Assembly: GCF_038051995.1 (NCBI RefSeq)
Contig: NZ_CP150290.1
Span: 5,012,001 to 5,076,000 of the forward strand
Direction: 5' to 3'
DNA length: 64,000 bases
Source of the DNA: Paenibacillus sp. FSL H8-0537
GTDB taxonomy: Bacteria; Bacillota; Bacilli; Paenibacillales; Paenibacillaceae
The position numbers and the translations under genes were made by a program. Below are positions 1-64,000 of this stretch, piece after piece. Within the stretch, counting starts at the first letter, position 1. Each line of letters opens with the position of its first letter. Under the pieces are notes generated by a model. The model made no database searches. It had not been told where the DNA came from and was given only the letters and a program-made list of their open reading frames with translations.

Positions 1-845
1 CTTTTCACCTGATCTGCATCAAAGGCGTGAAGCGGCTGGCCATATTCCAGCAGAACAAAGTTCGTTACGTCAACGACGTTGTTAATCGGGCGAATGCCTG
101 CGGCAATAAGACGGTTTTGCAGCCATAACGGCGACTCGCCAATTTTCACGCCTTTAATGTAACGCGCACTATAGTGGAAGCACTGCTCAGGCGCGCTGAT
201 CGTAACTTGAACATGACTGTCTGTGCGCTCGGAAGCGTGAGCAATAACCGGCTCAGGAATACGTACCTCGCGGCCGGTCAATGCGCCGATTTCATACGCT
301 GTGCCGATTACGCTGAGGCAATCCGAACGGTTCGGCGTCAAGTCGAGCTCCAGCACCTCATCGTTGAGCCCAAGCACGTCAGCGATCGGCGTTCCGATTA
401 CCGTATGCGGCGGCAATACGAGAATGCCTTCCTGCTGCTCCTTCGGCAGCAGCTTGTCATTAATGCCAAGCTCTTTCGCCGAGCAGATCATGCCCTGCGA
501 TTCTACGCCGCGCAGCTTTGCGCGCTTTATATGCAAGTCGCCAGGCAGCTTTGCTCCAACGGTAGCGACTGGAACGAGCTGTCCCGCTTCGACATTTTTG
601 GCTCCGCATACGATTTGCAGCTCTTCGCCTGTGCCTACATCTACTTTGCACACGTTCAGCTTATCCGCATCCGGATGCTTCTCGCGCGATTTGACATAGC
701 CGACAACGACGCCTGTCACTCCCTTATTGCGGGATTCCACCTCGTCGATCTCAATGCCTCCGCGCGTCATTTTTTCGGCAAGCTCTGCGCCCGTAAAGCC
801 AGATAAATCAACATATTCATTCAACCATTGATATGAAATTTTCAT
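1..845 (-). CDS. pheT: Phenylalanyl-tRNA synthetase beta subunit, N-terminal part (partial)
   Basis: Beta chain of the cytoplasmic alpha2-beta2 enzyme that charges tRNA-Phe. About 281 codons are visible; the rest lies beyond the left edge. Translation from the ATG at 845 begins MKISYQWLNEYVDLSG, the usual PheT start, followed by a tRNA-binding (EMAP/OB-like) domain at roughly residues 40-150 (HPDADKLNVCKVD, IVCGAKN) and the beginning of the B3/B4 region (LTPNRSDCLS). It lies 24 bp after the pheS stop, so the two form one operon read through from the T-box leader near 2 kb. The family call is firm. Confidence 0.97.
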   Translation of the reverse strand, partial: MKISYQWLNEYVDLSGFTGAELAEKMTRGGIEIDEVESRNKGVTGVVVGYVKSREKHPDADKLNVCKVDVGTGEELQIVCGAKNVEAGQLVPVATVGAKLPGDLHIKRAKLRGVESQGMICSAKELGINDKLLPKEQQEGILVLPPHTVIGTPIADVLGLNDEVLELDLTPNRSDCLSVIGTAYEIGALTGREVRIPEPVIAHASERTDSHVQVTISAPEQCFHYSARYIKGVKIGESPLWLQNRLIAAGIRPINNVVDVTNFVLLEYGQPLHAFDADQVK

Positions 846-869
846 CGCTTTGCTCCCCTTCCTTTCCTG

Positions 870-1901
870 CTACATTTTCGCGAATTGTTGTAAAAACCGA
901 AGATCGTTCGTATAGAAATGACGAATATCGTCAATGCCGTATTTCAGCAGCGCAATGCGCTCTACACCCATGCCGAAAGCGAATCCGCTAACTTCATTCG
1001 GGTCGTAGCCGCCCATCTCCAGTACGCGTGGATGAACCATGCCGCAGCCGAGAATTTCCAGCCAGCCCGTCTGCTTGCACATCCGGCAGCCATGTCCGCC
1101 GCATTGCGCGCAGCTTACGTCAACCTCCGCACTTGGCTCCGTGAATGGGAAGAAGCTTGGACGAAGACGGATTTGCGTTTGCGAGCCGAACATTTGCTGG
1201 GCAAATTGCAGCAGTGTGCCTTTTAGATCACTCATGCGAATGTTAGGCGCAATAACGAGCCCTTCAATTTGATTGAATTGAAAGGAATGCGTCGCATCGT
1301 CATCATCTCGGCGGTATACTTTGCCTGGACAAATAACTTTGATCGGCTTGCCCTTCATTTCCTGCATTGTTCTCACTTGAACCGGGGATGTTTGCGTACG
1401 CATCAAAATATCATCCGTAATGTAAAACGAATCCTGCATGTCGCGCGCCGGATGGTTTTTCGGCAAGTTCAGCGCCTCGAAGTTGTAATAATCCGTCTCC
1501 ACTTCCGGTCCTTCCGCAATCGTATAGCCTAGTCCGATGAAAATATCTTCGATTTCCTGTGCTACCTTGTTAAGCGGATGTACGGCTCCAGTTGGCAATG
1601 CTTTGCCCGGCAGCGTCACATCAATCGTCTCGCCGCGCAAGCGAGCTTCCGTCTCGGCTTGCTGGAATATCGCCTGCTTCTCTTCGATAACGGCTTCAAT
1701 CGCCGCACGCACATCATTGCCGACTTGGCCGATAATTGGACGCTCTTCTGCGCTAAGTCCGCCCATGCCGCGCAAAATTTCAGTGAGCGCGCCTTTTTTC
1801 CCTAAATATTTTACCCGCAGATCGTTAAGCACTTGCGGATTGTCTACCTGCTGCAGCTCCTGCAGCGCTTCGCCGCGCAAAGCCTCCAAACGTTCCTTCA
1901 T
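870..1901 (-). CDS. pheS: Phenylalanyl-tRNA synthetase alpha subunit
   Basis: Catalytic alpha chain of phenylalanyl-tRNA synthetase, 343 residues, the normal bacterial length. It has an N-terminal coiled coil (about 1-90) and a class II synthetase core. Motif 2 is visible ([20 protein letters not shown]), as is motif 3 ([18 protein letters not shown]). The cysteine-rich insert [17 protein letters not shown] is a known feature of many PheS proteins. The ATG at 1901 follows GAGGAGGCGAGCATCAG, a strong ribosome site. Upstream is a complete T-box leader, so expression should rise when tRNA-Phe is uncharged. pheT follows directly. Confidence 0.98.
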
Positions 1902-1929
1902 CTGATGCTCGCCTCCTCATTCTTTTGAA

Positions 1930-2240
1930 CAAACAAAAAAGGCCCCTTCTTCCCGCAAGGGACGAAAGAACCGTGGTACCACCCTAATTCGAACAATCTG
2001 CTTGCTCCCCTCTATACAGACAGGGACAGCAATAGCTTGCTCCTCAATCCCGTTAACGGCGGGAACCGAAACATTCCTACTTGCGGACATGCAGCACCTG
2101 CTGGCGCCATGCCGGGTTCAGAAGTCTGCTCAGGAGCGAACTTCAGACAGCCTATTTTCACGAAAGACGCTCTCAATCTATGGCGACTTCTCCCTGTGTG
2201 AAGGCACTGCTTACTTTTCTCCGTCTCAGCATTTCAACTC
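1930..2240 (-). promoter_or_regulatory. T-box leader (phenylalanine) with terminator
   Basis: Leader RNA that senses uncharged tRNA and controls transcription of pheST. On the minus strand the canonical T-box AGGGTGGTACCACGG is present at 1985-1971. It is followed at once by an intrinsic terminator (stem around the TTGC loop, then a T run at about 1937-1932). Upstream there is room for a Stem I. Folding by eye places the specifier codon as TTC at 2140-2138, in GAAGTTCGCTCC just before the closing strand, matching Phe. The T-box and terminator are seen directly; the 5' boundary and specifier are inferred. Confidence 0.93.
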
Positions 2241-2315
2241 ATATGGATACAATATCTTTTACATTATAAGCAAATGGATGGCGCGATGCAATAACTGCCT
2301 TGCGATTTGCCCGAC

Positions 2316-3128
2316 TTATGCTCCCGAAATCGGATTTTTGCCTTCGGTAAAGCTGACGCTATCCGCCTTCCATACGCCATTTTCCTTGATTATTTGGGTG
2401 TCTCGCATAATGTAATAAACTTCCCAAGCATCATGCGAGGTGTCCAGCGATTGAAGAAAGCTTCCTGTTGTTTTGGTCCTGTAGCTGCCGTTCGTTACAA
2501 GAGCTTTAAACGCATAGTCAAATTCGAGACCCTTATTTCGAATAATGGTATTAATAAGTCGATCGGTAAAATAAGGCTTAAAATAAGTGCGAATCTGCTT
2601 AATGGATGATACATCAGCTGCTTCATTTAATTTATCGGACAGCTGCTTCAAGCGAGCTGCGGATGCTTTTTCAGCGGCCAAAAGCTTAACTTGCTCCACA
2701 TATACAACAAGCTGCTTCCCTTCGAGTGTAATCGTTGCGACTTGGCCATATGAATTCCAGTCTACACCTGCACCCAGTATTTGACTTACGAACCGCAGAG
2801 GTACATAGGTGGTATTGTTGATTAATTGCGCCGGTACGTCGAGCTCCGTTTCAGCTTGATTGACAAGCACTTTTTTAGAGTTGATCGTAAGCAGCATTTC
2901 GATATCGTCTTTTTGGATTTCAATCGTCTGGAGCTTCTGGTTCCACTCTACAGCAGCCCCCATATTTTGTGCAACATCGCGTAGTGGTATAAGCATCCGG
3001 TTGTCCTTCAGTTTTCCATTATTAAGCTCCACCGGCCGATCAGCAGCAAAAACAGGCGCGGAAAGGGCTGATACAGCCAGCAGTGCCGCTGCCATTAAGC
3101 CTAAAGCGAATTTTTTCAACATCATCAT
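2316..3128 (-). CDS. Secreted copper-amine-oxidase-N (stalk) domain protein
   Basis: Secreted or surface protein of 270 residues with a clear signal peptide (residues 1-29, ending ALSAPVFAAD). Residues about 35-135 match the copper amine oxidase N-terminal domain: NNGKLKDNRMLIPLRDVAQNMGA and TTYVPLRFVSQILGAGVDW are the two usual signature stretches. Despite the name this domain is not catalytic and is abundant in Paenibacillus envelope proteins. The C-terminal half (about 140-270) is not recognised and resembles a small NTF2-like or stress domain only loosely. Monocistronic; the exact role is unknown. Confidence 0.85.
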   Translation of the reverse strand: MMMLKKFALGLMAAALLAVSALSAPVFAADRPVELNNGKLKDNRMLIPLRDVAQNMGAAVEWNQKLQTIEIQKDDIEMLLTINSKKVLVNQAETELDVPAQLINNTTYVPLRFVSQILGAGVDWNSYGQVATITLEGKQLVVYVEQVKLLAAEKASAARLKQLSDKLNEAADVSSIKQIRTYFKPYFTDRLINTIIRNKGLEFDYAFKALVTNGSYRTKTTGSFLQSLDTSHDAWEVYYIMRDTQIIKENGVWKADSVSFTEGKNPISGA

Positions 3129-3414
3129 ACCTCCGTCATAAAAAATAGCTGTTGTTATTATCCCTAATTATATAGACGTGGTATGAATAAAAAAGTTACC
3201 TTTCTGGTCACTAATGAGGACTTAATCGCCAGCAGCATAACGGGCCAGACGCCTTTCGGTGCTTGCTTCACTTGCATTTAAACCCCGCCCTTCACATTAT
3301 TGATCCCTTACATGTTACAACAGATGTTTATGCTTTTAGACCGCTTTAACTTAATTGCACTGATATTTATACAAGACCTCCGGAAATATATTCATTCGAT
3401 AAAAAGCAGCACAT
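3129..3414. other. Intergenic gap without recognisable gene
   Basis: AT-rich stretch holding the promoter of the stalk-domain protein and otherwise nothing I can assign. No convincing small reading frame with a ribosome site is visible on either strand. Confidence 0.5.
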
Positions 3415-3458
3415 AAAAACAGCTCCCGCCCCATCTTTACGATGAGGAAGGAGCTGTC
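3415..3458 (-). terminator. Intrinsic terminator after the RidA gene
   Basis: On the minus strand the arms GACAGCTCC and GGGAGCTGT, extended by an internal GATGAGG/CCCCATC pairing, are followed by a T-rich tail. It ends the transcript that carries the RidA-family gene. Confidence 0.8.
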
Positions 3459-3473
3459 CTATAGACGCTTCTA

Positions 3474-3857
3474 TTATTGAATAATGGCTTCTGCCTCTAT
3501 TTCGACGAGCAAGAGCGGATCAATAAGTGCTTTGACTTCTACCATCGTTGCTGCTGGCTGAATCGTGCGAAAAAACTCGCCATGTGCTCTTCCAATCTCT
3601 TCCCACTTCGAAATGTCAGTAACGAACATTCGGGTCCGAACGACATCAGACATGCTTGCCCCTAGCTCAGCCAAAGCCTTCTCAATCGTTTGCAGAACAA
3701 ACCGAGTTTGCTCATACGGGTCTCCTTGGCCCACGACTTCGCCATCCTTCATCGCTGTCGTTCCTGCGACTTCAATCCGATTGCCGACGCGAATCGCGCG
3801 GCAGTAGCCCACAAGCGGCTCCCATGGGGAACCCGTAAATACCTGTTGTCTGCTCAT
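3474..3857 (-). CDS. RidA/YjgF/YER057c/UK114 family protein
   Basis: Small enamine/imine deaminase-fold protein, 127 residues from the ATG at 3857, which has GGGGGAGAGAGCACG before it; an upstream in-frame ATG at 3908 lacks a ribosome site and overlaps the kinase end. Family marks include the C-terminal VEVKALIDPLLLVEIEAEAII and RTRMFVTDIS. The arginine that binds the substrate carboxylate in true RidA lies before such a MFVTD strand and appears to be conserved. It is last in a probable operon behind the CopD-like protein and the histidine kinase. The substrate cannot be told from sequence. Confidence 0.88.
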   Translation of the reverse strand: MSRQQVFTGSPWEPLVGYCRAIRVGNRIEVAGTTAMKDGEVVGQGDPYEQTRFVLQTIEKALAELGASMSDVVRTRMFVTDISKWEEIGRAHGEFFRTIQPAATMVEVKALIDPLLLVEIEAEAIIQ

Positions 3858-3909
3858 CGTGCTCTCTCCCCCACATTGAAAATGGTAATTCCCGCAACCG
3901 TATTTCATA

Positions 3910-4773
3910 CTAACTGCCGTTTAAAGGCTCCGTCGCTATTTCCACTCGCGTTCCTTGGCCGCGCTCACTCTTTACACGAAGCGACCAGCCCATCTGCTTC
4001 GCTCGTTCACGCATCATGCGAATGCCATAGCGGCCTTTCGCCTCCAGCTGCTCAGCATCCGCACCTCCTCCTGTATCCGCTACGATACAGTGAAAGCTGC
4101 CTAATGCTCCACCTTCAAGCGGATAACAGGAGATGCTCACATGCGCCTCGTGCGTATGCTTGCGGATATTCATCAGCGCTTCACGCACAATCGCCATCAG
4201 CTCGACCTTCTCTTTATCTGACAGCGCATGCTCGGGCAATTGCCAATTAACCTCGGCGGTATAACCGCCACCAGCCTCCCGCAGCTCTTCGGCAAGGGAA
4301 TGAATAGCCGCTCGCCAAGGCCCTTCCGCTGGACTTGCGGCTGTTGATGATTTCAAGTTGGCAATGGACTGGCGAACGTCCTCATACACATGCCGGACTG
4401 TTCCTCGAATTTGCTCAGTCGTCTGACGAACACCTTCCGGTGTATTGGCATGCTCCAGGCTGTCCAGCTTCACGGAAAGCAGAAACAACGACTGCGAAAT
4501 GCCATCATGCAGCTCACGCGCAAGCTTCTCGCGCTGCTCAAATGAAGATTTCGACAGCCGTTCGCGCTGCAGCGCATCCTGCATGAGCTCTAGACGCTTG
4601 AACAAACCGCGCAGCAGTGTCAATGTGACTAAAAAAACTAGCACAGGAGCAAGCACATTACCCAGATCCATGGAGATGTATGGCAGCAGAAAAGCATGCC
4701 TGACATATTCCCAAAGGCCAATTGTAAGTGTTGGAATCCACAAGATCAACCATTTCAACCATCGATAAGACAC
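3910..4773 (-). CDS. Orphan sensor histidine kinase (HisKA_3 / NarL-partner type)
   Basis: Membrane histidine kinase of 287 residues. Two hydrophobic segments (about 8-30 and 38-58) have only a very short outside loop, an intramembrane-sensing layout. The dimerisation motif REKLARELHDGISQ carries the phosphorylated His89. The HATPase domain follows, with ALMNIRKHT as N box and ADTGGG plus GRYGIRMMRERAKQMG as G boxes. Such kinases normally pair with a LuxR/NarL-type response regulator, but none lies nearby. It starts 22 bp after the CopD-like gene stop, so it is probably co-transcribed with it; the signal is unknown. Confidence 0.88.
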   Translation of the reverse strand: MSYRWLKWLILWIPTLTIGLWEYVRHAFLLPYISMDLGNVLAPVLVFLVTLTLLRGLFKRLELMQDALQRERLSKSSFEQREKLARELHDGISQSLFLLSVKLDSLEHANTPEGVRQTTEQIRGTVRHVYEDVRQSIANLKSSTAASPAEGPWRAAIHSLAEELREAGGGYTAEVNWQLPEHALSDKEKVELMAIVREALMNIRKHTHEAHVSISCYPLEGGALGSFHCIVADTGGGADAEQLEAKGRYGIRMMRERAKQMGWSLRVKSERGQGTRVEIATEPLNGS

Positions 4774-4795
4774 CCGCTACCGCTCCCTGCCTGCA

Positions 4796-6244
4796 TTAAT
4801 AGTTTTTAAAATCGATGCTTTCGTTCAGCTTGCCCCCGCTCTTATCGACCACCTGCAGCTCAGCCGTCCATTTCCCAGGGAATGGGATATCCATCTGCTC
4901 TGCATGGTACGACGTTCTCACAAAACCAGGAAACGACTCATACGACGTATCCTCAAAAATTGCCAGCGGCACCTCAAGGGGCGCAAGCTGCTGCTTATCA
5001 CGCGAATGCAGCACCAGCTTCACATCTGTTGGCTCTCCCAGCTGCTCCGGCAGCCATATTTTCACCTCGAATTGATTCGCCCCCGGCTCATTTGGCGTTA
5101 TATTAACGGTAAAATGGCGCGTTTCGCCCATCTTATGAAATCGGACTGGCGTATTGTCCGGTATGGGGCTCATATAGGTAAAGACGCCGACAATAAGCGT
5201 GATCGCCAGCATTAGACCTGCATCCACTTTCAGCATCAAGCCATGCGGCAGCTCCCCCCGCCGAACACGGGCACGAAGCAACGCGCCTGTGACGATGACG
5301 AGTACGACCAGCGCGATTTTCACCAGCAGCCAAATCCCCCAGCTTGTATAAAATAAATAGGACAAGCTTGGCAGCAGCAGCCATGTAATCGCCGCACCCG
5401 TAATGACAAGCAGCGCCATGGAAATCCATGCTGCTGTCGTGAAGCGTTCTGCAAAGCGCCCCGCTTCCTTCCGATCAGCAAACCAAAGCCCCAGTAAAAT
5501 CATCAATCCTCCGCTCCATGAAGCGGCACAAGCGAGATGAATAAAATCAAGAACGATGCCTAAATTCATATTCGACTGCAACGCCGCCATATGGCCGCTC
5601 CAGCCCTCAATAGCGAGCAATAGCAGCGCCCATATGAGCTTGAAGGTATCGCTTGCCCTAATAACGATAAAGCCTAGAAGCGATAATATAAGCAGCGCAA
5701 GCCAAGCTTGACCGGTATTCGTTCCGGTGAACAGCCTCACCCATTCCAGCCCACCGCCTCCGTAGCCCTCCATCAAGCTTCGCGCACTGGCGAATACATA
5801 CAAAAGAGAAGCAAGCAGCAGCGTCCGCATCATTGGCAAGCTCCAGAGCTGCATCCGTTTGCGCTGTTCATCGCTTCCTAAGCGAATCCCGCTGAACCAA
5901 AGCATCAGTCCTGCCGCCAGCAACAGCGTGATGTAATAGACAATTCTTGCTGTATAAAATAAAGCTGTGCCAACGCTAAGGCCGCTGTCATGACCATGAT
6001 CCATATTTTCCATCTGGTCATGTCCAACCTGCTCATGCGGATTAAAGCTCGCTGCAAGTGTTGGTAAAACCCCGGAAATCTGCTGGGGCTCTAAGCTTCG
6101 CGCTGCATGGGCTTCGGATGGCAGGATGCCAACTAACAGCGCGCAACTAATCAGAAGCAAAGACAGCATTGCATACGAAGTTATTATTTTGGCGGATGTA
6201 TGCCGTACTAGCTGCTTGCTCCAGGAAATTAAACTTAAAATCAT
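4796..6244 (-). CDS. CopD-family multi-pass membrane protein with C-terminal extracytoplasmic domain
   Basis: A protein of 482 residues with an N-terminal signal or anchor (about 18-47), an outside loop rich in His and Met (PHEQVGHDQMENMDHGHDSG), eight or so membrane spans carrying the CopD copper-resistance domain, and a roughly 100-residue soluble C-terminal domain resembling YtkA-like modules (VTLN-type beta sandwich, here HFTVNITPNEPGANQFEVKIW). The His/Met loop suits copper binding. No CopC domain is present. Role in copper uptake or tolerance is inferred from the family. First gene of the CopD-kinase-RidA group. Confidence 0.82.
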   Translation of the reverse strand: MILSLISWSKQLVRHTSAKIITSYAMLSLLLISCALLVGILPSEAHAARSLEPQQISGVLPTLAASFNPHEQVGHDQMENMDHGHDSGLSVGTALFYTARIVYYITLLLAAGLMLWFSGIRLGSDEQRKRMQLWSLPMMRTLLLASLLYVFASARSLMEGYGGGGLEWVRLFTGTNTGQAWLALLILSLLGFIVIRASDTFKLIWALLLLAIEGWSGHMAALQSNMNLGIVLDFIHLACAASWSGGLMILLGLWFADRKEAGRFAERFTTAAWISMALLVITGAAITWLLLPSLSYLFYTSWGIWLLVKIALVVLVIVTGALLRARVRRGELPHGLMLKVDAGLMLAITLIVGVFTYMSPIPDNTPVRFHKMGETRHFTVNITPNEPGANQFEVKIWLPEQLGEPTDVKLVLHSRDKQQLAPLEVPLAIFEDTSYESFPGFVRTSYHAEQMDIPFPGKWTAELQVVDKSGGKLNESIDFKNY

Positions 6245-6360
6245 GCTGCAAATCCCTTCCTTCAGTTATCCTCTTGTAACAGTTTACCTTACAAGGCAGC
6301 AAAGGACAATTCACTTAGCATGTTGTGAAAACTGTATAACGTGACAGAGGAGGGTGCATC

Positions 6361-6426
6361 ATGAAAGAGAAGGAACGGCATCATAATAGGAACAAGCCAT
6401 TATGCACTGGAGGAGGAAATGTCTAG
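6361..6426 (+). CDS. Short leader reading frame (21 codons)
   Basis: ATG at 6361 preceded by GAGGAGGGTGCATC, an excellent ribosome site, and 21 sense codons ending with TAG at 6424-6426. The next ATG begins at 6427, directly after the stop, so translation of the following 54-residue protein may be coupled. The peptide is basic and His-rich at the start (MKEKERHHNRNK) and has a CTGGG stretch near the end, which is partly forced by the downstream ribosome site. No homology is recognised; it may be a genuine peptide or only a translational leader. Confidence 0.45.
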   Translation: MKEKERHHNRNKPLCTGGGNV

Positions 6427-6591
6427 ATGGTGTTTAACAGCAGCTACACAATCGCCGATTTGAATCATAACGAGGACGCGCTTGCAGAAATAAAACAATT
6501 AGAGCAACGGCTGTCCAACCAAACCGGAGCAGCCATTACTCTAATTGCTTATAACTATGAGCATGATATTACGGCTGAACGTACCGATTAA
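6427..6591 (+). CDS. Small acidic hypothetical protein (54 aa)
   Basis: ATG at 6427 follows CTGGAGGAGGAAATGTCTAG, a strong ribosome site eight to nine bases away. The product is acidic and probably helical in its middle (DALAEIKQLEQRLSNQTG), followed by a hydrophobic strand (AAITLIAYNYE). Its last 23 bases overlap, in convergent orientation, the end of the VWA lipoprotein gene, with no terminator between them. Too short to assign to a family; the good ribosome site and normal codon use argue that it is real. Confidence 0.6.
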   Translation: MVFNSSYTIADLNHNEDALAEIKQLEQRLSNQTGAAITLIAYNYEHDITAERTD

Positions 6592-7891
6592 TCATTTCCA
6601 CGAGCAAATCATTAAGCGGCTTCACCTCGTATTCCCCGGCAGCAGGCTCCAGGTGGCCGCCGCCTATTCCGCTGTCATCCGTCAAAAACAAGTACGTCCC
6701 TCCCGTCGCCACCGCCATAAAGCGCAGCAAATATTCTGTTTGTACATCTACGCCGCTGGAGGCGACGGGAATAATACGGATGCCATCCGCGGCTGCTGTT
6801 TGGATCAGCTCCTGAATTTCATTAACCACTTTCGTGTTATAATGCGGCGGAGCATCCAATACGAGGAATAGCAGCCTTGCCCGCGCCTGCTCGCTCCAGT
6901 CATGTCCATGAATGGCATCGCGCAGCGCCGCATCCACCGCTTCCGGGTAATCGCCGCCGCCATCCGCCTTTTCCGCTGCCAATTTCCGGACAACCTGATC
7001 GACATCCTTCGTAAACGGAAACGACTTCACCGTATAATCATCAAATTTATCCTTATAAAAGTTGGCACTGAGCCGCATATCCAATTGCTGGCCATGCTGC
7101 TGGTCTACCCTGCCGATTACATCCTTCAGCTCGGCCTCCAAATAGCGCAGCTCATCCTCCATCGAGCCTGTCGTATCCACAACAAACATAATATCGACCT
7201 GATTGGCGAGCTCCGCTTCGCCTCCCAAATCAACCTTGAGCGTGCCTTGCTCCGGCAGGTTAATATCGCTTAGGCTCTTAATGAACTGACCTGCCTGCAC
7301 CTCGACTTTATAATTGCTTTGCTTATCGTTTTGGCCATTGTCATAAAGCCCGGCAAATAAATAAGCTTTTCCATCCGTATTTGTGCGCGCTTCCCATACT
7401 TGCTGGCGCTGATTATCATTTAGCGTAACGATTGCATCGGATACTGCGCGTCCCCCTGATGTCACAACAACCTCCAAGCGGTTAAAAGCATGGAAAGACC
7501 AATAGCGGGCGTTATCATCTCCCTCTTTGCTATTGAGCAAATTGCCAAAGCGCTGCCATACCGCCAAATCATCCCATTCCCCCGCCGTAAGCTGGCCTGG
7601 CTTCACTTCCACCTGTTGCGAAGAATAACGCCTGTCTCCACCTTTTCTGCGTTCACTCTCAGGAACAGGCTCCGCAGATTCTCCTTTGCTTGGTGAGCTG
7701 TCTTCTTTGGTGCTGCTGCCTTCACCACTTTCTGCATCCGTACTTCCCACTCCCGTATCCCCTGTCTCTGTTGTCCTTGAATTACTCCGATCAGATTCGC
7801 TATTCATGCTGCCAGAGCAAGCTGCTGCCAGCATGAGAGCGAAAATAATAACCAATGTGCGAAATAAGATGAATTTATTTGTATTTTGCAT
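6569..7891 (-). CDS. VWA-domain lipoprotein
   Basis: Lipoprotein of 440 residues: a hydrophobic leader ends in a lipobox (LAAACSGS, Cys about 25), followed by a long low-complexity Ser/Glu/Gly linker (about 27-90). A beta-sandwich-like region (about 120-215) precedes a von Willebrand A domain starting near residue 230 with an intact metal-ion site DTTGSM and the later GGGDYPEA and DAPPHYN stretches. VWA domains bind protein ligands through the metal; as a surface lipoprotein it could act in adhesion or envelope assembly. No partner gene is adjacent. Confidence 0.85.
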   Translation of the reverse strand: MQNTNKFILFRTLVIIFALMLAAACSGSMNSESDRSNSRTTETGDTGVGSTDAESGEGSSTKEDSSPSKGESAEPVPESERRKGGDRRYSSQQVEVKPGQLTAGEWDDLAVWQRFGNLLNSKEGDDNARYWSFHAFNRLEVVVTSGGRAVSDAIVTLNDNQRQQVWEARTNTDGKAYLFAGLYDNGQNDKQSNYKVEVQAGQFIKSLSDINLPEQGTLKVDLGGEAELANQVDIMFVVDTTGSMEDELRYLEAELKDVIGRVDQQHGQQLDMRLSANFYKDKFDDYTVKSFPFTKDVDQVVRKLAAEKADGGGDYPEAVDAALRDAIHGHDWSEQARARLLFLVLDAPPHYNTKVVNEIQELIQTAAADGIRIIPVASSGVDVQTEYLLRFMAVATGGTYLFLTDDSGIGGGHLEPAAGEYEVKPLNDLLVEMINRYVQP

Positions 7892-8039
7892 CTTATATCC
7901 CCCTTCTATCTTTTTCCATTTAGACGATAAGGGGGTACTGATTGTTGCATAAATACCTATTCAACATTAAAATGATTAACAGGCTGCAGCGCTGGCTTGT
8001 CCAGACCATATGCGGTGTTTTTCTTAGGAGGATAATCAG

Positions 8040-8354
8040 ATGGAAACGATAGCGTTAACCAATATTGAAATAATCTATCAGCTCGGAACTCGCCAGCTTA
8101 CTTTTACGAATGCCGATTTATTTTTAGTGACCGATTTTGGCTCGGCTTTGTGGTACGTCGATGCGAACGGTATTGCAGATACTGATGTATTGAAATGGTT
8201 CAATCAAAGCGAGGACATTCGAATCCAGCTGCTCGTCACCTCCATTGACAATCGAATATTTGAAGGTACAGCTTACTTCCATCCTAATGAGAAGCATTTT
8301 GCGGCGGCGATTCGCGGCGAAGGCGAATTGCGGCTTATAAATAATGAGCAATAA
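8040..8354 (+). CDS. Hypothetical protein (104 aa)
   Basis: ATG at 8040 with TTAGGAGGATAATCAG before it. The 104-residue product is acidic, beta-rich in appearance (METIALTNIEIIYQLGTRQLTFTNADLFLV) and has no signal or membrane segment. Family not recognised. The stop at 8352-8354 lies 37 bp before the GNAT start, and both genes run to the same terminator, so they probably form one transcript. Confidence 0.7.
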   Translation: METIALTNIEIIYQLGTRQLTFTNADLFLVTDFGSALWYVDANGIADTDVLKWFNQSEDIRIQLLVTSIDNRIFEGTAYFHPNEKHFAAAIRGEGELRLINNEQ

Positions 8355-8391
8355 TCGTAGAAGTATGGGAAAAAGGGGGGAACAAACCGAT

Positions 8392-8832
8392 ATGTCAATT
8401 ACTACGCGTCTGGTTCAGAATCAGGAAGACCGGGATGCCGTATTTGAAGTGCGTCGCAGCGTATTTGTAGACGAGCAGGGCGTTCCTGCTGCTAATGAAT
8501 ATGATGAATTTGAAGATACGGCCCAGCATCTGCTCGCCCTCAGCGGGCAAGTTCCGGTAGGAGCAGGAAGGCTGAGAGTAGTGGACGGTGTTGCCAAGCT
8601 GGAGCGCATTTGTATTTTGGCAGACTACCGCAAGCTGGGCATTGGTAAAATCATCGTCGAAGCGATGGAGCAGGCAGCCGCGGCCCAAGGACTTGCCTCG
8701 GCCAAGCTGAATGCGCAAACGCAGGCAGAAGGCTTCTACAGCAAGCTGGGCTATCGCACGGTTTCGGACATTTTCTTTGAGGAAGGCATGCCTCATGTCA
8801 CGATGACCAAGCTGCTTGCCCATCGGGCCTAA
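8392..8832 (+). CDS. GNAT-family N-acetyltransferase
   Basis: Acetyltransferase of 146 residues from the ATG at 8392, with GGGGGG about 12 bases upstream; an upstream in-frame ATG at 8344 would overlap the previous gene and lacks a good ribosome site. The N-terminal stretch VRRSVFVDEQGVPAANEYDEFE and the acetyl-CoA motif RICILADYRKLGIGKIIVEAMEQ (motif A R-x-x-G-x-G/A) match the ElaA/YjcF-like branch. C-terminal KLNAQTQAEGFYSKLGY is motif B. Substrate unknown. Confidence 0.9.
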   Translation: MSITTRLVQNQEDRDAVFEVRRSVFVDEQGVPAANEYDEFEDTAQHLLALSGQVPVGAGRLRVVDGVAKLERICILADYRKLGIGKIIVEAMEQAAAAQGLASAKLNAQTQAEGFYSKLGYRTVSDIFFEEGMPHVTMTKLLAHRA

Positions 8833-8850
8833 AGCCTGCACAAATCCAAT

Positions 8851-8903
8851 AAAAAAGCCCTGGACAGCCGCCATTCCAACATGGACGGACTTCCAGGGCT
8901 TTT
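8851..8903. terminator. Bidirectional intrinsic terminator
   Basis: Arms AAAAGCCCTGG and CCAGGGCTTTT with about 28 bases between them, A run on the left and T run on the right. It lies between the convergent GNAT and aldolase genes and can end both transcripts. Confidence 0.88.
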
Positions 8904-8932
8904 CAATTATACAGGCTGCTGTGAGGAAGCTG

Positions 8933-9895
8933 CTATTTGCTATGCGATAATTCTGGCGTTGTCATGCGATCGTAGAAATCTACCGCTTTATCCTTGTCTT
9001 CGGAATCGCGAAGCGCCATTGCCGAACGTGGATGCTCGTCCAAAATACCAGTAATCATGTAAGGAATAATGTAACCCCACTCTTCCTTCTCGCGAAGCGG
9101 AATCATGTATTTCTCGATCATATCGAGAACGGGGCGTGTTTTGTATCTTGGGTTTTGCAGTTGGGATACGAGCAGCTCTGTGTTGCAGTTGCCTGCTGCG
9201 CGGCCCATGCCATATACGGATGCATCAAGCAGCTCAACGCCGCCTTCAGCAGCAATAAGCGTATTTGCGAATGCAAGCTGCAAATTGTTATGCATATGCG
9301 CGCCCAGACGCTTGTTTGGAAGATACTTGCGGAATTTTTCCGTCAAGTAGCTTACATCATTCGGTTTCAGGCTACCGTAGGAATCGACGATGTACACAAC
9401 GTCAACAACGCTGTCATTGATCAATTCGAACGCTTCCAGCAGTTGGTTTTCCATTACATTCGACAAGGCCATAATGTTCAGCGTCGTCTCATAACCACGG
9501 TCACTGAATAGTTTAACAAGCTCAAGACCCTTGTCCACATCTTTCGCATAACAAGCGACACGGATTAGATCAAGCAGGCTTTCGCTGCGCGGCAAAATAT
9601 CGTTCTCGTCTACACGGCCTACGTCAACAAGTGCCGACAGCTTTGTAGTTCCTTTATTAGGGATAACCGTTCTGAGAAACTCGTCATCTAGAAAACGCCA
9701 AGGGCCTGCACTTTCTGCACCTTTGAGCAGCTTTGGCGAGTTTTTATAGCCAATTTCCATATAATCAACGCCAGCATCGTTCAGGCTTTTGTACAAGTGC
9801 TGGACAAACTCTACGCTGAAATCCCAGTTGTTTACTAATCCGCCATCGCGAATAGTGCAATCGACGATTTTACAATGACTTGTTTTTGAATTCAT
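8933..9895 (-). CDS. DRE-TIM metallolyase (HMGL-like aldolase domain protein)
   Basis: TIM-barrel protein of 320 residues of the HMG-CoA lyase-like superfamily. Visible marks are the metal-binding start VDCTIRDGGLVNNW (about 11-24), the conserved LGAHMHNNLQLAFAN with the two metal-ligand histidines (about 198-212) and YGMGRAAGNCNTE near the active-site lid. These resemble 4-hydroxy-2-oxovalerate aldolase rather than isopropylmalate synthase, since no regulatory C-terminal domain is present. The partner acetaldehyde dehydrogenase is absent, so a different acceptor or a stand-alone aldolase role is likely. Single gene. Confidence 0.82.
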   Translation of the reverse strand: MNSKTSHCKIVDCTIRDGGLVNNWDFSVEFVQHLYKSLNDAGVDYMEIGYKNSPKLLKGAESAGPWRFLDDEFLRTVIPNKGTTKLSALVDVGRVDENDILPRSESLLDLIRVACYAKDVDKGLELVKLFSDRGYETTLNIMALSNVMENQLLEAFELINDSVVDVVYIVDSYGSLKPNDVSYLTEKFRKYLPNKRLGAHMHNNLQLAFANTLIAAEGGVELLDASVYGMGRAAGNCNTELLVSQLQNPRYKTRPVLDMIEKYMIPLREKEEWGYIIPYMITGILDEHPRSAMALRDSEDKDKAVDFYDRMTTPELSHSK

Positions 9896-10006
9896 GTAAA
9901 GGCTCCTTCTGACTGTACGTCGCTAATCTTTAACATTCATCATACTTGAAATGCCTAGGAAACGCAAAAGAAATTTGCCCATTTCTGCCGCCTCAAATCG
10001 ACCCAT

Positions 10007-11026
10007 TTAGCCACCAAGCAGCTCCTCCGCTTTCGCCTGAAAACGTTCGTGGAATCGCTTGACCGCGGGGATATCCATCTGCTGTCCATTGATTCGGTTA
10101 TAAACTTGCTCATCCGTCGTTGCCAGCACGTCCAAAAACTGCGATACCATTTTTGCTGTTACCGTCTCCGGATGCTCCTTCACCAGCTTTTGATAGCTCG
10201 TCTTCACCTCGCTGAGCAGCCGATACGTTTCCATATCAAATACGGGTGTGTTATTGAGCCCATAAATATACATCGATAAGTAGCTGTTTAAATAAAGCTG
10301 CTCGATTTCCGGGCGCTCTGCTGAATCGGGATACGTTTTAATGTAGGTTTCCGACAATACTGCGCGATTAGCCAGCTTATCCCACGTAATGATCAGCCCC
10401 GCATCCTTCGCTGAAACCTCATTTGATTCTACCGCCCGCAAAAAAATATAATCATTCATCTGCTGCGATACATAATTTTTGTAAACCTTTTGCAATTCAA
10501 AATCAATGATCGGGTAAATGGTGCCCTCTACCATAATCAGCTTGTAGCCGCCCATCAGCTTCGTAATAACAAGCTGCTTCACAGCGGCATCCTGAATTTC
10601 GGCGGCGTTGGAGGCCGTAATCGGCCATTGCTGCTGGAGCAGCACCTCCTGCACATTATTTTCAAAAAAAGCGTCCTGCGTTCGTTCCAGATCATTGTTA
10701 TAATACGCATTCAGCTCGCGTATCATCGTATCCGCCCGCTCTTGTCCAGCCTTTGACATATTCTCGTTCAAGAATGAAACAATTTCGAACGGCTCCTTTG
10801 CATTTTGCACCGTCTGGCGGTATTGCTCCAGCAAATTGTCCTTCTCTTGGGGTGCGCCCTGCACGACTGGCGAAACCTGTGCACCAGCGTGGGATTCCCG
10901 CCGTTCCTCTGTATTTTTATTGTTGCCGCTGCAACCTGCAATGAATAATGCAAATATAAGAACTAAAACATTCCATCTATAGTTACGACTACGCACGTCG
11001 CTATTCACCTCAATCGTCATGTTCAC
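10007..11026 (-). CDS. Putative lipoprotein, function unknown
   Basis: A 339-residue protein with basic N-terminus, hydrophobic segment (about 18-31) and lipobox FIAGCSGN (Cys about 32). The mature part is predicted mostly helical and polar, with no motif I recognise. Similar lipoproteins are common in Paenibacillus and usually unannotated. It stands alone; the start could also be a few codons downstream, because the N-terminal region before the signal (MNMTIEVNSDVRSRNYRW) is longer than usual. Confidence 0.7.
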   Translation of the reverse strand: MNMTIEVNSDVRSRNYRWNVLVLIFALFIAGCSGNNKNTEERRESHAGAQVSPVVQGAPQEKDNLLEQYRQTVQNAKEPFEIVSFLNENMSKAGQERADTMIRELNAYYNNDLERTQDAFFENNVQEVLLQQQWPITASNAAEIQDAAVKQLVITKLMGGYKLIMVEGTIYPIIDFELQKVYKNYVSQQMNDYIFLRAVESNEVSAKDAGLIITWDKLANRAVLSETYIKTYPDSAERPEIEQLYLNSYLSMYIYGLNNTPVFDMETYRLLSEVKTSYQKLVKEHPETVTAKMVSQFLDVLATTDEQVYNRINGQQMDIPAVKRFHERFQAKAEELLGG

Positions 11027-11103
11027 CTGGCCCTCTCACTCTAATAGTATATGCCACATTATCGTCAATATCCAATAGACGCATGAACAGAGCGGAAGTT
11101 ACG

Positions 11104-11145
11104 GCAAAAAAGCGCGGAAGCAGGCCTCCGCGCAAACTTTTTTCA
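11104..11145. terminator. Intrinsic terminator downstream of GTP cyclohydrolase II
   Basis: Seven-base-pair GC stem GCGCGGA/TCCGCGC with an A run on the left (a T run on the minus strand) and a T run on the right. It ends the minus-strand GTP cyclohydrolase gene. Confidence 0.85.
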
Positions 11146-11190
11146 AAACACATCCGTATCCTTAACTTATCTTCAAAATATCTCCTGATC

Positions 11191-11952
11191 TTACAGCGCT
11201 TTGACCTGATTATCCTCATGCTGGGCTTCGGCCGAATAATGCCCTGACTTCACAACCTTTGTTGTCAAATACTTTTCATTGTAGACGGAGGTTTGCCCCC
11301 AAAGCGGAACACGGCGGGCAATATGCATGCCAGCTTCACGAAGCGCCTCCACTTTGCGCGGGTTGTTCGTAATAATCGACACAGGCAACGAGCGAAGCAG
11401 CTTCAAGACAGCAATGGATTCACTGTAATCGCGAGCGTCCTCAGCAAAGCCCAGCTCCAAGTTCGCATCAACTGTATCGAGCCCTTCCTCCTGAAGCAGG
11501 TAAGCCATTGCCTTACTGAACAACCCAATGCCACGGCCTTCATGATTCGCCAAATAAAATAAGGCGCCCGTCCCATGCTCGGTAATCATCCGCATCGACT
11601 GCTTAAGCTGAAAGCCGCAATCACAGCGTTGGCTGCCAAAAATATCGCCCGTATGGCAAATGCTGTGCATACGAATCATCGCATCTTCGCCTTCGGCAAA
11701 ATCGCCATAGACGAGCACGCTGGATTGCTGAAGCTCCGCATAATGCCCCTTCGCCAGCTCGCTGTATAGATCTGTTTCTTCTTGGGCGCTATTTTTCTCA
11801 CGCTTCAGCCAGCTGTACCACTGAAAAATCTTCGTCTCGCCGTCAAGCTCAACCGGAAGCTGAATGGGTCCGACAACGTGGATATCGTGCGAATCGCCTT
11901 CAATTGTTTTTATTTTGTCATTTATAATAGAACGAATGGATGGTTTAATCAT
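11191..11952 (-). CDS. ribA: GTP cyclohydrolase II (stand-alone)
   Basis: First enzyme of riboflavin synthesis: opens GTP to diaminohydroxy-phosphoribosylamino-pyrimidine with release of formate and pyrophosphate. Zinc ligands C99, C110 and C112 are visible in the stretch CHTGDIFGSQRCDC, and NHEGRGIGLFSKAMAYLLQEEG is the GTP-binding/catalytic segment. At 253 residues it carries about 70 extra N-terminal residues relative to E. coli RibA and lacks the DHBP synthase domain of typical Bacillus RibBA, so it is probably a second, accessory copy. No FMN riboswitch precedes it; the divergent HxlR regulator is a candidate controller. Confidence 0.9.
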   Translation of the reverse strand: MIKPSIRSIINDKIKTIEGDSHDIHVVGPIQLPVELDGETKIFQWYSWLKREKNSAQEETDLYSELAKGHYAELQQSSVLVYGDFAEGEDAMIRMHSICHTGDIFGSQRCDCGFQLKQSMRMITEHGTGALFYLANHEGRGIGLFSKAMAYLLQEEGLDTVDANLELGFAEDARDYSESIAVLKLLRSLPVSIITNNPRKVEALREAGMHIARRVPLWGQTSVYNEKYLTTKVVKSGHYSAEAQHEDNQVKAL

Positions 11953-12152
11953 TAGTGTGCACCTTCTTCATCTGTATTTGATATAATAGGTTGAAAGGCT
12001 AAGCTTCATCTGCTATAAATGCACCTTGCCTTATTAATAATCATAGGGGAACAAGTTTTCGCTTACCATTAGTAACTAATTATATATTCGAAATTCTATT
12101 ACGTCAAGTTATGAGCGTTCAAAAAGTTTGCTTGTATATAAATAATATTAAA

Positions 12153-12167
12153 GCTATACTTAATAGC
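12153..12167. promoter_or_regulatory. Candidate operator palindrome before HxlR gene
   Basis: GCTAT-N5-ATAGC lies just upstream of the HxlR start in the divergent region with ribA. It fits the size of HxlR/MarR-type sites, but the assignment is inference. Confidence 0.4.
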
Positions 12168-12189
12168 AAGTTATAATGAGGTGATCTAC

Positions 12190-12516
12190 ATGGAGAAATC
12201 CGGGCTTTGTCCGCGCCTGCACAAAGGAATGGACATTATAAGCAAACGATGGACCGGCTTGATTATTTATCAGTTGCTGTCCGGGCCGCAGCGCTTCAGC
12301 TGCATTCAAGGTGCCCTTCCCATTAGCGGCAGACTGCTGTCTGAGCGGCTCAAGGATCTTGAAAATGAGGGAATTGTAAGCCGCGCCGTCTTTCCAGACA
12401 TTCCAGTTCGCATCGAATATTCGCTTACCGAAAAGGGACACGCACTGGAGCCGGTCATTCGCGAATTGCAGCAATGGTCATCCGATTGGGTAGCGCCTAT
12501 GTCCATATCCAAGTAA
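12190..12516 (+). CDS. HxlR-family transcriptional regulator
   Basis: Winged-helix repressor/activator of 108 residues from ATG 12190, chosen because GAGGTGATCTAC gives it a well-placed ribosome site; a GTG at 12181 lies inside that site. Family marks: CPRLHKGMDIISKRWTGLIIYQLL, then the recognition region ISGRLLSERLKDLENEGIVSRAVF and wing VRIEYSLTEKGHAL. The single Cys7 near the start recalls redox-sensing members such as YodB/HypR, in which an N-terminal Cys senses quinones or thiol stress. It is divergent from ribA, a likely target. Confidence 0.92.
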   Translation: MEKSGLCPRLHKGMDIISKRWTGLIIYQLLSGPQRFSCIQGALPISGRLLSERLKDLENEGIVSRAVFPDIPVRIEYSLTEKGHALEPVIRELQQWSSDWVAPMSISK

Positions 12517-12532
12517 AAAGATAACGAAGCAG

Positions 12533-12563
12533 CCTCGGCCCTTAACAAGGCCGAGGTTGTTTT
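12533..12563 (+). terminator. Intrinsic terminator after HxlR gene
   Basis: Perfect eight-pair stem CCTCGGCC/GGCCGAGG with an 8-base loop, then TTGTTTT. Confidence 0.9.
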
Positions 12564-12716
12564 GCGTTTCCGGAGCGGGGACGCTTCGCGGAATTATAGC
12601 AATCTACTATTAACGTCTAGTACCCTCTATCAGTAGGCCACATATACATATATTATTCATATCTCCCCATGATAATCGTCCTCTTATACATGATCACTAG
12701 AAAGGAGGAAACCCGA

Positions 12717-12893
12717 TTGCTTACGATCTTCATTATTTGCTCGTCAGGCCTGTCCCTCTATTTCATTCTCAAGCCTCCTCCACCGATCAAACAGCCTACT
12801 ATTATATCTCTATCCTCTACGGCAGCCGATATACGCTATGAAAGCAGCCGCGTAGAAGCCGCTCAGCATAATGCAGCTGCCGCAAACGAATAA
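12717..12893 (+). CDS. Small single-span membrane protein (58 aa)
   Basis: The TTG at 12717 sits seven bases after AAAGGAGG, the strongest ribosome site in this stretch; the upstream ATG at 12669 has none. The product has one N-terminal hydrophobic helix (LLTIFIICSSGLSLYFIL), a Pro run (KPPPP) and an Ala-rich polar tail. It lies 51 bp before the ArsB-like permease and may be co-transcribed with it. No family recognised. Confidence 0.5.
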   Translation: MLTIFIICSSGLSLYFILKPPPPIKQPTIISLSSTAADIRYESSRVEAAQHNAAAANE

Positions 12894-12944
12894 CCCTTTT
12901 CTGCTTCACTATGAATTTAACCAAGAATTCGAGGTGATTAACAT

Positions 12945-14309
12945 TTGATCTCGCTACCTTCCATTATCGTTTCCCTGTTTGCCTTCCTCTTCACGATCTT
13001 GCTCATTTTGTGGCGTCCCAGAGGACTGAATGAAGCCATTCCTGCTACGTTTGGCGCCATACTCGTCCTATTGAGCGGAGTCGTCTCGTTGACGGACCTG
13101 GCGCATATTAGCGCCACCGTTAGTGGAGCAGCCATCACCATTATGGCGACGATCGTAATGGCAATCGTGCTGGAGAGCTTTGGCTTCTTTATCTGGGCTG
13201 CCGAAGGGCTTGCCATTCGAGCACGTGGCTCAGGACTCAGATTGTTCTGGTATGTAAACCTGATGTGTTTTCTGATGACGCTATTTTTCAACAATGACGG
13301 CAGCATTCTTATCACGACCCCGATTTTGCTCATTATGCTGCATCACATGGGACTGAAAAATCACCAAAAAATTCCATACCTGCTTTCAGGAGCATTAATC
13401 GCTACCGCCTCCAGCGCCCCAATCGGAGTAAGCAATATTGTAAATCTGATTGCGCTGAAAATCGTCGGCATGGATTTGTACATGCATACCGTCATGATGT
13501 TTATCCCCGCTACAATTGGTCTGCTGCTGCTCAGCCTGCTGCTGTTCTTCTACTTTTACCATCAGCTTCCCCGGCAAGTCCCCCATACGATTACAATTGT
13601 CCCTATTCAATCTGGCTACCATCCTTTACTCACACCTAACGGAAGCAAGCCTGCATATCCCAAATACAGCAGCCGCTTTATGAAATTGATTCTGCTTTTC
13701 GTCTTCTCTGTCCGGCTAAGCTTATTTGCTGCCTCCTATTTGCATATCCCCGTTGAGTGGGTCGCTGTTTTCGGCTCCCTGCTGCTCCTTAGTTGGCGCT
13801 GGGTTTACTTGAAAATGCCGCCGAACGACATTTTGCGTAAAATTCCGTGGCATATACTCATTTTCGCCTTCGCCATGTATATCATTATTTATGGCCTGCA
13901 CAATATTGGTCTGACGCAATTACTCGTGCAGGTGTTCGAGCCGCTTGTCATGGGAAGCCTGATGAATGCAAGCATTTTAATCGGAGGGCTTGTCTCCGCC
14001 ATGTCTACACTTGTCAACAATCACCCCGCGCTCATGATCGGCACGATCACCCTCACGGAAATGAACCTCGATCCGCTTTCACTCAAAATCGCCTACCTCG
14101 CCAGCGTCATTGGGAGCGATATTGGCTCACTCATTTTACCGATAGGCACGCTAGCCTCGCTCATTTGGATGAATCTTGTACAGAAAGCCAAGGTAAAAAT
14201 CAATTGGATGGATTATGTCAAAGTAACGATTGTCGTCATTCCGCCTGTTCTGCTGTTTACTCTCGTTATTCTTGCTTTATGGGTTGGCTGGATCTTCCCT
14301 ATGCATTAA
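12945..14309 (+). CDS. ArsB/NhaD-type (ion transporter superfamily) permease
   Basis: Membrane transporter of 454 residues with about eleven to twelve spans. TTG start at 12945 after GAGGTGATTAACA. The conserved repeat elements NNDGSILITTPILLIM and NNHPALMIGTITL, and the motif SDIGSLILPIGTLASLIW, are those of the ArsB arsenite efflux/SLC13-like ion transporter superfamily. No arsR, arsC or arsA is nearby, so arsenite may not be the substrate; a dicarboxylate or another anion is possible. A terminator follows. Confidence 0.82.
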   Translation: MISLPSIIVSLFAFLFTILLILWRPRGLNEAIPATFGAILVLLSGVVSLTDLAHISATVSGAAITIMATIVMAIVLESFGFFIWAAEGLAIRARGSGLRLFWYVNLMCFLMTLFFNNDGSILITTPILLIMLHHMGLKNHQKIPYLLSGALIATASSAPIGVSNIVNLIALKIVGMDLYMHTVMMFIPATIGLLLLSLLLFFYFYHQLPRQVPHTITIVPIQSGYHPLLTPNGSKPAYPKYSSRFMKLILLFVFSVRLSLFAASYLHIPVEWVAVFGSLLLLSWRWVYLKMPPNDILRKIPWHILIFAFAMYIIIYGLHNIGLTQLLVQVFEPLVMGSLMNASILIGGLVSAMSTLVNNHPALMIGTITLTEMNLDPLSLKIAYLASVIGSDIGSLILPIGTLASLIWMNLVQKAKVKINWMDYVKVTIVVIPPVLLFTLVILALWVGWIFPMH

Positions 14310-14383
14310 CTCACGACAACTTCTACATGAGCGGTCAGTTCACCATTAACTGCTGTACTCATAATTCAGCAGTTATTTCTGCA

Positions 14384-14426
14384 GAAAACGAGTGTTGCCG
14401 CCAAATAACGGCAGCGCTCGTTTTCA
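14384..14426 (+). terminator. Intrinsic terminator after ArsB-like gene
   Basis: GAAAACGAG...TGCCG loop CGGCA...CTCGTTTTC, a long stem ending in a T run. Confidence 0.85.
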
Positions 14427-14530
14427 CTTGAGGCAGCAGCATTTTTTTATTTTACTGCTAAAAGGTTTACAAATGAGCCATTAAGGTTTAATATATATCC
14501 CTAGCCGAATTCTGGCACTCTATTATTAAT

Positions 14531-14672
14531 CGCTTAATTTTTCAATTGAAAAAGCGGGGGAACCAACGACGTGATTGAAGCGACAGCTTGAATCGCAAGG
14601 GGTGAATCCGGTGCCTTCGCGCACTGGTAGGGCAGCTCTCTGGCCCGAATCCGACAGCTAACTCCGTAAGCG
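14531..14672 (+). promoter_or_regulatory. c-di-AMP riboswitch (ydaO/yuaA type)
   Basis: The closing helix CGCTTA (14531-14536) pairs with TAAGCG (14667-14672). Inside are the conserved segments GGGGGAACCAA, GGGGTGAATCC, GTAGGGCAGCTC and CCCGAATCCGACAGCTAAC, the pseudo-symmetric c-di-AMP aptamer signature. c-di-AMP binding normally turns expression off, usually of potassium transport, osmolyte or wall-hydrolase genes. No terminator is seen before the downstream ribosome site at about 14678, which begins only six bases past the aptamer, so control may act on translation initiation. Confidence 0.92.
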
Positions 14673-14691
14673 AACGTGAGGAGAGATGAAT

Positions 14692-15111
14692 ATGATTGTC
14701 CTTCATGCGCCGGACGCTCCGCCTAAGGCGAAGCACGCAATGAAGCTTACGGTCAAGCGCATTGAGCTGTTTGTCATTCCAGCACTCAATGTAGACGCCG
14801 CTGGAAACCGTGCCTGCTTGCGGGTAACGACGGACAAAGGCATTGGCTTTGGCGAGACTTTTGTAGACGAAATGGAACGCCCTAACGATTGGGGCCTGTG
14901 GTGCAGCACGCTGAGCAGCTTTATCGGCACCTTGTCCATAACAGGCCGTTCGCTTCGGAGCGAGCAAGCTGATCAACACAGTGTGTACAACCTGTTCGAT
15001 CACGCCATTCACCATCTCAAACACTGGACGGCAGAAATTGAACCGGATGACAACACTTCCGAGGAACCTATTTTACTTAACCGCTCGTTATTCTATCTTT
15101 CTATTTTTTAG
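14692..15111 (+). CDS. Short protein resembling the N-terminal cap of the enolase superfamily, under c-di-AMP control
   Basis: About 139 residues from ATG 14692, preferred to the ATG at 14686 because GAGGAG then has eight bases of spacing. Residues about 15-60 (MKLTVKRIELFVIPALN and RACLRVTTDKGIGFGETFV) resemble the capping domain of mandelate racemase/muconate lactonizing enzymes, but the catalytic barrel is absent and a stop is reached soon after. The rest (WGLWCSTLSSFIG, DHAIHHLKHW) is unfamiliar. It may be a true small protein or a truncated enolase-type gene that kept its riboswitch. Function unknown. Confidence 0.55.
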   Translation: MIVLHAPDAPPKAKHAMKLTVKRIELFVIPALNVDAAGNRACLRVTTDKGIGFGETFVDEMERPNDWGLWCSTLSSFIGTLSITGRSLRSEQADQHSVYNLFDHAIHHLKHWTAEIEPDDNTSEEPILLNRSLFYLSIF

Positions 15112-15134
15112 CCTATTTTGGATCGACCTGACAC

Positions 15135-15183
15135 AAAGGAACCTTCCCCGCCATGATTCAGCTGGCGGAAAGGTTCCTTTTTT
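15135..15183 (+). terminator. Intrinsic terminator
   Basis: Arms AAAGGAACCTT and AAGGTTCCTTT with an additional CCGCCA/TGGCGG pairing inside and a T6 tail. Confidence 0.9.
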
Positions 15184-15273
15184 ATCGGCTGCTTGTTCTC
15201 CTATGGAAAGAAAATAAAGTTTTAGTTCCAGATAGGAAGAATGGCGGGCTATTGATAGGTTATATAAATGTGT

Positions 15274-15303
15274 TGACATCAAAGTAATTAGGAACCATAC
15301 TAT
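15274..15303 (+). promoter_or_regulatory. Probable sigma-A promoter of the marR gene
   Basis: TTGACA at 15274-15279 and TACTAT at 15298-15303, with a slightly long spacer. It puts the start of transcription close to the ATG at 15308, so the message may have almost no leader, or translation begins further in. Confidence 0.5.
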
Positions 15304-15307
15304 ATAT

Positions 15308-15874
15308 ATGAACAACAATAATAAAATAATAAATGACATTGACGCTATTCCTTCACTAGTACAATCCAAGCGTCAGATTGATCGCTATAACCTAGACATA
15401 GACGCGCAGGCTATACTCGTCGCGTCTAGACTAATGGCAGCGGGAGTCAAGCTTGGACATGCCTCGGAGATTCATTTCTCTAGATTCGGTTTATCAACAA
15501 GTCGATATCGTTTATTGGCAGATCTTGAAGATAACGAAGGAGAAGAATTGCCTTCGCAATTAGCGGAGCATCTAGGCGTTACACGTGCTACAGTGACAGG
15601 TCTTATCGACACCCTGGAACGAGATGGGCTAGTATCTCGGAGATCAAGCTCAGATGATGGGCGTCAGAGATCGGTCATATTGACGGAAGCAGGAGCGAAG
15701 AAGCTTCGTGAAATGGCTCCTGAGCATTTCGCTCGGTTGGAAGCAATGGTGGGCTTGCTCAATATCGATGAGCGCAGCGTATTTCTCGACTTGCTAGGCC
15801 GAGTTACACAAGGCATCTCAGCTCTTACGGGCGAACTAGGCTCGAATCCAAAGGGAAACATCAGTAATGATTAG
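15308..15874 (+). CDS. MarR-family transcriptional regulator
   Basis: Winged-helix repressor of up to 188 residues. The DNA-binding core is clear: LPSQLAEHLGVTRATVTGLIDTLERDGLVSRRSSSDDGRQRSVILTEAG (quoted in parts: recognition helix TRATVTGLIDTLER, wing DDGRQRSVILTEAG). The ATG at 15308 has no ribosome site and the first 30-40 residues exceed the usual MarR length, so a later start is possible. Two genes follow on the same strand (membrane protein and NmrA-like protein) and are its likely targets. Confidence 0.9.
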   Translation: MNNNNKIINDIDAIPSLVQSKRQIDRYNLDIDAQAILVASRLMAAGVKLGHASEIHFSRFGLSTSRYRLLADLEDNEGEELPSQLAEHLGVTRATVTGLIDTLERDGLVSRRSSSDDGRQRSVILTEAGAKKLREMAPEHFARLEAMVGLLNIDERSVFLDLLGRVTQGISALTGELGSNPKGNISND

Positions 15875-15875
15875 A

Positions 15876-15903
15876 ATGGGCTAGTAAAGCTAGCCTATTT
15901 TTA
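15876..15903 (+). terminator. Weak terminator or attenuator after marR
   Basis: GGGCTAG-TAAAG-CTAGCC followed by TATTTTTAT. The stem is short, so read-through into the next two genes is plausible. Confidence 0.5.
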
Positions 15904-15981
15904 TCCTTATATAGTTAGGACGCTAATTATATTTCACTGAAAGCAATCGTTGAACGATATCAAGGAAGAGGGAGCAGCTAA

Positions 15982-16485
15982 ATGAACAAGATGAAATACC
16001 CGAATCAGACAGATGCTGTTTACGGCATCAAGACTACGAGTTCCAAGAAAAAGATTTTTATACTGTGGCGTGAAGTTGTCATGGCCTATGCTGCTCCTGC
16101 CAGCATGGCAGGTATCGGGGGATTGGTTACTGCCGATAGGGGTCTTCAAATAGGGGCATTGACCACAATCGGTGGTGCATCGGCCTTGATGGCCTTAATG
16201 ATTGGCCTTTTGTTGCGCAGCCGAGTGGGCCGTATACGATGGGTCATCAATGCACCTCACTTGGTTGTGGTAGGGATGTTCGCATTGGCCGGGTCCTTGT
16301 TTGGCCTATACGCCGCATGGTTGACATCTGTTTTACTAGAATTTATGAATCCGAGCCATCACTTGGCCTGGGTCGGTCGTGTCTGGACCGATTTCCCATT
16401 ATCTGGTTTCATAGCAAGCACGATAGTGACATGGCGGTGGCGTCTTGCCGCCACAACTCATTTTTCAACCAAAAGGAGAAGATAA
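15982..16485 (+). CDS. Multi-pass membrane protein, function unknown
   Basis: A 167-residue protein with a cytosolic N-terminus and about four hydrophobic segments (near 35-55, 60-75, 85-110, 135-150). The ribosome site is AAGGAAGAGGGAGCAGCTAA. No conserved motif is recognised. Its stop is only 2 bp before the NmrA-like start at 16488, so the pair is co-transcribed and probably translationally linked; a membrane partner for a redox or stress response under MarR control is a guess. Confidence 0.7.
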   Translation: MNKMKYPNQTDAVYGIKTTSSKKKIFILWREVVMAYAAPASMAGIGGLVTADRGLQIGALTTIGGASALMALMIGLLLRSRVGRIRWVINAPHLVVVGMFALAGSLFGLYAAWLTSVLLEFMNPSHHLAWVGRVWTDFPLSGFIASTIVTWRWRLAATTHFSTKRRR

Positions 16486-16487
16486 AA

Positions 16488-17354
16488 ATGATAGTTATTA
16501 TGGGAGCAACAGGTACGATAGGAAGTGCGCTTTTGAAACGTTTAGTTGATCTTGGCGTACCCGCCAAGGCGCTGAGCAGAGAGCCAGAGAAGCTGCGTGA
16601 TCAGATCGGAGAAAAAGGCCGATCGACTATCATGGTCGCATCGGCGGATGCTTCCGACCCCGAATCGCTGCGCCGCGCGTTTACAGGTGCTAGCCAGCTC
16701 TTCCTTGCCATGTCCAACAGTCCGAGACAAATCGAATTGGAAACTTCAATCATTCAGCTTGCCGCAGAATCTGGAATCAAACATATCGTAAAAATATCCA
16801 GCCCTGCCTTTGAGCACAGCTCGCCAGTGGCAGTGGCGGGCTGGCATCAAGAAATCGAGAAAACGCTGAGGGAATCGAGTCTCACCCACACCGTGCTGCG
16901 CCCTTATGCGTTCATGCAAAACTTGCTGCGCCTTGCACCAACGATCACAACCCAAAATGTTTTCTTCGGCTCCATGGGCGATTCACCGTGTAACTTCATT
17001 GACTGTCGCGATATCGCAGATGTTGCCGCAGAGGTTCTTACCAATCGCAAGATATCAGGCCAAATATATACGCTTACTGGTTCGGAAATTTTCAATTATC
17101 CCCAGATCGCGAGTCAACTATCTGCCCTGCTTAATCGGCCAATAAGCTACATCAACATGGAACCACAAGTACTGCTTCGCAATCTTATCGAGCATGGGAA
17201 TATGCCTCCTTGGCTCGCGCACCATGTTGTGGAAATTCAAACCATGTCTACGGTGGTGCCAGAAATTCCAAATGATACTGTGCAGCGCTTGCTCGGCAGA
17301 GAGCCACGAACGCTAGAGGCCTTTCTGCATGAGTATGTTGAACATTTCCGGTAG
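16488..17354 (+). CDS. NmrA-like NAD(P)-binding protein (atypical SDR)
   Basis: A 288-residue Rossmann-fold protein from ATG 16488, which follows AAAAGGAGAAGATAAAA. The nucleotide-binding motif GATGTIGSALLKRL lies at residues 6-19; QLFLAMSNSPRQ, HIVKISSPAFE and TVLRPYAFMQNLLRLAP match the NmrA/YtfG/QOR2 branch, which either reduces quinones or senses NAD(P) ratio. The canonical YxxxK catalytic pair is lacking, as is normal for NmrA-type proteins. Third member of the marR group; the association with MarR suggests a response to quinone or electrophile stress. Confidence 0.88.
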   Translation: MIVIMGATGTIGSALLKRLVDLGVPAKALSREPEKLRDQIGEKGRSTIMVASADASDPESLRRAFTGASQLFLAMSNSPRQIELETSIIQLAAESGIKHIVKISSPAFEHSSPVAVAGWHQEIEKTLRESSLTHTVLRPYAFMQNLLRLAPTITTQNVFFGSMGDSPCNFIDCRDIADVAAEVLTNRKISGQIYTLTGSEIFNYPQIASQLSALLNRPISYINMEPQVLLRNLIEHGNMPPWLAHHVVEIQTMSTVVPEIPNDTVQRLLGREPRTLEAFLHEYVEHFR

Positions 17355-17493
17355 AGGCGGAGTCCACCTATTATGAAATTTCCGCCTTACTCAGACTCAT
17401 GAATTCGCAGAATTTCATCCAGTCGTTAAATCATTTTCGGTCTACAACTTTATTTTTCAGTTTTATTTTTCAGTCCAATACTTTATTTCCACC

Positions 17494-20049
17494 TTAAATA
17501 AAATCGGTCATCGAATGGACGGCAAGCTCGCCCGGTGATGCAGTAATGAAAGCCTGATCCCCTTGCGGATTTCGCGCGTAAAACGTGATCGTACGCGGTT
17601 CATTCGGCAGCAAATCGAAATAGTTGTCACTAAAAATGCCCTCGATGGACGCGGAAAGTCGAACCTGCTTCGCCAGCATATTCGTCTCCAGAACAAAGGC
17701 TGTGCCGCCGCTGCCTTCAACGTCGCTTACCTTAATGGCAGGAGCTATAAGTGCAAGCTCCTTCATCGGCCTGAAATAATGCTCCTTTTTCTCCACAAGC
17801 AGTCCACCCTGCCTAAGCTTGGCTGCCAGAACAACTGAGCCTGGCTCAATACCTTCTGGAAGCAGCGCCTTTAGCTCAAAGGAGCAGGCAATGTGGCCCT
17901 TATTCGGCTGAAGCGACACGGGAACAGCAAATCTCTTCAGCACCTCGCCGGCGAAGGAGCACAGCTCTAGCCCAAGCTCGCCGATGAAAGGGTCATTTTG
18001 ATCTGACAATACATAGCAATCAACGCGGCCGCCACTAGTATCATCGAAGGATAACATTATGTCACGGAAGCTGCGTCCCGCATAATATTGTAGCGCCTTC
18101 CAGCGCCCATAATAGTCCATTCCCGCCCATGAGGCAACGGGCCAGCAATCGTTCATTTGCCAATATAACGTCCCCATGCAAAATGGCTTTTTCCGCCTAT
18201 GAGCCTCAATCGCTGTCTTCATCGCTTCCGCCTGCAGCACTTGGCTCAAATACAGAAATGCCGAAAAATCCTTCGGCTGGCGCAAATACATATCCATATA
18301 TTCCTTGATCAGCTGGTTGCCGCGCGCGTTTTTCTGATGCGCCAGCATAACCTCCGATTCAATTGCCATATCCGCTTCCTCCGCATACTGCTGCACCGTC
18401 TGCAGCTCAGGGAACGATTGAAAGCCGTATTCGCTCATAAAGCGGCCTACGTGGACGTTGTATTTTTCAAAGGGCTCTACGTTATGCCAGACGCCCCAGT
18501 AGTGAATATCGCCGCTCTTGGACAGGTTGAAAGCATGCTGCTCCCCGTCTCCCGTCAGCCCGCGCATCGGCGATGAAGGCCAATACGCAATACCATTGCC
18601 AAGCCCAGCGACCGTCTGCGGCAAAATCCGATGGAAAATCGCCTCATAATCGGCCCACAGCTGCTCCCGCTGCTCCGGCGTATAATCGCGCTTCCAGCCC
18701 CAGCCCATATTGTCATCATAATGCGACCAGGCTGTATCGATTTCGTTGTTGCCGCACCATAAGGCGATACAGGGGTGATTGCGCAGACGCCGAACGTTTT
18801 CCTCCGCTTCCAGACGCACATTTTCCAGAAAAGCCTCATCTCCGGGATACATGCTGCAAGCGAACATGAAATCCTGCCAGACGAGCAAGCCGTACTCATC
18901 ACAAAGCTCATAAAACACATCCGCTTCATAAATGCCGCCACCCCATATACGGAGCATATTCATATTCGATAGCGCAGCACTCGCAATTTCATGACGGTAG
19001 CGCTCATACGTCACATCAGGCAGAAAGCTGTCATTTGGAATATGATTAGCGCCTTTGGCGAACACCGGAACGCCGTTTAGCTCGATATAAAAAGCATGGC
19101 CCTGCTCATCTTGATCGGTTACCAGCTTCACTGCCCGCAAACCCGTCGTTACACTTCGGCTGCTAACAGACTGCTCGACTCCATCCTTTGCTTGCACAAG
19201 CAGTGCTTTAAAATGATAGAGCTCCGGCTTGCCGAGGCCTCGGCACCACCAAAGCCGCGGCTCGGTAATAGACGCCGCCAGCTTCACCGTCTGCAATCCC
19301 GCGTCCAGCTTAACCTGCTGCTCCCAGCGCCTGCCGTCTGCCTCAACCCGCAGTACCCCTTGCCAAGTCTGCTCGCATTCGACCTCTGCGACAATCCTGA
19401 GACTCGCTTGAACAGACGTTATTTCCTGCTGCTCGATATATAGATCGGTCAGTCGTACATCCGACCAGGCAACGAGCTTAACTTCTTTCCAAATGCCGCT
19501 CGTCACAAAGCGCGGGCCCCAGTCCCAGCCATAATGATAAGGAGCCTTGCGGGCAAAAACACTAAGCTTCTTGTCGCCAAGCCCGCCAAGCTCTGATTGG
19601 TCATTCGTCGCTGGAAGCGAGTAGCCCAGCTTCTCAAGCTTTGGCAAATCCTCGTTAATAGGCGAACGAAATTTGACGGTTATCACATTGCCCTCCGGCT
19701 GTAAAACCGGCTTAACATTGATTTTCCAGCTGCGGAACATATTGTCCGCCGACAGCATATGCTTGCCATTTACGTACACATCAGCATACGTATCTAGTCC
19801 TGTAAAAACCAGCTCAAGCTGCGATTGTGCGAGCATTTCCGGCGTTACGCCGAACGTCGCCCTATACTCCCAATCCTGCTTGTCAATCCACTGCAGTCCA
19901 TGCTCATTCGTCCCGTAAAACGGATGGCCTATTTTTTCCTGCCGCAGAAGATCCATATGCACGTTTCCCGGCACAGTCGCTGGCAGCCATTCCTTCTCCC
20001 CGCATGCTCTAAAGCTCCAATCAGATAAAGTTCTATTCGCTTCGTTCAT
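17494..20049 (-). CDS. Beta-mannosidase, glycoside hydrolase family 2 (copy 1)
   Basis: Cytoplasmic exo-enzyme releasing mannose from the non-reducing end of beta-1,4-manno-oligosaccharides, 851 residues from ATG 20049 (GGAGGTCGCG precedes it). It has the GH2 order: jelly-roll sugar-binding domain (about 1-190), immunoglobulin-like domain (195-310), TIM barrel (310-640) and C-terminal beta domains. The acid/base is E436 in WCGNNEID and the nucleophile E540 in FMSEYGFQS. No signal peptide. It lies 27 bp downstream of a second GH2 gene and is last in the ABC-importer operon. Confidence 0.93.
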   Translation of the reverse strand: MNEANRTLSDWSFRACGEKEWLPATVPGNVHMDLLRQEKIGHPFYGTNEHGLQWIDKQDWEYRATFGVTPEMLAQSQLELVFTGLDTYADVYVNGKHMLSADNMFRSWKINVKPVLQPEGNVITVKFRSPINEDLPKLEKLGYSLPATNDQSELGGLGDKKLSVFARKAPYHYGWDWGPRFVTSGIWKEVKLVAWSDVRLTDLYIEQQEITSVQASLRIVAEVECEQTWQGVLRVEADGRRWEQQVKLDAGLQTVKLAASITEPRLWWCRGLGKPELYHFKALLVQAKDGVEQSVSSRSVTTGLRAVKLVTDQDEQGHAFYIELNGVPVFAKGANHIPNDSFLPDVTYERYRHEIASAALSNMNMLRIWGGGIYEADVFYELCDEYGLLVWQDFMFACSMYPGDEAFLENVRLEAEENVRRLRNHPCIALWCGNNEIDTAWSHYDDNMGWGWKRDYTPEQREQLWADYEAIFHRILPQTVAGLGNGIAYWPSSPMRGLTGDGEQHAFNLSKSGDIHYWGVWHNVEPFEKYNVHVGRFMSEYGFQSFPELQTVQQYAEEADMAIESEVMLAHQKNARGNQLIKEYMDMYLRQPKDFSAFLYLSQVLQAEAMKTAIEAHRRKKPFCMGTLYWQMNDCWPVASWAGMDYYGRWKALQYYAGRSFRDIMLSFDDTSGGRVDCYVLSDQNDPFIGELGLELCSFAGEVLKRFAVPVSLQPNKGHIACSFELKALLPEGIEPGSVVLAAKLRQGGLLVEKKEHYFRPMKELALIAPAIKVSDVEGSGGTAFVLETNMLAKQVRLSASIEGIFSDNYFDLLPNEPRTITFYARNPQGDQAFITASPGELAVHSMTDFI

Positions 20050-20076
20050 CGCGACCTCCACAAACGTTATATTCGT

Positions 20077-22608
20077 TTAGTTAAAATGTATTTCAGCCTT
20101 GTCAGCGTTGAGAGCTGACACTTCCAGCGTCTCAGATCGCAGCGGCTGTCCGTCTGCTTGCTGCAAGGTGACCGTAACCGATTCACCGGGCAGCAGGTCA
20201 AAATAGTTATCGCTGAAGCGGATGTTGCCCTGCTTCACAGCGATTTTCACCAGGCGCGCCGCACCGCCCGAAGCAGCTATCGAAACCGTCTGCTCCTTCT
20301 CATTAAACGTCGCTGCAAGGATGCTGTCCGGCAAGCTGAGCTCTCGATGATCACGTAAATAATAATAATTGTCCGGCGCGTCCCACCGAGGAGCGGACAG
20401 CTTCACAATGACCTGCTCTGGCGCAGCATTGCCTAGCACTACTGCCTCTGCAAGCTCGCCAATTTGAATTGCCGTATTCGGCGGCAGATTGACGTCAAAG
20501 CTCTGCTCATACATCAAGGCGCCTTCCTGCGTATAACACTTGAACAGCACTTCGCCCTCATACGCTTCCAGCCGGTCATTAACTGCCCATACGCAGAGCG
20601 GCTGCCCTGGCTCATAATCGAGCGACAGCAGGAGTGGATGATAAAACTTTTTCGCATAATAAAAAGAAGCCTTCGGCAGCAGCTCATAGTCAATCAGCGA
20701 CCAGCTGGTGCCTGGCCAGCTGTCATTATGCTGCCAGACGAGCGATCCGCTGGTGCGGTGCTTATTGCGCCTGTAATGCTCAATGCCATATTTTAAGCCC
20801 TCCGCCTGCGTGAGCATGGAGAAGTTCATATATTCTTCGATATTTTGCGGAATGCCTGTATAACCATCCATGAGCAAAATGCCCTTCTGATGGTTCGTAT
20901 CCTTGTTGCGATGCGCCATCTCTACGCTGCCCCAATAAAATTCGCCTTCCGGGATATAGCGCTCCAGCGTATAGCGGTTCGCAGATGCGTGCATGCCGAA
21001 CTCGCTGCTGAACAGAGTGAAATCTTTTTTATAATTTTTGAACGTAACGCCTTCAATGCTGTAATCAAGCAGCGGCGCCTCGCCGAATTTGCGCGGATAC
21101 ACCGAGCCATGCCATACTTGCCAATTGTGGCGGTCACCGACATCAGGATCGTTGGCATCATTGCCGCCATATGGCGACGACGGCCAATACGGCCTGCTGC
21201 TGTCATACTGCTCCAGCACTTCCGGCAGCAGCTCATGGTAGATGCTCTCGCCATAGAAGGGACAAGTAATATCCCCGCCAGCCGACTTCATGTCATACAG
21301 CCAGTCAATTTCGTTGTTGCCGCACCATAAAGCAAGCGACGGATGATTGCGCAGACGCTTCACATTATCGATCGCTTCCTGCTTCACATTTTCCATGAAA
21401 TTACGGTTGAAATCTGGGAATAGTGCATTCGCAAAGGCAAAATCCTGCCAGACGAGTACACCAAGACGATCGCATTCCTCGTAAAAAACATCCTTCTCAT
21501 AGATGCCGCCAGCCCAAATGCGCAGCATATTCATATTGGAATCGACAGCCAGCTCGATGAGATCGGTATAGCGCTTGTCCTTCACCGCTCCAATAAAGCT
21601 GTCAGCCGGAATCCAGTTGGAGCCTTTGGCGAACAGCTTGACGCCGTTCAGCAGGAAGGCAAAAGCGGGCTTTCCAGCCTCATCCTCCAGCTGCAGCTCA
21701 ATTGTCCGGATGCCGCAGCGCTTGCGATAGCTGTCAACCTGCTCACCATCCGCAAACAGCTGCACCTCCAGCTCATACAAATACGGCTCGCCAAGATCAT
21801 GCGACCACCATAGCTGCGGTTGCTTTACAGCCAGCTCCGCCGATGCTTCGTGCCCGCCTTTCAAGGAAATCGCTGCGGATGCCGCAACCTCTCCCTCTCT
21901 CGTAAACAGCTTGATTTCAGCAGTCAGCTGCGCCAGCTTGTGATAGGCAACCGTATCAACTGCTACTTTCAAAGCCGCTTCTTCCTTGCCAGCCGATAAC
22001 GTTTGAACGAATACACTGCCGAGCTTAGCGGCACGTCTGCGCTCCAGACGAACGCTGCCCCAAATGCCGACGGTGACCATTCGTGGCCCCCAGTCCCAGC
22101 CGAAGTTCATCGCGGCCTTGCGCAGCCATGGACGTTCCTTTGTATAGGAGGACCACTGGAATGGCTCCTTATCCTGATGATGCAAATGCAGCGGGTCAAA
22201 ACGGACAGCAATGGCATTTTTGCCTGGACGCACAACCCTCGTCACATCAAAAACATAAATGCGATGCATATTTTCCGCCGTACCCACTTCGAGTCCATTG
22301 ACGAAGATCGTCGCAAATGTATCCAAGCCTTCAAAAATCAGCTCATGCCGCTCCCCTTGACCCTCATGAACCTCATAGTCGAACTGCGCTCGATACCACC
22401 ACTCCTTCTGCTCGATCCAGCGACATTTGATGTCGTTATGCCCAAAATAGGGATGCTCAATAATGCGCCGATCAATCAGAGTGGAATGCACATCCCCGGG
22501 AACCTTCGCCGTCATCCAAAAACGGTCGTCAAGTCCAGGTGCCGCCACCTGAAGAGGAGGCTTCTCCCCTACTTCAAAATGCTGCAACCGCCAGTCTGTT
22601 ATTTTCAT
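20077..22608 (-). CDS. Beta-mannosidase, glycoside hydrolase family 2 (copy 2)
   Basis: Paralogue of the next gene in the operon, 843 residues from ATG 22608, chosen for GGAGGAGGAGAGCCAT. Same GH2 architecture, with W-rich sugar-binding segments (WYRAQFDYE, NFGWDWGPRMV), acid/base E433 in WCGNNEID and nucleophile E536 in FSSEFGMHA. No secretion signal. The two copies differ clearly throughout (different loops after WQDF and after the acid/base), so they are an old duplication and may divide the work between mannobiose and longer, branched or galactosylated oligomers. The latter is inference. Confidence 0.92.
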   Translation of the reverse strand: MKITDWRLQHFEVGEKPPLQVAAPGLDDRFWMTAKVPGDVHSTLIDRRIIEHPYFGHNDIKCRWIEQKEWWYRAQFDYEVHEGQGERHELIFEGLDTFATIFVNGLEVGTAENMHRIYVFDVTRVVRPGKNAIAVRFDPLHLHHQDKEPFQWSSYTKERPWLRKAAMNFGWDWGPRMVTVGIWGSVRLERRRAAKLGSVFVQTLSAGKEEAALKVAVDTVAYHKLAQLTAEIKLFTREGEVAASAAISLKGGHEASAELAVKQPQLWWSHDLGEPYLYELEVQLFADGEQVDSYRKRCGIRTIELQLEDEAGKPAFAFLLNGVKLFAKGSNWIPADSFIGAVKDKRYTDLIELAVDSNMNMLRIWAGGIYEKDVFYEECDRLGVLVWQDFAFANALFPDFNRNFMENVKQEAIDNVKRLRNHPSLALWCGNNEIDWLYDMKSAGGDITCPFYGESIYHELLPEVLEQYDSSRPYWPSSPYGGNDANDPDVGDRHNWQVWHGSVYPRKFGEAPLLDYSIEGVTFKNYKKDFTLFSSEFGMHASANRYTLERYIPEGEFYWGSVEMAHRNKDTNHQKGILLMDGYTGIPQNIEEYMNFSMLTQAEGLKYGIEHYRRNKHRTSGSLVWQHNDSWPGTSWSLIDYELLPKASFYYAKKFYHPLLLSLDYEPGQPLCVWAVNDRLEAYEGEVLFKCYTQEGALMYEQSFDVNLPPNTAIQIGELAEAVVLGNAAPEQVIVKLSAPRWDAPDNYYYLRDHRELSLPDSILAATFNEKEQTVSIAASGGAARLVKIAVKQGNIRFSDNYFDLLPGESVTVTLQQADGQPLRSETLEVSALNADKAEIHFN

Positions 22609-22660
22609 ATGGCTCTCCTCCTCCAATTTATCTCTATATGTGTGTTGAAAAAAATACGTG

Positions 22661-22735
22661 AAGCGCGAAAAGACCCGCCTCCAATCGCTTGCGATTTTTA
22701 GCTGGGCCTTCTTCGCGCTATGGCTTTTTCGCCGT
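22661..22735 (-). other. Stem-loop between binding-protein gene and beta-mannosidase genes
   Basis: Imperfect inverted repeat, AGCGCGAAAAGACCC on the left and GGGCCTTCTTCGCGCT on the right, in the 156-bp gap. Such structures in sugar ABC operons often slow RNA decay or partly terminate, giving more binding protein than downstream enzyme. Confidence 0.55.
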
Positions 22736-22764
22736 GCTTTTTTTACATTTCCGGTTCGCTATCC

Positions 22765-24096
22765 TTATTTGTTCAGCTTCGCTTCTGCGTCTTTCCCTTT
22801 ATCGAGCAGCGTTTGATAAGCCTCTTCCAATGTGGCTTGGCCAAACATAACCGCTTCCATCTCGGATTTGTAGGTTTTTACGAAATCCTCCGCACCCGCT
22901 GGAGCTGGATAGAAAGGCAATGCTTTCGGTTTTGCCGCTTCAAGCAGCTCTTTAGCAAACAAGTCGCCGGACGTAAGCGTCGGCTCGAGCTCTTTGAACA
23001 CCTCTTCATTAATTGGAATACCGCGTGTCAGACCAAGCGTCTTGCCGGATTCTTTGTCAGCCACGAACCATTTAATGAACGCTTTCGCCTGCTCCTTGCT
23101 AGCCGAGCCTTCGCTCACAGACAGGAAAATCGTTGATTGCGCCCAGCCGCCGCCAGCTTCACCGATCGGAATGCTGCCTACTCCAAGCTTGCCAGGGAGC
23201 AAGGATTCAATCACACTTGCCGAGCCGACAGATGCGGTTCTCAGCATAACTTTGCCTGAAGCCATCGAATCGAGCTGCGGATCATTTTCCTTAAAGGATA
23301 GCTGCTGGTCTGCTGCAGGGACTATGCCATCTTTGCGGAAGTCCGCATAAATTTGCTGGAACTTCATCCAAGTGTCTTTATCGAGATTAAACGTTGTACC
23401 GTCTTTAAAGATCGGCCCTTTTCCTTGGGAGGTTTGGTAATATTGATAAAATTCCCAAATGTTCGTCATATCGTCAATGCCGTATTGGCCCTTCGGCAGC
23501 TTCTCATGCGCTTCTTTCGCATAAGCGAAGAAATCATCCCACGACCAGTTGCTCGCTGGAAGGCTAACTCCCGCCGCTTCCAGCACCTCTTTATTGTAGA
23601 CGATGCCTTGTCCGTTATAGCTGAGAGGAACGCCGTACACCTTGCCGCCAATTTTAATATTTTCCAAAACCTGTGCATCTACGACTCCCGACAGATCAAT
23701 ATCGGACAGATCCGCCAGCAGGCCCCGTTTCGCATAGCCTTGAATGTAAGCTGCATCCATCTGCAGTACATCTGGCAGCGTACTCGATGCCGCGAGCGTC
23801 GGCAGCTTTTCCCAATAACCGTCCCACGCTGTATACTCAGGCGCAAACGTCACATTCGGGTTCTTCGAGGTGTACAGCTCCAAATCCTTAAGCGTGGCAT
23901 CATGTCTTGCCTGCGAGCCCCACCACATCACCTTCAGCTTTGCCGCTGCATCGGCATTTCCAGTAGACGAAGCCGCTGGCGCAGTGCTTGCCGCAGTTGA
24001 ATTGCCACCGCTGTTTGAGCCGCAGCCGGAAAGAACGAGGGGAACCGAAATCAGAGTAACGGGCAACCATTTCAGCCATTTTCTTTGTGTTTTCAT
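22765..24096 (-). CDS. Sugar ABC transporter substrate-binding lipoprotein
   Basis: Extracellular binding protein of 443 residues, family 1 (CUT1 systems). Start ATG 24096 with GGGAGTG upstream; the open frame continues 60 codons further up without a ribosome site. Signal with lipobox VLSGCGSN, then a Ser/Thr/Ala linker, then the typical LKVMWWGSQARHDATLKDLELYTSKNP and KLPTLAASSTLPDVLQMDAAYI. It should capture manno-oligosaccharides or a related sugar, judged from the linked beta-mannosidases and GH4 enzyme. Third in its operon after the two permeases. Confidence 0.93.
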   Translation of the reverse strand: MKTQRKWLKWLPVTLISVPLVLSGCGSNSGGNSTAASTAPAASSTGNADAAAKLKVMWWGSQARHDATLKDLELYTSKNPNVTFAPEYTAWDGYWEKLPTLAASSTLPDVLQMDAAYIQGYAKRGLLADLSDIDLSGVVDAQVLENIKIGGKVYGVPLSYNGQGIVYNKEVLEAAGVSLPASNWSWDDFFAYAKEAHEKLPKGQYGIDDMTNIWEFYQYYQTSQGKGPIFKDGTTFNLDKDTWMKFQQIYADFRKDGIVPAADQQLSFKENDPQLDSMASGKVMLRTASVGSASVIESLLPGKLGVGSIPIGEAGGGWAQSTIFLSVSEGSASKEQAKAFIKWFVADKESGKTLGLTRGIPINEEVFKELEPTLTSGDLFAKELLEAAKPKALPFYPAPAGAEDFVKTYKSEMEAVMFGQATLEEAYQTLLDKGKDAEAKLNK

Positions 24097-24161
24097 ACGT
24101 AGAACACTCCCTTTTTTATATAAATGTTGGTGAAGCCGGTTGTTGAAAAACGTTTGATGCC

Positions 24162-24995
24162 TTACCCTTTGATCCCCGTTGTCGCAATGCCTTCTACGAA
24201 ATGCTTCTGGGCGACGAAGAACAATATCGCCGACGGAACGACAGACAATAGTGACATCGCAAGCAATTGTCCCCATTGGACTTCGAATTGGTCAATGAAC
24301 ATCCGCAATGCCAGGCCAACCGTAAATTTCTCGACTGAGCTGAGGTAAAGCAGCTGCGAGAAGAAGTCATCCCAGCTCCATAGGAAGGTGAAAATCCCTA
24401 CCGTGACAAGCGCTGGCTTAATGAGCGGTGCGATGATGCGGAAGAAGATGCCATATACCGATGCCCCATCAATTTGCGCCGCTTCATCAAGCTCGCGTGG
24501 AATGCCCCGCACGAACTGGACGACCAGGAAGACGAAGAAGGCGCCGCCGCCGAAAAAATGCGGGAGGATAAGCGGAACATAGCTGTCAGTGAACCCTAGC
24601 TTGTTGAACAATATATATTGCGGCACGACGGTTACTTGAGCTGGCAGCATCATCGTGAGCAGCAAGATTGAAAACCAGAAATTGCGAAGCTTGAAGTTCA
24701 GACGGCCAAAGCCATAGCCAACAAGCGCAGCTGTGGCGACGCCGCCTATAACGTTCCAAAATTCCATCATCAAGGTGTTGGCGAAGAAAGTGGCAAAGGT
24801 GAACTGTGGCGAGAAGTTCCAGCCATTCGAATAGTTCTCCCACATGAAGACGGTCGGCCATAGCGATGGCTCTCCAAGCTCAGCCGTGCTTTTGAACGAT
24901 GCCCCAACCCACCAAATAACCGGATAAAGCATCAGCAGCGAGAATGGGAGCAAAATCAAATGGGTGCGGAGTCCAGCTAGCTTTTCTGATCTCAT
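24162..24995 (-). CDS. Sugar ABC transporter permease (MalG type)
   Basis: Inner-membrane permease of 277 residues, six spans. ATG 24995 follows GGGGGGAAAGCCAA; the ATG at 25031 has no such site. The coupling motif is ELDEAAQIDGASVYGIFFRIIAPLIKPAL. Its start overlaps the end of the MalF-type permease by four bases (ATGA), so the two are translationally coupled. No ATPase gene lies in the locus: like other CUT1 importers of Bacillota it probably uses a shared ATPase (MsmK/MsmX type) encoded elsewhere. Confidence 0.94.
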   Translation of the reverse strand: MRSEKLAGLRTHLILLPFSLLMLYPVIWWVGASFKSTAELGEPSLWPTVFMWENYSNGWNFSPQFTFATFFANTLMMEFWNVIGGVATAALVGYGFGRLNFKLRNFWFSILLLTMMLPAQVTVVPQYILFNKLGFTDSYVPLILPHFFGGGAFFVFLVVQFVRGIPRELDEAAQIDGASVYGIFFRIIAPLIKPALVTVGIFTFLWSWDDFFSQLLYLSSVEKFTVGLALRMFIDQFEVQWGQLLAMSLLSVVPSAILFFVAQKHFVEGIATTGIKG

Positions 24996-25909
24996 TTGGC
25001 TTTCCCCCCATCCGATTCGTAAAATACCCAATATTTCGATACTAGGAAATTAATGGCCGTAAAGGCCGCGATAATGACGAGCAATATCCAGGCAAGCGCC
25101 GATGCATAACCCATCTCATACTGCTTGAATGCCTTCTCGTAGAGGAACAGCACGTACATATAGGTTCCGTTCGCTGGTCCGCCCTGTGTAATGATGAAAG
25201 CCGAGGTAAACATTTGGAAGGCGTTGATAATGCCCAGCACGAGGTTAAAGAACATAACGGGCGAGAGCATCGGAATCGTAATTTTGAAAAACTGGCGAAG
25301 CTTGCTCGCTCCATCGACGGAAGCCGATTCATATAGGTCTTTCGGAATTTGCTTAAGGCCGGCCAGAAAAATAACCATCGTTGATCCAAATTGCCAAGCG
25401 TTCAGCAAGATCAATGTGCCTAGTGCCGTATCCGGATTGGATATCCAGCCAATTCCTTCAATGCCGAACCAGCTAAGCACGTGATTGACGTAGCCATCTA
25501 GGCCGAACATATTTCTCCACAACGCGGATACCGCGATGCTGCCGCCGATTAGCGATGGAAAATAAATCGCCGTCCGGTACCAGTTGAGGCCTCTTACCTT
25601 CTTGTTAAGTAAAAGCGCAACCATTAGCGAGAAAAACAGTTTAATCGGAACAGCAAGCAACACGAAGGTGAAGGTGACCGTTAGCGATTTTACAAACAGC
25701 CGATCTTTCGTAAAGATGCTCTCGTAATTATCCGTCCCGGTCCACGTTGGTGAATCCAGCAGCGAATAATCGGTGAAAGACAAGTAGAACGATTGTAAAA
25801 TCGGCCACAGCGTCAGCAGCAGAAAACCGATTAGCCAAGGAGAGATAAATACGTAGCCGGCAATATCATGACCCGTAATTTTCCAGCGGCTTTGTTTTTT
25901 ATTAAGCAT
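24992..25909 (-). CDS. Sugar ABC transporter permease (MalF type)
   Basis: Permease of 305 residues with six membrane spans and the coupling motif DLYESASVDGASKLRQFFKITIPMLSPV. It opens the operon permease-permease-binding protein-beta-mannosidase-beta-mannosidase. The start at 25909 lies about 65 bp from a promoter whose spacer holds an operator-like sequence, consistent with control by the neighbouring LacI protein or CcpA. Confidence 0.94.
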   Translation of the reverse strand: MLNKKQSRWKITGHDIAGYVFISPWLIGFLLLTLWPILQSFYLSFTDYSLLDSPTWTGTDNYESIFTKDRLFVKSLTVTFTFVLLAVPIKLFFSLMVALLLNKKVRGLNWYRTAIYFPSLIGGSIAVSALWRNMFGLDGYVNHVLSWFGIEGIGWISNPDTALGTLILLNAWQFGSTMVIFLAGLKQIPKDLYESASVDGASKLRQFFKITIPMLSPVMFFNLVLGIINAFQMFTSAFIITQGGPANGTYMYVLFLYEKAFKQYEMGYASALAWILLVIIAAFTAINFLVSKYWVFYESDGGKAK

Positions 25910-25973
25910 GGCAAGACCTCTTTTCAGCGCGGGATAAATGGTCGAACTTGTTGAACCCTGATAACGTAAACCA

Positions 25974-26003
25974 ATAGTAGTATGAAAGCGTAAACATTGT
26001 CAA
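25974..26003 (-). promoter_or_regulatory. Promoter of the mannoside operon with operator in the spacer
   Basis: On the minus strand TTGACA (26003-25998) and TACTAT (25979-25974) are 18 bases apart. The spacer contains TGTTTACGCTTTCA (25996-25983), which differs from the cre/LacI consensus TGWAANCGNTNWCA at one position. Protein bound there would block RNA polymerase. Confidence 0.7.
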
Positions 26004-26051
26004 CCTAAATTTTTGAAATTGTTATGTTTACAATAAATAATAAAAGTTTAC

Positions 26052-26065
26052 TTAAAGCGTTTACA
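26052..26065. promoter_or_regulatory. Second cre/LacI-type operator
   Basis: TTAAAGCGTTTACA matches the catabolite-responsive consensus at all but the second position. It lies about 50 bp upstream of the mannoside promoter; with the spacer site it would allow looping or cooperative repression by the adjacent LacI protein or by CcpA. Confidence 0.65.
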
Positions 26066-26097
26066 ACAATAACAATCGACAAAAATCTACTTTTTCC

Positions 26098-26142
26098 ACA
26101 AAAAAAGACGGTTTAACGAGGAGCATTCCCCGCTAACCGTCT
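26098..26142 (-). terminator. Intrinsic terminator after the lacI-family gene
   Basis: On the minus strand AGACGGTTAGCGGGG pairs with CTCGTTAAACCGTCT (with small bulges), then a T7 tail. Confidence 0.85.
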
Positions 26143-26201
26143 CGTTCACGCCATTTTCTAATTGCTGCACTCCATCTCGAAACCTAACAAATAAACCTTT
26201 A

Positions 26202-27260
26202 CTAATTTACAGGATCGCCTACACTCTCCCGAATAATTAAATCGCTTTGCAGCAAAATCTTCGCATAGGGCATATGCCCGTTTTCCAGCCGCCATTGCAG
26301 CAATTCAACGGCCTTTATGCCTAGCGCCTCTTTCTCTGCATTTACCGTCGTAATCATTGGCGTTTCGCCTAATATTTCAAGATTGTTATCAAAGCCCGTT
26401 AAGGAGCATTGCTCGGGAACCTGCTTGCCCAGCCGCTGTAAGGCGTTCATTGCGAGCAAGGCAATTTGGTCATTCGCACATACGAATGCAGTTGGAAAAC
26501 GGCTTGCTTCAAGCTCTTTCAGACTGGACTGCAGCAAATTCAAATTAAACTCGTCCAGCGTCGGTTTTACTTTAAGCAGACCCTCGCTAGGCGTGTAATC
26601 AAGCCGGCTCTCATCCATAACCGAGCGGAAGCCGCTCCAGCGGTCAATAAAGCTGCGGGAATAGCCAAGCTGCCCAATAAATTGAATCTGGGTATGGCCT
26701 TTGCCAATCAAAAACTTGACCAGCTTGCGAATGATATCATAGTTGTTCATAAAGATGCTGTCGCATTCCAGCAGCTCGTCTTCATGGTCAACTAAAATAA
26801 ACGGAATCGCCTTGTTACGCAGCTCAACCAGCATCGGTGTAGCGATCAAGCCAACACCAATAATACCCATTAAGCCTTCTGGCTTCATGACGAGGTTGAA
26901 ATTTCGCGGCGAATCATCCGATATGAGGACGGAGCCCAGCCCCTTTGCCTCCAAGCTTTTGGAAATGCCGTCAAGCACTTTGCCCCAATAGCCCGATTCC
27001 TTGTTTTGGCTCCGAATATTCGGAATGAGAATGCCGACGATTTGGTGCTCTTCCTCCTCATTCTGCTTGCTGCTTGGCATTTTTTTGGCGCTTTTCTGAT
27101 TCATGTAGCCAAGCTGCGAGGCCATCTCAAATATTTTGCTGCGCGTAACGGCGCTAATGCCCGATTTTCCCGATAAAGCTTTGGATACCGCATATTTGGA
27201 TACGCCTACCCGATCCGCTATTTCCTGCATCGTAATCTTTTTTTGCTTCCTCACGGCCAA
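26202..27260 (-). CDS. LacI-family transcriptional regulator
   Basis: Sugar-responsive repressor of 352 residues. Helix-turn-helix at residues 9-30 (TMQEIADRVGVSKYAVSKALSG), hinge helix about 45-60, and a periplasmic-binding-protein-like effector domain (IVGILIPNIRSQ; FVCANDQIALLAMNALQRLGKQVPEQCSLTGFDN). It is transcribed toward the importer operon, ending in its own terminator about 60 bp before the operators. The most likely inducer is a mannose- or galactose-containing oligosaccharide. Confidence 0.93.
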   Translation of the reverse strand: MAVRKQKKITMQEIADRVGVSKYAVSKALSGKSGISAVTRSKIFEMASQLGYMNQKSAKKMPSSKQNEEEEHQIVGILIPNIRSQNKESGYWGKVLDGISKSLEAKGLGSVLISDDSPRNFNLVMKPEGLMGIIGVGLIATPMLVELRNKAIPFILVDHEDELLECDSIFMNNYDIIRKLVKFLIGKGHTQIQFIGQLGYSRSFIDRWSGFRSVMDESRLDYTPSEGLLKVKPTLDEFNLNLLQSSLKELEASRFPTAFVCANDQIALLAMNALQRLGKQVPEQCSLTGFDNNLEILGETPMITTVNAEKEALGIKAVELLQWRLENGHMPYAKILLQSDLIIRESVGDPVN

Positions 27261-27376
27261 TCACTCCAAGTCTCAAGCACTGTAGTCAACTACTATTTTG
27301 TAAACCAAATAATTTATTGATTATCATAACAAATACACTCCTCCCTGTACACAAGGTAATGTTTTGGAATATTTTA

Positions 27377-28888
27377 CTATTCAGCGGTTGCGGCGGCAGG
27401 GCGATCGATCGCCTTATCCGACTCGCCTGCATTGCGGCTTGCTTCCTCGCGGTTGCTCTGCATTTCTTCAACCGATTTTGTTTTCAGACGCGCTGCTCCT
27501 TCATAGGTGCGCACCGGAATGGCAAGGCCCTTTTCCAAACGTTTTTTTGCGGCAGCAATGGCCTCTCCGTATTGCGGAAGCCATTGCTCCTGGGCAACAA
27601 GCATTTCATCGACCATTTGCCAAATTTCATTTGGATTGCACACCGCTCCAACCAGAGGGTCCATCATCATCGCTTGGCGCAGCAGCTTGTCATCGCCCTG
27701 AATCGCTGCTTCTACAGCCAGACGCTGAACAGAAATGCTGACATTACACACAGCCGCGCAGCCTAGCGGCAAATCGCCAACATGCGGCATGCTGATGCCG
27801 TTGCGATCCGCGTAGCCCGGCGCTTCAATAATGGCATCATCCGGCAAATTGGAGATCACGCCATTGTTGACGACGTTGAAGTGGCCGCGGTACACCCGTC
27901 CCGTCTCCAGCCCCTCGATAATATACGAGCCATGCTCCTGCCCGCGATGCTCCTTGGTGTATGCCTTAGGTTCTTCCTTCATCCAGTTCGGGAAATCGGT
28001 CTCGAACCAGTTGCGCCCTTCTGTACATACGCGCAAGTAGCCGCCCGTTTCACCGTTAATCCACGTTCCAAGATCGATCCAGTCGCGAATTTCCTCCGGC
28101 CGCTTGCGGTACCAAGGCACATATTCGCTCAAATGACCGTTGGATTCCGTGCTGTAATAGCCGAAGCGGCGCATCATATCGATGCGTACCTTCTCTGTCT
28201 TGCTGAATTCCGGATGCTGTTCAAATGCCTCCAGCAGCTTGCCCGTCATATCCTCGCCATTATGTTTAATTTGCACATACCACGTTTGATGATTGATTCC
28301 CGCACAAATAATGTCTACCTCTTCACGCAGAAGGCCAAATACTTCGGAAATTTGCGCATGTCCGCCCTGAACACCATGACATAAGCCAATCGTCCGTACA
28401 CCGCCATATTTATTGCATGCCCATGTAAGCATCGCCATGGGGTTCGCATAATTCATCAGCAGGCAGTTCGGCTCCGCCACCTCGCGGATATCCTTGCAAA
28501 TATTCATCATTTCGGCGATGCCCCGCTGCCCATACATAATGCCGCCTGCACAAATAGTATCTCCCACACATTGGTCTATGCCGTATTTGAGCGGGATGTC
28601 TACATCGGTCTGAAAAGCTTCCAAACCACCGACGCGAATCGTTACAAAAATGTAACGTGCATCCTTCAGCGCTTCCCGGCGATCGGTCGTAGGCTCAATT
28701 TCAATTACTAGGCCGTTCTCATTAATATCCCTTTGGCATAGCTGGGTAACCATGTCGAGATTTTGCGGATTAATATCCTGAAAAGCGACCTTGATGTTAT
28801 TAAACTCTGGAACGGTCAGCAAATCACGCAGCAATCCCCTAGTAAAACCAATACTTCCTGCTCCAATAAACGCAACTTTAAATGACAT
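27377..28888 (-). CDS. Glycoside hydrolase family 4, alpha-galactosidase (MelA)-like
   Basis: A 503-residue NAD- and metal-dependent glycosidase that works through transient oxidation at C3 of the sugar. The Rossmann start KVAFIGAGSIGFTRGLLRDLL, the metal-binding Cys-His element GLCHGVQGG, NYANPMAMLTWACNKY and GINHQTWYVQIKHNG are family marks. The CHxVQ version suits the alpha-galactosidase/alpha-glucuronidase branch instead of the phospho-glycosidase branch (CNxP). The last 30 residues are a polar Ala-rich extension. Beside the mannosidases, removing galactose from galactomannan oligosaccharides is the natural guess. Confidence 0.88.
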   Translation of the reverse strand: MSFKVAFIGAGSIGFTRGLLRDLLTVPEFNNIKVAFQDINPQNLDMVTQLCQRDINENGLVIEIEPTTDRREALKDARYIFVTIRVGGLEAFQTDVDIPLKYGIDQCVGDTICAGGIMYGQRGIAEMMNICKDIREVAEPNCLLMNYANPMAMLTWACNKYGGVRTIGLCHGVQGGHAQISEVFGLLREEVDIICAGINHQTWYVQIKHNGEDMTGKLLEAFEQHPEFSKTEKVRIDMMRRFGYYSTESNGHLSEYVPWYRKRPEEIRDWIDLGTWINGETGGYLRVCTEGRNWFETDFPNWMKEEPKAYTKEHRGQEHGSYIIEGLETGRVYRGHFNVVNNGVISNLPDDAIIEAPGYADRNGISMPHVGDLPLGCAAVCNVSISVQRLAVEAAIQGDDKLLRQAMMMDPLVGAVCNPNEIWQMVDEMLVAQEQWLPQYGEAIAAAKKRLEKGLAIPVRTYEGAARLKTKSVEEMQSNREEASRNAGESDKAIDRPAAATAE

Positions 28889-29030
28889 TGATTTACGCCT
28901 CCAATGGCTCGCAATATAATGGTGAACAATACGCTAATTGTAGCACCGGCAGTGTGGAGGCGTTTGCACAATTGTAACTTCTATTTTGCTTCTTTGTATA
29001 AAATTCTAACTTTATAAGTTGAACGATTGA

Positions 29031-29909
29031 CTAGCGCTCCACTTCCTTGCGCACCGCGCGGCGATAGGCCAGCGGCGTTTCATTCGTATATTTTTTGAAA
29101 AGGGTACTGAAATATTGGCTGCTGTTCACGCCGACATAATGGCAAATATCACTGACCGGAATATCGGTCTGCTCCAGCAGCATTCGCCCCTTCTCCATCC
29201 GAAAGCGCATGACGTAGTCCATAACCGAGCAGCCCGTTCCCGCTTTAAATATGCGGTGGAAATACCCCGGATGCAGCCTTACCGCCGCCGCAATATCCTT
29301 GACCTGAATGTCGCGGTCATAATTTTGCTGAATAAAAGCGAGGCTCTCGCCCACATAAAACTCCGATGCATCATGTGACTGGCTGGAGGCCTCCTGCGCA
29401 AGCCTGCCAATTTGAACAAGCAGCTGCGTCAGTTGAAGTGCAGTGAGAAGCTGCTCCGCGCGCCGCTTGCCGTCCAGCTCCAGCACGAGCGCCTTCAGCA
29501 TTTGATACACATCGCTCGGATCGTAAAGCAGCAAATAATCGTGCTGCACGGCGAACAGCGCCGCAAGCGCACGATCTGTCTCCGCCAGCCGTTTAAGGGA
29601 AGGAAGTCCCACACCGGTATGGCTAAAAATAAATTCAACATTGAGCATCCGGCATGCGGTGCCCTCCGCAACATGAAGACGGTGAGCGACCATTGAGTCG
29701 ATGACGATGAAATGCCCTTTTTCCATTGGGATGGATTTATTCGGCAGCTCTACCGTGCAATCGCCTGATATGACATACATAATTTCAACAGCGCTATGCT
29801 GATGGTAAGCCATTTCGAAGCCATTCCATTCCTTAAAATAATAGGCTACCACTCGCGGATACTGCTCGGCCTGCATTAACTGCCCCTGAAAAATACCCCT
29901 TCTTTCCAC
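29031..29909 (-). CDS. AraC-family regulator with cupin sensor domain
   Basis: A 292-residue one-component regulator: N-terminal cupin (about 15-100, HQHSAVEIMYVISGDCTVEL) and C-terminal double helix-turn-helix (about 195-290, IQVKDIAAAVRLHPGYFHRIFKAGTG and ISDICHYVGVNSSQYFSTLFKKYTNETP-like). The GTG at 29909 is eight bases from GAGGAGGG. An alternative is the ATG at 29876, which overlaps the stop of a 12-codon frame (29876-29914) that uses the same ribosome site. Same strand as the GH4 gene and probably its activator. Confidence 0.9.
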   Translation of the reverse strand: MERRGIFQGQLMQAEQYPRVVAYYFKEWNGFEMAYHQHSAVEIMYVISGDCTVELPNKSIPMEKGHFIVIDSMVAHRLHVAEGTACRMLNVEFIFSHTGVGLPSLKRLAETDRALAALFAVQHDYLLLYDPSDVYQMLKALVLELDGKRRAEQLLTALQLTQLLVQIGRLAQEASSQSHDASEFYVGESLAFIQQNYDRDIQVKDIAAAVRLHPGYFHRIFKAGTGCSVMDYVMRFRMEKGRMLLEQTDIPVSDICHYVGVNSSQYFSTLFKKYTNETPLAYRRAVRKEVER

Positions 29910-30111
29910 TTCATCGTCCCTCCTCTAAACCTAGCTCTCTCCTTCATCCAAAGCCTGCATTTCACCATTATACTCTGCTCCCCGTCTGCTCGAAAGAGAA
30001 CAGCCTGACGACGATTGGGAGCAGCAGCTGTACTTATCCGCACTCATAGGCAATTGTGTCTTTTTCGCGACTACCCTTCGGCTAATGTGGCAAGAAACGG
30101 AGGTTTTTTAG

Positions 30112-30140
30112 TTGACAAAAATGGGGACCGCATGTAATGA
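30112..30140 (+). promoter_or_regulatory. Promoter of the orphan response regulator
   Basis: TTGACA at 30112-30117, 17-base spacer, then TAATGA at 30135-30140, which runs into the Fur box. The -35 is perfect; the -10 is weak. Confidence 0.6.
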
Positions 30141-30158
30141 TAATGATAATTGTTATCA
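30138..30158. promoter_or_regulatory. Fur box
   Basis: TGATAATTGTTATCA (30144-30158) matches the Bacillus 7-1-7 Fur motif TGATAATNATTATCA at all but one position, and a further TGATAAT at 30138-30144 makes an overlapping array. It is a poorer match to the PerR (TTATAAT) and Zur (TCGTAAT) boxes. Located over the -10 region, so iron-loaded Fur should repress the downstream gene. Confidence 0.8.
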
Positions 30159-30194
30159 ATAATGAATTTAATCATAAAGATGAGGTGTTGAGCG

Positions 30195-30926
30195 ATGGCA
30201 TTTCAGCAACCATATAGCATTCTGATTGTTGATGATGAGGAGCATATCCGCAAGCTGCTCAAGTTATTTTTGAAAAAAGAAGGCTGGATCGTCGAAGAAG
30301 CCTCGGACGGCATCAACGGCTTGTTCAAGGCGATGCAATACAATTATTCAATGATTTTGCTGGACCGTAATTTGCCGGGGATGGACGGGCTTGAATTTTG
30401 CCGCGAGCTCAAGAAGAAAAAATCGACACCCGTCATTATGCTTTCCGCCTGTGGCGAAGAGGATGACCGGCTCGACGGCTTCCAAGCGGGCTCCGACGAT
30501 TATGTCGTTAAGCCATTCAGCCCGCGCGAGCTGATGTACCGCATTAAAGCGATCATTCGCCGCACCTCGGAGTTTGCTTATCGCGCCTTGCAGCGCAAGC
30601 AGACACCTGATCTTATGCTGCCAGGACTCGTGTTCGATTATGATTCGAGGCAAGTGATTGCCGGAAGCAGCAAGGTAAAGCTGACGTTCCGCGAATATGA
30701 GCTGCTCAGGTTTATGGCAGCCAACATCAATCAGCCCATTTCCCGTGAGGATTTAATGCGGCGAATTTGGGGCTATCAATCGCTAGGCGATTACCGGACG
30801 ATTGATACCCATGTGAAGCGGATCAGAGAGAAGCTGAACCGCGTCCACCCCGAATCTGCCTCCTTGATTCAGACGGTATGGGGCATTGGCTATTGCCTGA
30901 TGAATCCCGCGGCAGAGACCATTTAG
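30195..30926 (+). CDS. Orphan OmpR/PhoB-type response regulator under Fur control
   Basis: A 243-residue regulator: receiver domain (1-122) with acidic pocket D13/D14, phosphorylation site D57, S84 and K106, and a winged-helix output domain (about 145-238, LTFREYELLRFMAANINQPISREDLMRRIWG quoted in part; wing RTIDTHVKRIREKL). All phosphorylation residues are present. ATG 30195 with GATGAGGTGTTGAGCG. No histidine kinase lies in the surrounding kilobases. The Fur box makes it an iron-starvation gene; its targets and partner kinase are unknown. Confidence 0.92.
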   Translation: MAFQQPYSILIVDDEEHIRKLLKLFLKKEGWIVEEASDGINGLFKAMQYNYSMILLDRNLPGMDGLEFCRELKKKKSTPVIMLSACGEEDDRLDGFQAGSDDYVVKPFSPRELMYRIKAIIRRTSEFAYRALQRKQTPDLMLPGLVFDYDSRQVIAGSSKVKLTFREYELLRFMAANINQPISREDLMRRIWGYQSLGDYRTIDTHVKRIREKLNRVHPESASLIQTVWGIGYCLMNPAAETI

Positions 30927-31035
30927 GCGGGCGGCTGTAGCAGGCTGAATTGCATTACCTGTCTATATTGGCCTGTTTTCCTGCCTGCCGTGTCCCCACT
31001 CCCTCGGCTTTGACCATCCCCGCTTCAAATAAAGC

Positions 31036-31077
31036 AAAAGCTCCGCATGCGCCAATCAGCGCAAGCGGAGCTTTTTT
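31036..31077. terminator. Bidirectional intrinsic terminator
   Basis: AAAAGCTCCGC...GCGC loop...GCGGAGCTTTT between the convergent response regulator and metE. Confidence 0.88.
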
Positions 31078-31134
31078 AATATCCATAACTTCTTAATAAC
31101 GATACGAATCGTCCTGATCATTACAATTACTTCA

Positions 31135-33423
31135 TTACTTAGCCAGCTGCTCCCGTACTTGCTCAGTCGCTTGAATCATATTGCGCAGCGATGCAACTGT
31201 CTCATCTACACCACGCGTTTTAAGTCCGCAGTCCGGGTTAATCCAGAACAATTCTGGCTCAAGCACGTTCAGGGCGCGTTTGATCATCGATGTCATTTCC
31301 TCTACTTCCGGCACGCGAGGGCTATGAATATCGTATACGCCAAGGCCAATACCCAGCTCATATGTGTGCTCCTCGAAGCTGTGAATCAGCTCGCCGTGGC
31401 TGCGGGATGTTTCAATGGAGATAACGTCGGCATCGAGCGCGCGAATGGAATCAATAATGTCATGGAACTCGCAATAGCACATATGCGTGTGAATTTGCGT
31501 CGTATCCTTAACATCAGAAGTGGACAAGCGGAAGGAAAGCACCGCCCAGTTCAAATACTGCTCCCAATCTTCACGTTTAAGCGGCAAGCCTTCGCGAAGG
31601 GCAGGCTCATCCACCTGAATCATTTCAATGCCTGCTTCCTCCAGCGCCTTCACTTCTTCTGCCAAGGCAAGCGCGATTTGGTAAGCAACCTGCTCGCGAG
31701 TCAAATCGCTGCGGACAAACGACCAGTTCAAAATCGTAATCGGACCCGTCAGCATGCCTTTTACCGGCTTAGAAGTCAGCGACTGTGCATAAACGGTTTC
31801 TTCGACAGTCATCGGCTTGCTGAACTGCACATCGCCGTAAATGACTGGTGGTTTTACACAGCGCGAGCCATAGGATTGCACCCAGCCATTTTTCGTGAAA
31901 GCAAAGCCTTCCAGCTTCTCTCCGAAAAACTCAACCATATCCGTACGCTCAAACTCCCCATGAACGAGCACATCAAGGCCGATCTCTTCCTGCAGCTTGA
32001 TCCAATGCTGAATCTGCTCCTTAATGAATACGCGGTACTGCTCCTCACCCAAATCACCACGACGCCATTGCTGCCTTGCTTGGCGTACTTCCGCCGTTTG
32101 CGGGAAGCTGCCGATTGTCGTTGTCGGCAGGAATGGCAGCTGCCAGCGTTCCTTCTGGCTCACTTGGCGCTCTGCAAATACCGCTTTGCGCTCCGACGGC
32201 TGTGCATCGATGCTCGCTACAGCGGCATGAACGCTTGCACGGCCACGGGATGGCGATGCGGCAAGTGCAGCTAAAGCGGCTGCATTGCGATCAAATGCCT
32301 CTTTTACCGCTGCATCTCCTTCATTCAGCGCAGTTGCAAGAACGGAAATTTCCTCCAGCTTCTCATTGGCATACGCCAGTGCGCCTGCAAGCTCTGCTGG
32401 CAGTGCCGTTTCGAGAGCGGCCGATACAGGTACATGCAGCAGGCTGCAAGAGGAGCTTACAATTAGGCGGTCGTTTGGCACGACTTTAGCAATACGGGAA
32501 AGCAGCGCTTTGCGCTCCTGAAGATCTGCCCGCCAAATGTTACGGCCGTCAATAATACCTGCGCCCAGCACCTTGCCTTGCGGGAAGCCGATTGACTCCA
32601 GCTGCTGCAGATTCTTTTCAGCGCCAGCTGTGAAATCCAAACCTAAGCCCTGTACAGGCAAAGCCGCGATTGCAGCATAATGCTGAACCGATTCGAAATA
32701 CGTTTGCAGCAGCAAATTGAGCTTAGGTGCCGCTTCATGAAGCTGTGCATAAATGCTTTGCACAAGCGCCAAATCTGCATCAGACACATCTGTTACGAGC
32801 GAAGGCTCGTCAATTTGTACCCATTGTACGCCTTCTTGCTCCAGCTCGCGCAGCACCTGTGCATACAGCGGCACATACTGGGCAGCAACCGTAGCAAGCT
32901 CAGAAGCGGCATAGCCTTTAGAAAGCTTGAGAAATGTATAAGGTCCAACAATGACTGGTTTGCCCTCGATGCCCAGCTTTTCCTTTGCCTCGCGGTAAGC
33001 GATCAATGGACGGTTCTCGGTCAGAGCCGGCGTAATGCCTTTCAGCTCAGGAACAATGTAGTGATAGTTCGTATTGAACCATTTCGTCATCTCGGATGCC
33101 GAAGCCGTTTTATTGCCTCTCGCCATGGCATAATAGGTCGTTACCGATACAGGGCCGTCTGTGTAGCCAAAGCGCTCAGGCACGACGCCAAACATAGCAG
33201 CTGTATCAAGGATATGGTCATAATACGAAAAATCATTTACCGGAATGAGATCAATTCCGGCCTGTTTTTGCAATTGCAGATGGTTTAGACGAATCGTCTC
33301 CAGCTGTTTCAAGAAATCCGCTTCCTCAAGCTTGCCGCTCCAGAACGCCTCCAGCGCTTTTTTCCATTCTCTGTTTTCACCGATACGCGGATATCCCAAA
33401 CTGCTGCTTTTTACTTGACTCAT
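31135..33423 (-). CDS. metE: Cobalamin-independent methionine synthase
   Basis: 5-methyltetrahydropteroyltriglutamate-homocysteine methyltransferase, 762 residues from ATG 33423 (AGGAGGCAATAACA precedes it). Two homologous barrels: N-terminal folate-binding half (SSSLGYPRIGENREWKKALE, YDHILDTA) and catalytic C-terminal half (LPTTTIGSFPQTAEVR; HGEFERTDMVEFFGE; MIQVDEPALREGLPL). Zinc ligands are in IHTHMCYCEF and NPDCGLKTRG. A cobalamin riboswitch with terminator sits in its leader, so it is silenced when B12 is plentiful and the B12-dependent enzyme can be used. Confidence 0.98.
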   Translation of the reverse strand: MSQVKSSSLGYPRIGENREWKKALEAFWSGKLEEADFLKQLETIRLNHLQLQKQAGIDLIPVNDFSYYDHILDTAAMFGVVPERFGYTDGPVSVTTYYAMARGNKTASASEMTKWFNTNYHYIVPELKGITPALTENRPLIAYREAKEKLGIEGKPVIVGPYTFLKLSKGYAASELATVAAQYVPLYAQVLRELEQEGVQWVQIDEPSLVTDVSDADLALVQSIYAQLHEAAPKLNLLLQTYFESVQHYAAIAALPVQGLGLDFTAGAEKNLQQLESIGFPQGKVLGAGIIDGRNIWRADLQERKALLSRIAKVVPNDRLIVSSSCSLLHVPVSAALETALPAELAGALAYANEKLEEISVLATALNEGDAAVKEAFDRNAAALAALAASPSRGRASVHAAVASIDAQPSERKAVFAERQVSQKERWQLPFLPTTTIGSFPQTAEVRQARQQWRRGDLGEEQYRVFIKEQIQHWIKLQEEIGLDVLVHGEFERTDMVEFFGEKLEGFAFTKNGWVQSYGSRCVKPPVIYGDVQFSKPMTVEETVYAQSLTSKPVKGMLTGPITILNWSFVRSDLTREQVAYQIALALAEEVKALEEAGIEMIQVDEPALREGLPLKREDWEQYLNWAVLSFRLSTSDVKDTTQIHTHMCYCEFHDIIDSIRALDADVISIETSRSHGELIHSFEEHTYELGIGLGVYDIHSPRVPEVEEMTSMIKRALNVLEPELFWINPDCGLKTRGVDETVASLRNMIQATEQVREQLAK

Positions 33424-33591
33424 TGTTATTGCCTCCTGTTTTTCATTATTCACCCTAGTGGATGGAAGTTATAATTCTTTGTTATTTCATCAACAAACTC
33501 AGATATATGCTTATGGCATTGCGAGCGAATTTCTTCGCGGCGGCCTTTCCCTATACATCCGATTTGCTGCCAGCCAGAAACGATTAAATAC

Positions 33592-33640
33592 AAAAAGGGA
33601 CGTCCTACCCTGTACAGAAATGTGGGTAAAGACGCCCCTC
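33592..33640 (-). terminator. Terminator of the metE cobalamin riboswitch
   Basis: On the minus strand GGGGCGTCTTTACCC pairs with GGGTAGGACGTCCC around a 13-base loop, then T5. It lies between the aptamer and metE and serves as the expression platform. Confidence 0.85.
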
Positions 33641-33706
33641 GTTTCAACAAACGATGGCTGCCATCTTTAACACCTCCCTATCTCCCGTAGGTAATGCAGT
33701 GTATAG

Positions 33707-33876
33707 AATAAGGCAGGTCTCCTGGCTCCAGCATCATCATCGCTGCGCTCGCCTTCCCGGCATCATGCCAGTGGCTTTATTGCGCAGAACTCCGCTGTTA
33801 CAGTGGCGGGACCGCGCCGGTGTTGCACCGGACTTCCCTTTTAAGCTCAAGACGTGACGCAAGAGCACCTTATTCC
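33707..33876 (-). promoter_or_regulatory. Cobalamin riboswitch (metE)
   Basis: The minus strand carries GCCGGGAAGGCGAGCG, GCCACTG, the loop segment GGTCCCGCCACTGT and the B12 box AGCCAGGAGACCTGCC (33727-33712), closed by GAATAAGGTG/CACCTTATTC-type pairing. It is a textbook cobalamin aptamer acting by termination on metE. Confidence 0.97.
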
Positions 33877-33912
33877 TCGCTATTTAGTTGGTCAATCTTT
33901 ATTTATACTTTT

Positions 33913-33972
33913 CATTCTGAGAAATATAGAGAGAGGATGTAAAAATCATGTCCTTTCCTACTATTTCAAGCA
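33913..33972 (+). repeat. Dispersed repeat, copy B (AT-rich hairpin part)
   Basis: GAAATATAGAGAGAGGATG facing CATGTCCTTTCCTACTATTTC around a short loop. It matches the AT-rich half of the repeat family described under the copy at 61.7 kb, here without the GC-rich half. It lies between the cbiO stop and the metE riboswitch. Confidence 0.7.
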
Positions 33973-34002
33973 ACATGTATAACTATACACACTTTCGTGT
34001 TT

Positions 34003-34872
34003 TTATACAACAAAAGATTTTACAGCCGCTTTAAATTGTGCGAGCGTGCGCGGCGGCGGCTGTTCTCCTCGCAGCTCAGACGGCAGTGCCTCCCAAGCTT
34101 CCAGCACCATTGGCAGCGTGAGTCCAAGGCTTCTGAGACGTTCGCCTTCGCGAAATACCGTCTCCGGCGTACCCTCCAATATACAGCGGCCCTCATTCAT
34201 AATAAAAATCCAGTCCGCCCAAGCATAGGCCATATTCATGTCATGCGTTGCCATAACCGGCGTTATGCCGCTCGCATGAATGCGGTCCAGCTCAGCCATC
34301 AGCCGCTGCTCCGATATCGGATCGAGATAAGCAGCCGGCTCATCAAGCAGTACCAGCTCCGGCTCCAGCGCCAGCACGCCGGCAAGAGCGACTCGCTTCT
34401 TTTGCCCCAGGCTAAGATGATGCAGCGGCTTATGAGCCAGTTCCTGCAAGTTCAGCTGCTGGATGATACGCCCCGTACGCCTGTTAATTTCCTCTTCATG
34501 AAGCCCCGCATTGCGCAGCCCATAAGAAATATCCTCATAAGCGGTATTCAAGATGAGCTGATGCTCCGGGTCCTGAAAAACAAGACCAACGCGCCGTCTC
34601 AAGCTGGCAAGCTCTCTGGGCTTGTAAGAAAGCGGCTCGCCGCGCCAGCTGACATAACCGGATTGCGGACGATTAATGCCAATAAGCTGCAAAAAAAGCG
34701 TCGACTTGCCCGAGCCATTATGCCCGCACAGCGCTACCTTCTTGCTTGCAGGAATCCGCAGCTCTAGCCCGTTTAAAGCGACCTTGTCCGTTCCGGGATA
34801 TGCATAGCTTACACTGTTCATTTCCATAATGGTTGATGCCTGATCGTTGTCTGCCAGCTTATTCACCTCCAT
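34003..34872 (-). CDS. cbiO: Cobalt ECF transporter ATPase
   Basis: ATPase of the CbiMNQO cobalt importer, 289 residues. Walker A GHNGSGKST, Q loop FQDPEHQLILNTAYEDISYG (the ECF-type Q-helix), signature LSLGQKKRVALAGVLAL, Walker B LVLLDEPAAYLDP and switch His in MATHDMNMAY are all intact. Its start overlaps the end of cbiQ by 14 bases. The C-terminal 50 residues are a polar tail. B12 control comes from the riboswitch ahead of cbiM. Confidence 0.95.
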   Translation of the reverse strand: MEVNKLADNDQASTIMEMNSVSYAYPGTDKVALNGLELRIPASKKVALCGHNGSGKSTLFLQLIGINRPQSGYVSWRGEPLSYKPRELASLRRRVGLVFQDPEHQLILNTAYEDISYGLRNAGLHEEEINRRTGRIIQQLNLQELAHKPLHHLSLGQKKRVALAGVLALEPELVLLDEPAAYLDPISEQRLMAELDRIHASGITPVMATHDMNMAYAWADWIFIMNEGRCILEGTPETVFREGERLRSLGLTLPMVLEAWEALPSELRGEQPPPRTLAQFKAAVKSFVV

Positions 34873-35680
34873 ACCGAAGCCATAGCTCTGCTGCCAATAA
34901 AATGATTATGCCTAGCCCAGCTTCCGCCCAATATCGGAGGCGAACCGTCCGCTTTACAGCAGGCGCAAGGCGGATCTCATTCGTAAATCCTCTTGCCATC
35001 AGCCCATTCGAAAGCCCCTTATAGCGATGCATCGTCTTGACGAAGAGCCGCACGGCAATAGCTGCCGTACCTTGAAGCTTTCCTCTAAAACCATGTTGAC
35101 CGCCCCGTGCGCGCTGCGCGATCAGCATAGCCCCCGCCGTATCCAGCAGCAGAAAGATGAAGCGATACATAATGATCATGAGCTCCAGTACAATTTGCGG
35201 CATTTTCAACCGCTTCAGCACCTGCAGCAGCTCGGGAAACGGGGTAGTCAAGGTGATGAAAAACATGCAGGCCAGGCAAGCAAGAATACGCGTGAAAATA
35301 GGTCCGGCAAGACCTAAGGATGCCTCCGGCACATACAAGCTGATCGGCTCCCATGAAGCGAGCACCCAGCCTGCTTTCTCAGCTGCCAGGCTTTCTGCTG
35401 CGCTGCCGCTGTTACTGCTGCTAGTGAATTCAATAAGCAGCGCAGGCAGGCTGAGAACGAACAGCAAGCAAGAGGAGAAAAGCAGCGCCATATAAAGCTT
35501 GGCAGGTACTTTCGCGTAGCCAATCGTCCACAGCATAAGCCATCCAAAAATGGCCAGCTGCACGAGCGGATGAGCGAGATAGGCAAGCAGCAGCAGCAGG
35601 GCTGCAAGCCCGCATTTCCAAAAGGCGGATAAATCCCGCAGCCGATTGGAATAAGAAATCGTATCGATCCATTTCATCAT
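34859..35680 (-). CDS. cbiQ: Cobalt ECF transporter transmembrane protein
   Basis: T component (273 residues) that couples the ATPase to the substrate-capture protein. About five to six membrane spans and the two coupling helices with the Ala-Arg-Gly signatures AQRARGGQHGFRG and LMARGFTNE. Overlaps both neighbours (4 bp with cbiN, 14 bp with cbiO), so the set is translationally coupled. Confidence 0.94.
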   Translation of the reverse strand: MMKWIDTISYSNRLRDLSAFWKCGLAALLLLLAYLAHPLVQLAIFGWLMLWTIGYAKVPAKLYMALLFSSCLLFVLSLPALLIEFTSSSNSGSAAESLAAEKAGWVLASWEPISLYVPEASLGLAGPIFTRILACLACMFFITLTTPFPELLQVLKRLKMPQIVLELMIIMYRFIFLLLDTAGAMLIAQRARGGQHGFRGKLQGTAAIAVRLFVKTMHRYKGLSNGLMARGFTNEIRLAPAVKRTVRLRYWAEAGLGIIILLAAELWLRYGGE

Positions 35681-35961
35681 TGCTGCTTTGTTTTCTCCGA
35701 CTTCCCTTTAAATAGGCCAATCACATAGCCGATAATGCCAGCGCCAATCGCAGCTTGCAGCGCGAACAGCATGCTTTCTGTTTCTCCCGGCACCTCTGCC
35801 AGCGGAGACGCCCAAGGCTCATAATGGGGCGCAATCGTCTGGATCATTTCCTCCGCTGCCCCATCCGCGCCGCCGAACTCGGCGTTAATGAATATTAATG
35901 GCGCAACGGCAAGTAAAACAACAATGGCTAAAATCCAAATATTTTTGGCACTGCGGCTCAT
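35677..35961 (-). CDS. cbiN: Cobalt ECF transporter small subunit
   Basis: A 94-residue protein with two membrane spans (about 7-25 and 66-85) flanking an outside loop that contains FGGADGAAEEMIQTIAPHYEPWASPL, the usual CbiN loop. It assists CbiM in capturing cobalt. Abuts cbiM directly: its ATG begins on the base where the cbiM stop ends. Confidence 0.94.
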   Translation of the reverse strand: MSRSAKNIWILAIVVLLAVAPLIFINAEFGGADGAAEEMIQTIAPHYEPWASPLAEVPGETESMLFALQAAIGAGIIGYVIGLFKGKSEKTKQQ

Positions 35962-36734
35962 TATACGCGCTCCCCTTTCATTCTCCGCTTCAAAATAGAC
36001 AGCTCGTCCGTATTAAAAGATTGCAGCCAGTTCCAGATCAATACCGTCAGCAAGCCTTCACTAACAGCGAGCGGAATTTGGGTAATCGCAAAAATACCGC
36101 CAAATTTCATAAAGGACGCGATAATGCCGCCTTCGACAGCCGGAAAAGCAACTGCGAGCTGAATGGAAGTGACGATATAAGTAGCCAGATCGGCAACAGC
36201 AGCAGCGGAAAATATCGCCAGACCTTGCTTGCTGCCTGAACGCATCAGCAGCCGATAGACCGCATAGCCCGCAGCGGGACCGGCAACCGCCATTGAAAAA
36301 GCATTCGCTCCAAGCGTCGTCAGCCCGCCATGCGCCAGCAGCACCGCTTGAAACAACAGTACCATTGAACCCAATACGCTCATGGGCAGCGGTCCGAACA
36401 TGACCGTTCCAAGCCCCGTTCCCGTCGGATGCGAGCTGCTTCCTGTAACGGAAGGAATTTTCAGCGCGGACAGCACGAAGGTGAAGGCAGCTGCCAAGCC
36501 AAGCATCAGCTTAAGCTCTGGCGCTTCCTTGGTAATTTTGCGAATAGCACGTACACCTAAGATGAAAAAAGGAATAAAGGCCACCCACCAAAAAATCGCC
36601 CAGCCGACAGGCAAAAATCCTTCCATAATATGCATCGCATAGACGGCTTGCGGCTCATTCACCAGTAAAAAAAGCGTGAAGCCGATAACCAGCAAAGCGG
36701 TGCTTGCTGCTGTCTTTCTTTTTAACTTAACCAT
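35961..36734 (-). CDS. cbiM: Cobalt ECF transporter substrate-capture protein
   Basis: Substrate-specific subunit, 257 residues from ATG 36734; the open frame runs far upstream through the riboswitch without a start signal, and GGGAGGG lies 11 bases before this ATG. A cleavable leader ends at AVYA, so the mature protein begins MHIMEGFLP, the metal-binding N-terminus in which Met1, His2 and a later His hold Co2+. [17 protein letters not shown] supplies the other ligand histidine. Seven spans follow. First gene of cbiMNQO. Confidence 0.96.
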
Positions 36735-36778
36735 TCGTTTCAATACCCTCCCGATTGTTCTATAATGCCTGCAAGGAG

Positions 36779-36873
36779 AAACGGCCGAAAGCCGTCCTCT
36801 GGCGGCGCGGCGCATCTCATTCCGAGAAATAGAGAGAAAGGATGAAAAACCCCTATCCTTTCTCTCTATTTTG
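36779..36873 (+). repeat. Dispersed repeat, copy A, inside the cbiM leader
   Basis: GC-rich part GCCGTCCTCTGGCGGC (36791-36806) followed by a perfect 17-base-pair inverted repeat, 36827-36843 with 36855-36871. It sits between the riboswitch terminator and the cbiM ribosome site, within the untranslated leader. Member of the family seen also near 33.9, 38.6, 42.5, 56.8 and 61.7 kb. Confidence 0.85.
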
Positions 36874-36874
36874 A

Positions 36875-36915
36875 AAAATAAAAAAGACCGCCTCCCCTTC
36901 GCCGGGAAAACGGTC
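36875..36915 (-). terminator. Terminator of the cbiM cobalamin riboswitch
   Basis: On the minus strand GACCGTTTTCCC pairs with GGGGAGGCGGTC, then TTTTTTATTTTT. It follows the aptamer and forms the off-state. Confidence 0.85.
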
Positions 36916-37012
36916 ATGTGTACGCAGAAATAGACGGTTGCGCCAGCAAATAGACTGGTAGCAATCGCTTTCATTCGTACACCTATCCTTTCCGCGAAGG
37001 CACTGTGGTGCT

Positions 37013-37196
37013 GGAACGAGGTAGGTCTCCTGGCTAGCAGATCAACATTTTCCTTCGTCTTCCCCGGCTGCCCTAAAGCATAGGCCAAGTGACTCCTGCT
37101 GGTGAAGGAAAACTCCCTGATTACAGTGGCGGGACCGCTCGGGATTTGCACCCGATTCCCTGTTACCCTTTGACGTGCGCAAAGGCACCTCGTTCC
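37013..37196 (-). promoter_or_regulatory. Cobalamin riboswitch (cbiMNQO)
   Basis: The minus strand shows GGGTGCAAATCCCGAGCGGTCCCGCCACTGTA (in parts), GCCGGGGAAGACG and the B12 box AGCCAGGAGACCTACC, closed by GGAACGAGGTG and its partner CCTCGTTCC. It represses cobalt uptake when B12 is high. Confidence 0.97.
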
Positions 37197-37295
37197 ATGT
37201 CAATCCTCTTTATCATTCATTGGTCATTTTGTAGTTTGATCTTATCACAAAAGATTCAGGCTGTCCCCTATAAATGTAAATGGCCGAAATTTCTG

Positions 37296-38531
37296 TTAGA
37301 AAAAGGACAAAATGACGCCTACGACAAAACCGCATAATGCGCCGTTGACGCGAATCCACTGCAAATCGTTGCCGACCTTTTCCTCCAGCATCGAGACGAG
37401 CGCCTTGTCATCCATCCGCTCAAGATTATCCCGAACAAGCGCACCGATGCGATAGTGATTGTTCTCAATAAGTCGAACGAGATATCCGCGAATGCCGTTT
37501 TCCCAATTGTCTAGCATCTCTTGTTTGCCGTTCAAATAATCCGTTGCAAAACGGTATCCCTGCACAATCGCGCGCCCACCGCTGCGATGCTGCTCCTCCA
37601 GCTTGTCCAGCACAAGCTGCCGCAGCTCCTCCAGACGCAAATGGATGAAGCGCTCCGTTTCAACGCTGTCCACACCCTGTTCAATAAGCTGCTTCAGCTT
37701 GAGCATTAGCTCTTCGTTATCGGCAAGCTTCTCTGCCTGGGCTCTTACCTCAAGCAGCAGCTTTTGCCGATGCGGGCTTCCAGGATAAGAAAGCTCCTGC
37801 ATCGTAGAGAGCAGCATGTTCTGAATCAAACCACCGAGCTTCTCCTCATTCATAAAGCCGACGAAAGCTTGCAGCGCAAAACCCATGAAGCCGCCGACCT
37901 TAAGCTCCTCCAGCTTCTTAAAGGCGAGCTTGCCGAGCATTTCCTCGGTTTCACGCTTGCGAATCCAGTGGCCCACATGCTCAAGACCATAATCCAGCGC
38001 CCGTTCATCCCAGCGCTCATGGACGAAACGATCCGCCAGCTTGCGAACGATTGGCGTAAAATCCTGCTTTTTCACATAATCCGCCAAAAAGCCATGCAGC
38101 ACGCTGCTAATGCGCTCCAAGGGAAATCGCTCTACAGCCGACTGGGCAAAATCGACTGCCGACATTCTGAACCTGCGCTTGCCAATCAGCTTGGTCGCTG
38201 CCGACGCAGCTCCTGCGAACAGCTGAAAGCCCGACAGCTTGCGGGTAATGCTGTCTTTATTCAGCAGTTCATTTTCCATGGCGCTGATGAGCGAGCCCTC
38301 GATTTTCCTCCGGTTTTTGAGCAGCAAGGACGTATGCGGAATGGGAATGCCCATCGGATGGCGGAACAGGGCTGTCACCGCAAACCAGTCGGCAATCCCG
38401 CCGACCAGACCTGCTTCAAAGCCGCTTTCCAGCAAATGTGTCCATGCATTGTCTGGCAGCCACCATCTCGTCGTAATAAAGCCTGCCCCCATAACGGCAA
38501 GCGAAATCCCTGCTATATATCTTGATTTCAT
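37296..38531 (-). CDS. DUF445 family membrane-anchored protein
   Basis: A 411-residue protein from ATG 38531 (GGGAGGACAACG upstream). N-terminal hydrophobic segments (about 5-25 and 38-60) with the DUF445 signature ESGFEAGLVGGIADWFAVTALFRHPMGIPIPHT, a long helical middle and a C-terminal membrane helix (VNGALCGFVVGVILSFF). Related to YjiN of E. coli and YheB/YtxH-neighbour proteins of Bacillus; molecular role unknown, probably envelope-associated. Transcribed divergently from ktrB. Confidence 0.88.
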   Translation of the reverse strand: MKSRYIAGISLAVMGAGFITTRWWLPDNAWTHLLESGFEAGLVGGIADWFAVTALFRHPMGIPIPHTSLLLKNRRKIEGSLISAMENELLNKDSITRKLSGFQLFAGAASAATKLIGKRRFRMSAVDFAQSAVERFPLERISSVLHGFLADYVKKQDFTPIVRKLADRFVHERWDERALDYGLEHVGHWIRKRETEEMLGKLAFKKLEELKVGGFMGFALQAFVGFMNEEKLGGLIQNMLLSTMQELSYPGSPHRQKLLLEVRAQAEKLADNEELMLKLKQLIEQGVDSVETERFIHLRLEELRQLVLDKLEEQHRSGGRAIVQGYRFATDYLNGKQEMLDNWENGIRGYLVRLIENNHYRIGALVRDNLERMDDKALVSMLEEKVGNDLQWIRVNGALCGFVVGVILSFF

Positions 38532-38610
38532 CGTTGTCCTCCCTAATCGCGGCACCCCAGCGCCTCCTGTTGCATATTGGCCTATTATACCAGATAATGA
38601 GGTTGCGAGC

Positions 38611-38750
38611 GCAAACGGCTGTGCCTACCTTTGGCAGCACAAGCTCGTTTCGCGTAGAAATATAAGCGTTATAATAATAACAATACTTATGCATCCTTAT
38701 ATTTCAAGTGCAAACGGCGTTGTCGGGTATTGGCGACAACTGCTCGTTTT
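38611..38750 (+). repeat. Dispersed repeat, copy C, between DUF445 and ktrB
   Basis: GCAAACGGCTGTGCC...GGCAGC, then GTTTCGCGTAGAAATATAAG with its 10-base mirror CTTATATTTC, then a second GCAAACGGCG...GGCGACAAC arm. It has the same GC arm - AT hairpin - GC arm layout as the copy at 61.7 kb but is more diverged. It occupies the divergent promoter region of ktrB. Confidence 0.7.
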
Positions 38751-38796
38751 TTTCAACTACACCATTGTTTCGTTACATATAAAGGAGATTAACTGT

Positions 38797-40155
38797 GTGC
38801 TCAAACTACGAACCATTTTTCTGAAAATGACTCCGCCGCAAATTCTTACGCTCGGCTTTCTCGCGATTATTGCGGTCGGTACTCTATTGCTTTCCCTGCC
38901 TCATGCTTCGGCAAACCATCACGCAACGCCGCTCATTGACGCATTGTTCACAGCCACCTCCGCTGTTTGCGTAACGGGGCTTGTCGTCGTCGATACCGGC
39001 ATCCACTATTCGACCTTTGGCGAGCTCGTTATTCTCGTGCTTATGCAAATTGGCGGGCTTGGCTTTATGACGATGTCTACGCTGTTCGCCCTTGCCCTGC
39101 GCAAACGAATATCGCTGCGCGAGCGGCTGCTGCTGCAGGAATCAATGAATCAATCCTCGCTGGAAGGGATCGTCCGCTTCATTCGGCGCGTGCTCATTTA
39201 TGCTTTTGCGATCGAAGGGGTAGGTGCTCTCGTTCTCGCACTGCGCTGGTCAACGGAAATGCCCTTCGGCAAGGCGCTGTACTTCGGCATTTTTCATAGC
39301 GTGTCGATGTTCACCAACGCTGGATTTGATATTATGGGGCCGATGAACGGTCCGTTCAGCAGCTTTGTCAATCATGTCAACGATCCAATCATTAATGTGA
39401 TCGTCATTGCACTCATTTTTCTCGGCGGTATCGGCTTTATCGTGCTGGCGGAAATGTGGGATTACCCCAAAACGCGCAAGCTGTCCTTTCATTCCAAGGT
39501 TGTGCTCTATGCGACAGGCATTTTGTTTGTTGCAGGTGCAGCCGTTATTTTTATTTTTGAGTTTACGAATACCAAAACACTAGAGCCGCTTAGCATAAGC
39601 GGCAAGCTGTACAGCTCATTGTTCCAAAGTATATCGCCGCGTTCGGGCGGCGCCAATACGCTTGATATTCCGTCGCTGCGCCATGCAACGCAGTTTCTCA
39701 TTATTTTGCTCATGTTCATCGGTGCGTCACCAGGCTCTGCGGGCGGCGGCATTAAGGTGACGACGTTTGCGATTCTTATAGGAGCGGTGTTTGCGATGAT
39801 TCGCGGCCGTGAGGATGTCGTTTTTTTCCGCAGAAGACTGGCGAAGGACCGCGTGTACAAAGCGCTGACGATTACGATTGCTTCGCTGGCGGCGATTATT
39901 TTATTTACAATGATTTTATCTACGACCGAGGATGTCGATTTCCTCGTTCTGCTATTTGAAGTGACATCGGCTTTCGGTACGACCGGACTGTCGCTTGGCT
40001 TGACGCCGCATTTGACCGTTATTGGGAAAGTTCTGATTATTATTATGATGTTCGCTGGGCGGCTCGGGCCGCTGACGCTGGCGTTTACACTCGTTCCAAC
40101 GCAGGAGAAGAAGGAGCTGTATCGTTATCCGGAAGGTAAAATTATGATCGGCTAA
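38797..40155 (+). CDS. ktrB: Potassium uptake protein, KtrB/TrkH family
   Basis: K+ (Na+-coupled) translocating subunit, 452 residues. GTG 38797 is nine bases from AAAGGAG; the frame upstream is open but crosses a repeat. Four pore loops are visible, each with the filter glycine: TSAVCVTGLVVV, MFTNAGFDI, SISPRSGGANT and TSAFGTTGLSLG. The intramembrane loop GASPGSAGGGIKVTT of subunit D is present. The regulatory partner KtrA is not adjacent, so it must be supplied from elsewhere, as for KtrD of B. subtilis. Confidence 0.94.
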   Translation: MLKLRTIFLKMTPPQILTLGFLAIIAVGTLLLSLPHASANHHATPLIDALFTATSAVCVTGLVVVDTGIHYSTFGELVILVLMQIGGLGFMTMSTLFALALRKRISLRERLLLQESMNQSSLEGIVRFIRRVLIYAFAIEGVGALVLALRWSTEMPFGKALYFGIFHSVSMFTNAGFDIMGPMNGPFSSFVNHVNDPIINVIVIALIFLGGIGFIVLAEMWDYPKTRKLSFHSKVVLYATGILFVAGAAVIFIFEFTNTKTLEPLSISGKLYSSLFQSISPRSGGANTLDIPSLRHATQFLIILLMFIGASPGSAGGGIKVTTFAILIGAVFAMIRGREDVVFFRRRLAKDRVYKALTITIASLAAIILFTMILSTTEDVDFLVLLFEVTSAFGTTGLSLGLTPHLTVIGKVLIIIMMFAGRLGPLTLAFTLVPTQEKKELYRYPEGKIMIG

Positions 40156-40179
40156 CAACCAGCGAGGGAAAATTATTTT

Positions 40180-40806
40180 ATGAGGAAAGGGCAAGTGATG
40201 AGAAAACGGATCGTTTCGAAAAAAATCAGAACGCTTGTGCTATGCTTTGCAGCAGCTACAGTTGGGTTAATCTGCTGGTTCTCGAGCGAGATATTGATTT
40301 TCAGCATGAAGGATGAGGCTAGGCCCGTTGATGCCATCCTTGTGCTCGGCACGGCGGTCTGGGGCGATCAGCCATCGCCCGTGCTGCGGGAGCGTCTGAA
40401 CCACGCTATAAAGCTGTATGAGCTGGGCTATGCCGAGTCTATTATTTTCACCGGAGGACGCGGGTCTGTGGATGAGCTTGCAGAGTCAGAAGTATCTCGG
40501 AGCTATGCAATTGAAAAAGGCGTGCAGCCTGAGCATATTCTAATTGAAGACCAATCGCAGATTACAGAGGAAAATTTCAAATATGCGTTAGCTGCTGCAG
40601 AGCCGTATGCGCTAGAATCCTTTATAATCGTCAGTGATCCGCTGCATATGAAGCGTGCGCTCATGATGGCAGGCGAGCTGGAAATGACCGCCTACTCCTC
40701 CCCCACAACGACCTCCGCATACAGCAGCCTGCGAACCCAGCTTCCTTTTTTCTTCCGTGAGCTGTTTTATTATACAGGCTATCGAATGATATATGCTCTG
40801 AGCTAG
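40180..40806 (+). CDS. DUF218 (YdcF/SanA-like) membrane-anchored protein
   Basis: A 208-residue protein with one N-terminal membrane helix (about 18-40) and a DUF218 domain: DAILVLGTAVWGDQPSPVLRERLNHAIKLYE, IIFTGGRG and FIIVSDPLHMKRALMMA. Members are linked to envelope or vancomycin-permeability functions (SanA), with a conserved GxG nucleotide-like motif. The start is either ATG 40180 or ATG 40198; the latter has the better ribosome site (AGGAAAGGG). It lies 24 bp after ktrB and shares its transcript. Confidence 0.87.
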   Translation: MRKGQVMRKRIVSKKIRTLVLCFAAATVGLICWFSSEILIFSMKDEARPVDAILVLGTAVWGDQPSPVLRERLNHAIKLYELGYAESIIFTGGRGSVDELAESEVSRSYAIEKGVQPEHILIEDQSQITEENFKYALAAAEPYALESFIIVSDPLHMKRALMMAGELEMTAYSSPTTTSAYSSLRTQLPFFFRELFYYTGYRMIYALS

Positions 40807-40837
40807 CTGAATGCTTTCAGCCCTCAGGGTATTTTTT
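40798..40837 (+). terminator. Nested-stem terminator after the DUF218 gene
   Basis: CTGAG...CTCAG outside and GCTGAA/TTCAGC inside, then ATTTTTT; the left arm includes the stop codon. Confidence 0.75.
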
Positions 40838-40932
40838 GCGTTAAAAAACTAGTATTATACATTTTTGGCATTCGTAATCCGATAAAAAGGATAGGACTAA
40901 TTTACTAAGATGCTGCGAGGGAGATTAATCGA

Positions 40933-42174
40933 ATGCCAGAAAATATTAAGAAACTGCTAAAGCTGCTGCAGGAGCTATGGTATGTGCCATTCGTGGTTTA
41001 TACTGTCGGTTTTCTATATGTGCAAGGATCTTTTAATCCTTATTTGGGAGATCAATTTATTTTCAATGATATTTTAACGTTTTATCCTGTATCCCAGGGT
41101 CTATATTTAATTAATGGTATTTATTTCACCTTCTTTTTAGCTTTACCTGTTATAACGATTGCTGTATTTACAACAAAAAAAGCACGCAGAAAACCGCGCC
41201 GACCAACGAACCGCTCCAATGTGAAATTAAGGCGCTTTTTTTATTTCATACTTAAAAATCGCAAGCGGCCTTTATCGGCTTTAACGCATGGCCTCCTATT
41301 TATTATTTTTATTTGTTCAATGATTTTTTTTCAAATTTTAACCCTAACTGATGACTTAAACATACCGCTGGCTGTGCAAAATATTTTTTTCTACAGTGTT
41401 GGTTTCCTTATCTTTTATTTTTTATATCGAACCTCATCCTTATTTAAAATTAATGAATTAACGTTAAAAATAGCTATGGCTTTCGCTGCAGCCCTCACCC
41501 TGTGCTATTCCGTATATCTGAGCGGCGTTCATGCACAATTTATTAATTTAGCTAAATATGAGGCTCAAGAACGCAAAATTGAAATGTCACGAGTCTCTTT
41601 GGAAAATGAGACGATGACACTCATTAAATTGGATATTTCAGCTGATTACTATATTGGATACCATCTAGATACTAAACGAACCATTTTTATAGCTAGAGAT
41701 AATATTAATAAAATCGAAAATTTTCAAGCCTCTTATGCGGGAAAAAAACAGCTCGCTGATCCTTCTGCTTTGAACGATGAAGAGGATGCCATTATTAAAA
41801 CGTTGCAAAGCTATTATGATTTTAGAATCCACTCTGGGGAACGAACGAAAGCCTGTACACAATCATGCGCGTCATTTGACGTGTTCAAGAAGCTGCAATC
41901 AAATGCCTACTTTGGCAAAACCTCGGACTCCGTTCGGTTAATGTATTTCCAAAACAACCCATATCGCGATAAGAGTGAGGAAGACTATTTTGGTGTGGAC
42001 ATCTCTTTGCCGGAGCAGATTGAAGGCGAAGCGACCTTAAGAGCCGTCTATGTCAAAGAATATTGGAAGGACGACATTTTCTATCTAAAATATACGCTGC
42101 AAAATGTCGCTGATTTGGATAAAAACCCGTGGATCATCATTAAAAATGAGGAAGTATTTTTTGACTTTCAATAG
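40933..42174 (+). CDS. AT-rich multi-pass membrane protein with C-terminal outside domain
   Basis: Unrecognised 413-residue protein. Hydrophobic segments near 17-33, 60-80, 112-135, 145-162 and 172-190 are followed by a soluble domain of about 215 residues containing a CTQSC cysteine pair. ATG 40933 has GAGGGAGATTAATCG. The gene is clearly richer in A/T than its neighbours (many AAA, ATT, TTT codons), which suggests recent acquisition. The segment right after it holds mobile-type repeats, supporting an unstable site. Confidence 0.7.
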   Translation: MPENIKKLLKLLQELWYVPFVVYTVGFLYVQGSFNPYLGDQFIFNDILTFYPVSQGLYLINGIYFTFFLALPVITIAVFTTKKARRKPRRPTNRSNVKLRRFFYFILKNRKRPLSALTHGLLFIIFICSMIFFQILTLTDDLNIPLAVQNIFFYSVGFLIFYFLYRTSSLFKINELTLKIAMAFAAALTLCYSVYLSGVHAQFINLAKYEAQERKIEMSRVSLENETMTLIKLDISADYYIGYHLDTKRTIFIARDNINKIENFQASYAGKKQLADPSALNDEEDAIIKTLQSYYDFRIHSGERTKACTQSCASFDVFKKLQSNAYFGKTSDSVRLMYFQNNPYRDKSEEDYFGVDISLPEQIEGEATLRAVYVKEYWKDDIFYLKYTLQNVADLDKNPWIIIKNEEVFFDFQ

Positions 42175-42254
42175 TGGAGCTCAAAAGGATCGAATATAGC
42201 GTGGACGCGCACTGATGATGGCTGTAGCAACAAAAGAATCTCAAATAGGAATTT

Positions 42255-42435
42255 GGCGGACACAGCAGCAGCTATTTGTTCAGATACAGGGGGCTAAGCA
42301 GGCTCGCGGACTCAGAGGCCGCTAATCGCCCACTTTATGAACATTTATAGCCAGAAAAACCGTCTTAACGGCTTTCCTGTCCGTTTACCCTCCAAAATCG
42401 CCTAAAATGGGCAAATAGCTGCTGCTGGGTCCGCC
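42255..42435. mobile_element. MITE-like element with 24-bp terminal inverted repeats
   Basis: The first 24 bases (42255-42278, starting GGCGGACACAGCAGCAG) and the last 24 (42412-42435, ending GCTGCTGGGTCCGCC) are inverted copies with a single mismatch. The 133 internal bases hold no reading frame and include a smaller hairpin (AACCGTC-TTAA-CGG-type). Size, ends and lack of coding capacity fit a miniature inverted-repeat element. No certain target duplication is visible. Confidence 0.75.
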
Positions 42436-42446
42436 TAGACTAAAAG

Positions 42447-42515
42447 TAATCGGCTTTCGCCGTCCTCTGGCGGCAAAGCTATCGTTTCCCGGTGAAAGAT
42501 AAGTCCATTATAAGG
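42447..42515 (+). repeat. Dispersed repeat, copy D
   Basis: CGGCTTTCGCCGTCCTCTGGCGGCAAAGCT followed by GTTTCCCGGTGAAAGATAAGTC (given in parts): the GC-rich half matches the family closely, the AT-rich half is decayed. It abuts the MITE-like element. Confidence 0.7.
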
Positions 42516-42536
42516 GTGATACTTATAAATGCTTAA

Positions 42537-42596
42537 ATTAAAAAGGACAGCCAATAGTCATTCATATGGCTCATGACTATCAGCTGCCTTTTTCAT
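42537..42596. terminator. Bidirectional terminator
   Basis: AAAAAGG-CAGC...ATAGTCAT / ATGACTAT...GCTG-CCTTTTT; strong stem with A and T runs on the two sides. It can end the toroid-enzyme operon from the right. Confidence 0.8.
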
Positions 42597-42708
42597 CATT
42601 AAGGTTTGCTGATTGCTAAACCTGTTGGCAGGCTATGCAGTATATATTACCTATGCCATACTAGCCGTTAACTGCCGTGCGCGCAAGTCATCCAAGCCAG
42701 CTATAAAA

Positions 42709-44472
42709 TTACTGCCCGCTCGTCCTATTGTCATCACTAGGCGACAACCGGATATGAAACGTGCGGTCATAAGGCGTCAGCACGTTTACAACCAGCGTCT
42801 GGCAATCAACCGGGAATGCAGCGCCGCGAATAGATTTAGCCCAATGTTCATGCGCACCGCCGTCCATTTCAATCCAATCTTCGCCAGCCGTAAATTTTAC
42901 AGTGCCTGCTTTCCAAAATTGCGTGCCCGTTTCGGCAGAGGCCCGTTCGCCGCCAGCCAATTGCCCTTCCTTTCCGAATACGAAGGAAATTTGAGTCAAA
43001 AGCACATCCGGCTTGTCGCATTGAACACGGAGTCGCCAGCCGTCCGGCGTTTCAATGAGCTCAATTCGTACGTCGTGCTGCTGAAGATGTGTTACTTCAC
43101 GCAGCTGATGCGGCAGCAAATACCACGGACTGACAGCATTGCTCGCTATTTCAGGCAGACGATCCGTTGGAATCGGTCCGTAGTAGCCCTTTGATTCCGT
43201 ACCCTTCAAAACGAAGCCGGATTCAAGCTGCTCCATATCGTTCATTTTGATAAACCCCGGCTCGAACGAGCTGCTGACCTGCACACCAAGCAGCCGCGCC
43301 GCTCCGTGCCGAAGTGCAAAAAACGAATTCGTCTCCGCCATGACCGTAACACTCGTTCGTCCATCCCACTGCCGGGCAACCGGTGCACCGAATTCGGGAT
43401 GCAGACGGCTGTGATAGATTTTTCCGCCATGACCGGCCGACTCCATCTGATTTAAATAATGCTGCCGATTAAATTTCCCATTGATGACAACCCGGTAATG
43501 ATCCGGCAAACTGCCGCTTTCCACACCCGGCTCTCTCAGTTCCGGATGAAGCAAAAAGCCGAGCAAAACATTGTTCGGGATCGGTCCCGGATGGTTAAGC
43601 GCCTTGATTCCGAGCTCAGCCAAGGCAGCGAACAAAGGATTCTGATCGCGATGCGCCATAAGGCTGGATACAAGTGCATAGCTGGACATATCAAACAATT
43701 GACCAAAGTCCTGGCGTCCAGAATAATCCGTAACAACTTCTCCATCCGGGTGAATGAGATAAGCCATCATCCGCAAATTGCGGCGAACCGGCTCGAGAAG
43801 CTCGGGCCTGCCAAGAAGCTCAGCAGCATGGAACAGCATGACGTCGCTTACTCCGTTGTAGATGCCGTTGCTGCGCTCCGTCCACTCTCCATCCTCCGTG
43901 CAATCCATACCTTCAGCCAGCCATTGATCAGCGCGAGCTATAAGCTCGGCATTGCCAGTCAGCCTGTGCAAGAAGGCAAGCGCCGCTGTCAGCACCCATC
44001 GATGGTTCGGCGTATGGCAGCCGCCGGTCAGCAATGCCGGCGCAGAACGCTCGAGAAACTTTCTAATGTCCGCTCTAGCCCGTTCCAGCGCAGCCCATTC
44101 ATGCTTCACCAACAGTTCAAGCAGTTGAGCAAGTCCAACGACGGCAAAGGCGGTGTCTGGCGGCGAATGCATATTGGTCCAACCCGGCGATATCGTGCCG
44201 TCCTCGTGCTGCTCGCGGACAATGAAGGCCGCCGCCAGCTCCAAACGCCGCAGCAGCTGTTCGTCATGATAATAGTTGGAGCTTTCATCAACCAGTGAGC
44301 ATGCCCATAGCGCCATAAACGTTGGCGTTCCCATGTGGGTCGGCCAAGCAACCCCGTTGTCCGGATCGGCTACACCGCCGTAGAAGCGGCTGCCGCTGTC
44401 CATTATTTGATTGTCAATTCCTTGCTTTACCCAGCCATCATTGACGGCAACCAGCTTCTCATGCATGTTCAT
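42709..44472 (-). CDS. Predicted alpha/alpha-toroid polysaccharide-processing enzyme (heparinase-like)
   Basis: A 587-residue cytoplasmic protein without signal. The N-terminal 330 residues are helical repeats of the alpha/alpha-toroid type (WACSLVDESSNYYHDEQLLRRLELAAAFIVREQ, WTNMHSPPDTAFAVVGLAQLLELL in parts) with candidate catalytic NHRWVL and ERSNGIYNGVSD; the C-terminal half is beta-rich, as in heparinase II/III-type lyases or unsaturated glucuronyl hydrolases. Exact family is not secure. Last gene of the Lpl-type importer operon, overlapping the previous gene by four bases, so it likely acts on the imported oligosaccharide. Confidence 0.5.
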   Translation of the reverse strand: MNMHEKLVAVNDGWVKQGIDNQIMDSGSRFYGGVADPDNGVAWPTHMGTPTFMALWACSLVDESSNYYHDEQLLRRLELAAAFIVREQHEDGTISPGWTNMHSPPDTAFAVVGLAQLLELLVKHEWAALERARADIRKFLERSAPALLTGGCHTPNHRWVLTAALAFLHRLTGNAELIARADQWLAEGMDCTEDGEWTERSNGIYNGVSDVMLFHAAELLGRPELLEPVRRNLRMMAYLIHPDGEVVTDYSGRQDFGQLFDMSSYALVSSLMAHRDQNPLFAALAELGIKALNHPGPIPNNVLLGFLLHPELREPGVESGSLPDHYRVVINGKFNRQHYLNQMESAGHGGKIYHSRLHPEFGAPVARQWDGRTSVTVMAETNSFFALRHGAARLLGVQVSSSFEPGFIKMNDMEQLESGFVLKGTESKGYYGPIPTDRLPEIASNAVSPWYLLPHQLREVTHLQQHDVRIELIETPDGWRLRVQCDKPDVLLTQISFVFGKEGQLAGGERASAETGTQFWKAGTVKFTAGEDWIEMDGGAHEHWAKSIRGAAFPVDCQTLVVNVLTPYDRTFHIRLSPSDDNRTSGQ

Positions 44473-44849
44473 CTTCCTTCCTCATTCTCCGTTGATCCGT
44501 TACGCGTATGCCTAATAACAGCCAACTCCACCTCAATGCGTCCAGGTATTTCTTCGTATAGCGTTTCCCACGGAACGAACAACGGCTCACGCTCCGCAAG
44601 CTCGTAAGGAACGAACTCAAACGATGGCGTGAACCGATGATACGCCTGCTGATAGGCCCGAACTAGTACATTCGTCTCTTCATCATACTGCCCTTGCGCT
44701 TTGTACCACTCCGGCAGAGTAAGACCGTCCAGTCCGGCATCGCGGTCTGTCGCGGTGCGGACATTCGGCAGAAGCTCGGAAATAATTAGCAGCGGGGAGT
44801 AGGCGTGCTTTCCAGGCTGCGAATATAGGCTTACTGTTTTCCCTTCCAT
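44469..44849 (-). CDS. Hypothetical protein (126 aa)
   Basis: Acidic soluble protein of 126 residues with no signal (MEGKTVSLYSQPGKHAYSPL, EFVPYELAEREPLFVPWETLYEE). No family recognised. It fits tightly between the TIM-barrel isomerase (4-bp gap) and the toroid enzyme (4-bp overlap), which argues that it is real and belongs to the same pathway, perhaps as an accessory subunit. Confidence 0.7.
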   Translation of the reverse strand: MEGKTVSLYSQPGKHAYSPLLIISELLPNVRTATDRDAGLDGLTLPEWYKAQGQYDEETNVLVRAYQQAYHRFTPSFEFVPYELAEREPLFVPWETLYEEIPGRIEVELAVIRHTRNGSTENEEGR

Positions 44850-44853
44850 TATC

Positions 44854-45804
44854 CTACACCTTGCGCTCAGACAGCTTGGCGAGCAGCTGTTCGTGGCTCT
44901 GTTCGATTTCCTCCGGTGTACATGCTGCTTTTAATTCATATACCTTCACAGGGGCTGCCTCGATGATAGGAAGGAAGCGATCGAAATAGTTCATATCGCC
45001 GCTGTGTACATACGGACACCAGTGATCAGACAACCCGACCGTCTCATGAATATGGATACCGACCACATTGTCCTTAATGGCTTCCATATCCCGTGCATTA
45101 TCGTACAAGCCCATACGCTCCATCATCATGCCGTGGCCGAAATCGTACCACAAGCCGACCGGGGCGCCCTTCAGCCGATCAAACACCGATTTCGCCTCGC
45201 GCAGCGTTGGCATCTGATAACACCGCGAACGCGTCTCGATGCCAATCGATACGTCCCAGCCCTTAGCCGCGATCTGGTCGCAAATATCCTCCAGACTATC
45301 GCCAATGCGCTGCAGGTAATGTTCCGACAACGATTCCCTGCGCTCCAGCATCTCATTCCACAGCTTTAAATAAGCGGAGGATTCCGGACCTTGATCGTGG
45401 TAAATTTTTTTAAGCTCATTATCGATGTTATAGTCGAACGGCACCTCTCCCGGATGCACGACAACCGCCTTCGCCCCATAGCGATTCGCATATTCCGCCG
45501 AACGAATCAGCAGCTCGATTGCACGCTGCCGCTTTTCCTCGTCTTCAAAGCCAAGCAGCACAGAATCGGTACCATAGTCGGGATCAGCAACATGCGGAAA
45601 CGTATTGTGGACACTCGATACTCCGATTTCTCCCCGTTCAATCATGGGCTCGATCGTCTTCAGCAGCTCCTGTGTAACGTTATAGTTCAGCTCCACGTAG
45701 CGAAAGCCGAGTTCCCGAATTTCATCGATCATGCTGCTGCCGACATCATGACGTTTAATATTCCAGCATGTCGAGAACGAATATTGACCTTTATCCTTTC
45801 CCAT
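44854..45804 (-). CDS. Sugar phosphate isomerase/epimerase (TIM-barrel, AP endonuclease family 2 fold)
   Basis: A 316-residue xylose-isomerase-like barrel. Metal-site marks: AVVVHPGEVPFDYN, IGIETRSRCYQMPTL, LWYDFGHG and VVGIHIHETVG. Such enzymes isomerise or epimerise sugars, inositols or keto-acids with a divalent metal. The context in a sugar importer operon suggests a step after hydrolysis or lysis of the imported oligomer. Confidence 0.87.
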   Translation of the reverse strand: MGKDKGQYSFSTCWNIKRHDVGSSMIDEIRELGFRYVELNYNVTQELLKTIEPMIERGEIGVSSVHNTFPHVADPDYGTDSVLLGFEDEEKRQRAIELLIRSAEYANRYGAKAVVVHPGEVPFDYNIDNELKKIYHDQGPESSAYLKLWNEMLERRESLSEHYLQRIGDSLEDICDQIAAKGWDVSIGIETRSRCYQMPTLREAKSVFDRLKGAPVGLWYDFGHGMMMERMGLYDNARDMEAIKDNVVGIHIHETVGLSDHWCPYVHSGDMNYFDRFLPIIEAAPVKVYELKAACTPEEIEQSHEQLLAKLSERKV

Positions 45805-45830
45805 AAGCTCCTCCTGAAATATAAATTCGT

Positions 45831-46706
45831 TTAACCTTTGACCGCCCCAAGCATGACACCGCTAACGAAATACCGCTGCAGCCACGGATAGACAATCATA
45901 ATTGGCACAGTTGCGAAAATAACGCTGGCCGCCTTCAAGCTTTCCGGCTGCAGCTTCGCCTGTCCAGTTGCTCCCTCCATTACGAGCAGTTCGCTGACCA
46001 TGTTGTTTTGAACCAGCTGATAAAGCTTTAATTGCAGCGGATACATCTCCGGGCTCGTAATATACATAAGCGTATCCGTAAAACCGTTCCAGCGCCCTAC
46101 TGCATAAAACAAGCTTAGTGTAGCAATAACAGGCATCGAAAGAGGCACGATAATGCTAACCAAAGTGCGCAGGTAAGAGCTTCCGTCAATCTCTGCTGAC
46201 TCCTCCAGCGAATCGGGAATATTTTGAAAAAACGTAATTAAAATAATCATATAAAACGGACTAATGAGACCTGGCAGCATAAGCGCCCACATCGAATCGA
46301 GCAAGCCTAAATTACGAACGAGCATATACTCCGGAATAAGTCCACCGCTGAAAAACATCGTAATGATAATAACGAACATGACAAGCTTGCGTCCCTTTAA
46401 TTTCGTTTTGGCAAGCGGATAAGCCGCCGCAATCGTCATGACCATGCACATGATTGTAAATAATACCGTCAGTATAACGGTAAAACCGAGTGAACGAATC
46501 ATCGATTGATCTGAAAACACCTTGCTGTAGGCATCCCAGTTCATTTCGACAGGAAAAAGGCTGACCTCGCCAGACATGATGGAACGTGTTGAGCTTAACG
46601 AAATGGCAATTATATGAAGAAACGGAGTCAAACATAGCAGCACGAATAATAAAATAGCGATCGTATTGACAATATCAAAGGATCGGCTGGCTTGTTGATC
46701 TTTCAT
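45831..46706 (-). CDS. Lpl-type sugar ABC permease (LplC/YtcP class)
   Basis: Permease of 291 residues, six spans, from ATG 46706 (AAAGGAGCGATATGAC); an ATG at 46736 lacks a site. Coupling motif DSLEESAEIDGSSYLRTLVSIIVPLSMPV and the ending ...VSGVMLGAVKG, typical of the LplC/YtcP class used for complex polysaccharide oligomers in Paenibacillus. No ATPase is encoded here. Confidence 0.94.
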   Translation of the reverse strand: MKDQQASRSFDIVNTIAILLFVLLCLTPFLHIIAISLSSTRSIMSGEVSLFPVEMNWDAYSKVFSDQSMIRSLGFTVILTVLFTIMCMVMTIAAAYPLAKTKLKGRKLVMFVIIITMFFSGGLIPEYMLVRNLGLLDSMWALMLPGLISPFYMIILITFFQNIPDSLEESAEIDGSSYLRTLVSIIVPLSMPVIATLSLFYAVGRWNGFTDTLMYITSPEMYPLQLKLYQLVQNNMVSELLVMEGATGQAKLQPESLKAASVIFATVPIMIVYPWLQRYFVSGVMLGAVKG

Positions 46707-46762
46707 GTCATATCGCTCCTTTCTAATCTGAATCAAAATAAAAGTTTATAAATTCTTATATT

Positions 46763-47665
46763 TTAAATGATGCTTTGGTCTGCCAGTTTTTTCGATAAGT
46801 AGTTGGCGCCTAATACAAACACAAGCCCGACAACTGCCTGGAACAAGCCGACGACCGTAGCAAGCGTATATTGTCCAGATTCAATGCCGATACGGTATAC
46901 GAAGGTGCTGAGCACATCCGAATAATCCCGTACAGCGGTATTACCAATAATATAAGGACGTTCAAATCCGATGGCGATCATATTGCCCACGTTAATAATA
47001 AGGAGGGTAACAATGGTCGGCTTCAAGGATGGCAGCGTAATGCTCCAAATTTTTCTCAGTCTGCCCGCTCCGTCAACGTCAGCCGCCTCGAACAACTCCC
47101 TATTGATACCTGTAAGAGCTGCCAAATAAATGATCGTACCCCAGCCAGCACTTTGCCATACGCCGACGATCAAATACGTAATTAACCAATCGTTTTTGTC
47201 AGTAAGAAAAGGAATCGCTTCAAAGCCTAGCGAAGTTATGAAATTGTTTACCATACCGGATTGAGTACCAAACACTTGGTAGACGATCCCGCCGATAATA
47301 ACCCACGAAATAAAATGCGGAATGTACAAAATCGTTTGTGAAATCTTTTTGAACCAAGCCGTTTTGAGCTCATACAGCATAATTGCGATAAACAACGGAG
47401 CTGGGAAAGATACAAGAAGGTCCAAGAAATTAAGCATGAGCGTATTGCGCAGCGTCTTGTAAAAGTCCGCCATTGCGAATACTTCCTTGAAAGCATCAAG
47501 CCCTATCCACTTAGAACCATTAATACCTTGGAAAAAGTTGAAATCCTTAAATGCGATAATGATGCCATACATCGGCCCGTATTTGAAAATTAAGAAATAA
47601 GCAACCGGTAAAATAAGCAGCATATATAATTGCCAGTATCTGCGTAAATACACGCTCATGTTCAA
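46763..47665 (-). CDS. Lpl-type sugar ABC permease (LplB class)
   Basis: Permease of 300 residues with the LplB-class N-terminus RYWQLYMLLILPVAYFLIFKYGPMYGIIIAFKDF (in parts) and coupling motif ELFEAADVDGAGRLRKIWSITLPSLKPT. The TTG at 47665 is nine bases from AGGAG; the ATG at 47659 is the alternative. Separated from the binding-protein gene by a GC-rich stem-loop. Confidence 0.94.
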   Translation of the reverse strand: MNMSVYLRRYWQLYMLLILPVAYFLIFKYGPMYGIIIAFKDFNFFQGINGSKWIGLDAFKEVFAMADFYKTLRNTLMLNFLDLLVSFPAPLFIAIMLYELKTAWFKKISQTILYIPHFISWVIIGGIVYQVFGTQSGMVNNFITSLGFEAIPFLTDKNDWLITYLIVGVWQSAGWGTIIYLAALTGINRELFEAADVDGAGRLRKIWSITLPSLKPTIVTLLIINVGNMIAIGFERPYIIGNTAVRDYSDVLSTFVYRIGIESGQYTLATVVGLFQAVVGLVFVLGANYLSKKLADQSII

Positions 47666-47694
47666 TATTATCCACTCCTATCTGCTAACGATTA

Positions 47695-47738
47695 AGCTCG
47701 GGGACGGGACTTTAGAAATATCCATCGTCCCCGAGCTG
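47695..47738 (-). other. Stem-loop between binding-protein and permease genes
   Basis: A perfect 12-base-pair stem, AGCTCGGGGACG with CGTCCCCGAGCT, and a 20-base loop, without a T tail. This is the usual place for an RNA-stabilising structure that keeps binding-protein message above permease message. Confidence 0.75.
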
Positions 47739-47757
47739 CTTATTGCAGGCGTTCTAT

Positions 47758-49365
47758 TTATTTCATAGCCTCATAAGCTTTCGTGCGTTCATCCAAAATC
47801 GCTTGACCGCCGGCTGCCATATAATCCTTCATAATCGATTCAAATGTGCTTTCGAATTGATCCGGCTTCACCATCGTTGTTTTTACGACAATTTCATTGA
47901 ACTTGTCACGCAGCGCCGCACCATATTTGGCTTGGGCTTCAATCGGATGGTCGAACAAGACAGGCTTAATGGTATCCGATCTAGAAATCGTCAGTGCTTT
48001 GCGAGTTTCTTCTTGGAATTTCTCAGGCATCCCTTGAACATAAGCTTCAACGTTGCGCTCTGAATCGCCCAGCTGCTTTCCGTTGGAGATAATGGCCATG
48101 TCACCGCCGTTGTATACACGGTTTTTCACATCTGTAGCAGCATCTTCATTCAATACCGGGATACCATCCTTTAGTGTGTAATTTTCGCCTGCTACGCCGT
48201 TTTGAATGGTGAGCAGATTATCTCCCGAAGCCATCCAATCCAAGTACTTGATTGCTTCTACTGCATGTTTGCTGCTCTTTGGAACCATGAGATACATGCC
48301 GACTGGCGCATATTCCGGCTTCGGATGCTTACCCTCAGAATTGGTATACACATCAACGGAAGACAGCTTCGCGTCTGGAATGTTCGTTTGCAGCGTCGAG
48401 TATAAGCCATCTGGGTAGAATGGGTTCATATCATCTTCGCTGAAGAAACCGACCAAGCCCTTAGACGCATCCTCATTCAATTTCTTCTTGTCTTCATCAA
48501 GGCTAAAGTCTTTGCTCATTAGTCCTTCGTTATAAAGCTTATTCATGAATTTCAAGCCGTCTTTGAATCCAGGAAGCAGGATCGGAAAGTCATTTGATCC
48601 GAGCTGCTGGATCTGCGTGTAGCGCTGTTCGTCAGTGACAGGTTGAATGAAGGACCATAGGAGCGGCTCATATTGAGCAGATGCTAGTGCCATACCGAGC
48701 GGAATAACTTTGCCGCCCGTTTGACCCGGATCTTTTTCTTTAAACGCTTTCAAAGTCGTGTAAAGCTCATCTGTCGTTTGCGGCACAGGCAGGCCTAGCT
48801 TGTCGAGCCAGTCTTGACGAACGAAAGATGCATATTTCCCCAAATGCGAACGCTTCGCTGGCAATGCAAATTGCTGGCCTTTAAAGTTTCCGTAAGCCAA
48901 TGTTTCTTCACCTAGGAATTTTTTGAGGTTTGGACCATGCTGATCAAGCAGCTCGCCAAGGTCAGTCAAACCGCCTTGCTCAGCGTAACGGTAAAAAGTA
49001 CCCGAATCATATGTGAATACGATATCCGGAACATCACTTCCACTCGCCATTAAAACGTTAAGCTTCTGAATTTCCTCCGAGCGTGGAATCGGAACAAATT
49101 GAACATCAATATTATTTGGCGTGCCGAAATTGTCCTGTACGTATTTTGTTAAATAGTTATTTGTAATAGTCAAACCGGATGGGGTATTGCCCCGATCGAA
49201 TACTTCCACCTTAAGTGTAACTTTCTTACCGGAAGTCGCTTCGCCCCCTGCTGCTTCGTTACCCTTTTCATTGTTGCTGCCGCATGCACCAAGAATCATC
49301 GTACCTGCAAGCGTAAGTGCTAACAAAACGCTGGCTTTCTTTTTCCCCTTCACAACTTTCATCAT
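47758..49365 (-). CDS. Lpl-type extracellular substrate-binding lipoprotein
   Basis: A 535-residue binding protein from ATG 49365 (GAGGGG nine bases upstream). Signal with lipobox ILGACGSN, then DVQFVPIPRSEEIQKLNVLMASGSDVPDIVFTYD-type sequence (in parts) and YAPVGMYLMVPKSSKHAVEAIKYLDWMASG, features of the large LplA class. It captures an oligosaccharide of unknown kind. First gene of a six-gene operon; the YesN-type regulator upstream is the probable activator. Confidence 0.94.
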   Translation of the reverse strand: MMKVVKGKKKASVLLALTLAGTMILGACGSNNEKGNEAAGGEATSGKKVTLKVEVFDRGNTPSGLTITNNYLTKYVQDNFGTPNNIDVQFVPIPRSEEIQKLNVLMASGSDVPDIVFTYDSGTFYRYAEQGGLTDLGELLDQHGPNLKKFLGEETLAYGNFKGQQFALPAKRSHLGKYASFVRQDWLDKLGLPVPQTTDELYTTLKAFKEKDPGQTGGKVIPLGMALASAQYEPLLWSFIQPVTDEQRYTQIQQLGSNDFPILLPGFKDGLKFMNKLYNEGLMSKDFSLDEDKKKLNEDASKGLVGFFSEDDMNPFYPDGLYSTLQTNIPDAKLSSVDVYTNSEGKHPKPEYAPVGMYLMVPKSSKHAVEAIKYLDWMASGDNLLTIQNGVAGENYTLKDGIPVLNEDAATDVKNRVYNGGDMAIISNGKQLGDSERNVEAYVQGMPEKFQEETRKALTISRSDTIKPVLFDHPIEAQAKYGAALRDKFNEIVVKTTMVKPDQFESTFESIMKDYMAAGGQAILDERTKAYEAMK

Positions 49366-49685
49366 TTGATTCAACCCCTCTTTCTTTTCCTTTATTTTGC
49401 TACCTTCACTCGATTATTAACCGAAAAAATGAAGCACATTTGAACGCGCTTTCAATCGTCGCTTGCTAACCGTGATTAGGAAGTGGCCTCAGTATGACAC
49501 GGTATATAGTACGCTTGCAATAAACCAGTTTCGGAGCGGCAAACCGTTACGCCGAACCCTTGCCCAGTAAGGCTTTTGACGAGTAGAATAGATCATTTTC
49601 CCGATATAAACCGTTTTCCATAAACGCCGAAAAAGCCCGTCATAAAGCCATTTCCGAGGATAAACTCTATTCGTGCTAAACAAAT
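49366..49685. other. Regulatory gap with cre-like box
   Basis: It holds the promoter region of the Lpl-type operon. TGAACGCGCTTTCA at 49441-49454 matches the cre consensus except for one base and is nearly a perfect palindrome with its flanks. The remaining 200 bases (to 49685) show nothing I can assign. Confidence 0.55.
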
Positions 49686-49735
49686 AGAAGCAGCCGCTCG
49701 AACATGCTTTCCTGTTCGAACTGCTGCTTCTACAA
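49686..49735. terminator. Long hairpin downstream of the YesN-type regulator
   Basis: GTAGAAGCAGC-AGTTCGAACAG and CTGTTCGAAC... arms: AGAAGCAGCCGCTCGAAC pairs with GTTCGAACTGCTGCTTCT around GCTTTCC-type loop. Tail TATTTG on the minus strand is only moderately T-rich. Confidence 0.65.
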
Positions 49736-49797
49736 AAAACTCATCTATTCATATTTACGTGTGATTGATGAGCTAAACGACTATTTCTCTGCACACA

Positions 49798-52032
49798 TTA
49801 GTTCAGAGCTGAAGGACGCATTTTAAGCTTTCGGAATTCGCCTGGCGTTACACCGGTTATTCGTTTGAATACCCGGCCGAAGGTAATGGAGTTCGCATAG
49901 CCAACCTGGAGTGCAATCCCTTGAATTGTCTCATCGGTATTCACCAGCAAGCGCTCTGCTTGCTGCATGCGAAGCTGAACAAGAAAATCAACAAACTTCA
50001 TATCGTACTCCAGCTTGAACAGGTAGCTTGCATATTTGCCCGATATTTGAAAGCGGTCGCTCAAATGATTGAGGGACAGATCGGGATCAGCGAAGTTTTC
50101 CTGAATGTACGCCTTCATATCCGTTATCATCGTTTTGTAGCTTTTCGTCTCACTCATGGCCACATAAGCATCGTAGAGATCAGCCAAATATTCTAGCAGC
50201 AGTTCCTTCATTTCTAACAAAGTCGAGGCTGTCTTTAGTTTGGCAAGCAGCGCAGATGTGCGTTCACCTTCCAAACATTCATTCAGTGATTCTGATAAAT
50301 CCTTCAGCTCGCGACTCAGCATTTGCATGAAGAGCTGCATAAGCGAATGAATATCTTCATCTTTGATCGCTTCCGTACTGAGTCGTTTGAACAATTGCTC
50401 TAAAGTATTGCGCCAGCTTTCATTCGTCAGCCTGAATTCCTGTAAACAATCGGTACACATTTGGATGTAATTGAACGTACCGTGCTGCCTTCCCTGCGGA
50501 ATATCACCGCTGAACGTAATCGCATCGGTTCCGATGCAGAGCTGATATTCCATACCGGTAAGGGCATCGCGGTAGGATTGTCCGATTCGGCTCCATTCGT
50601 TTACGATTGAACCAATCCCAATCGATAATTTAAACCGTAAATGCTCCCCTACCCATTGCCGCGCAACGACAGCAGAAGCCTGAAGCTGATCCAGCATGCG
50701 GGAATCGTCATTCGAAACCGCGAACATAAAGGTGATGAGATCCGGCGCCAGCCATTCTCCCCATCCTTGCAAGCCTTCGTTATGCGCCAACTCTTGCATG
50801 ACATTGCCGAGCGCAAATTTTAGAACATTTTGCTCATTAAGCGTGTTTTCAGACTGAAATTCATCGTAACGGTTCAGCTTCACAACCATAACAGCATACC
50901 GTCCAGCGTCCGGCAGCAAAGCCAGCTTTTGCATCCGCTCGTTCGTTTGCCCATTTTGCTCCCCGCTAATCAGCTCGTTAAAAAGCTGCCTGCGCTGAAG
51001 CATCATGCTTTCACGCTGCTTCTTTTCGTGATCCAACGACTGAACGATTAGATTTTCAAGCGCGCGGTCAATCATCGTCAGATCATCTGTCAGAACCGCT
51101 CCTCCGTCGCCGCTCCGCAGTTGCAGCGCCTGTATTCGATTCATCATTAGACGAATCGGCTTATAATTGCGGCGCGTCACCCAAATAATATAAATGATAG
51201 CCACTACAAAGGTCAGAACCGCCATAATGACCCATGCATACGAGACGACTGATACCCAACCGAGCAATTGGCCCGCTTGGATACCGCTCTTGAACGTCCA
51301 ACCTAAAGTAACCGACTGAATGGTGGTCAGTACGCTGCCTCCGTCGGACGCATCTGCGCTATTGTTCACTGGATAGATAAGCTTATCAGCCGTATCTGTA
51401 ATTCGTATGAAGGATACCTGACGACTCGTCATGTTTTCTATTATTTGCTCAATCGCGTATAAATTCACATTAATGACAAGCAAGCCTTCTTTTCCAAACG
51501 GAAAAGGAGCCCGCTTATACATTGTAATGACCCTCATTGGCTTCAGGTGTTCGTATTCACGGTATTCACGGCTTGTCGACCACCCTTGATAATCACGTTT
51601 GGCTTTCGCTTGCTGCACAAAATCACGGTCGCCAAACTCATTGAGCTCCGTTTGCCCGCTTTCCGTCAGCACCATATTGTCAGATTCCCTGTACAGGTAG
51701 ATGGACTCGATTAGATCGCTTCCCTCCCTAAGCGAGCGCAAGCTATGAACAACGGCGTATCTGACGTTTGTTTCGATCGATCCATTTAAATATCCCGCAT
51801 AGTTCGAATTTTTGACCGCCTCATTCATCACATCATACTCCACCCCGCGGATAGCTCGTTCGACACCATCCACCACATAGCCGGTAGTGACACTGTCTGC
51901 TTTTTCTGTCTCAGACCGCGATATTTCATTCACCGCAATGAACGATAAAAAAATGATCATTGACACGGTAAGCACCAAAATTGGAAAATAAGATACAAGC
52001 AACCGGAAGTACCAGTTGTTAAGCTTAAGCAT
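49798..52032 (-). CDS. Membrane-bound AraC-family sensor-regulator (YesN-like one-protein type)
   Basis: A 744-residue regulator from ATG 52032 (AGGGGGTTGAAT). N-terminal span (about 10-32), outside Cache-like sensor domain (35-270), second span (275-300), cytosolic linker, and a C-terminal AraC DNA-binding domain (last 100 residues, LSLNHLSDRFQISGKYASYLFKLEYDMKF in parts; IALQVGYANSITFGRVFKRITGVTPGEFRKL in parts). This architecture is widespread in Paenibacillus beside Lpl-type operons and lets an extracellular sugar cue act directly on DNA. It is immediately upstream of the operon it probably controls. Confidence 0.92.
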   Translation of the reverse strand: MLKLNNWYFRLLVSYFPILVLTVSMIIFLSFIAVNEISRSETEKADSVTTGYVVDGVERAIRGVEYDVMNEAVKNSNYAGYLNGSIETNVRYAVVHSLRSLREGSDLIESIYLYRESDNMVLTESGQTELNEFGDRDFVQQAKAKRDYQGWSTSREYREYEHLKPMRVITMYKRAPFPFGKEGLLVINVNLYAIEQIIENMTSRQVSFIRITDTADKLIYPVNNSADASDGGSVLTTIQSVTLGWTFKSGIQAGQLLGWVSVVSYAWVIMAVLTFVVAIIYIIWVTRRNYKPIRLMMNRIQALQLRSGDGGAVLTDDLTMIDRALENLIVQSLDHEKKQRESMMLQRRQLFNELISGEQNGQTNERMQKLALLPDAGRYAVMVVKLNRYDEFQSENTLNEQNVLKFALGNVMQELAHNEGLQGWGEWLAPDLITFMFAVSNDDSRMLDQLQASAVVARQWVGEHLRFKLSIGIGSIVNEWSRIGQSYRDALTGMEYQLCIGTDAITFSGDIPQGRQHGTFNYIQMCTDCLQEFRLTNESWRNTLEQLFKRLSTEAIKDEDIHSLMQLFMQMLSRELKDLSESLNECLEGERTSALLAKLKTASTLLEMKELLLEYLADLYDAYVAMSETKSYKTMITDMKAYIQENFADPDLSLNHLSDRFQISGKYASYLFKLEYDMKFVDFLVQLRMQQAERLLVNTDETIQGIALQVGYANSITFGRVFKRITGVTPGEFRKLKMRPSALN

Positions 52033-52207
52033 ATTCAACCCCCTACAAAGAGTGAAATTATTGTAAGCGTTACCATTTGTCGTGTATATCAAAGGTTAAG
52101 CGGTTTACTTTGTGATTCTATTGTAGCACAGCCCATCTTGAATCGAAATACTTTTCAAAAGCTGAATAATAAGTATCGTGCTGAAACATGCTTTCTACTT
52201 CATCAAA

Positions 52208-52252
52208 CCGAAAATAAGAGCAGCGGCTGACGAATCGTCGCGACTGCTCTCA
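52208..52252 (-). terminator. Terminator after the alpha/beta hydrolase gene
   Basis: On the minus strand GAGAGCAGTCGCGACG / CGTCAGCCGCTGCTC followed by TTATTTTC. The right arm shares AGCAGCGGCTGACG with a hairpin inside the leader of the same hydrolase. Confidence 0.7.
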
Positions 52253-52253
52253 T

Positions 52254-52312
52254 ATGTTCTTACTGCATCCGTTATTGTACCCCAACGCTGCCATTAAATC
52301 CAACGCATCTTA
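52254..52312 (-). pseudogene. Relic of a DUF4180 gene
   Basis: Minus-strand translation gives DALDLMAALGYNNGCSKNI and then a stop. This lines up with DALDLMASVNYHHECHKIL of the intact DUF4180 protein at 53.5-53.9 kb, and 21 of 22 bases are shared in the stretch around GGATTTAATGGC. The rest of the gene is gone. It is a remnant of a second copy on the other side of the hydrolase. Confidence 0.65.
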
Positions 52313-52335
52313 AGCGTCGTTTATAATGATTTCCG

Positions 52336-53169
52336 TCATAACGTGTGGTTAATGATAGCATCAATAATCTTATCCCATTCGCAGTGATGAATTTCATGTC
52401 CTGAGCCCTCAAGGGTAAGCAGAAAGCTGCTTGGGATCGTGTTCGCAAGTGAAATTCCATGTTCATAAGGAATAATCGGGTCCTCTGTGCCGTGTATTAT
52501 GAGCGCGGGGACATCGATTTCAGCCGTTCTAGCCAAATAGGAAAAATCGCCTGTCACCACGCTATGATTGTTAATACTCCCCATATTGCTGCTTCTTTCT
52601 ACCTCTTGTTTAGCCAACTGATATACGCGATCCGCATCGAGTGGATGCTTTGAGCCCACTAGAACTCTCCACTTACTAACTGAAAAAGAAATGACAGCTT
52701 CATCATTAGACCAGTCGATCACTTCAGAATTAGCGAAAAATTGCGCCACCTTCTCTTCCATTGGAGGAAGACCCTCTGCAAAATTGGATGTTGCAATAAG
52801 CGAGACGGTAAGCACTCTTTCGCGATGACGCAGAGCGAGTATTTGCGTTAGCATGCCTCCCATAGACATACCGACGATATGCGCTTGCTTAATACTGTAA
52901 GCATCAAGTATACCAACCGCATCATCAGCCATATCTTCAAACTTATACCCCGGCTTCCCAAGCTCGTATACGGTAGAACGCCCAACATCGCGGTTATCAA
53001 AACGAATAACAAAACGTCCAGCAGCTGCAAGGCGCTGACAAAATTCATCTTCCCACCACACCATTGACGCTTGGGCTCCCATAACGAGCAAAAGAGCTGG
53101 ATCAGCAGGGTCCCCAAAGCTTTCCGTACATATTTTAACACCGTTAATGTTTAGTAGTTGTTCACTCAT
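52336..53169 (-). CDS. Alpha/beta hydrolase related to macrolide/anthracycline esterases (EstT/RdmC-like)
   Basis: A 277-residue cytoplasmic hydrolase. Nucleophile S102 in GMSMGG, Asp in HGTEDPIIP, His in GSGHEIHH; oxyanion region LLLVMGAQASMVWW. The stretch FDNRDVGRST with DMADDAVGILDAY is shared by the branch that contains aclacinomycin methylesterase RdmC and the macrolide esterase EstT, so a drug ester or lactone is a plausible substrate. Its message starts with a 58-codon leader frame and a terminator/antiterminator switch, typical of genes induced by ribosome-binding antibiotics. Substrate assignment is inference. Confidence 0.8.
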   Translation of the reverse strand: MSEQLLNINGVKICTESFGDPADPALLLVMGAQASMVWWEDEFCQRLAAAGRFVIRFDNRDVGRSTVYELGKPGYKFEDMADDAVGILDAYSIKQAHIVGMSMGGMLTQILALRHRERVLTVSLIATSNFAEGLPPMEEKVAQFFANSEVIDWSNDEAVISFSVSKWRVLVGSKHPLDADRVYQLAKQEVERSSNMGSINNHSVVTGDFSYLARTAEIDVPALIIHGTEDPIIPYEHGISLANTIPSSFLLTLEGSGHEIHHCEWDKIIDAIINHTL

Positions 53170-53170
53170 T

Positions 53171-53347
53171 TTATAATTCCTCCATTACTAAAAATAAAAA
53201 AACACAGGCCAGCTGCCTGTGCTTCCAGTAATCGAGAATAGGAGCAGCGGCTGACGCATCGTCAACCACTACTCGCATATAACTAAATAAGGTTACCATG
53301 AGGTAAACCATTCTCCGATTACTACGCACAGAACATAGCCGTAACAC
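53171..53347 (-). CDS. 58-codon leader peptide of the hydrolase attenuator
   Basis: GTG 53347 after AAGGA (11 bases), 58 sense codons, TAA at 53173-53171, one base before the hydrolase ATG. The frame covers the antiterminator and terminator completely. N-terminal MLRLCSVRSNRRM is basic; the C-terminal part ASAAAPILDYWKHRQLA followed by a Phe/Leu/Val run is shaped by the RNA arms and T run. This is the organisation of antibiotic-resistance leader peptides in Bacillota (for example bmrB before bmrCD), where a stalled ribosome changes RNA folding. A start at a later ATG is possible. Confidence 0.7.
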   Translation of the reverse strand: MLRLCSVRSNRRMVYLMVTLFSYMRVVVDDASAAAPILDYWKHRQLACVFLFLVMEEL

Positions 53348-53367
53348 GTCTATTCCATTCCTTGTGC
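53192..53367 (-). promoter_or_regulatory. Transcription attenuator (ribosome-mediated) of the hydrolase gene
   Basis: Three mutually exclusive pairings on the minus strand. Terminator: CACAGGC/GCCTGTG (53221-53203) plus T run. Antiterminator: CTGTGC..AGTAATCGGAGAA (53331-53311) with TTCTCGATTACT..GCACAG (53238-53217), which takes the left terminator arm and encloses two hairpins (GGTTTACC/GGTAACC and a 15-bp stem at 53274-53242). Anti-antiterminator: GCACA (53367-53363) with TGTGC (53330-53326), which encloses the leader start codon. A ribosome halted within the first codons would free the antiterminator. Confidence 0.75.
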
Positions 53368-53430
53368 AGAGCTAAAAATCGAAAAATTAGTTTAGCACAC
53401 GTAACCCTCCATTCCTATAAATTGGGTTTA

Positions 53431-53460
53431 TTTTATCATACGCGTTTTTTATCTGTCAAA
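53431..53460 (-). promoter_or_regulatory. Promoter of the hydrolase leader
   Basis: Minus-strand TTGACA (about 53459-53454) and TAAAAT (about 53435-53430), 18-base spacer. It gives a leader of roughly 260 bases before the hydrolase. Confidence 0.7.
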
Positions 53461-53494
53461 TGATAGGCATGGCTGGACTTCAAGCCTTCTCTCG

Positions 53495-53863
53495 TTAAGT
53501 CATATTGTGCAAAGCTAGAACAGCAGCCTGTGTGTCCCGTAAAAACAATACCTGCTTACCATTATTGCATTCATAAATAAAATCTTTCAAGCTCTTGCTT
53601 TCATAGGTATCAAAATCTCCAACGATGGCCAGCTTAACCTTATAATTTACATATTTCTGTAAAATCTCGCCTGCAAGTCTGGTTTTGAGCTCAAAGAAAT
53701 CTTCCGTTATATTTTCTTTTTGCAGCAAAATTTTATGACATTCGTGATGGTAATTAACAGAAGCCATTAAATCCAGCGCATCTTGAACATTGCAAATAAT
53801 TAGATCCGGGCTTTCTATAACTGCAACTTTAGAGCTGCCTTGTTGGTCGATAGTTATGTTCAT
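53495..53863 (-). CDS. DUF4180 domain protein
   Basis: A 122-residue soluble protein matching DUF4180 over its whole length: NVQDALDLMASVNYHHECHKILLQKENITEDFFELKTRLAGEILQKYVNYKVKLAIVGDF (in parts) and DTQAAVLAL near the end. It resembles STAS-like or regulatory single-domain proteins; function unknown. A decayed second copy lies beyond the hydrolase. A sigma-A promoter for the hydrolase leader lies after its stop. Confidence 0.88.
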   Translation of the reverse strand: MNITIDQQGSSKVAVIESPDLIICNVQDALDLMASVNYHHECHKILLQKENITEDFFELKTRLAGEILQKYVNYKVKLAIVGDFDTYESKSLKDFIYECNNGKQVLFLRDTQAAVLALHNMT

Positions 53864-53953
53864 TTTTCATTCGCCTCCTATTTTTAGTGTAGCACTAAAT
53901 ATGCGCATCTGGAGAAAAAACCTTTCGATGTGCTTGGAGGAGCTTCGGCCACA

Positions 53954-53984
53954 AAAATAAAAAGCGTCCGGATTTGCGGACGCC
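53954..53984 (-). terminator. Intrinsic terminator after mqo
   Basis: GCGTCCG/CGGACGC stem with TTTTTATTTTT tail on the minus strand. Confidence 0.9.
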
Positions 53985-54007
53985 TCTCATTTATAAACCA
54001 CTGTATT

Positions 54008-55516
54008 CTATTGCACCTGCTTGACTGGGCCCTTTTCACTGTTTAGATCAAGTGTCCGTGCAGTCGACGTATGAATTTCGTTTATAAGCTCTGGGTTTTT
54101 CAATAGCTGCACACCATAAGAAGGAATCATTTCTTTTATTTTCGGTTCCCACGCCTTCATATGCTGCGGGAAGCATTTCCCCATCAGCTCAAGCATGACG
54201 GAAACAGCAGTAGAAGCGCCTGGAGATGCGCCAAGCAAAGCAGCGATTGATCCATCAGCGGCATTAATCACTTCCGTACCAAATTGAAGTGTTCCTTTGC
54301 CGGCAGTTGTATCTTTAATGACTTGTACACGCTGGCCTGCTACTACTAGCTCCCAATCCTCGCTTTTGGCATTCGGGACAAATTGGCGTAAAGCTTCCAT
54401 CCGCTGTTCTTTTGATTGCATAACTTCCTTGATCAAATATTGGGTCAAGGACATATTTTTCACGCCTGCCGCCATCATGGTAACCAAATTATCCGTTTTT
54501 ACAGAAGCCAGCAAATCCATCATGGAGCCGTTTTTCAAAAACTTTGGCGAGAAGCCGGCAAACGGTCCAAAAAATAACGATTCCTTCTTGTCGATAAATC
54601 TGGTGTCAAGATGTGGAACCGACATCGGCGGAGCGCCAACTGGAGCTTGACCATATACTTTTGCATGATGCTGCGCTACAATCTCCGGCTTCTTACACAC
54701 CATAAATATGCCGCTTACCGGGAATCCTCCAATGCCCTTTCCTTCAGGAATACCGGATTTTTGCAGCAAATGCAGGCTTCCACCTCCGCCACCGATAAAG
54801 ACAAATTTCGCAGTACGGCGCTCGATCGAGCCATTATCTACATTGCGTACTTTCAATTCCCACGAGCCGCCCTCGGCACGTTTAATATCATCCACATTAT
54901 GCTTGAATTTGATATCGACGTTTTTACTTTTCAAGTGTGTAAACAACATGCGCGTTAAAGCGCCAAAGTTGACATCCGTACCGGATTCGATTCTAGTGGC
55001 CGCTATAGGCCCATTCAAAGTCCGTTCCTTCATTATAAGCGGAATCCAATCCAGCAGCTTTCCCGGGTCTTCGGAATATTCCATTCCTTGAAACAAGGGG
55101 TTGTTAGACAACGCTTCAAAACGTTTCTTCAAAAACGTTACATCTTTTTCCCCTTGAACTAAGCTCATATGAGGCAATGGCGTAATGAAGTCCCGCGGAT
55201 TACAAATAAGTTGGTTGTCCACAAGATAGGACCAAAACTGCTTGGAAACCTGATACTCTTCATTGACTTTTATTGCTTTGCTAATGTCTACGGAGCCGTC
55301 TGGTTTCTCCACGGTGTAGTTAAGCTCGCACAAGGAAGAATGCCCCGTTCCTGCATTGTTCCATTCGTTAGAGCTTTCTTCTCCTGCGCTTGCAAGTCGT
55401 TCAATAACTGTAATTTCCCAGTCCGGTACTAATTCTTTCAGCAGTGACCCCAAAGTCGCACTCATGATACCGGCACCAATTAAGATAACGTCTGTTTTGG
55501 TTTGTCTGTTGCTCAT
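54008..55516 (-). CDS. mqo: Malate:quinone oxidoreductase
   Basis: FAD enzyme of the inner membrane face that oxidises malate to oxaloacetate and passes electrons to quinone; 502 residues, the usual size. FAD-binding start [21 protein letters not shown], then [63 protein letters not shown] and [12 protein letters not shown] are signature regions. Monocistronic with its own terminator. It replaces or supplements NAD-malate dehydrogenase in the citric acid cycle. Confidence 0.97.
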
Positions 55517-55764
55517 TTCTACCGTCCTTACACACTAATATTTGAAGAAAAAATGTAGGCTCTCCAGTTGATCACTATTATTAAAGTATTAAGATATTTA
55601 CTATTATAAAGCCTTTACATAGCATTCACAACAATAGGTAACATGTTACAAAACGTTTGAACATTACTATTATCATATCACAAAAATCACTCACTGTTAG
55701 TACTGATTTTGAACATAGCTGTAACGTTGCAAAATACAACCGTTACAGCCCCTCTCCTGCCATT

Positions 55765-56596
55765 TCAGCCTTCTAAAAACTGCAATGTCCGTAGGCAATG
55801 ATAATCAGCGAGGCCTTTGGCAAATGATTGATCCGGAAACCCTCGATGAAGCAGCTTCAAGCCACCTGAGGTTAAAGCGATATGATGATGCCATTGATAA
55901 AATAACATTCGGTTTTGGTCAAGAGTATCATTTTTCAAATAACGGTAAAAATCCCTAAAACGTAATTCTAAAAAGCTATGCTCATGTTCAATATCATAAA
56001 ATCCAGCACCTTCGATATCGATGAGATTAGGATAACTGCTCTTTCGCATTTTCCAATTGCAATAAATGACAGCTTCTCAGATGCTCTCCGACTTGATTAG
56101 GCTATCCATAGCCCCGTCTTTCGTTGGCGTGCATGCAAGTAAGCATATCTCCGATACGCTCAAATAATTGGTCTTGAACTTTTGTATCGGAGTGTTGGAA
56201 ATAGTGTTCCGCCTTATGTCCATTTACATACTCCACGAGGGCGTAATCAAAATGGTAGTCGGTTCTTTCCGTATTTAGATTATAAAGAGCAGGGGTCTGA
56301 ATGCCATATGCTCTTAAATAACGATTATTCATTTCAAATAAATGACTGCCATAGGATTGGTCAGCTATAGAAGAGCTTGCTATTTCCTCTTGAAAAAAAT
56401 TCATGCTAAGATCCCATACATATAAAACGCAGGAAAAACGATTGGTGCAGTCTATTTTTTAAACGACCTTTTGTGCACCTCCATGCATTTTGGATACATT
56501 TGCAACTACATAATCGGTGCCAAAAACCTTTCCCATATACTCCTGCAAATCATCAAGCTTGAGATGGCAAAATAAATCCACGGAACAACACTCCAT
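55765..56596 (-). pseudogene. Frameshifted APH/choline-kinase-type phosphotransferase
   Basis: Reading the minus strand in three pieces gives one phosphotransferase: from ATG 56596 MECCSVDLFCHLKLDDLQEYMGKVFG (in parts) and VSKMHGGAQKVV, then stop; after a frame change RFSCVLYVWDLSMNFFQEEIASSSIADQSYG...ANERRGYG, stop at about 56102; after another change NLIDIEGAGFYDIEHEHSFLELRFRDFY to 55765. These are the N-lobe glycine strand, lysine-region and the C-terminal D-x-E/GAGF metal segment of aminoglycoside-phosphotransferase-like enzymes; the HxDxxxxN catalytic loop is not readable. At least two frameshifts, so decayed. Confidence 0.75.
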
Positions 56597-56715
56597 TCTT
56601 CTTCTTTTGCCGGCACCTCAAATTTATTACAAATTTCACCAAAAGTATAGACTGTTTCTTTGCGTTCTGTTATGATGTTGAATAAGTTCTCGAAAAAAAT
56701 AGCCATACATAAATA

Positions 56716-56769
56716 AGTAACCGCCAATAACGGTCCCCTAAGAGGAGCCGCCATGGCGGTTACTTTTTT
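56716..56769 (+). terminator. Perfect 10-bp hairpin with T run, upstream of the phosphotransferase relic
   Basis: AGTAACCGCC and GGCGGTTACT enclose 29 bases and are followed by TTTTTT on the plus strand. No plus-strand gene feeds it, so it is either an orphan terminator or part of an old leader. Confidence 0.55.
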
Positions 56770-56867
56770 AAAATATAGGAAAGTATATGGTTTCGCCATA
56801 CTTTCTCTATATTATTTCTCGAACTGAAACGCCGCAAGCCGCCAGAGGACGGCGCGAGCCGTTTCAC
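56769..56867 (-). repeat. Dispersed repeat, copy E
   Basis: In minus orientation: AAACGGCTCGCGCCGTCCTCTGGCGGC (in parts), then GAGAAATAATATAGAGAAAGTATGG facing CCATATACTTTCCTATATTT (in parts). Both halves are well conserved with copies A and F. It lies directly after the kduD stop, in its 3' untranslated part. Confidence 0.85.
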
Positions 56868-56887
56868 CTTGATCCAATATACAAAGA

Positions 56888-57643
56888 CTAGCGGTTCATC
56901 CATCCGCCATCTACGCAGAGGACGTGGCCATTCATATAGTTCGATGCAGCGGAGGCTAGGAAAATCGCCGGCCCCATCATGTCTTCGGATTCACCCCAGC
57001 GGGAAGCTGGAATACGGTCGAGAATTTGCTTGCTGCGAACCGGGTCCTCGCGAAGCGCCTCGGTGTTGTCTGTGCTCATGTAGCCTGGAGCAATGGCGTT
57101 CACCTGCACATTTTTCGAAGCCCATTCGTTGCCAAGCGCCTTCGTCAGACCAGCAACCGCATGCTTGCTCGCGGTGTAGCCCGGCACATTAATGCCGCCC
57201 TGGAACGAAAGCATCGACGCAATGTTGATGATTTTGCCTGAGCCCTGCTCAATCATATGGCGTCCAGCCAGCTGGCTGAGCACATAGACCGAATTCAGAT
57301 TGACATCAAGCACCGCTTGCCAGTCTTCAAAGCTGTGATCAGCAGCAGGCGTACGACGGATAATGCCCGCATTGTTGACCAAGATGTCGAGGCGGCCAAG
57401 TCCCGTCAGCGTCTGCTGGATAATACCCGGCAGCAGGCTGCGATCAGATACATCGGCTTGAATCGATACCGTTTTGCGGCCAAGCGCCTGAATTTCCTTC
57501 TCTACGTCTGCAGGAGGCGTGCTGTTCGTAACCAGCGCAATATCTGCTCCCGCTCTCGCCAAGCCTACAGCAATTGCCGCGCCTAGACCACGTCCGGCAC
57601 CTGTCACAATCGCTGTTTTTCCTGTCAAATCGAAAAAGCTCAT
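56888..57643 (-). CDS. kduD: 2-dehydro-3-deoxy-D-gluconate 5-dehydrogenase (SDR)
   Basis: NAD-dependent short-chain dehydrogenase, 251 residues, which reduces 2,5-diketo-3-deoxygluconate (from KduI) to KDG in pectin or uronate breakdown. Cofactor motif TGAGRGLGAAIAVGLARAGA, NNAG at about residue 90, catalytic Ser (NIASMLSFQGG), Tyr and Lys (YTASKHAVAGLTKALGNEW), and the C-terminal GHVLCVDGGW. Third gene of kduI-deoR-kduD. Confidence 0.94.
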   Translation of the reverse strand: MSFFDLTGKTAIVTGAGRGLGAAIAVGLARAGADIALVTNSTPPADVEKEIQALGRKTVSIQADVSDRSLLPGIIQQTLTGLGRLDILVNNAGIIRRTPAADHSFEDWQAVLDVNLNSVYVLSQLAGRHMIEQGSGKIINIASMLSFQGGINVPGYTASKHAVAGLTKALGNEWASKNVQVNAIAPGYMSTDNTEALREDPVRSKQILDRIPASRWGESEDMMGPAIFLASAASNYMNGHVLCVDGGWMNR

Positions 57644-57676
57644 CTCTGCACCATCCTTCTTTTCTACCTGTAAAAA

Positions 57677-58429
57677 TTAGGATTTTTCAATACGCACGCC
57701 CTGCTGCTCGTATTTGGCAGCGACAGCCGGATCAATGTGCGAATCGGTTATAATCGTATGGACATCCTTCAACGCGGCGAACGTAAGAAGCGCGCCCTTG
57801 TCGAACTTGCTGTGGTCGGCTACGCAATAAATTTCACGCGAGCATTCCATATAAACCTGCTTAAGCTTGGCAAGCTCCTCGGTGAAAATCGTCAGCCCGT
57901 ACTCCAGGTGAATGCCCGTCGTCGATAAAAACAGCTTATGAACATTCAGCCGCTTGACCCACTCCTGCCAGTCCGTACCAATGAGCAGATTTTGAAAACG
58001 ATAGCCGCCGGGAATGACGAGGCGAATCTGCTCCTTTGCCGTCAGCTCGCGAATAATGAGCAGATCATTCGTTAGCACGGTCAGCGGCATGTTTTTGAGC
58101 CGCCGAGCGATTTCCAGCGTCGTGCTGCCCGCATCCAGCGCAATAATATCATTTTCAGCAATATGGGTTAACGCCTGCTCGGCGATTGCCGCCTTCTCTT
58201 GCTGATGCTTGCTGTTCGGATATTGCAAGGGGAACAAACTCTCCTCATCTGGAGGAAGCACCGCTCCGCCATGCATGCGCTTCAGCAGCCTCTTCTCCTC
58301 CAGCTTCTCCAAATCCTCGCGTACCGTCTTTTCCGTCACCTTGAAACGCTCGCTCAGCTCGGATACTTTGACGCTGCCCTTCTCCTCCAGCTGAATAATA
58401 ATTTGTCGATGACGTTCAGCGGCAAGCAT
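57677..58429 (-). CDS. DeoR-family transcriptional regulator
   Basis: A 250-residue repressor: helix-turn-helix at about 20-42 (VSELSERFKVTEKTVREDLEKLEEKRLLKRMHGGA in parts) and a sugar-phosphate-binding DeoRC domain (DIIALDAGSTTLEIARRL; FLSTTGIHLEYGLT; VADHSKFDKGALLTFA). It is placed between kduI and kduD (1-bp gap to kduI), so it is surely part of their operon and probably controls it, with a keto-deoxy sugar acid or its phosphate as inducer. A 9-bp inverted repeat upstream of kduI is a candidate operator. Confidence 0.93.
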   Translation of the reverse strand: MLAAERHRQIIIQLEEKGSVKVSELSERFKVTEKTVREDLEKLEEKRLLKRMHGGAVLPPDEESLFPLQYPNSKHQQEKAAIAEQALTHIAENDIIALDAGSTTLEIARRLKNMPLTVLTNDLLIIRELTAKEQIRLVIPGGYRFQNLLIGTDWQEWVKRLNVHKLFLSTTGIHLEYGLTIFTEELAKLKQVYMECSREIYCVADHSKFDKGALLTFAALKDVHTIITDSHIDPAVAAKYEQQGVRIEKS

Positions 58430-58430
58430 G

Positions 58431-59261
58431 TTACTTAAGCTCTTCCATTTTCACAGCGTCCATATCCGTGAACGTGTAGTTCTCGCCTGCCATCGACCAG
58501 CAGAACGTGTAGTTGCTCGTACCAACGCCCGAGTGGATCGACCATGGCGGCGAAATAATCGCTTGCTCATTGGAAACGACCAAATGTCTCGTCTCCGAAG
58601 GCTCGCCCATCATATGGAATACGCGTGCATCTTGGTTCACATCGAAGTACAGGTAAGCTTCCATACGACGGTCATGTACGTGCGAAGGCATCGTGTTCCA
58701 AACGCTGCCTGTTTTGAGGCTCGTTACGCCCAGCATTAATTGACAGCTTTGAATGCCATCGCCATGGATATACTTGTACAATACGCGCTCGTTGGACGTT
58801 TCCAGGGAACCAAGGTGAGTAGGGTTCGCTTCTTCCATCGTCATTTTGCGAGTCGGATATTCCGCATGCGCCAGCGCCGAACAGAAATACAGCTTCGCTG
58901 GATTTGCTTTGTCCTTGCTTGCCAGCTGAACGTCACGCTTGCCTTTACCTACATATAAAACATCAAGACGGCTAAGCTCGTATGACTCGCCATCAACGGT
59001 AATAACAGCATCGCCGCCAATGTTCAGGAAGCCAATTTCCCGGCGCTCCAGAAAATATTCGGTTTTCAGCGTATCTCCCGCTTCCAGCGCCAGCTTCTCG
59101 TTCACAGGGAATGCGCCGCCAACAACCATGCGGTCATAGTGCGTGTAAACAGAAGTAAGGCGATCCTGCTCAAACAGACTTTCGATCAAAAATTCCTGAC
59201 GAAGACGCTCCGTCGTATATTGCTTTACATCCGTTGGGTTAGTTGTGTGGCGAATTTCCAT
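58431..59261 (-). CDS. kduI: 5-dehydro-4-deoxy-D-glucuronate isomerase
   Basis: Zinc cupin isomerase, 276 residues, converting 4-deoxy-L-threo-5-hexosulose uronate to 3-deoxy-D-glycero-2,5-hexodiulosonate. Family marks: MEIRHTTNPTDVKQYTTERLRQEFLIE, GGAFPVNEKLALEAGDTLKTEYFLERREIGFLNIGG (in parts), the metal histidines in MPSHVHDRRMEAYLYF and HSGVGTSNYTFCWSMAGEN. First gene of the kdu operon; implies that the organism takes up unsaturated uronate from lyase-cleaved polysaccharide. Confidence 0.96.
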   Translation of the reverse strand: MEIRHTTNPTDVKQYTTERLRQEFLIESLFEQDRLTSVYTHYDRMVVGGAFPVNEKLALEAGDTLKTEYFLERREIGFLNIGGDAVITVDGESYELSRLDVLYVGKGKRDVQLASKDKANPAKLYFCSALAHAEYPTRKMTMEEANPTHLGSLETSNERVLYKYIHGDGIQSCQLMLGVTSLKTGSVWNTMPSHVHDRRMEAYLYFDVNQDARVFHMMGEPSETRHLVVSNEQAIISPPWSIHSGVGTSNYTFCWSMAGENYTFTDMDAVKMEELK

Positions 59262-59317
59262 ATTAATAGTTCCTCCTCAAGGATAATAAAATGAAATGAT
59301 CAGGCGCACCTGAATAG

Positions 59318-59359
59318 GTTTGAAAATGTTCGTTTTAATAATAACACACTTTTTCAAAC
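59318..59359. promoter_or_regulatory. Candidate DeoR operator upstream of kduI
   Basis: GTTTGAAAA (59318-59326) and TTTTCAAAC (59351-59359) form a perfect 9-bp inverted repeat 24 bases apart, in the divergent region between kduI and glnK and close to the kduI start. Assignment to the DeoR protein is inference. Confidence 0.5.
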
Positions 59360-59492
59360 TTGAACAATCCCCCTTACAGCATTCTTCACAAAAAACCACT
59401 GATGGGGCCGCAACGACACTATTCAAAAATGCCTTTTTTTATGTTAGGGTATATATCATCAAAGATCGCCATTTAGGAGCGGAGCGAGCTAA

Positions 59493-60809
59493 ATGTATTC
59501 TTTATTTCGCAATGAAAAAATACAAATGGTCGGCATCGCGCTCGCAACAGCCATCGGGGCCGAATTCAGGATCACTCCGTTTAGCGGGGATTTTTACCGC
59601 ATTGGGCTCGGCGTCAGCATCTTTTTATTTTTTCTGCTGCAATTTCGCCATCTTTCGTTTGTCAAAACGGGGTTTCTAGCCGGTATTGCCGCTGTCATCT
59701 TCCAATCCGTGGAGTGGCTGATCTACACGAATTCCACTTCCCTATTAGCTGGCCTGCAAAATAATGCTCCCGCCGCCCTATACTATACCTTCTTCGCCTG
59801 GTGTCTCGGCAAGCTGCTGGGAGGCTCCAAGGAAATTCAGCCGCTGGCGCTGGGCGCACTCGTTACACTTGTGGACTTCTCCTCCAATTTACTGGAGCTT
59901 CTGTTTCGAAATATTTTTCTCGGCACAGCGCCCTATCACTTCAATGAACTGGCCCTACTGCTAATAACGGCTGTTATTCGCAGCTACTTTGTCATCGGGC
60001 TGTACAACAGCATTGCCATCCAGCAGTTCAAAATGCTTCACGGAGAGCAGGAGAAGCGCATAGAGCAAATGCTGAATGTCGGTTCCAGCTTGTATGGGGA
60101 AGCGTTCTACCTGCGGAAATCGATGGATAATATTGAAGGCATTACGGCCAGCAGCTTCGAGCTGTACGACAAGCTGCGGCAGGAGCAGCCTCTGCTCGCC
60201 AAGCAGGCGCTCGTCGTCACCCAGCAAATTCATGAGGTTAAAAAAGATACACAGCGCATTCTCGCCGGGCTGCTTAAGCTGTTCGATAATGAAACGCTTA
60301 CCCAGATGAGCCTCGTGGAAGTCGTGCATTATGTGAGGAAAGGCAATGTGGAATATAGCGAAATGCTGGGGAAAAAGATTGCTTTTCAGCAGCGAGTGAC
60401 GCTTGATTTGATTACGCCACATTATATTGCACTGCTCTCCATATTGAACAATTTGGCGGCAAATGCCGTTGAAGCGATTGAAAGCAGCGGCTCCATTGAC
60501 ATTGAAATCAGCCAGCATGTCGACAAGCTGATTATGATCGTTGCCGATTCAGGCAGCGGCATACCGCCTGAGGAACTAGCGCTCGTGTTTGAACCGGGCT
60601 TCACCACCAAATTTGATCAAACGGGAATTGCAGCAACCGGGATCGGATTATCCCATGTGCGTGATATTATTACTTCATTTGAGGGCTCGATTCGCGCAGA
60701 GCAGCTGGATGATGGGCCGGGTACCGCTTTTATCGTCGAGCTGTCCATTGCTGCGCTAAACCATCCAGGTACAACGCCAAACTTGAAGGAGGCGCTCCAT
60801 GTCCATTAG
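59493..60809 (+). CDS. glnK: Sensor histidine kinase, GlnK type
   Basis: Membrane kinase of 438 residues: six hydrophobic segments in the first 180 residues, a cytosolic dimerisation region with H247 in TQQIHEVKKDTQRI, and a HATPase domain (NNLAANAVEAIE, VADSGSGIPPEE, TGIGLSHVRDII). The layout and the HEVKKD motif match B. subtilis GlnK (YcbA), which responds to glutamine. Its stop overlaps glnL by 11 bases. Divergent from kduI. Confidence 0.88.
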   Translation: MYSLFRNEKIQMVGIALATAIGAEFRITPFSGDFYRIGLGVSIFLFFLLQFRHLSFVKTGFLAGIAAVIFQSVEWLIYTNSTSLLAGLQNNAPAALYYTFFAWCLGKLLGGSKEIQPLALGALVTLVDFSSNLLELLFRNIFLGTAPYHFNELALLLITAVIRSYFVIGLYNSIAIQQFKMLHGEQEKRIEQMLNVGSSLYGEAFYLRKSMDNIEGITASSFELYDKLRQEQPLLAKQALVVTQQIHEVKKDTQRILAGLLKLFDNETLTQMSLVEVVHYVRKGNVEYSEMLGKKIAFQQRVTLDLITPHYIALLSILNNLAANAVEAIESSGSIDIEISQHVDKLIMIVADSGSGIPPEELALVFEPGFTTKFDQTGIAATGIGLSHVRDIITSFEGSIRAEQLDDGPGTAFIVELSIAALNHPGTTPNLKEALHVH

Positions 60810-61695
60810 CTTCATAATCGTAGATGATGATGCCGTCAGCAGACGTATGCTGCACAATATAATTGAACAATCTGGTTTAGGCGAAGTATTGGGTACAGCT
60901 GGAGGAGGAGTCGAGGCAGTGATGCTGATCGATGAGCTGAAGCCCGATGTTGTGCTGATCGACATGCTCATGCCCGATCAGGACGGCATTACGACGATCG
61001 ACCAGCTCCGGGCCATCCGCTACGGCGGCAAGTTTATTATGATCTCGCAAATCGATAATAAAGAAATGGTTGGAAAAGCCTATCGCAGCGGCATTGAATT
61101 TTTTATCCATAAGCCCATCAATCGCGTAGAAGTGCAAGCTGTTCTACATAAGATGAATGAAAGCTGGAAATATGAGCGTTATGTTACGGAAATGAAGCAG
61201 TCGCTCGCCAAGCTCGATATTATAGAGCGCCCGCCAGCCGTGCAGGAGCGCAGCATCCGCGAAGCTGCCCGCCACATTTTAATGGATATGGGCATTATTA
61301 GTGAAGCCGGAAGCCGCGATATGATCGCCGCCGTCGAGCATTTGGCCGCGCAGCCGCAGCCTGCTGCTTTCCCGCCATTAAAGGGATTATATGAAGCCGT
61401 GGCTCGCACAAGCAAGCAAAGCCAGAGCGACATTGACAAGGAAAGCAAAGCGATTGAGCAGCGGATGCGCCGCGCCGTCATGACGGCGCTAACCAATATC
61501 GCCTCCATTGGGCTGACGGATTACAGCAATCCGAAGTTCGAGCATTATGCTCCGCTATATTTTGATTTCAAGGATGTCCGGCTTAAGATGAAAATGATGG
61601 ATGAGGACGCCACGCCCGATAAAGGCAAGGTTAATATTAAAAAATTTCTTCAAGTGTTTTTTATGGAAGCGATGGAAAAAATGAAACAAGCGTAA
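60799..61695 (+). CDS. glnL: Response regulator with YcbB domain, GlnL type
   Basis: A 298-residue regulator: receiver (1-115) with acidic residues D9-D11, phosphorylation site D55 and K105, followed by the YcbB output domain (about 120-298, ERSIREAARHILMDMGIISEAGSRDM; QRMRRAVMTALTNIASIGLTDYSNP; KGKVNIKKFLQVFFMEAMEK). ATG 60799 follows GAAGGAGGCGCTCC. In B. subtilis the pair controls glsA-glnT for glutamine use; those genes are not in the window, but an amino-acid binding protein begins 2 kb downstream. The stop lies at the edge of a repeat. Confidence 0.92.
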   Translation: MSISFIIVDDDAVSRRMLHNIIEQSGLGEVLGTAGGGVEAVMLIDELKPDVVLIDMLMPDQDGITTIDQLRAIRYGGKFIMISQIDNKEMVGKAYRSGIEFFIHKPINRVEVQAVLHKMNESWKYERYVTEMKQSLAKLDIIERPPAVQERSIREAARHILMDMGIISEAGSRDMIAAVEHLAAQPQPAAFPPLKGLYEAVARTSKQSQSDIDKESKAIEQRMRRAVMTALTNIASIGLTDYSNPKFEHYAPLYFDFKDVRLKMKMMDEDATPDKGKVNIKKFLQVFFMEAMEKMKQA

Positions 61696-61818
61696 ACGGC
61701 TGTCGCCGTCTTCTGGCGGCAAAGCTAACGTTTCGCGTAGAAATAGAGAGATTGGATCAAAACATCATATCCTTTCCTATATTTCAAGCGTAAACGGCTG
61801 TCGCCTTCCTCTGGCGGC
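61691..61818 (+). repeat. Dispersed repeat, copy F, between two convergent genes
   Basis: The fullest copy: CGTAAACGGCTGTCGCC-GTC-TTCTGGCGGC (in parts), then CGTTTCGCGTAGAAATAGAGAGA, loop, ATCCTTTCCTATATTTCAAGCG, then again TAAACGGCTGTCGCC-TTCCTCTGGCGGC. The TAA of glnL and the TAG of the permease remnant lie at its two ends. The GC-rich halves form GCCGYC-loop-GGCGGC hairpins, the centre an AT-rich hairpin. Confidence 0.85.
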
Positions 61819-62522
61819 TAGGCTGCTCCTTTTTTCTCCAAAAAGAAAAGGGAAAGCCGATAGGAAATGATGAGCAGCAAACCGCCTACCGCCAGAAAGG
61901 CTGCACTTGCTGCCGCTGGAAAGTTTAGCGTATCCGCGCTGCTGGACACACCTCCCAAAGCCAAGAGAAAAGTGACAGGAAGGGCAACCGCTACCATGCC
62001 TACTATCTGACTTGCTCTAAAACCAAACCAGTAATAGATCGGATAATAAAGCGAAGCATACAAAGCAATAATGAAAAAAATGATTGGGATAAAGGAAGGC
62101 GCATACACCATATCCCTTCCTACTATTGTTCTATTAATAGCGTATACGGATACGCTAGCGACAATCCCTATGAGTGTAAATAAAAGGACGGCTGCATATT
62201 TCGCCTGCACGATCGATTTACTGCTGACAGGCAGGCTGGCAATGACGATCATGCTTTTATTTTTGGCATCCAAGGTAGCAGAAAAGGTCATGAGCATAAT
62301 AGCAGCAGCATAGCCCTTCTCCCCCTTAGCGGTAAAATACATAATATCCTCCAGCGTAGGACGACTAAGCTCCGCACCATCACCCACCATAGCAGCTATT
62401 TCATGCCCTCGATCTGTTAGACCCTCAAACCCGACGAGCGATTCCCGAATGCCGATAAACGCTGCTTTAACGCTTGGAGCCTCAAGCAAGCTTATCGGCC
62501 TGATGGGATAGCGCAAAGGCAA
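61818..62522 (-). pseudogene. ABC-2 permease remnant fused to the tail of its ATPase
   Basis: The first part (LLEAPSVKAAFIGIRESLVGFEGLTDRG, ELSRPTLEDIMYFTAKGEKGY) is the normal C-terminal tail of YtrB/BcrA-type ATPases, in a different frame from the ATPase head. Directly after it comes the middle of an ABC-2 permease (IMLMTFSATLDAKNKSMIVIASLPVSSKSIVQAKY) with its later spans up to the end; the permease N-terminus and its start signals are missing. This is best explained by two deletions. An expressed fusion cannot be excluded, since the frame is open. Confidence 0.7.
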
Positions 62523-62940
62523 GAGCCAGCTTCATTTTCATCCCCTTGGAAAGGCTGCGTATTTTCATTTTGGGCGACAGCTCAAAGCGCTCAAGCAAAC
62601 GGTAAAAAGCGTGGTCGTCCCATTTTTTATAAAATGGGGCTATAATATTTTTCATTGAATGGATCGATATATGCTCGTAATAATGGCACTCATCGGATAC
62701 AAAGCCGATTCGCTGCTTAATTTCAGCCTCCTGCAAGCTTAGGGACTGTCCAAAAATCGCTATTCCCCCCGTATCCGGACGGGTAATGCCCATAATCATT
62801 TTAATTAATGTCGTTTTGCCTGCTCCATTCGGGCCAATCAGCCCGGTTATGTACCCCTGCTTGAATGCACAGGACAGAGGCTGGATACCGAACATTTTAA
62901 ACTGCTTGGATACTTCGTTCAGCTTAATGATGTCGCTCAT
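62482..62940 (-). pseudogene. Truncated ABC ATPase (no Walker B)
   Basis: A 152-residue N-terminal part of a BcrA/YtrB-like ATPase: Walker A GPNGAGKTT (about 35-43), Q-loop region and signature SLSKGMKMKLALAFALSHQADKL, then a premature stop (LA*). Walker B, D loop and switch histidine are absent. The missing C-terminus reappears in the overlapping downstream frame. Starts 4 bp inside the GntR gene end (ATGA overlap), the usual ytrA-ytrB arrangement. Inactive as an ATPase. Confidence 0.75.
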
Positions 62941-63323
62941 ATGTCCAAATCTCCTTCCTCATATAGCAGCTCGATGTGCTGCTGAATTTCACTCAGGCTC
63001 AGGCGCAGCGCCTTCCCCTCTTTAATGACCGCGAGCATTTGCTGCTCCAGCCGCTTCATGCGCTGCTCTCTCACAAAATCGGCGTTTATGCCGGTTACGA
63101 ATGAGCCTTTGCCAACAACAGAATCAATAAGCCCTTCCTTCTCCAATTCCTCATAAGCCCGCTTCGTCGTAATGACGCTGATCTGCAAATCCTTAGCTAG
63201 CTGCCTAATTGAAGGCAGCGATTGTCCTGAGACCAGTATCCCGCTTAAAATCAGACTGCGAATTTGCTGGGTAATTTGTACATAGATCGGATCATTCGAA
63301 GCGTTGGATACAATAATGTTCAT
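62937..63323 (-). CDS. GntR-family regulator, YtrA subfamily
   Basis: A 128-residue repressor from ATG 63323 (MNIIVSNASNDPIYVQITQQIRSLILSG in parts): winged helix with SGQSLPSIRQLAKDLQISVITTKRAYEELEKEGLIDSVVGKGSFV (in parts), then the short helical C-terminus of YtrA proteins. An in-frame extension upstream to 63392 has no ribosome site and would overlap the promoter. YtrA proteins repress ABC exporters induced by cell-wall or ribosome antibiotics; here the exporter is decayed while the regulator is intact. Confidence 0.92.
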   Translation of the reverse strand: MNIIVSNASNDPIYVQITQQIRSLILSGILVSGQSLPSIRQLAKDLQISVITTKRAYEELEKEGLIDSVVGKGSFVTGINADFVREQRMKRLEQQMLAVIKEGKALRLSLSEIQQHIELLYEEGDLDI

Positions 63324-63354
63324 TCCCATCACCATGCTTAGCTGTTTAATGTAT

Positions 63355-63376
63355 ATATAGTATATATACACTATAT
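63355..63376. promoter_or_regulatory. YtrA-type operator over its promoter
   Basis: ATATAG-N10-CTATAT inverted repeat, overlapping the -10 region of a minus-strand promoter with TTGACA at 63392-63387. Fits autoregulation by the GntR protein. Confidence 0.6.
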
Positions 63377-63527
63377 GCTTCGTATATGTCAATAACGCTT
63401 GGCTATACTAAGCTTCGAGCGAAATATGCGCCTTTTTTCTATTATGATGAATAGCTGCTCCCAGTTGCGTAACCTTATCTAACAGGATTTATGACAGCAT
63501 TGTAAATATAAAACGCTTACAAATTTC

Positions 63528-63555
63528 TCCGACATTATTTTCTGTCGGATTTTAT
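63528..63555 (+). terminator. Small hairpin with T-rich tail ahead of the amino-acid binding protein
   Basis: TCCGACA-TTATTTTC-TGTCGGA followed by TTTTATTATTTT. It lies about 85 bases before the binding-protein gene on the same strand; either a terminator for stray transcription or an attenuator. Upstream ATAAAACGCTTACA (63508-63521) is a weak cre-like match. Confidence 0.5.
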
Positions 63556-63634
63556 TATTTTATATAGTCGGATCATTAAAATAGGTGGCAGAAGGTTAAT
63601 AAGTCTAACATTAATGGAAATGGGGTTTTCATTT

Positions 63635-64000
63635 ATGAAGAAAATCGGATCACTTTTAATTACCGGTCTGCTTGCTCTTACACTTAGCGCATGCGGCAGC
63701 AGCAGCGAAAATGCACCAGCCGCCTCGGATGGCACGGGCTCATCGAATGAGGTTGTGACGTACACCATTGGAACCGATGCTACGTTTCCACCCTTTGAAT
63801 ACGAGCAGGACGGCAAATACGTCGGTATCGACATCGATTTGATCCATGCCATTGGTGAACTGGAAGGCTTTAAAGTGGATTTGAAGCCGATGAACTTCAA
63901 GGGCATTATCCCCGCTATTACAGCTAAACAGCTTGACGCTGCTATTGCTGGCATCAGCATTACCGATGAGCGCAAGCAGGTTGTAAACCTGTCCGATACG
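63635..64000 (+). CDS. Amino-acid ABC transporter substrate-binding lipoprotein (partial)
   Basis: The first 122 codons; the gene runs off the right edge. Signal with lipobox LTLSACGS, Ser/Ala linker, then TYTIGTDATFPPFEYEQDGKYVGIDIDLIHAIGE and FKGIIPAITAKQLDAAIAGISITDERKQ, the signature of family 3 (GlnH/ArtP type) binding proteins. The open frame on the opposite strand is its shadow. ATG 63635 is preferred; ATG 63614 is in frame. Near glnK-glnL, glutamine is a plausible ligand. Confidence 0.93.
   Translation, partial: MKKIGSLLITGLLALTLSACGSSSENAPAASDGTGSSNEVVTYTIGTDATFPPFEYEQDGKYVGIDIDLIHAIGELEGFKVDLKPMNFKGIIPAITAKQLDAAIAGISITDERKQVVNLSDT

Follow-up and report, generated by a model that had tools for sequence, protein, structure and literature searches.

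The closest described counterpart of the leader analysed here appears to be, by analogy in mode of action, the VmlR attenuator of Bacillus subtilis, where translation of the upstream open reading frame (uORF) Met-Ile-Asn is needed for induction by lincomycin (PMC9226507). As described in that paper, the uORF has three codons and lies in the first stem-loop, and it is followed by an intrinsic terminator and a resistance gene. All of these features recur here, with Met-Leu-Asn in place of Met-Ile-Asn, but the target of the VmlR attenuator is an ABC-F protein and its inducer lincomycin, whereas the gene downstream here codes for a putative esterase. A related arrangement is given for rli80/hflXr of Listeria (PMC6310831), where a terminator, an antiterminator and an anti-antiterminator that overlaps the uORF are likewise combined, although the rli80 uORF has 14 codons with R-L-R and ours has three codons without it. 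The tlrB (yxjB) leader of B. subtilis also precedes a tylosin resistance gene, with attenuation relieved by a stalled leader ribosome, but it has nine codons with an RYR arrest motif and, according to PMC6851288, the stalled ribosome blocks the terminator directly.

The hflX leaders that we encountered differ from the present leader in the same way as rli80 (mostly 12–13 codons with R-x-R), yet those of the Paenibacillaceae match the same covariance model, which points to a kinship of the scaffold. Judged by its published description, this hflX branch is probably the uORFC-6-1 motif, for which 51 representatives, primarily before hflX, have been reported (PMC8632094). In contrast to that description, the scaffold is here also found before esterase, Mph, Erm, Cfr, Msr and other genes.

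The hydrolase encoded downstream is alike in enzyme family and catalytic residues to EstT/EstX and to BRB-1, PBB-1 and other Gram-positive macrolide esterases (PMC12704417). As reported there, six Gram-positive relatives raise the MICs for 16-membered macrolides, not for 14- or 15-membered ones, when expressed; S102, D230 and H258 were mutated, and the MIC tests were made under T7 and Pgrac promoters. The main text of that paper contains no occurrence of “attenuat”, “leader”, “uORF”, “riboswitch”, “terminator” or “untranslated”, and a search of the openly licensed literature (titles, abstract starts and passages) found no report on the regulation of macrolide esterases.

Organization of the locus

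The window, i.e. the whole 64,000 nucleotide stretch of Paenibacillus sp. FSL H8-0537 that was analysed, carries on its minus strand a leader of about 250 bases, located between a DUF4180 gene (53495–53863) and an alpha/beta-hydrolase gene (52336–53169). Its features are as follows.

53430..53459, minus strand: promoter of sigma-A type, TTGACA-N18-TAAAAT (pattern match; predicted transcription start about 53423)
53405..53410, minus strand: Shine-Dalgarno GGAGGG of the mini-ORF, within the box GGAGGG(G)TTACGTGTG (box kept in relatives)
53387..53398, minus strand: three-codon leader ORF GTG CTA AAC TAA, Met-Leu-Asn-stop (three-codon frame in 20 of 20 aligned leaders)
53377..53394, minus strand: segment A (UAAACUAAUUUUUCGAUU), anti-antiterminator strand overlapping the mini-ORF, partner of segment B (fold and alignment)
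53363..53372, minus strand: GCUCUGCACA, upstream partner of UGUGC in the off state (fold and alignment)
53310..53330, minus strand: segment B (UGUGC GUA GUAAUCGGAGAAU), common to the off helix (with A) and the antiterminator (with C) (fold and alignment)
53291..53309, minus strand: GGUUUACC...GGUAACC, off-state partner of the mini-ORF codons and the Shine-Dalgarno/start region (fold and alignment)
53243..53275, minus strand: variable spacer hairpin between B and C (fold and leader comparison)
53228..53239, minus strand: segment C (AUUCUCGAUUAC), antiterminator strand running into the terminator left arm GCACA 53222–53218 (alignment and fold)
53195..53226, minus strand: intrinsic terminator GGAAGCACAGGC-AGCTG-GCCTGTGTTTTT plus T-run (hairpin 53226–53198; 98.8% of cells paired in 20 leaders)
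53171..53347, minus strand: 58-codon GTG frame, ending one base before the hydrolase ATG (judged not to be the leader peptide)
52336..53169, minus strand: alpha/beta-hydrolase, putative macrolide esterase (NF052610, 441.9 bits, cut-off 420; Ser102, Asp230, His258)

An earlier, sequence-only reading of this DNA had described an antibiotic-responsive attenuator with a sigma-A promoter, an intrinsic terminator and an antiterminator. The promoter is where that reading had placed it (53459–53430, matching the consensus at 11 of 12 bases and carrying TG ahead of the -10), although the number of such patterns does not exceed that in shuffled sequences (1 found, 0.8 expected). For the intrinsic terminator, 1 was found where 0.2 were expected. 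The leader as a whole folds with -87.1 kcal/mol (z -6.2), and none of 200 shuffles folded equally well.

The hydrolase scores above the curated cut-off of the alpha/beta fold macrolide esterase family and matches the structures of EstT (11tu; 318 bits) and EstX (282 bits). Ser102, Asp230 and His258 (numbering as in PMC12704417) are invariant in 15 leader-bearing esterases. The drug esterase suspected from the sequence is borne out by these matches, and its identification as a putative 16-membered-macrolide esterase of the EstT/EstX kind is supported. In named genomes (best 80 of 311 loci) the nearest esterase, with 95% identity, is that of Paenibacillus algorifonticola XJ259.

Elsewhere, the window contains two cobalamin riboswitches (33695–33887 and 37003–37207, minus strand) and a c-di-AMP (ydaO/yuaA) riboswitch (14521–14687, plus strand).

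The conserved leader peptide

A DNA search of 99 relatives for the window locus gave matches in 32. Read in the leader direction, the box GGAGGG(G)TTACGTGTG is common to 28 of 30 fetched loci. Twenty leaders are of the esterase type: 19 are followed by an esterase gene (degenerate in some cases) and one, L012, by only a remnant. In all 20, the frame that begins with the second GTG consists of three codons and a stop (MLN, MVN, MIN, MAN, MLI or MID). The overlapping frame that begins with the first GTG (Met-Cys-stop in the window) varies between one and at least 30 codons across the aligned leaders and was rejected as leader peptide because its length is not kept.

A different frame had been favoured in the sequence-only reading, namely the 58-codon one starting at 53347, with a macrolide holding the ribosome in its first codons. 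That frame exists and its end, one base before the hydrolase ATG, is suggestive, but its role as a leader peptide did not survive comparison with related genomes: in L002, whose leader is 95% identical, it meets a stop after 40 codons. In addition, with a ribosome modelled on its start the antiterminator captured the left arm of the terminator with a value of just 0.01 (0.00 with the ribosome at codon 8). We consider this version highly improbable. By sequence comparison and modelling, the conserved leader peptide is the upstream Met-Leu-Asn mini-ORF with its strong Shine-Dalgarno sequence, not the 58-codon frame. The mini-ORF (53398–53387) overlaps the anti-antiterminator strand, and segment A (53394–53377) includes most of it. 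The arrest motif R/K-x-R/K of the erm and tlrB type does not occur in this Met-Leu-Asn uORF.

Competing RNA segments

The pairing of GCACA with TGTGC that had been noticed upstream of the antiterminator is present and competes with it, and the antiterminator captures the left arm of the terminator in the folds, as had been proposed. All three structures are kept in the 20 esterase-type leaders, with 91.6% of cells paired for the off state (30–46% when the alignment is slid), 90.3% for the antiterminator (33–51% when slid) and 98.8% for the terminator (14–63% when slid). The structure scored in these pair counts was chosen from the fold of the window, so that they lean towards that fold. Mutually exclusive off and on pairings were found together with an intrinsic terminator, the full-length equilibrium folds being less clear.

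For the off state, the esterase set gives weak covariation, and in the antiterminator not one pair shows compensatory changes within that set. When eight non-esterase leaders (seven hflX and one Mph) are added to the 20, the off helix has 27 cells changed on both sides compared to 12.9 in shuffles, with none of 500 shuffles as high, a count that is inflated by sequence kinship. RNAalifold returned only 11 pairs for the mixed alignment, because the hflX leaders differ inside the helix.

Strong conserved structure is also what a ligand-binding riboswitch that works without translation would display. The conserved Shine-Dalgarno sequence and mini-ORF, however, sit in the switching strand itself, and neither the window leader nor 16 related loci gave an Rfam match at gathering score (relaxed matches on the window leader had E-values of 0.12 to 4.5). 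A riboswitch of this kind seems to us very unlikely.

Folding with a ribosome footprint

With a ribosome footprint on the mini-ORF, each of the 20 esterase-type leaders lost A:B pairs (22.6–28.5 before, 1.6–12.9 after) and gained B:C pairs (1.0 or fewer before, 8.5 or more after). Of two control footprints, one lying 60 bases downstream of it and the other within the spacer, each raised B:C in one of 20. Masking had mixed effects in the eight non-esterase leaders, four of which (L023, L024, L025 and L028) form B:C pairs already without a ribosome.

The fate of the terminator depends on how much of the RNA is present. In full-length equilibrium folds with a ribosome it is still formed in most leaders: with the start codon in the P site two of 20 leaders give it a value below 0.5, with codon 3 in that site none does, and UGUGC frequently remains paired to its upstream partner despite the ribosome. 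In nascent folds, where the terminator consists so far of its left arm and loop, 16 of 20 leaders showed a capture of GCACA by UGUGC of at least 0.5 with a ribosome, and two did so without it; more than nine B:C pairs formed without a ribosome in five (L005, L012, L017, L020 and L021). For the window, capture of the left arm was 0.15 in the free RNA, 0.99 with the ribosome on the start of the mini-ORF and 0.98 with it at codon 3. As the terminator is kept at equilibrium but its left arm is captured in nascent folds, the mechanism would be a switch governed by the order of events, a timing suggested by these models.

We favour, and consider likely, a ribosome-dependent transcription attenuator with a tripeptide sensor, where induction would be by a drug. 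The attenuator foreseen in the sequence-only reading agrees with the alternative pairings kept in relatives and with the altered fold under ribosome masking in our models. After transcription has started from the promoter, a ribosome would bind at GGAGGG and translate Met-Leu-Asn-stop from the mini-ORF inside strand A. When no drug is present, the ribosome would finish and leave, A would pair with B, closing the Shine-Dalgarno sequence as well, and the left arm of the terminator would remain free, so that transcription stops ahead of the esterase. A ribosome held on the mini-ORF, presumably by a drug that prevents the first peptide bonds from forming, would mask A, and B would then pair with C. 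UGUGC would take the left arm GCACA before the right arm has been made, and the polymerase would read into the macrolide esterase gene.

Distribution of the leader scaffold

A covariance model of the 5' domain of the leader (R1), trained on 28 leaders (20 esterase-type, seven hflX and one Mph), matched 273 of 394 Paenibacillaceae genomes from 15 of 19 genera (E ≤0.01). In a sample of 398 genomes from the class, 77 had a match (E ≤0.01), and 27 of these belong to the Paenibacillaceae; in one of 398 genomes from the phylum, six had a match (E ≤0.001), including four from the Paenibacillaceae. The model detects both the esterase and the hflX leaders of the Paenibacillaceae, having been trained on both.

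Among the matches listed, 173 loci remained after the removal of six duplicates, with L206 (a 44-base match), L049 and L058 kept as “none”. The downstream gene codes for HflX in 75, the esterase in 53, Mph in 21 and Erm in 11 loci; there are two each of MFS, SDR and LmrB-like genes, single cases of Cfr, Msr, an RlmA-like methyltransferase and a Tet-like MFS, and three unclassified loci, so that 170 of the 173 precede one of eleven gene classes. Since the training set of R1 consisted of 28 of these leaders or their copies, the numbers of esterase and hflX loci cannot be taken as independent of it; the Erm, Cfr, Msr, SDR and MFS classes lay outside that set. Reference proteins were drawn from the leader loci and named via NCBIfam (plus Pfam). 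HflX, Cfr, Msr, Erm and SDR score above the curated NCBIfam cut-off, while Mph, LmrB-like, Tet-like, RlmA-like and the MFS of L082 are assigned by homology only, below the cut-off of the named family. The HflX proteins among these loci may confer resistance, as HflXr of Listeria does. A CACAGG-type terminator with a T-run lies between leader and gene in 133 of 170 loci.

In the folding model, ribosome occupancy of any cause flips the switch, as it would in a general sensor of translation or amino-acid starvation that does not respond to a drug. Against such a sensor, codons 2 and 3 of the mini-ORF vary (Leu, Ala, Val or Ile; Asn, Ile or Asp), and 165 of the 170 classified downstream genes among the matches listed belong to classes linked to drug resistance or ribosome rescue (esterase, HflX, Mph, Erm, Cfr, Msr, LmrB-like or RlmA-like). 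We regard a starvation sensor as improbable.

The view that an attenuator of this class would be unusual for an alpha/beta esterase is only partly borne out. The leader belongs to a family that serves many resistance genes, and in named genomes (best 80 of 311) it adjoins 36 of 80 esterase loci, being absent at the other 44. These counts leave out L284 and L285 (distant R1 matches more than 1 kb upstream), L311 (weak, E 0.0036) and weaker echoes on the opposite strand. The leader-bearing esterases of this set come from Paenibacillus, Cohnella, Brevibacillus, Shimazuella, Bacillus solitudinis and Halalkalibacter, among others. Within the Paenibacillaceae, too, such esterases occur without this leader: across 197 genomes of the family, the R1 leader is present at 19 of 38 esterase genes and absent at 19.

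Degenerate or missing esterase genes behind the leader were seen by eye in L086, L058 and L012, where the next gene is an MFS gene in L086 and a phosphotransferase-like gene in L012. In L213, the region upstream of the esterase resembles, also by eye, an eroded copy of the leader with its middle mostly missing.

uORF type and gene type

With uORF starts picked by their distance from GGAGG (a few being unreadable), a three-codon uORF was found in 52 of 53 esterase leaders and R/K-x-R/K in none, whereas the hflX leaders have R/K-x-R/K in 72 of 75 cases and a three-codon uORF in none. R/K-x-R/K is also present in 15 of 21 Mph leaders and eight of 11 Erm leaders; one Mph leader (L192) has a three-codon frame. 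The 36 leaders from named genomes (best 80 of 311), a set that overlaps with the 53 esterase leaders, comprise 29 with three codons, one with four and six with 13–14 codons without R-x-R.

Esterases that lack this leader may have another one. At six other Paenibacillaceae esterases without the R1 leader, a nine-codon uORF MII(K/E)FIRLR was recognised by eye, and many Bacillaceae esterases have a nine-codon uORF MIIKWVRLR or MII(K/Q)FIRLR about 100–145 bases upstream, a distance of about 110–130 for MIIKWVRLR (L286, L287, L291, L295, L299, L300, L302–L305, L311, L314, L316 and others). A short uORF is therefore not needed ahead of such an esterase, and a strict match of uORF length to drug, which we had considered, is weakened by these nine-codon R-x-R leaders and by the Mph leader L192. 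Since esterases also lie behind R-x-R sensors, and since tylosin is sensed in B. subtilis by a nine-codon RYR leader, the three-codon sensor may be tuned to drugs acting before residue four rather than to one class.

The probable inducing drug

The 16-membered macrolides allow only a few residues to be joined. We consider those of the tylosin and josamycin type the most likely inducers, as they are the substrates of those relatives of the enzyme that have been characterised; induction by lincosamides or pleuromutilins may also occur. Long side chains at C5 reach the peptidyl transferase centre, as stated in a review (PMC8150546). No paper on the blocking of a tripeptide by josamycin and tylosin was found in the openly licensed literature.

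The same attenuator might instead have start-codon or first-bond drugs (lincosamides, pleuromutilins, streptogramin A) as its natural inducers, with 16-membered macrolides playing a minor part or none. The closest studied uORF, Met-Ile-Asn of VmlR, answers to lincomycin (PMC9226507), and the uORFs given for the ABC-F genes CplR (MR[I/M]) and VmlR2 (MK[L/Q]) belong to genes directed against these drugs (PMC10201436). Against this, the esterase relatives raise MICs for 16-membered macrolides (PMC12704417), and a sensor blind to the substrate of its enzyme would be wasteful. We think this alternative rather unlikely, though far from negligible, and prefer the attenuator with 16-membered macrolides as main inducers.

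Implications of a shared scaffold

If the preferred attenuator is right, macrolide esterases are inducible, and the published MIC tests under T7 and Pgrac promoters (PMC12704417) may then miss their native behaviour. The new part is the tripeptide sensor on a macrolide esterase together with the use of the scaffold across many resistance genes; in titles and abstract starts of the openly licensed literature, neither a leader on such an esterase nor its sharing across gene types is described. Because, within one scaffold, the length and motif of the uORF go with the type of gene downstream, the leader family makes what a tripeptide uORF can sense a directly testable question.

A broader reading, which we put forward tentatively and hold to be possible rather than probable, is that Bacilli use one drug-sensing RNA chassis for about ten kinds of resistance gene and mainly exchange the uORF, with a three-codon sensor for first-peptide-bond drugs before macrolide esterases and longer R-x-R uORFs before hflX, erm and mph. 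The leader family could also serve as bait for resistance genes not yet recognised. An SDR oxidoreductase (PRK08263 subfamily) lies behind the leader in L182 and L184 (both Bacilli), with the uORFs MIDSSR and MIDFSR, and is a candidate resistance enzyme; if the broader reading is true, this SDR and the MFS genes behind the leader in L082 and L189 would be undiscovered resistance genes. In L066 (Paenibacillaceae), the gene behind the leader codes for a Cfr-type 23S rRNA methyltransferase (553 bits, cut-off 550).
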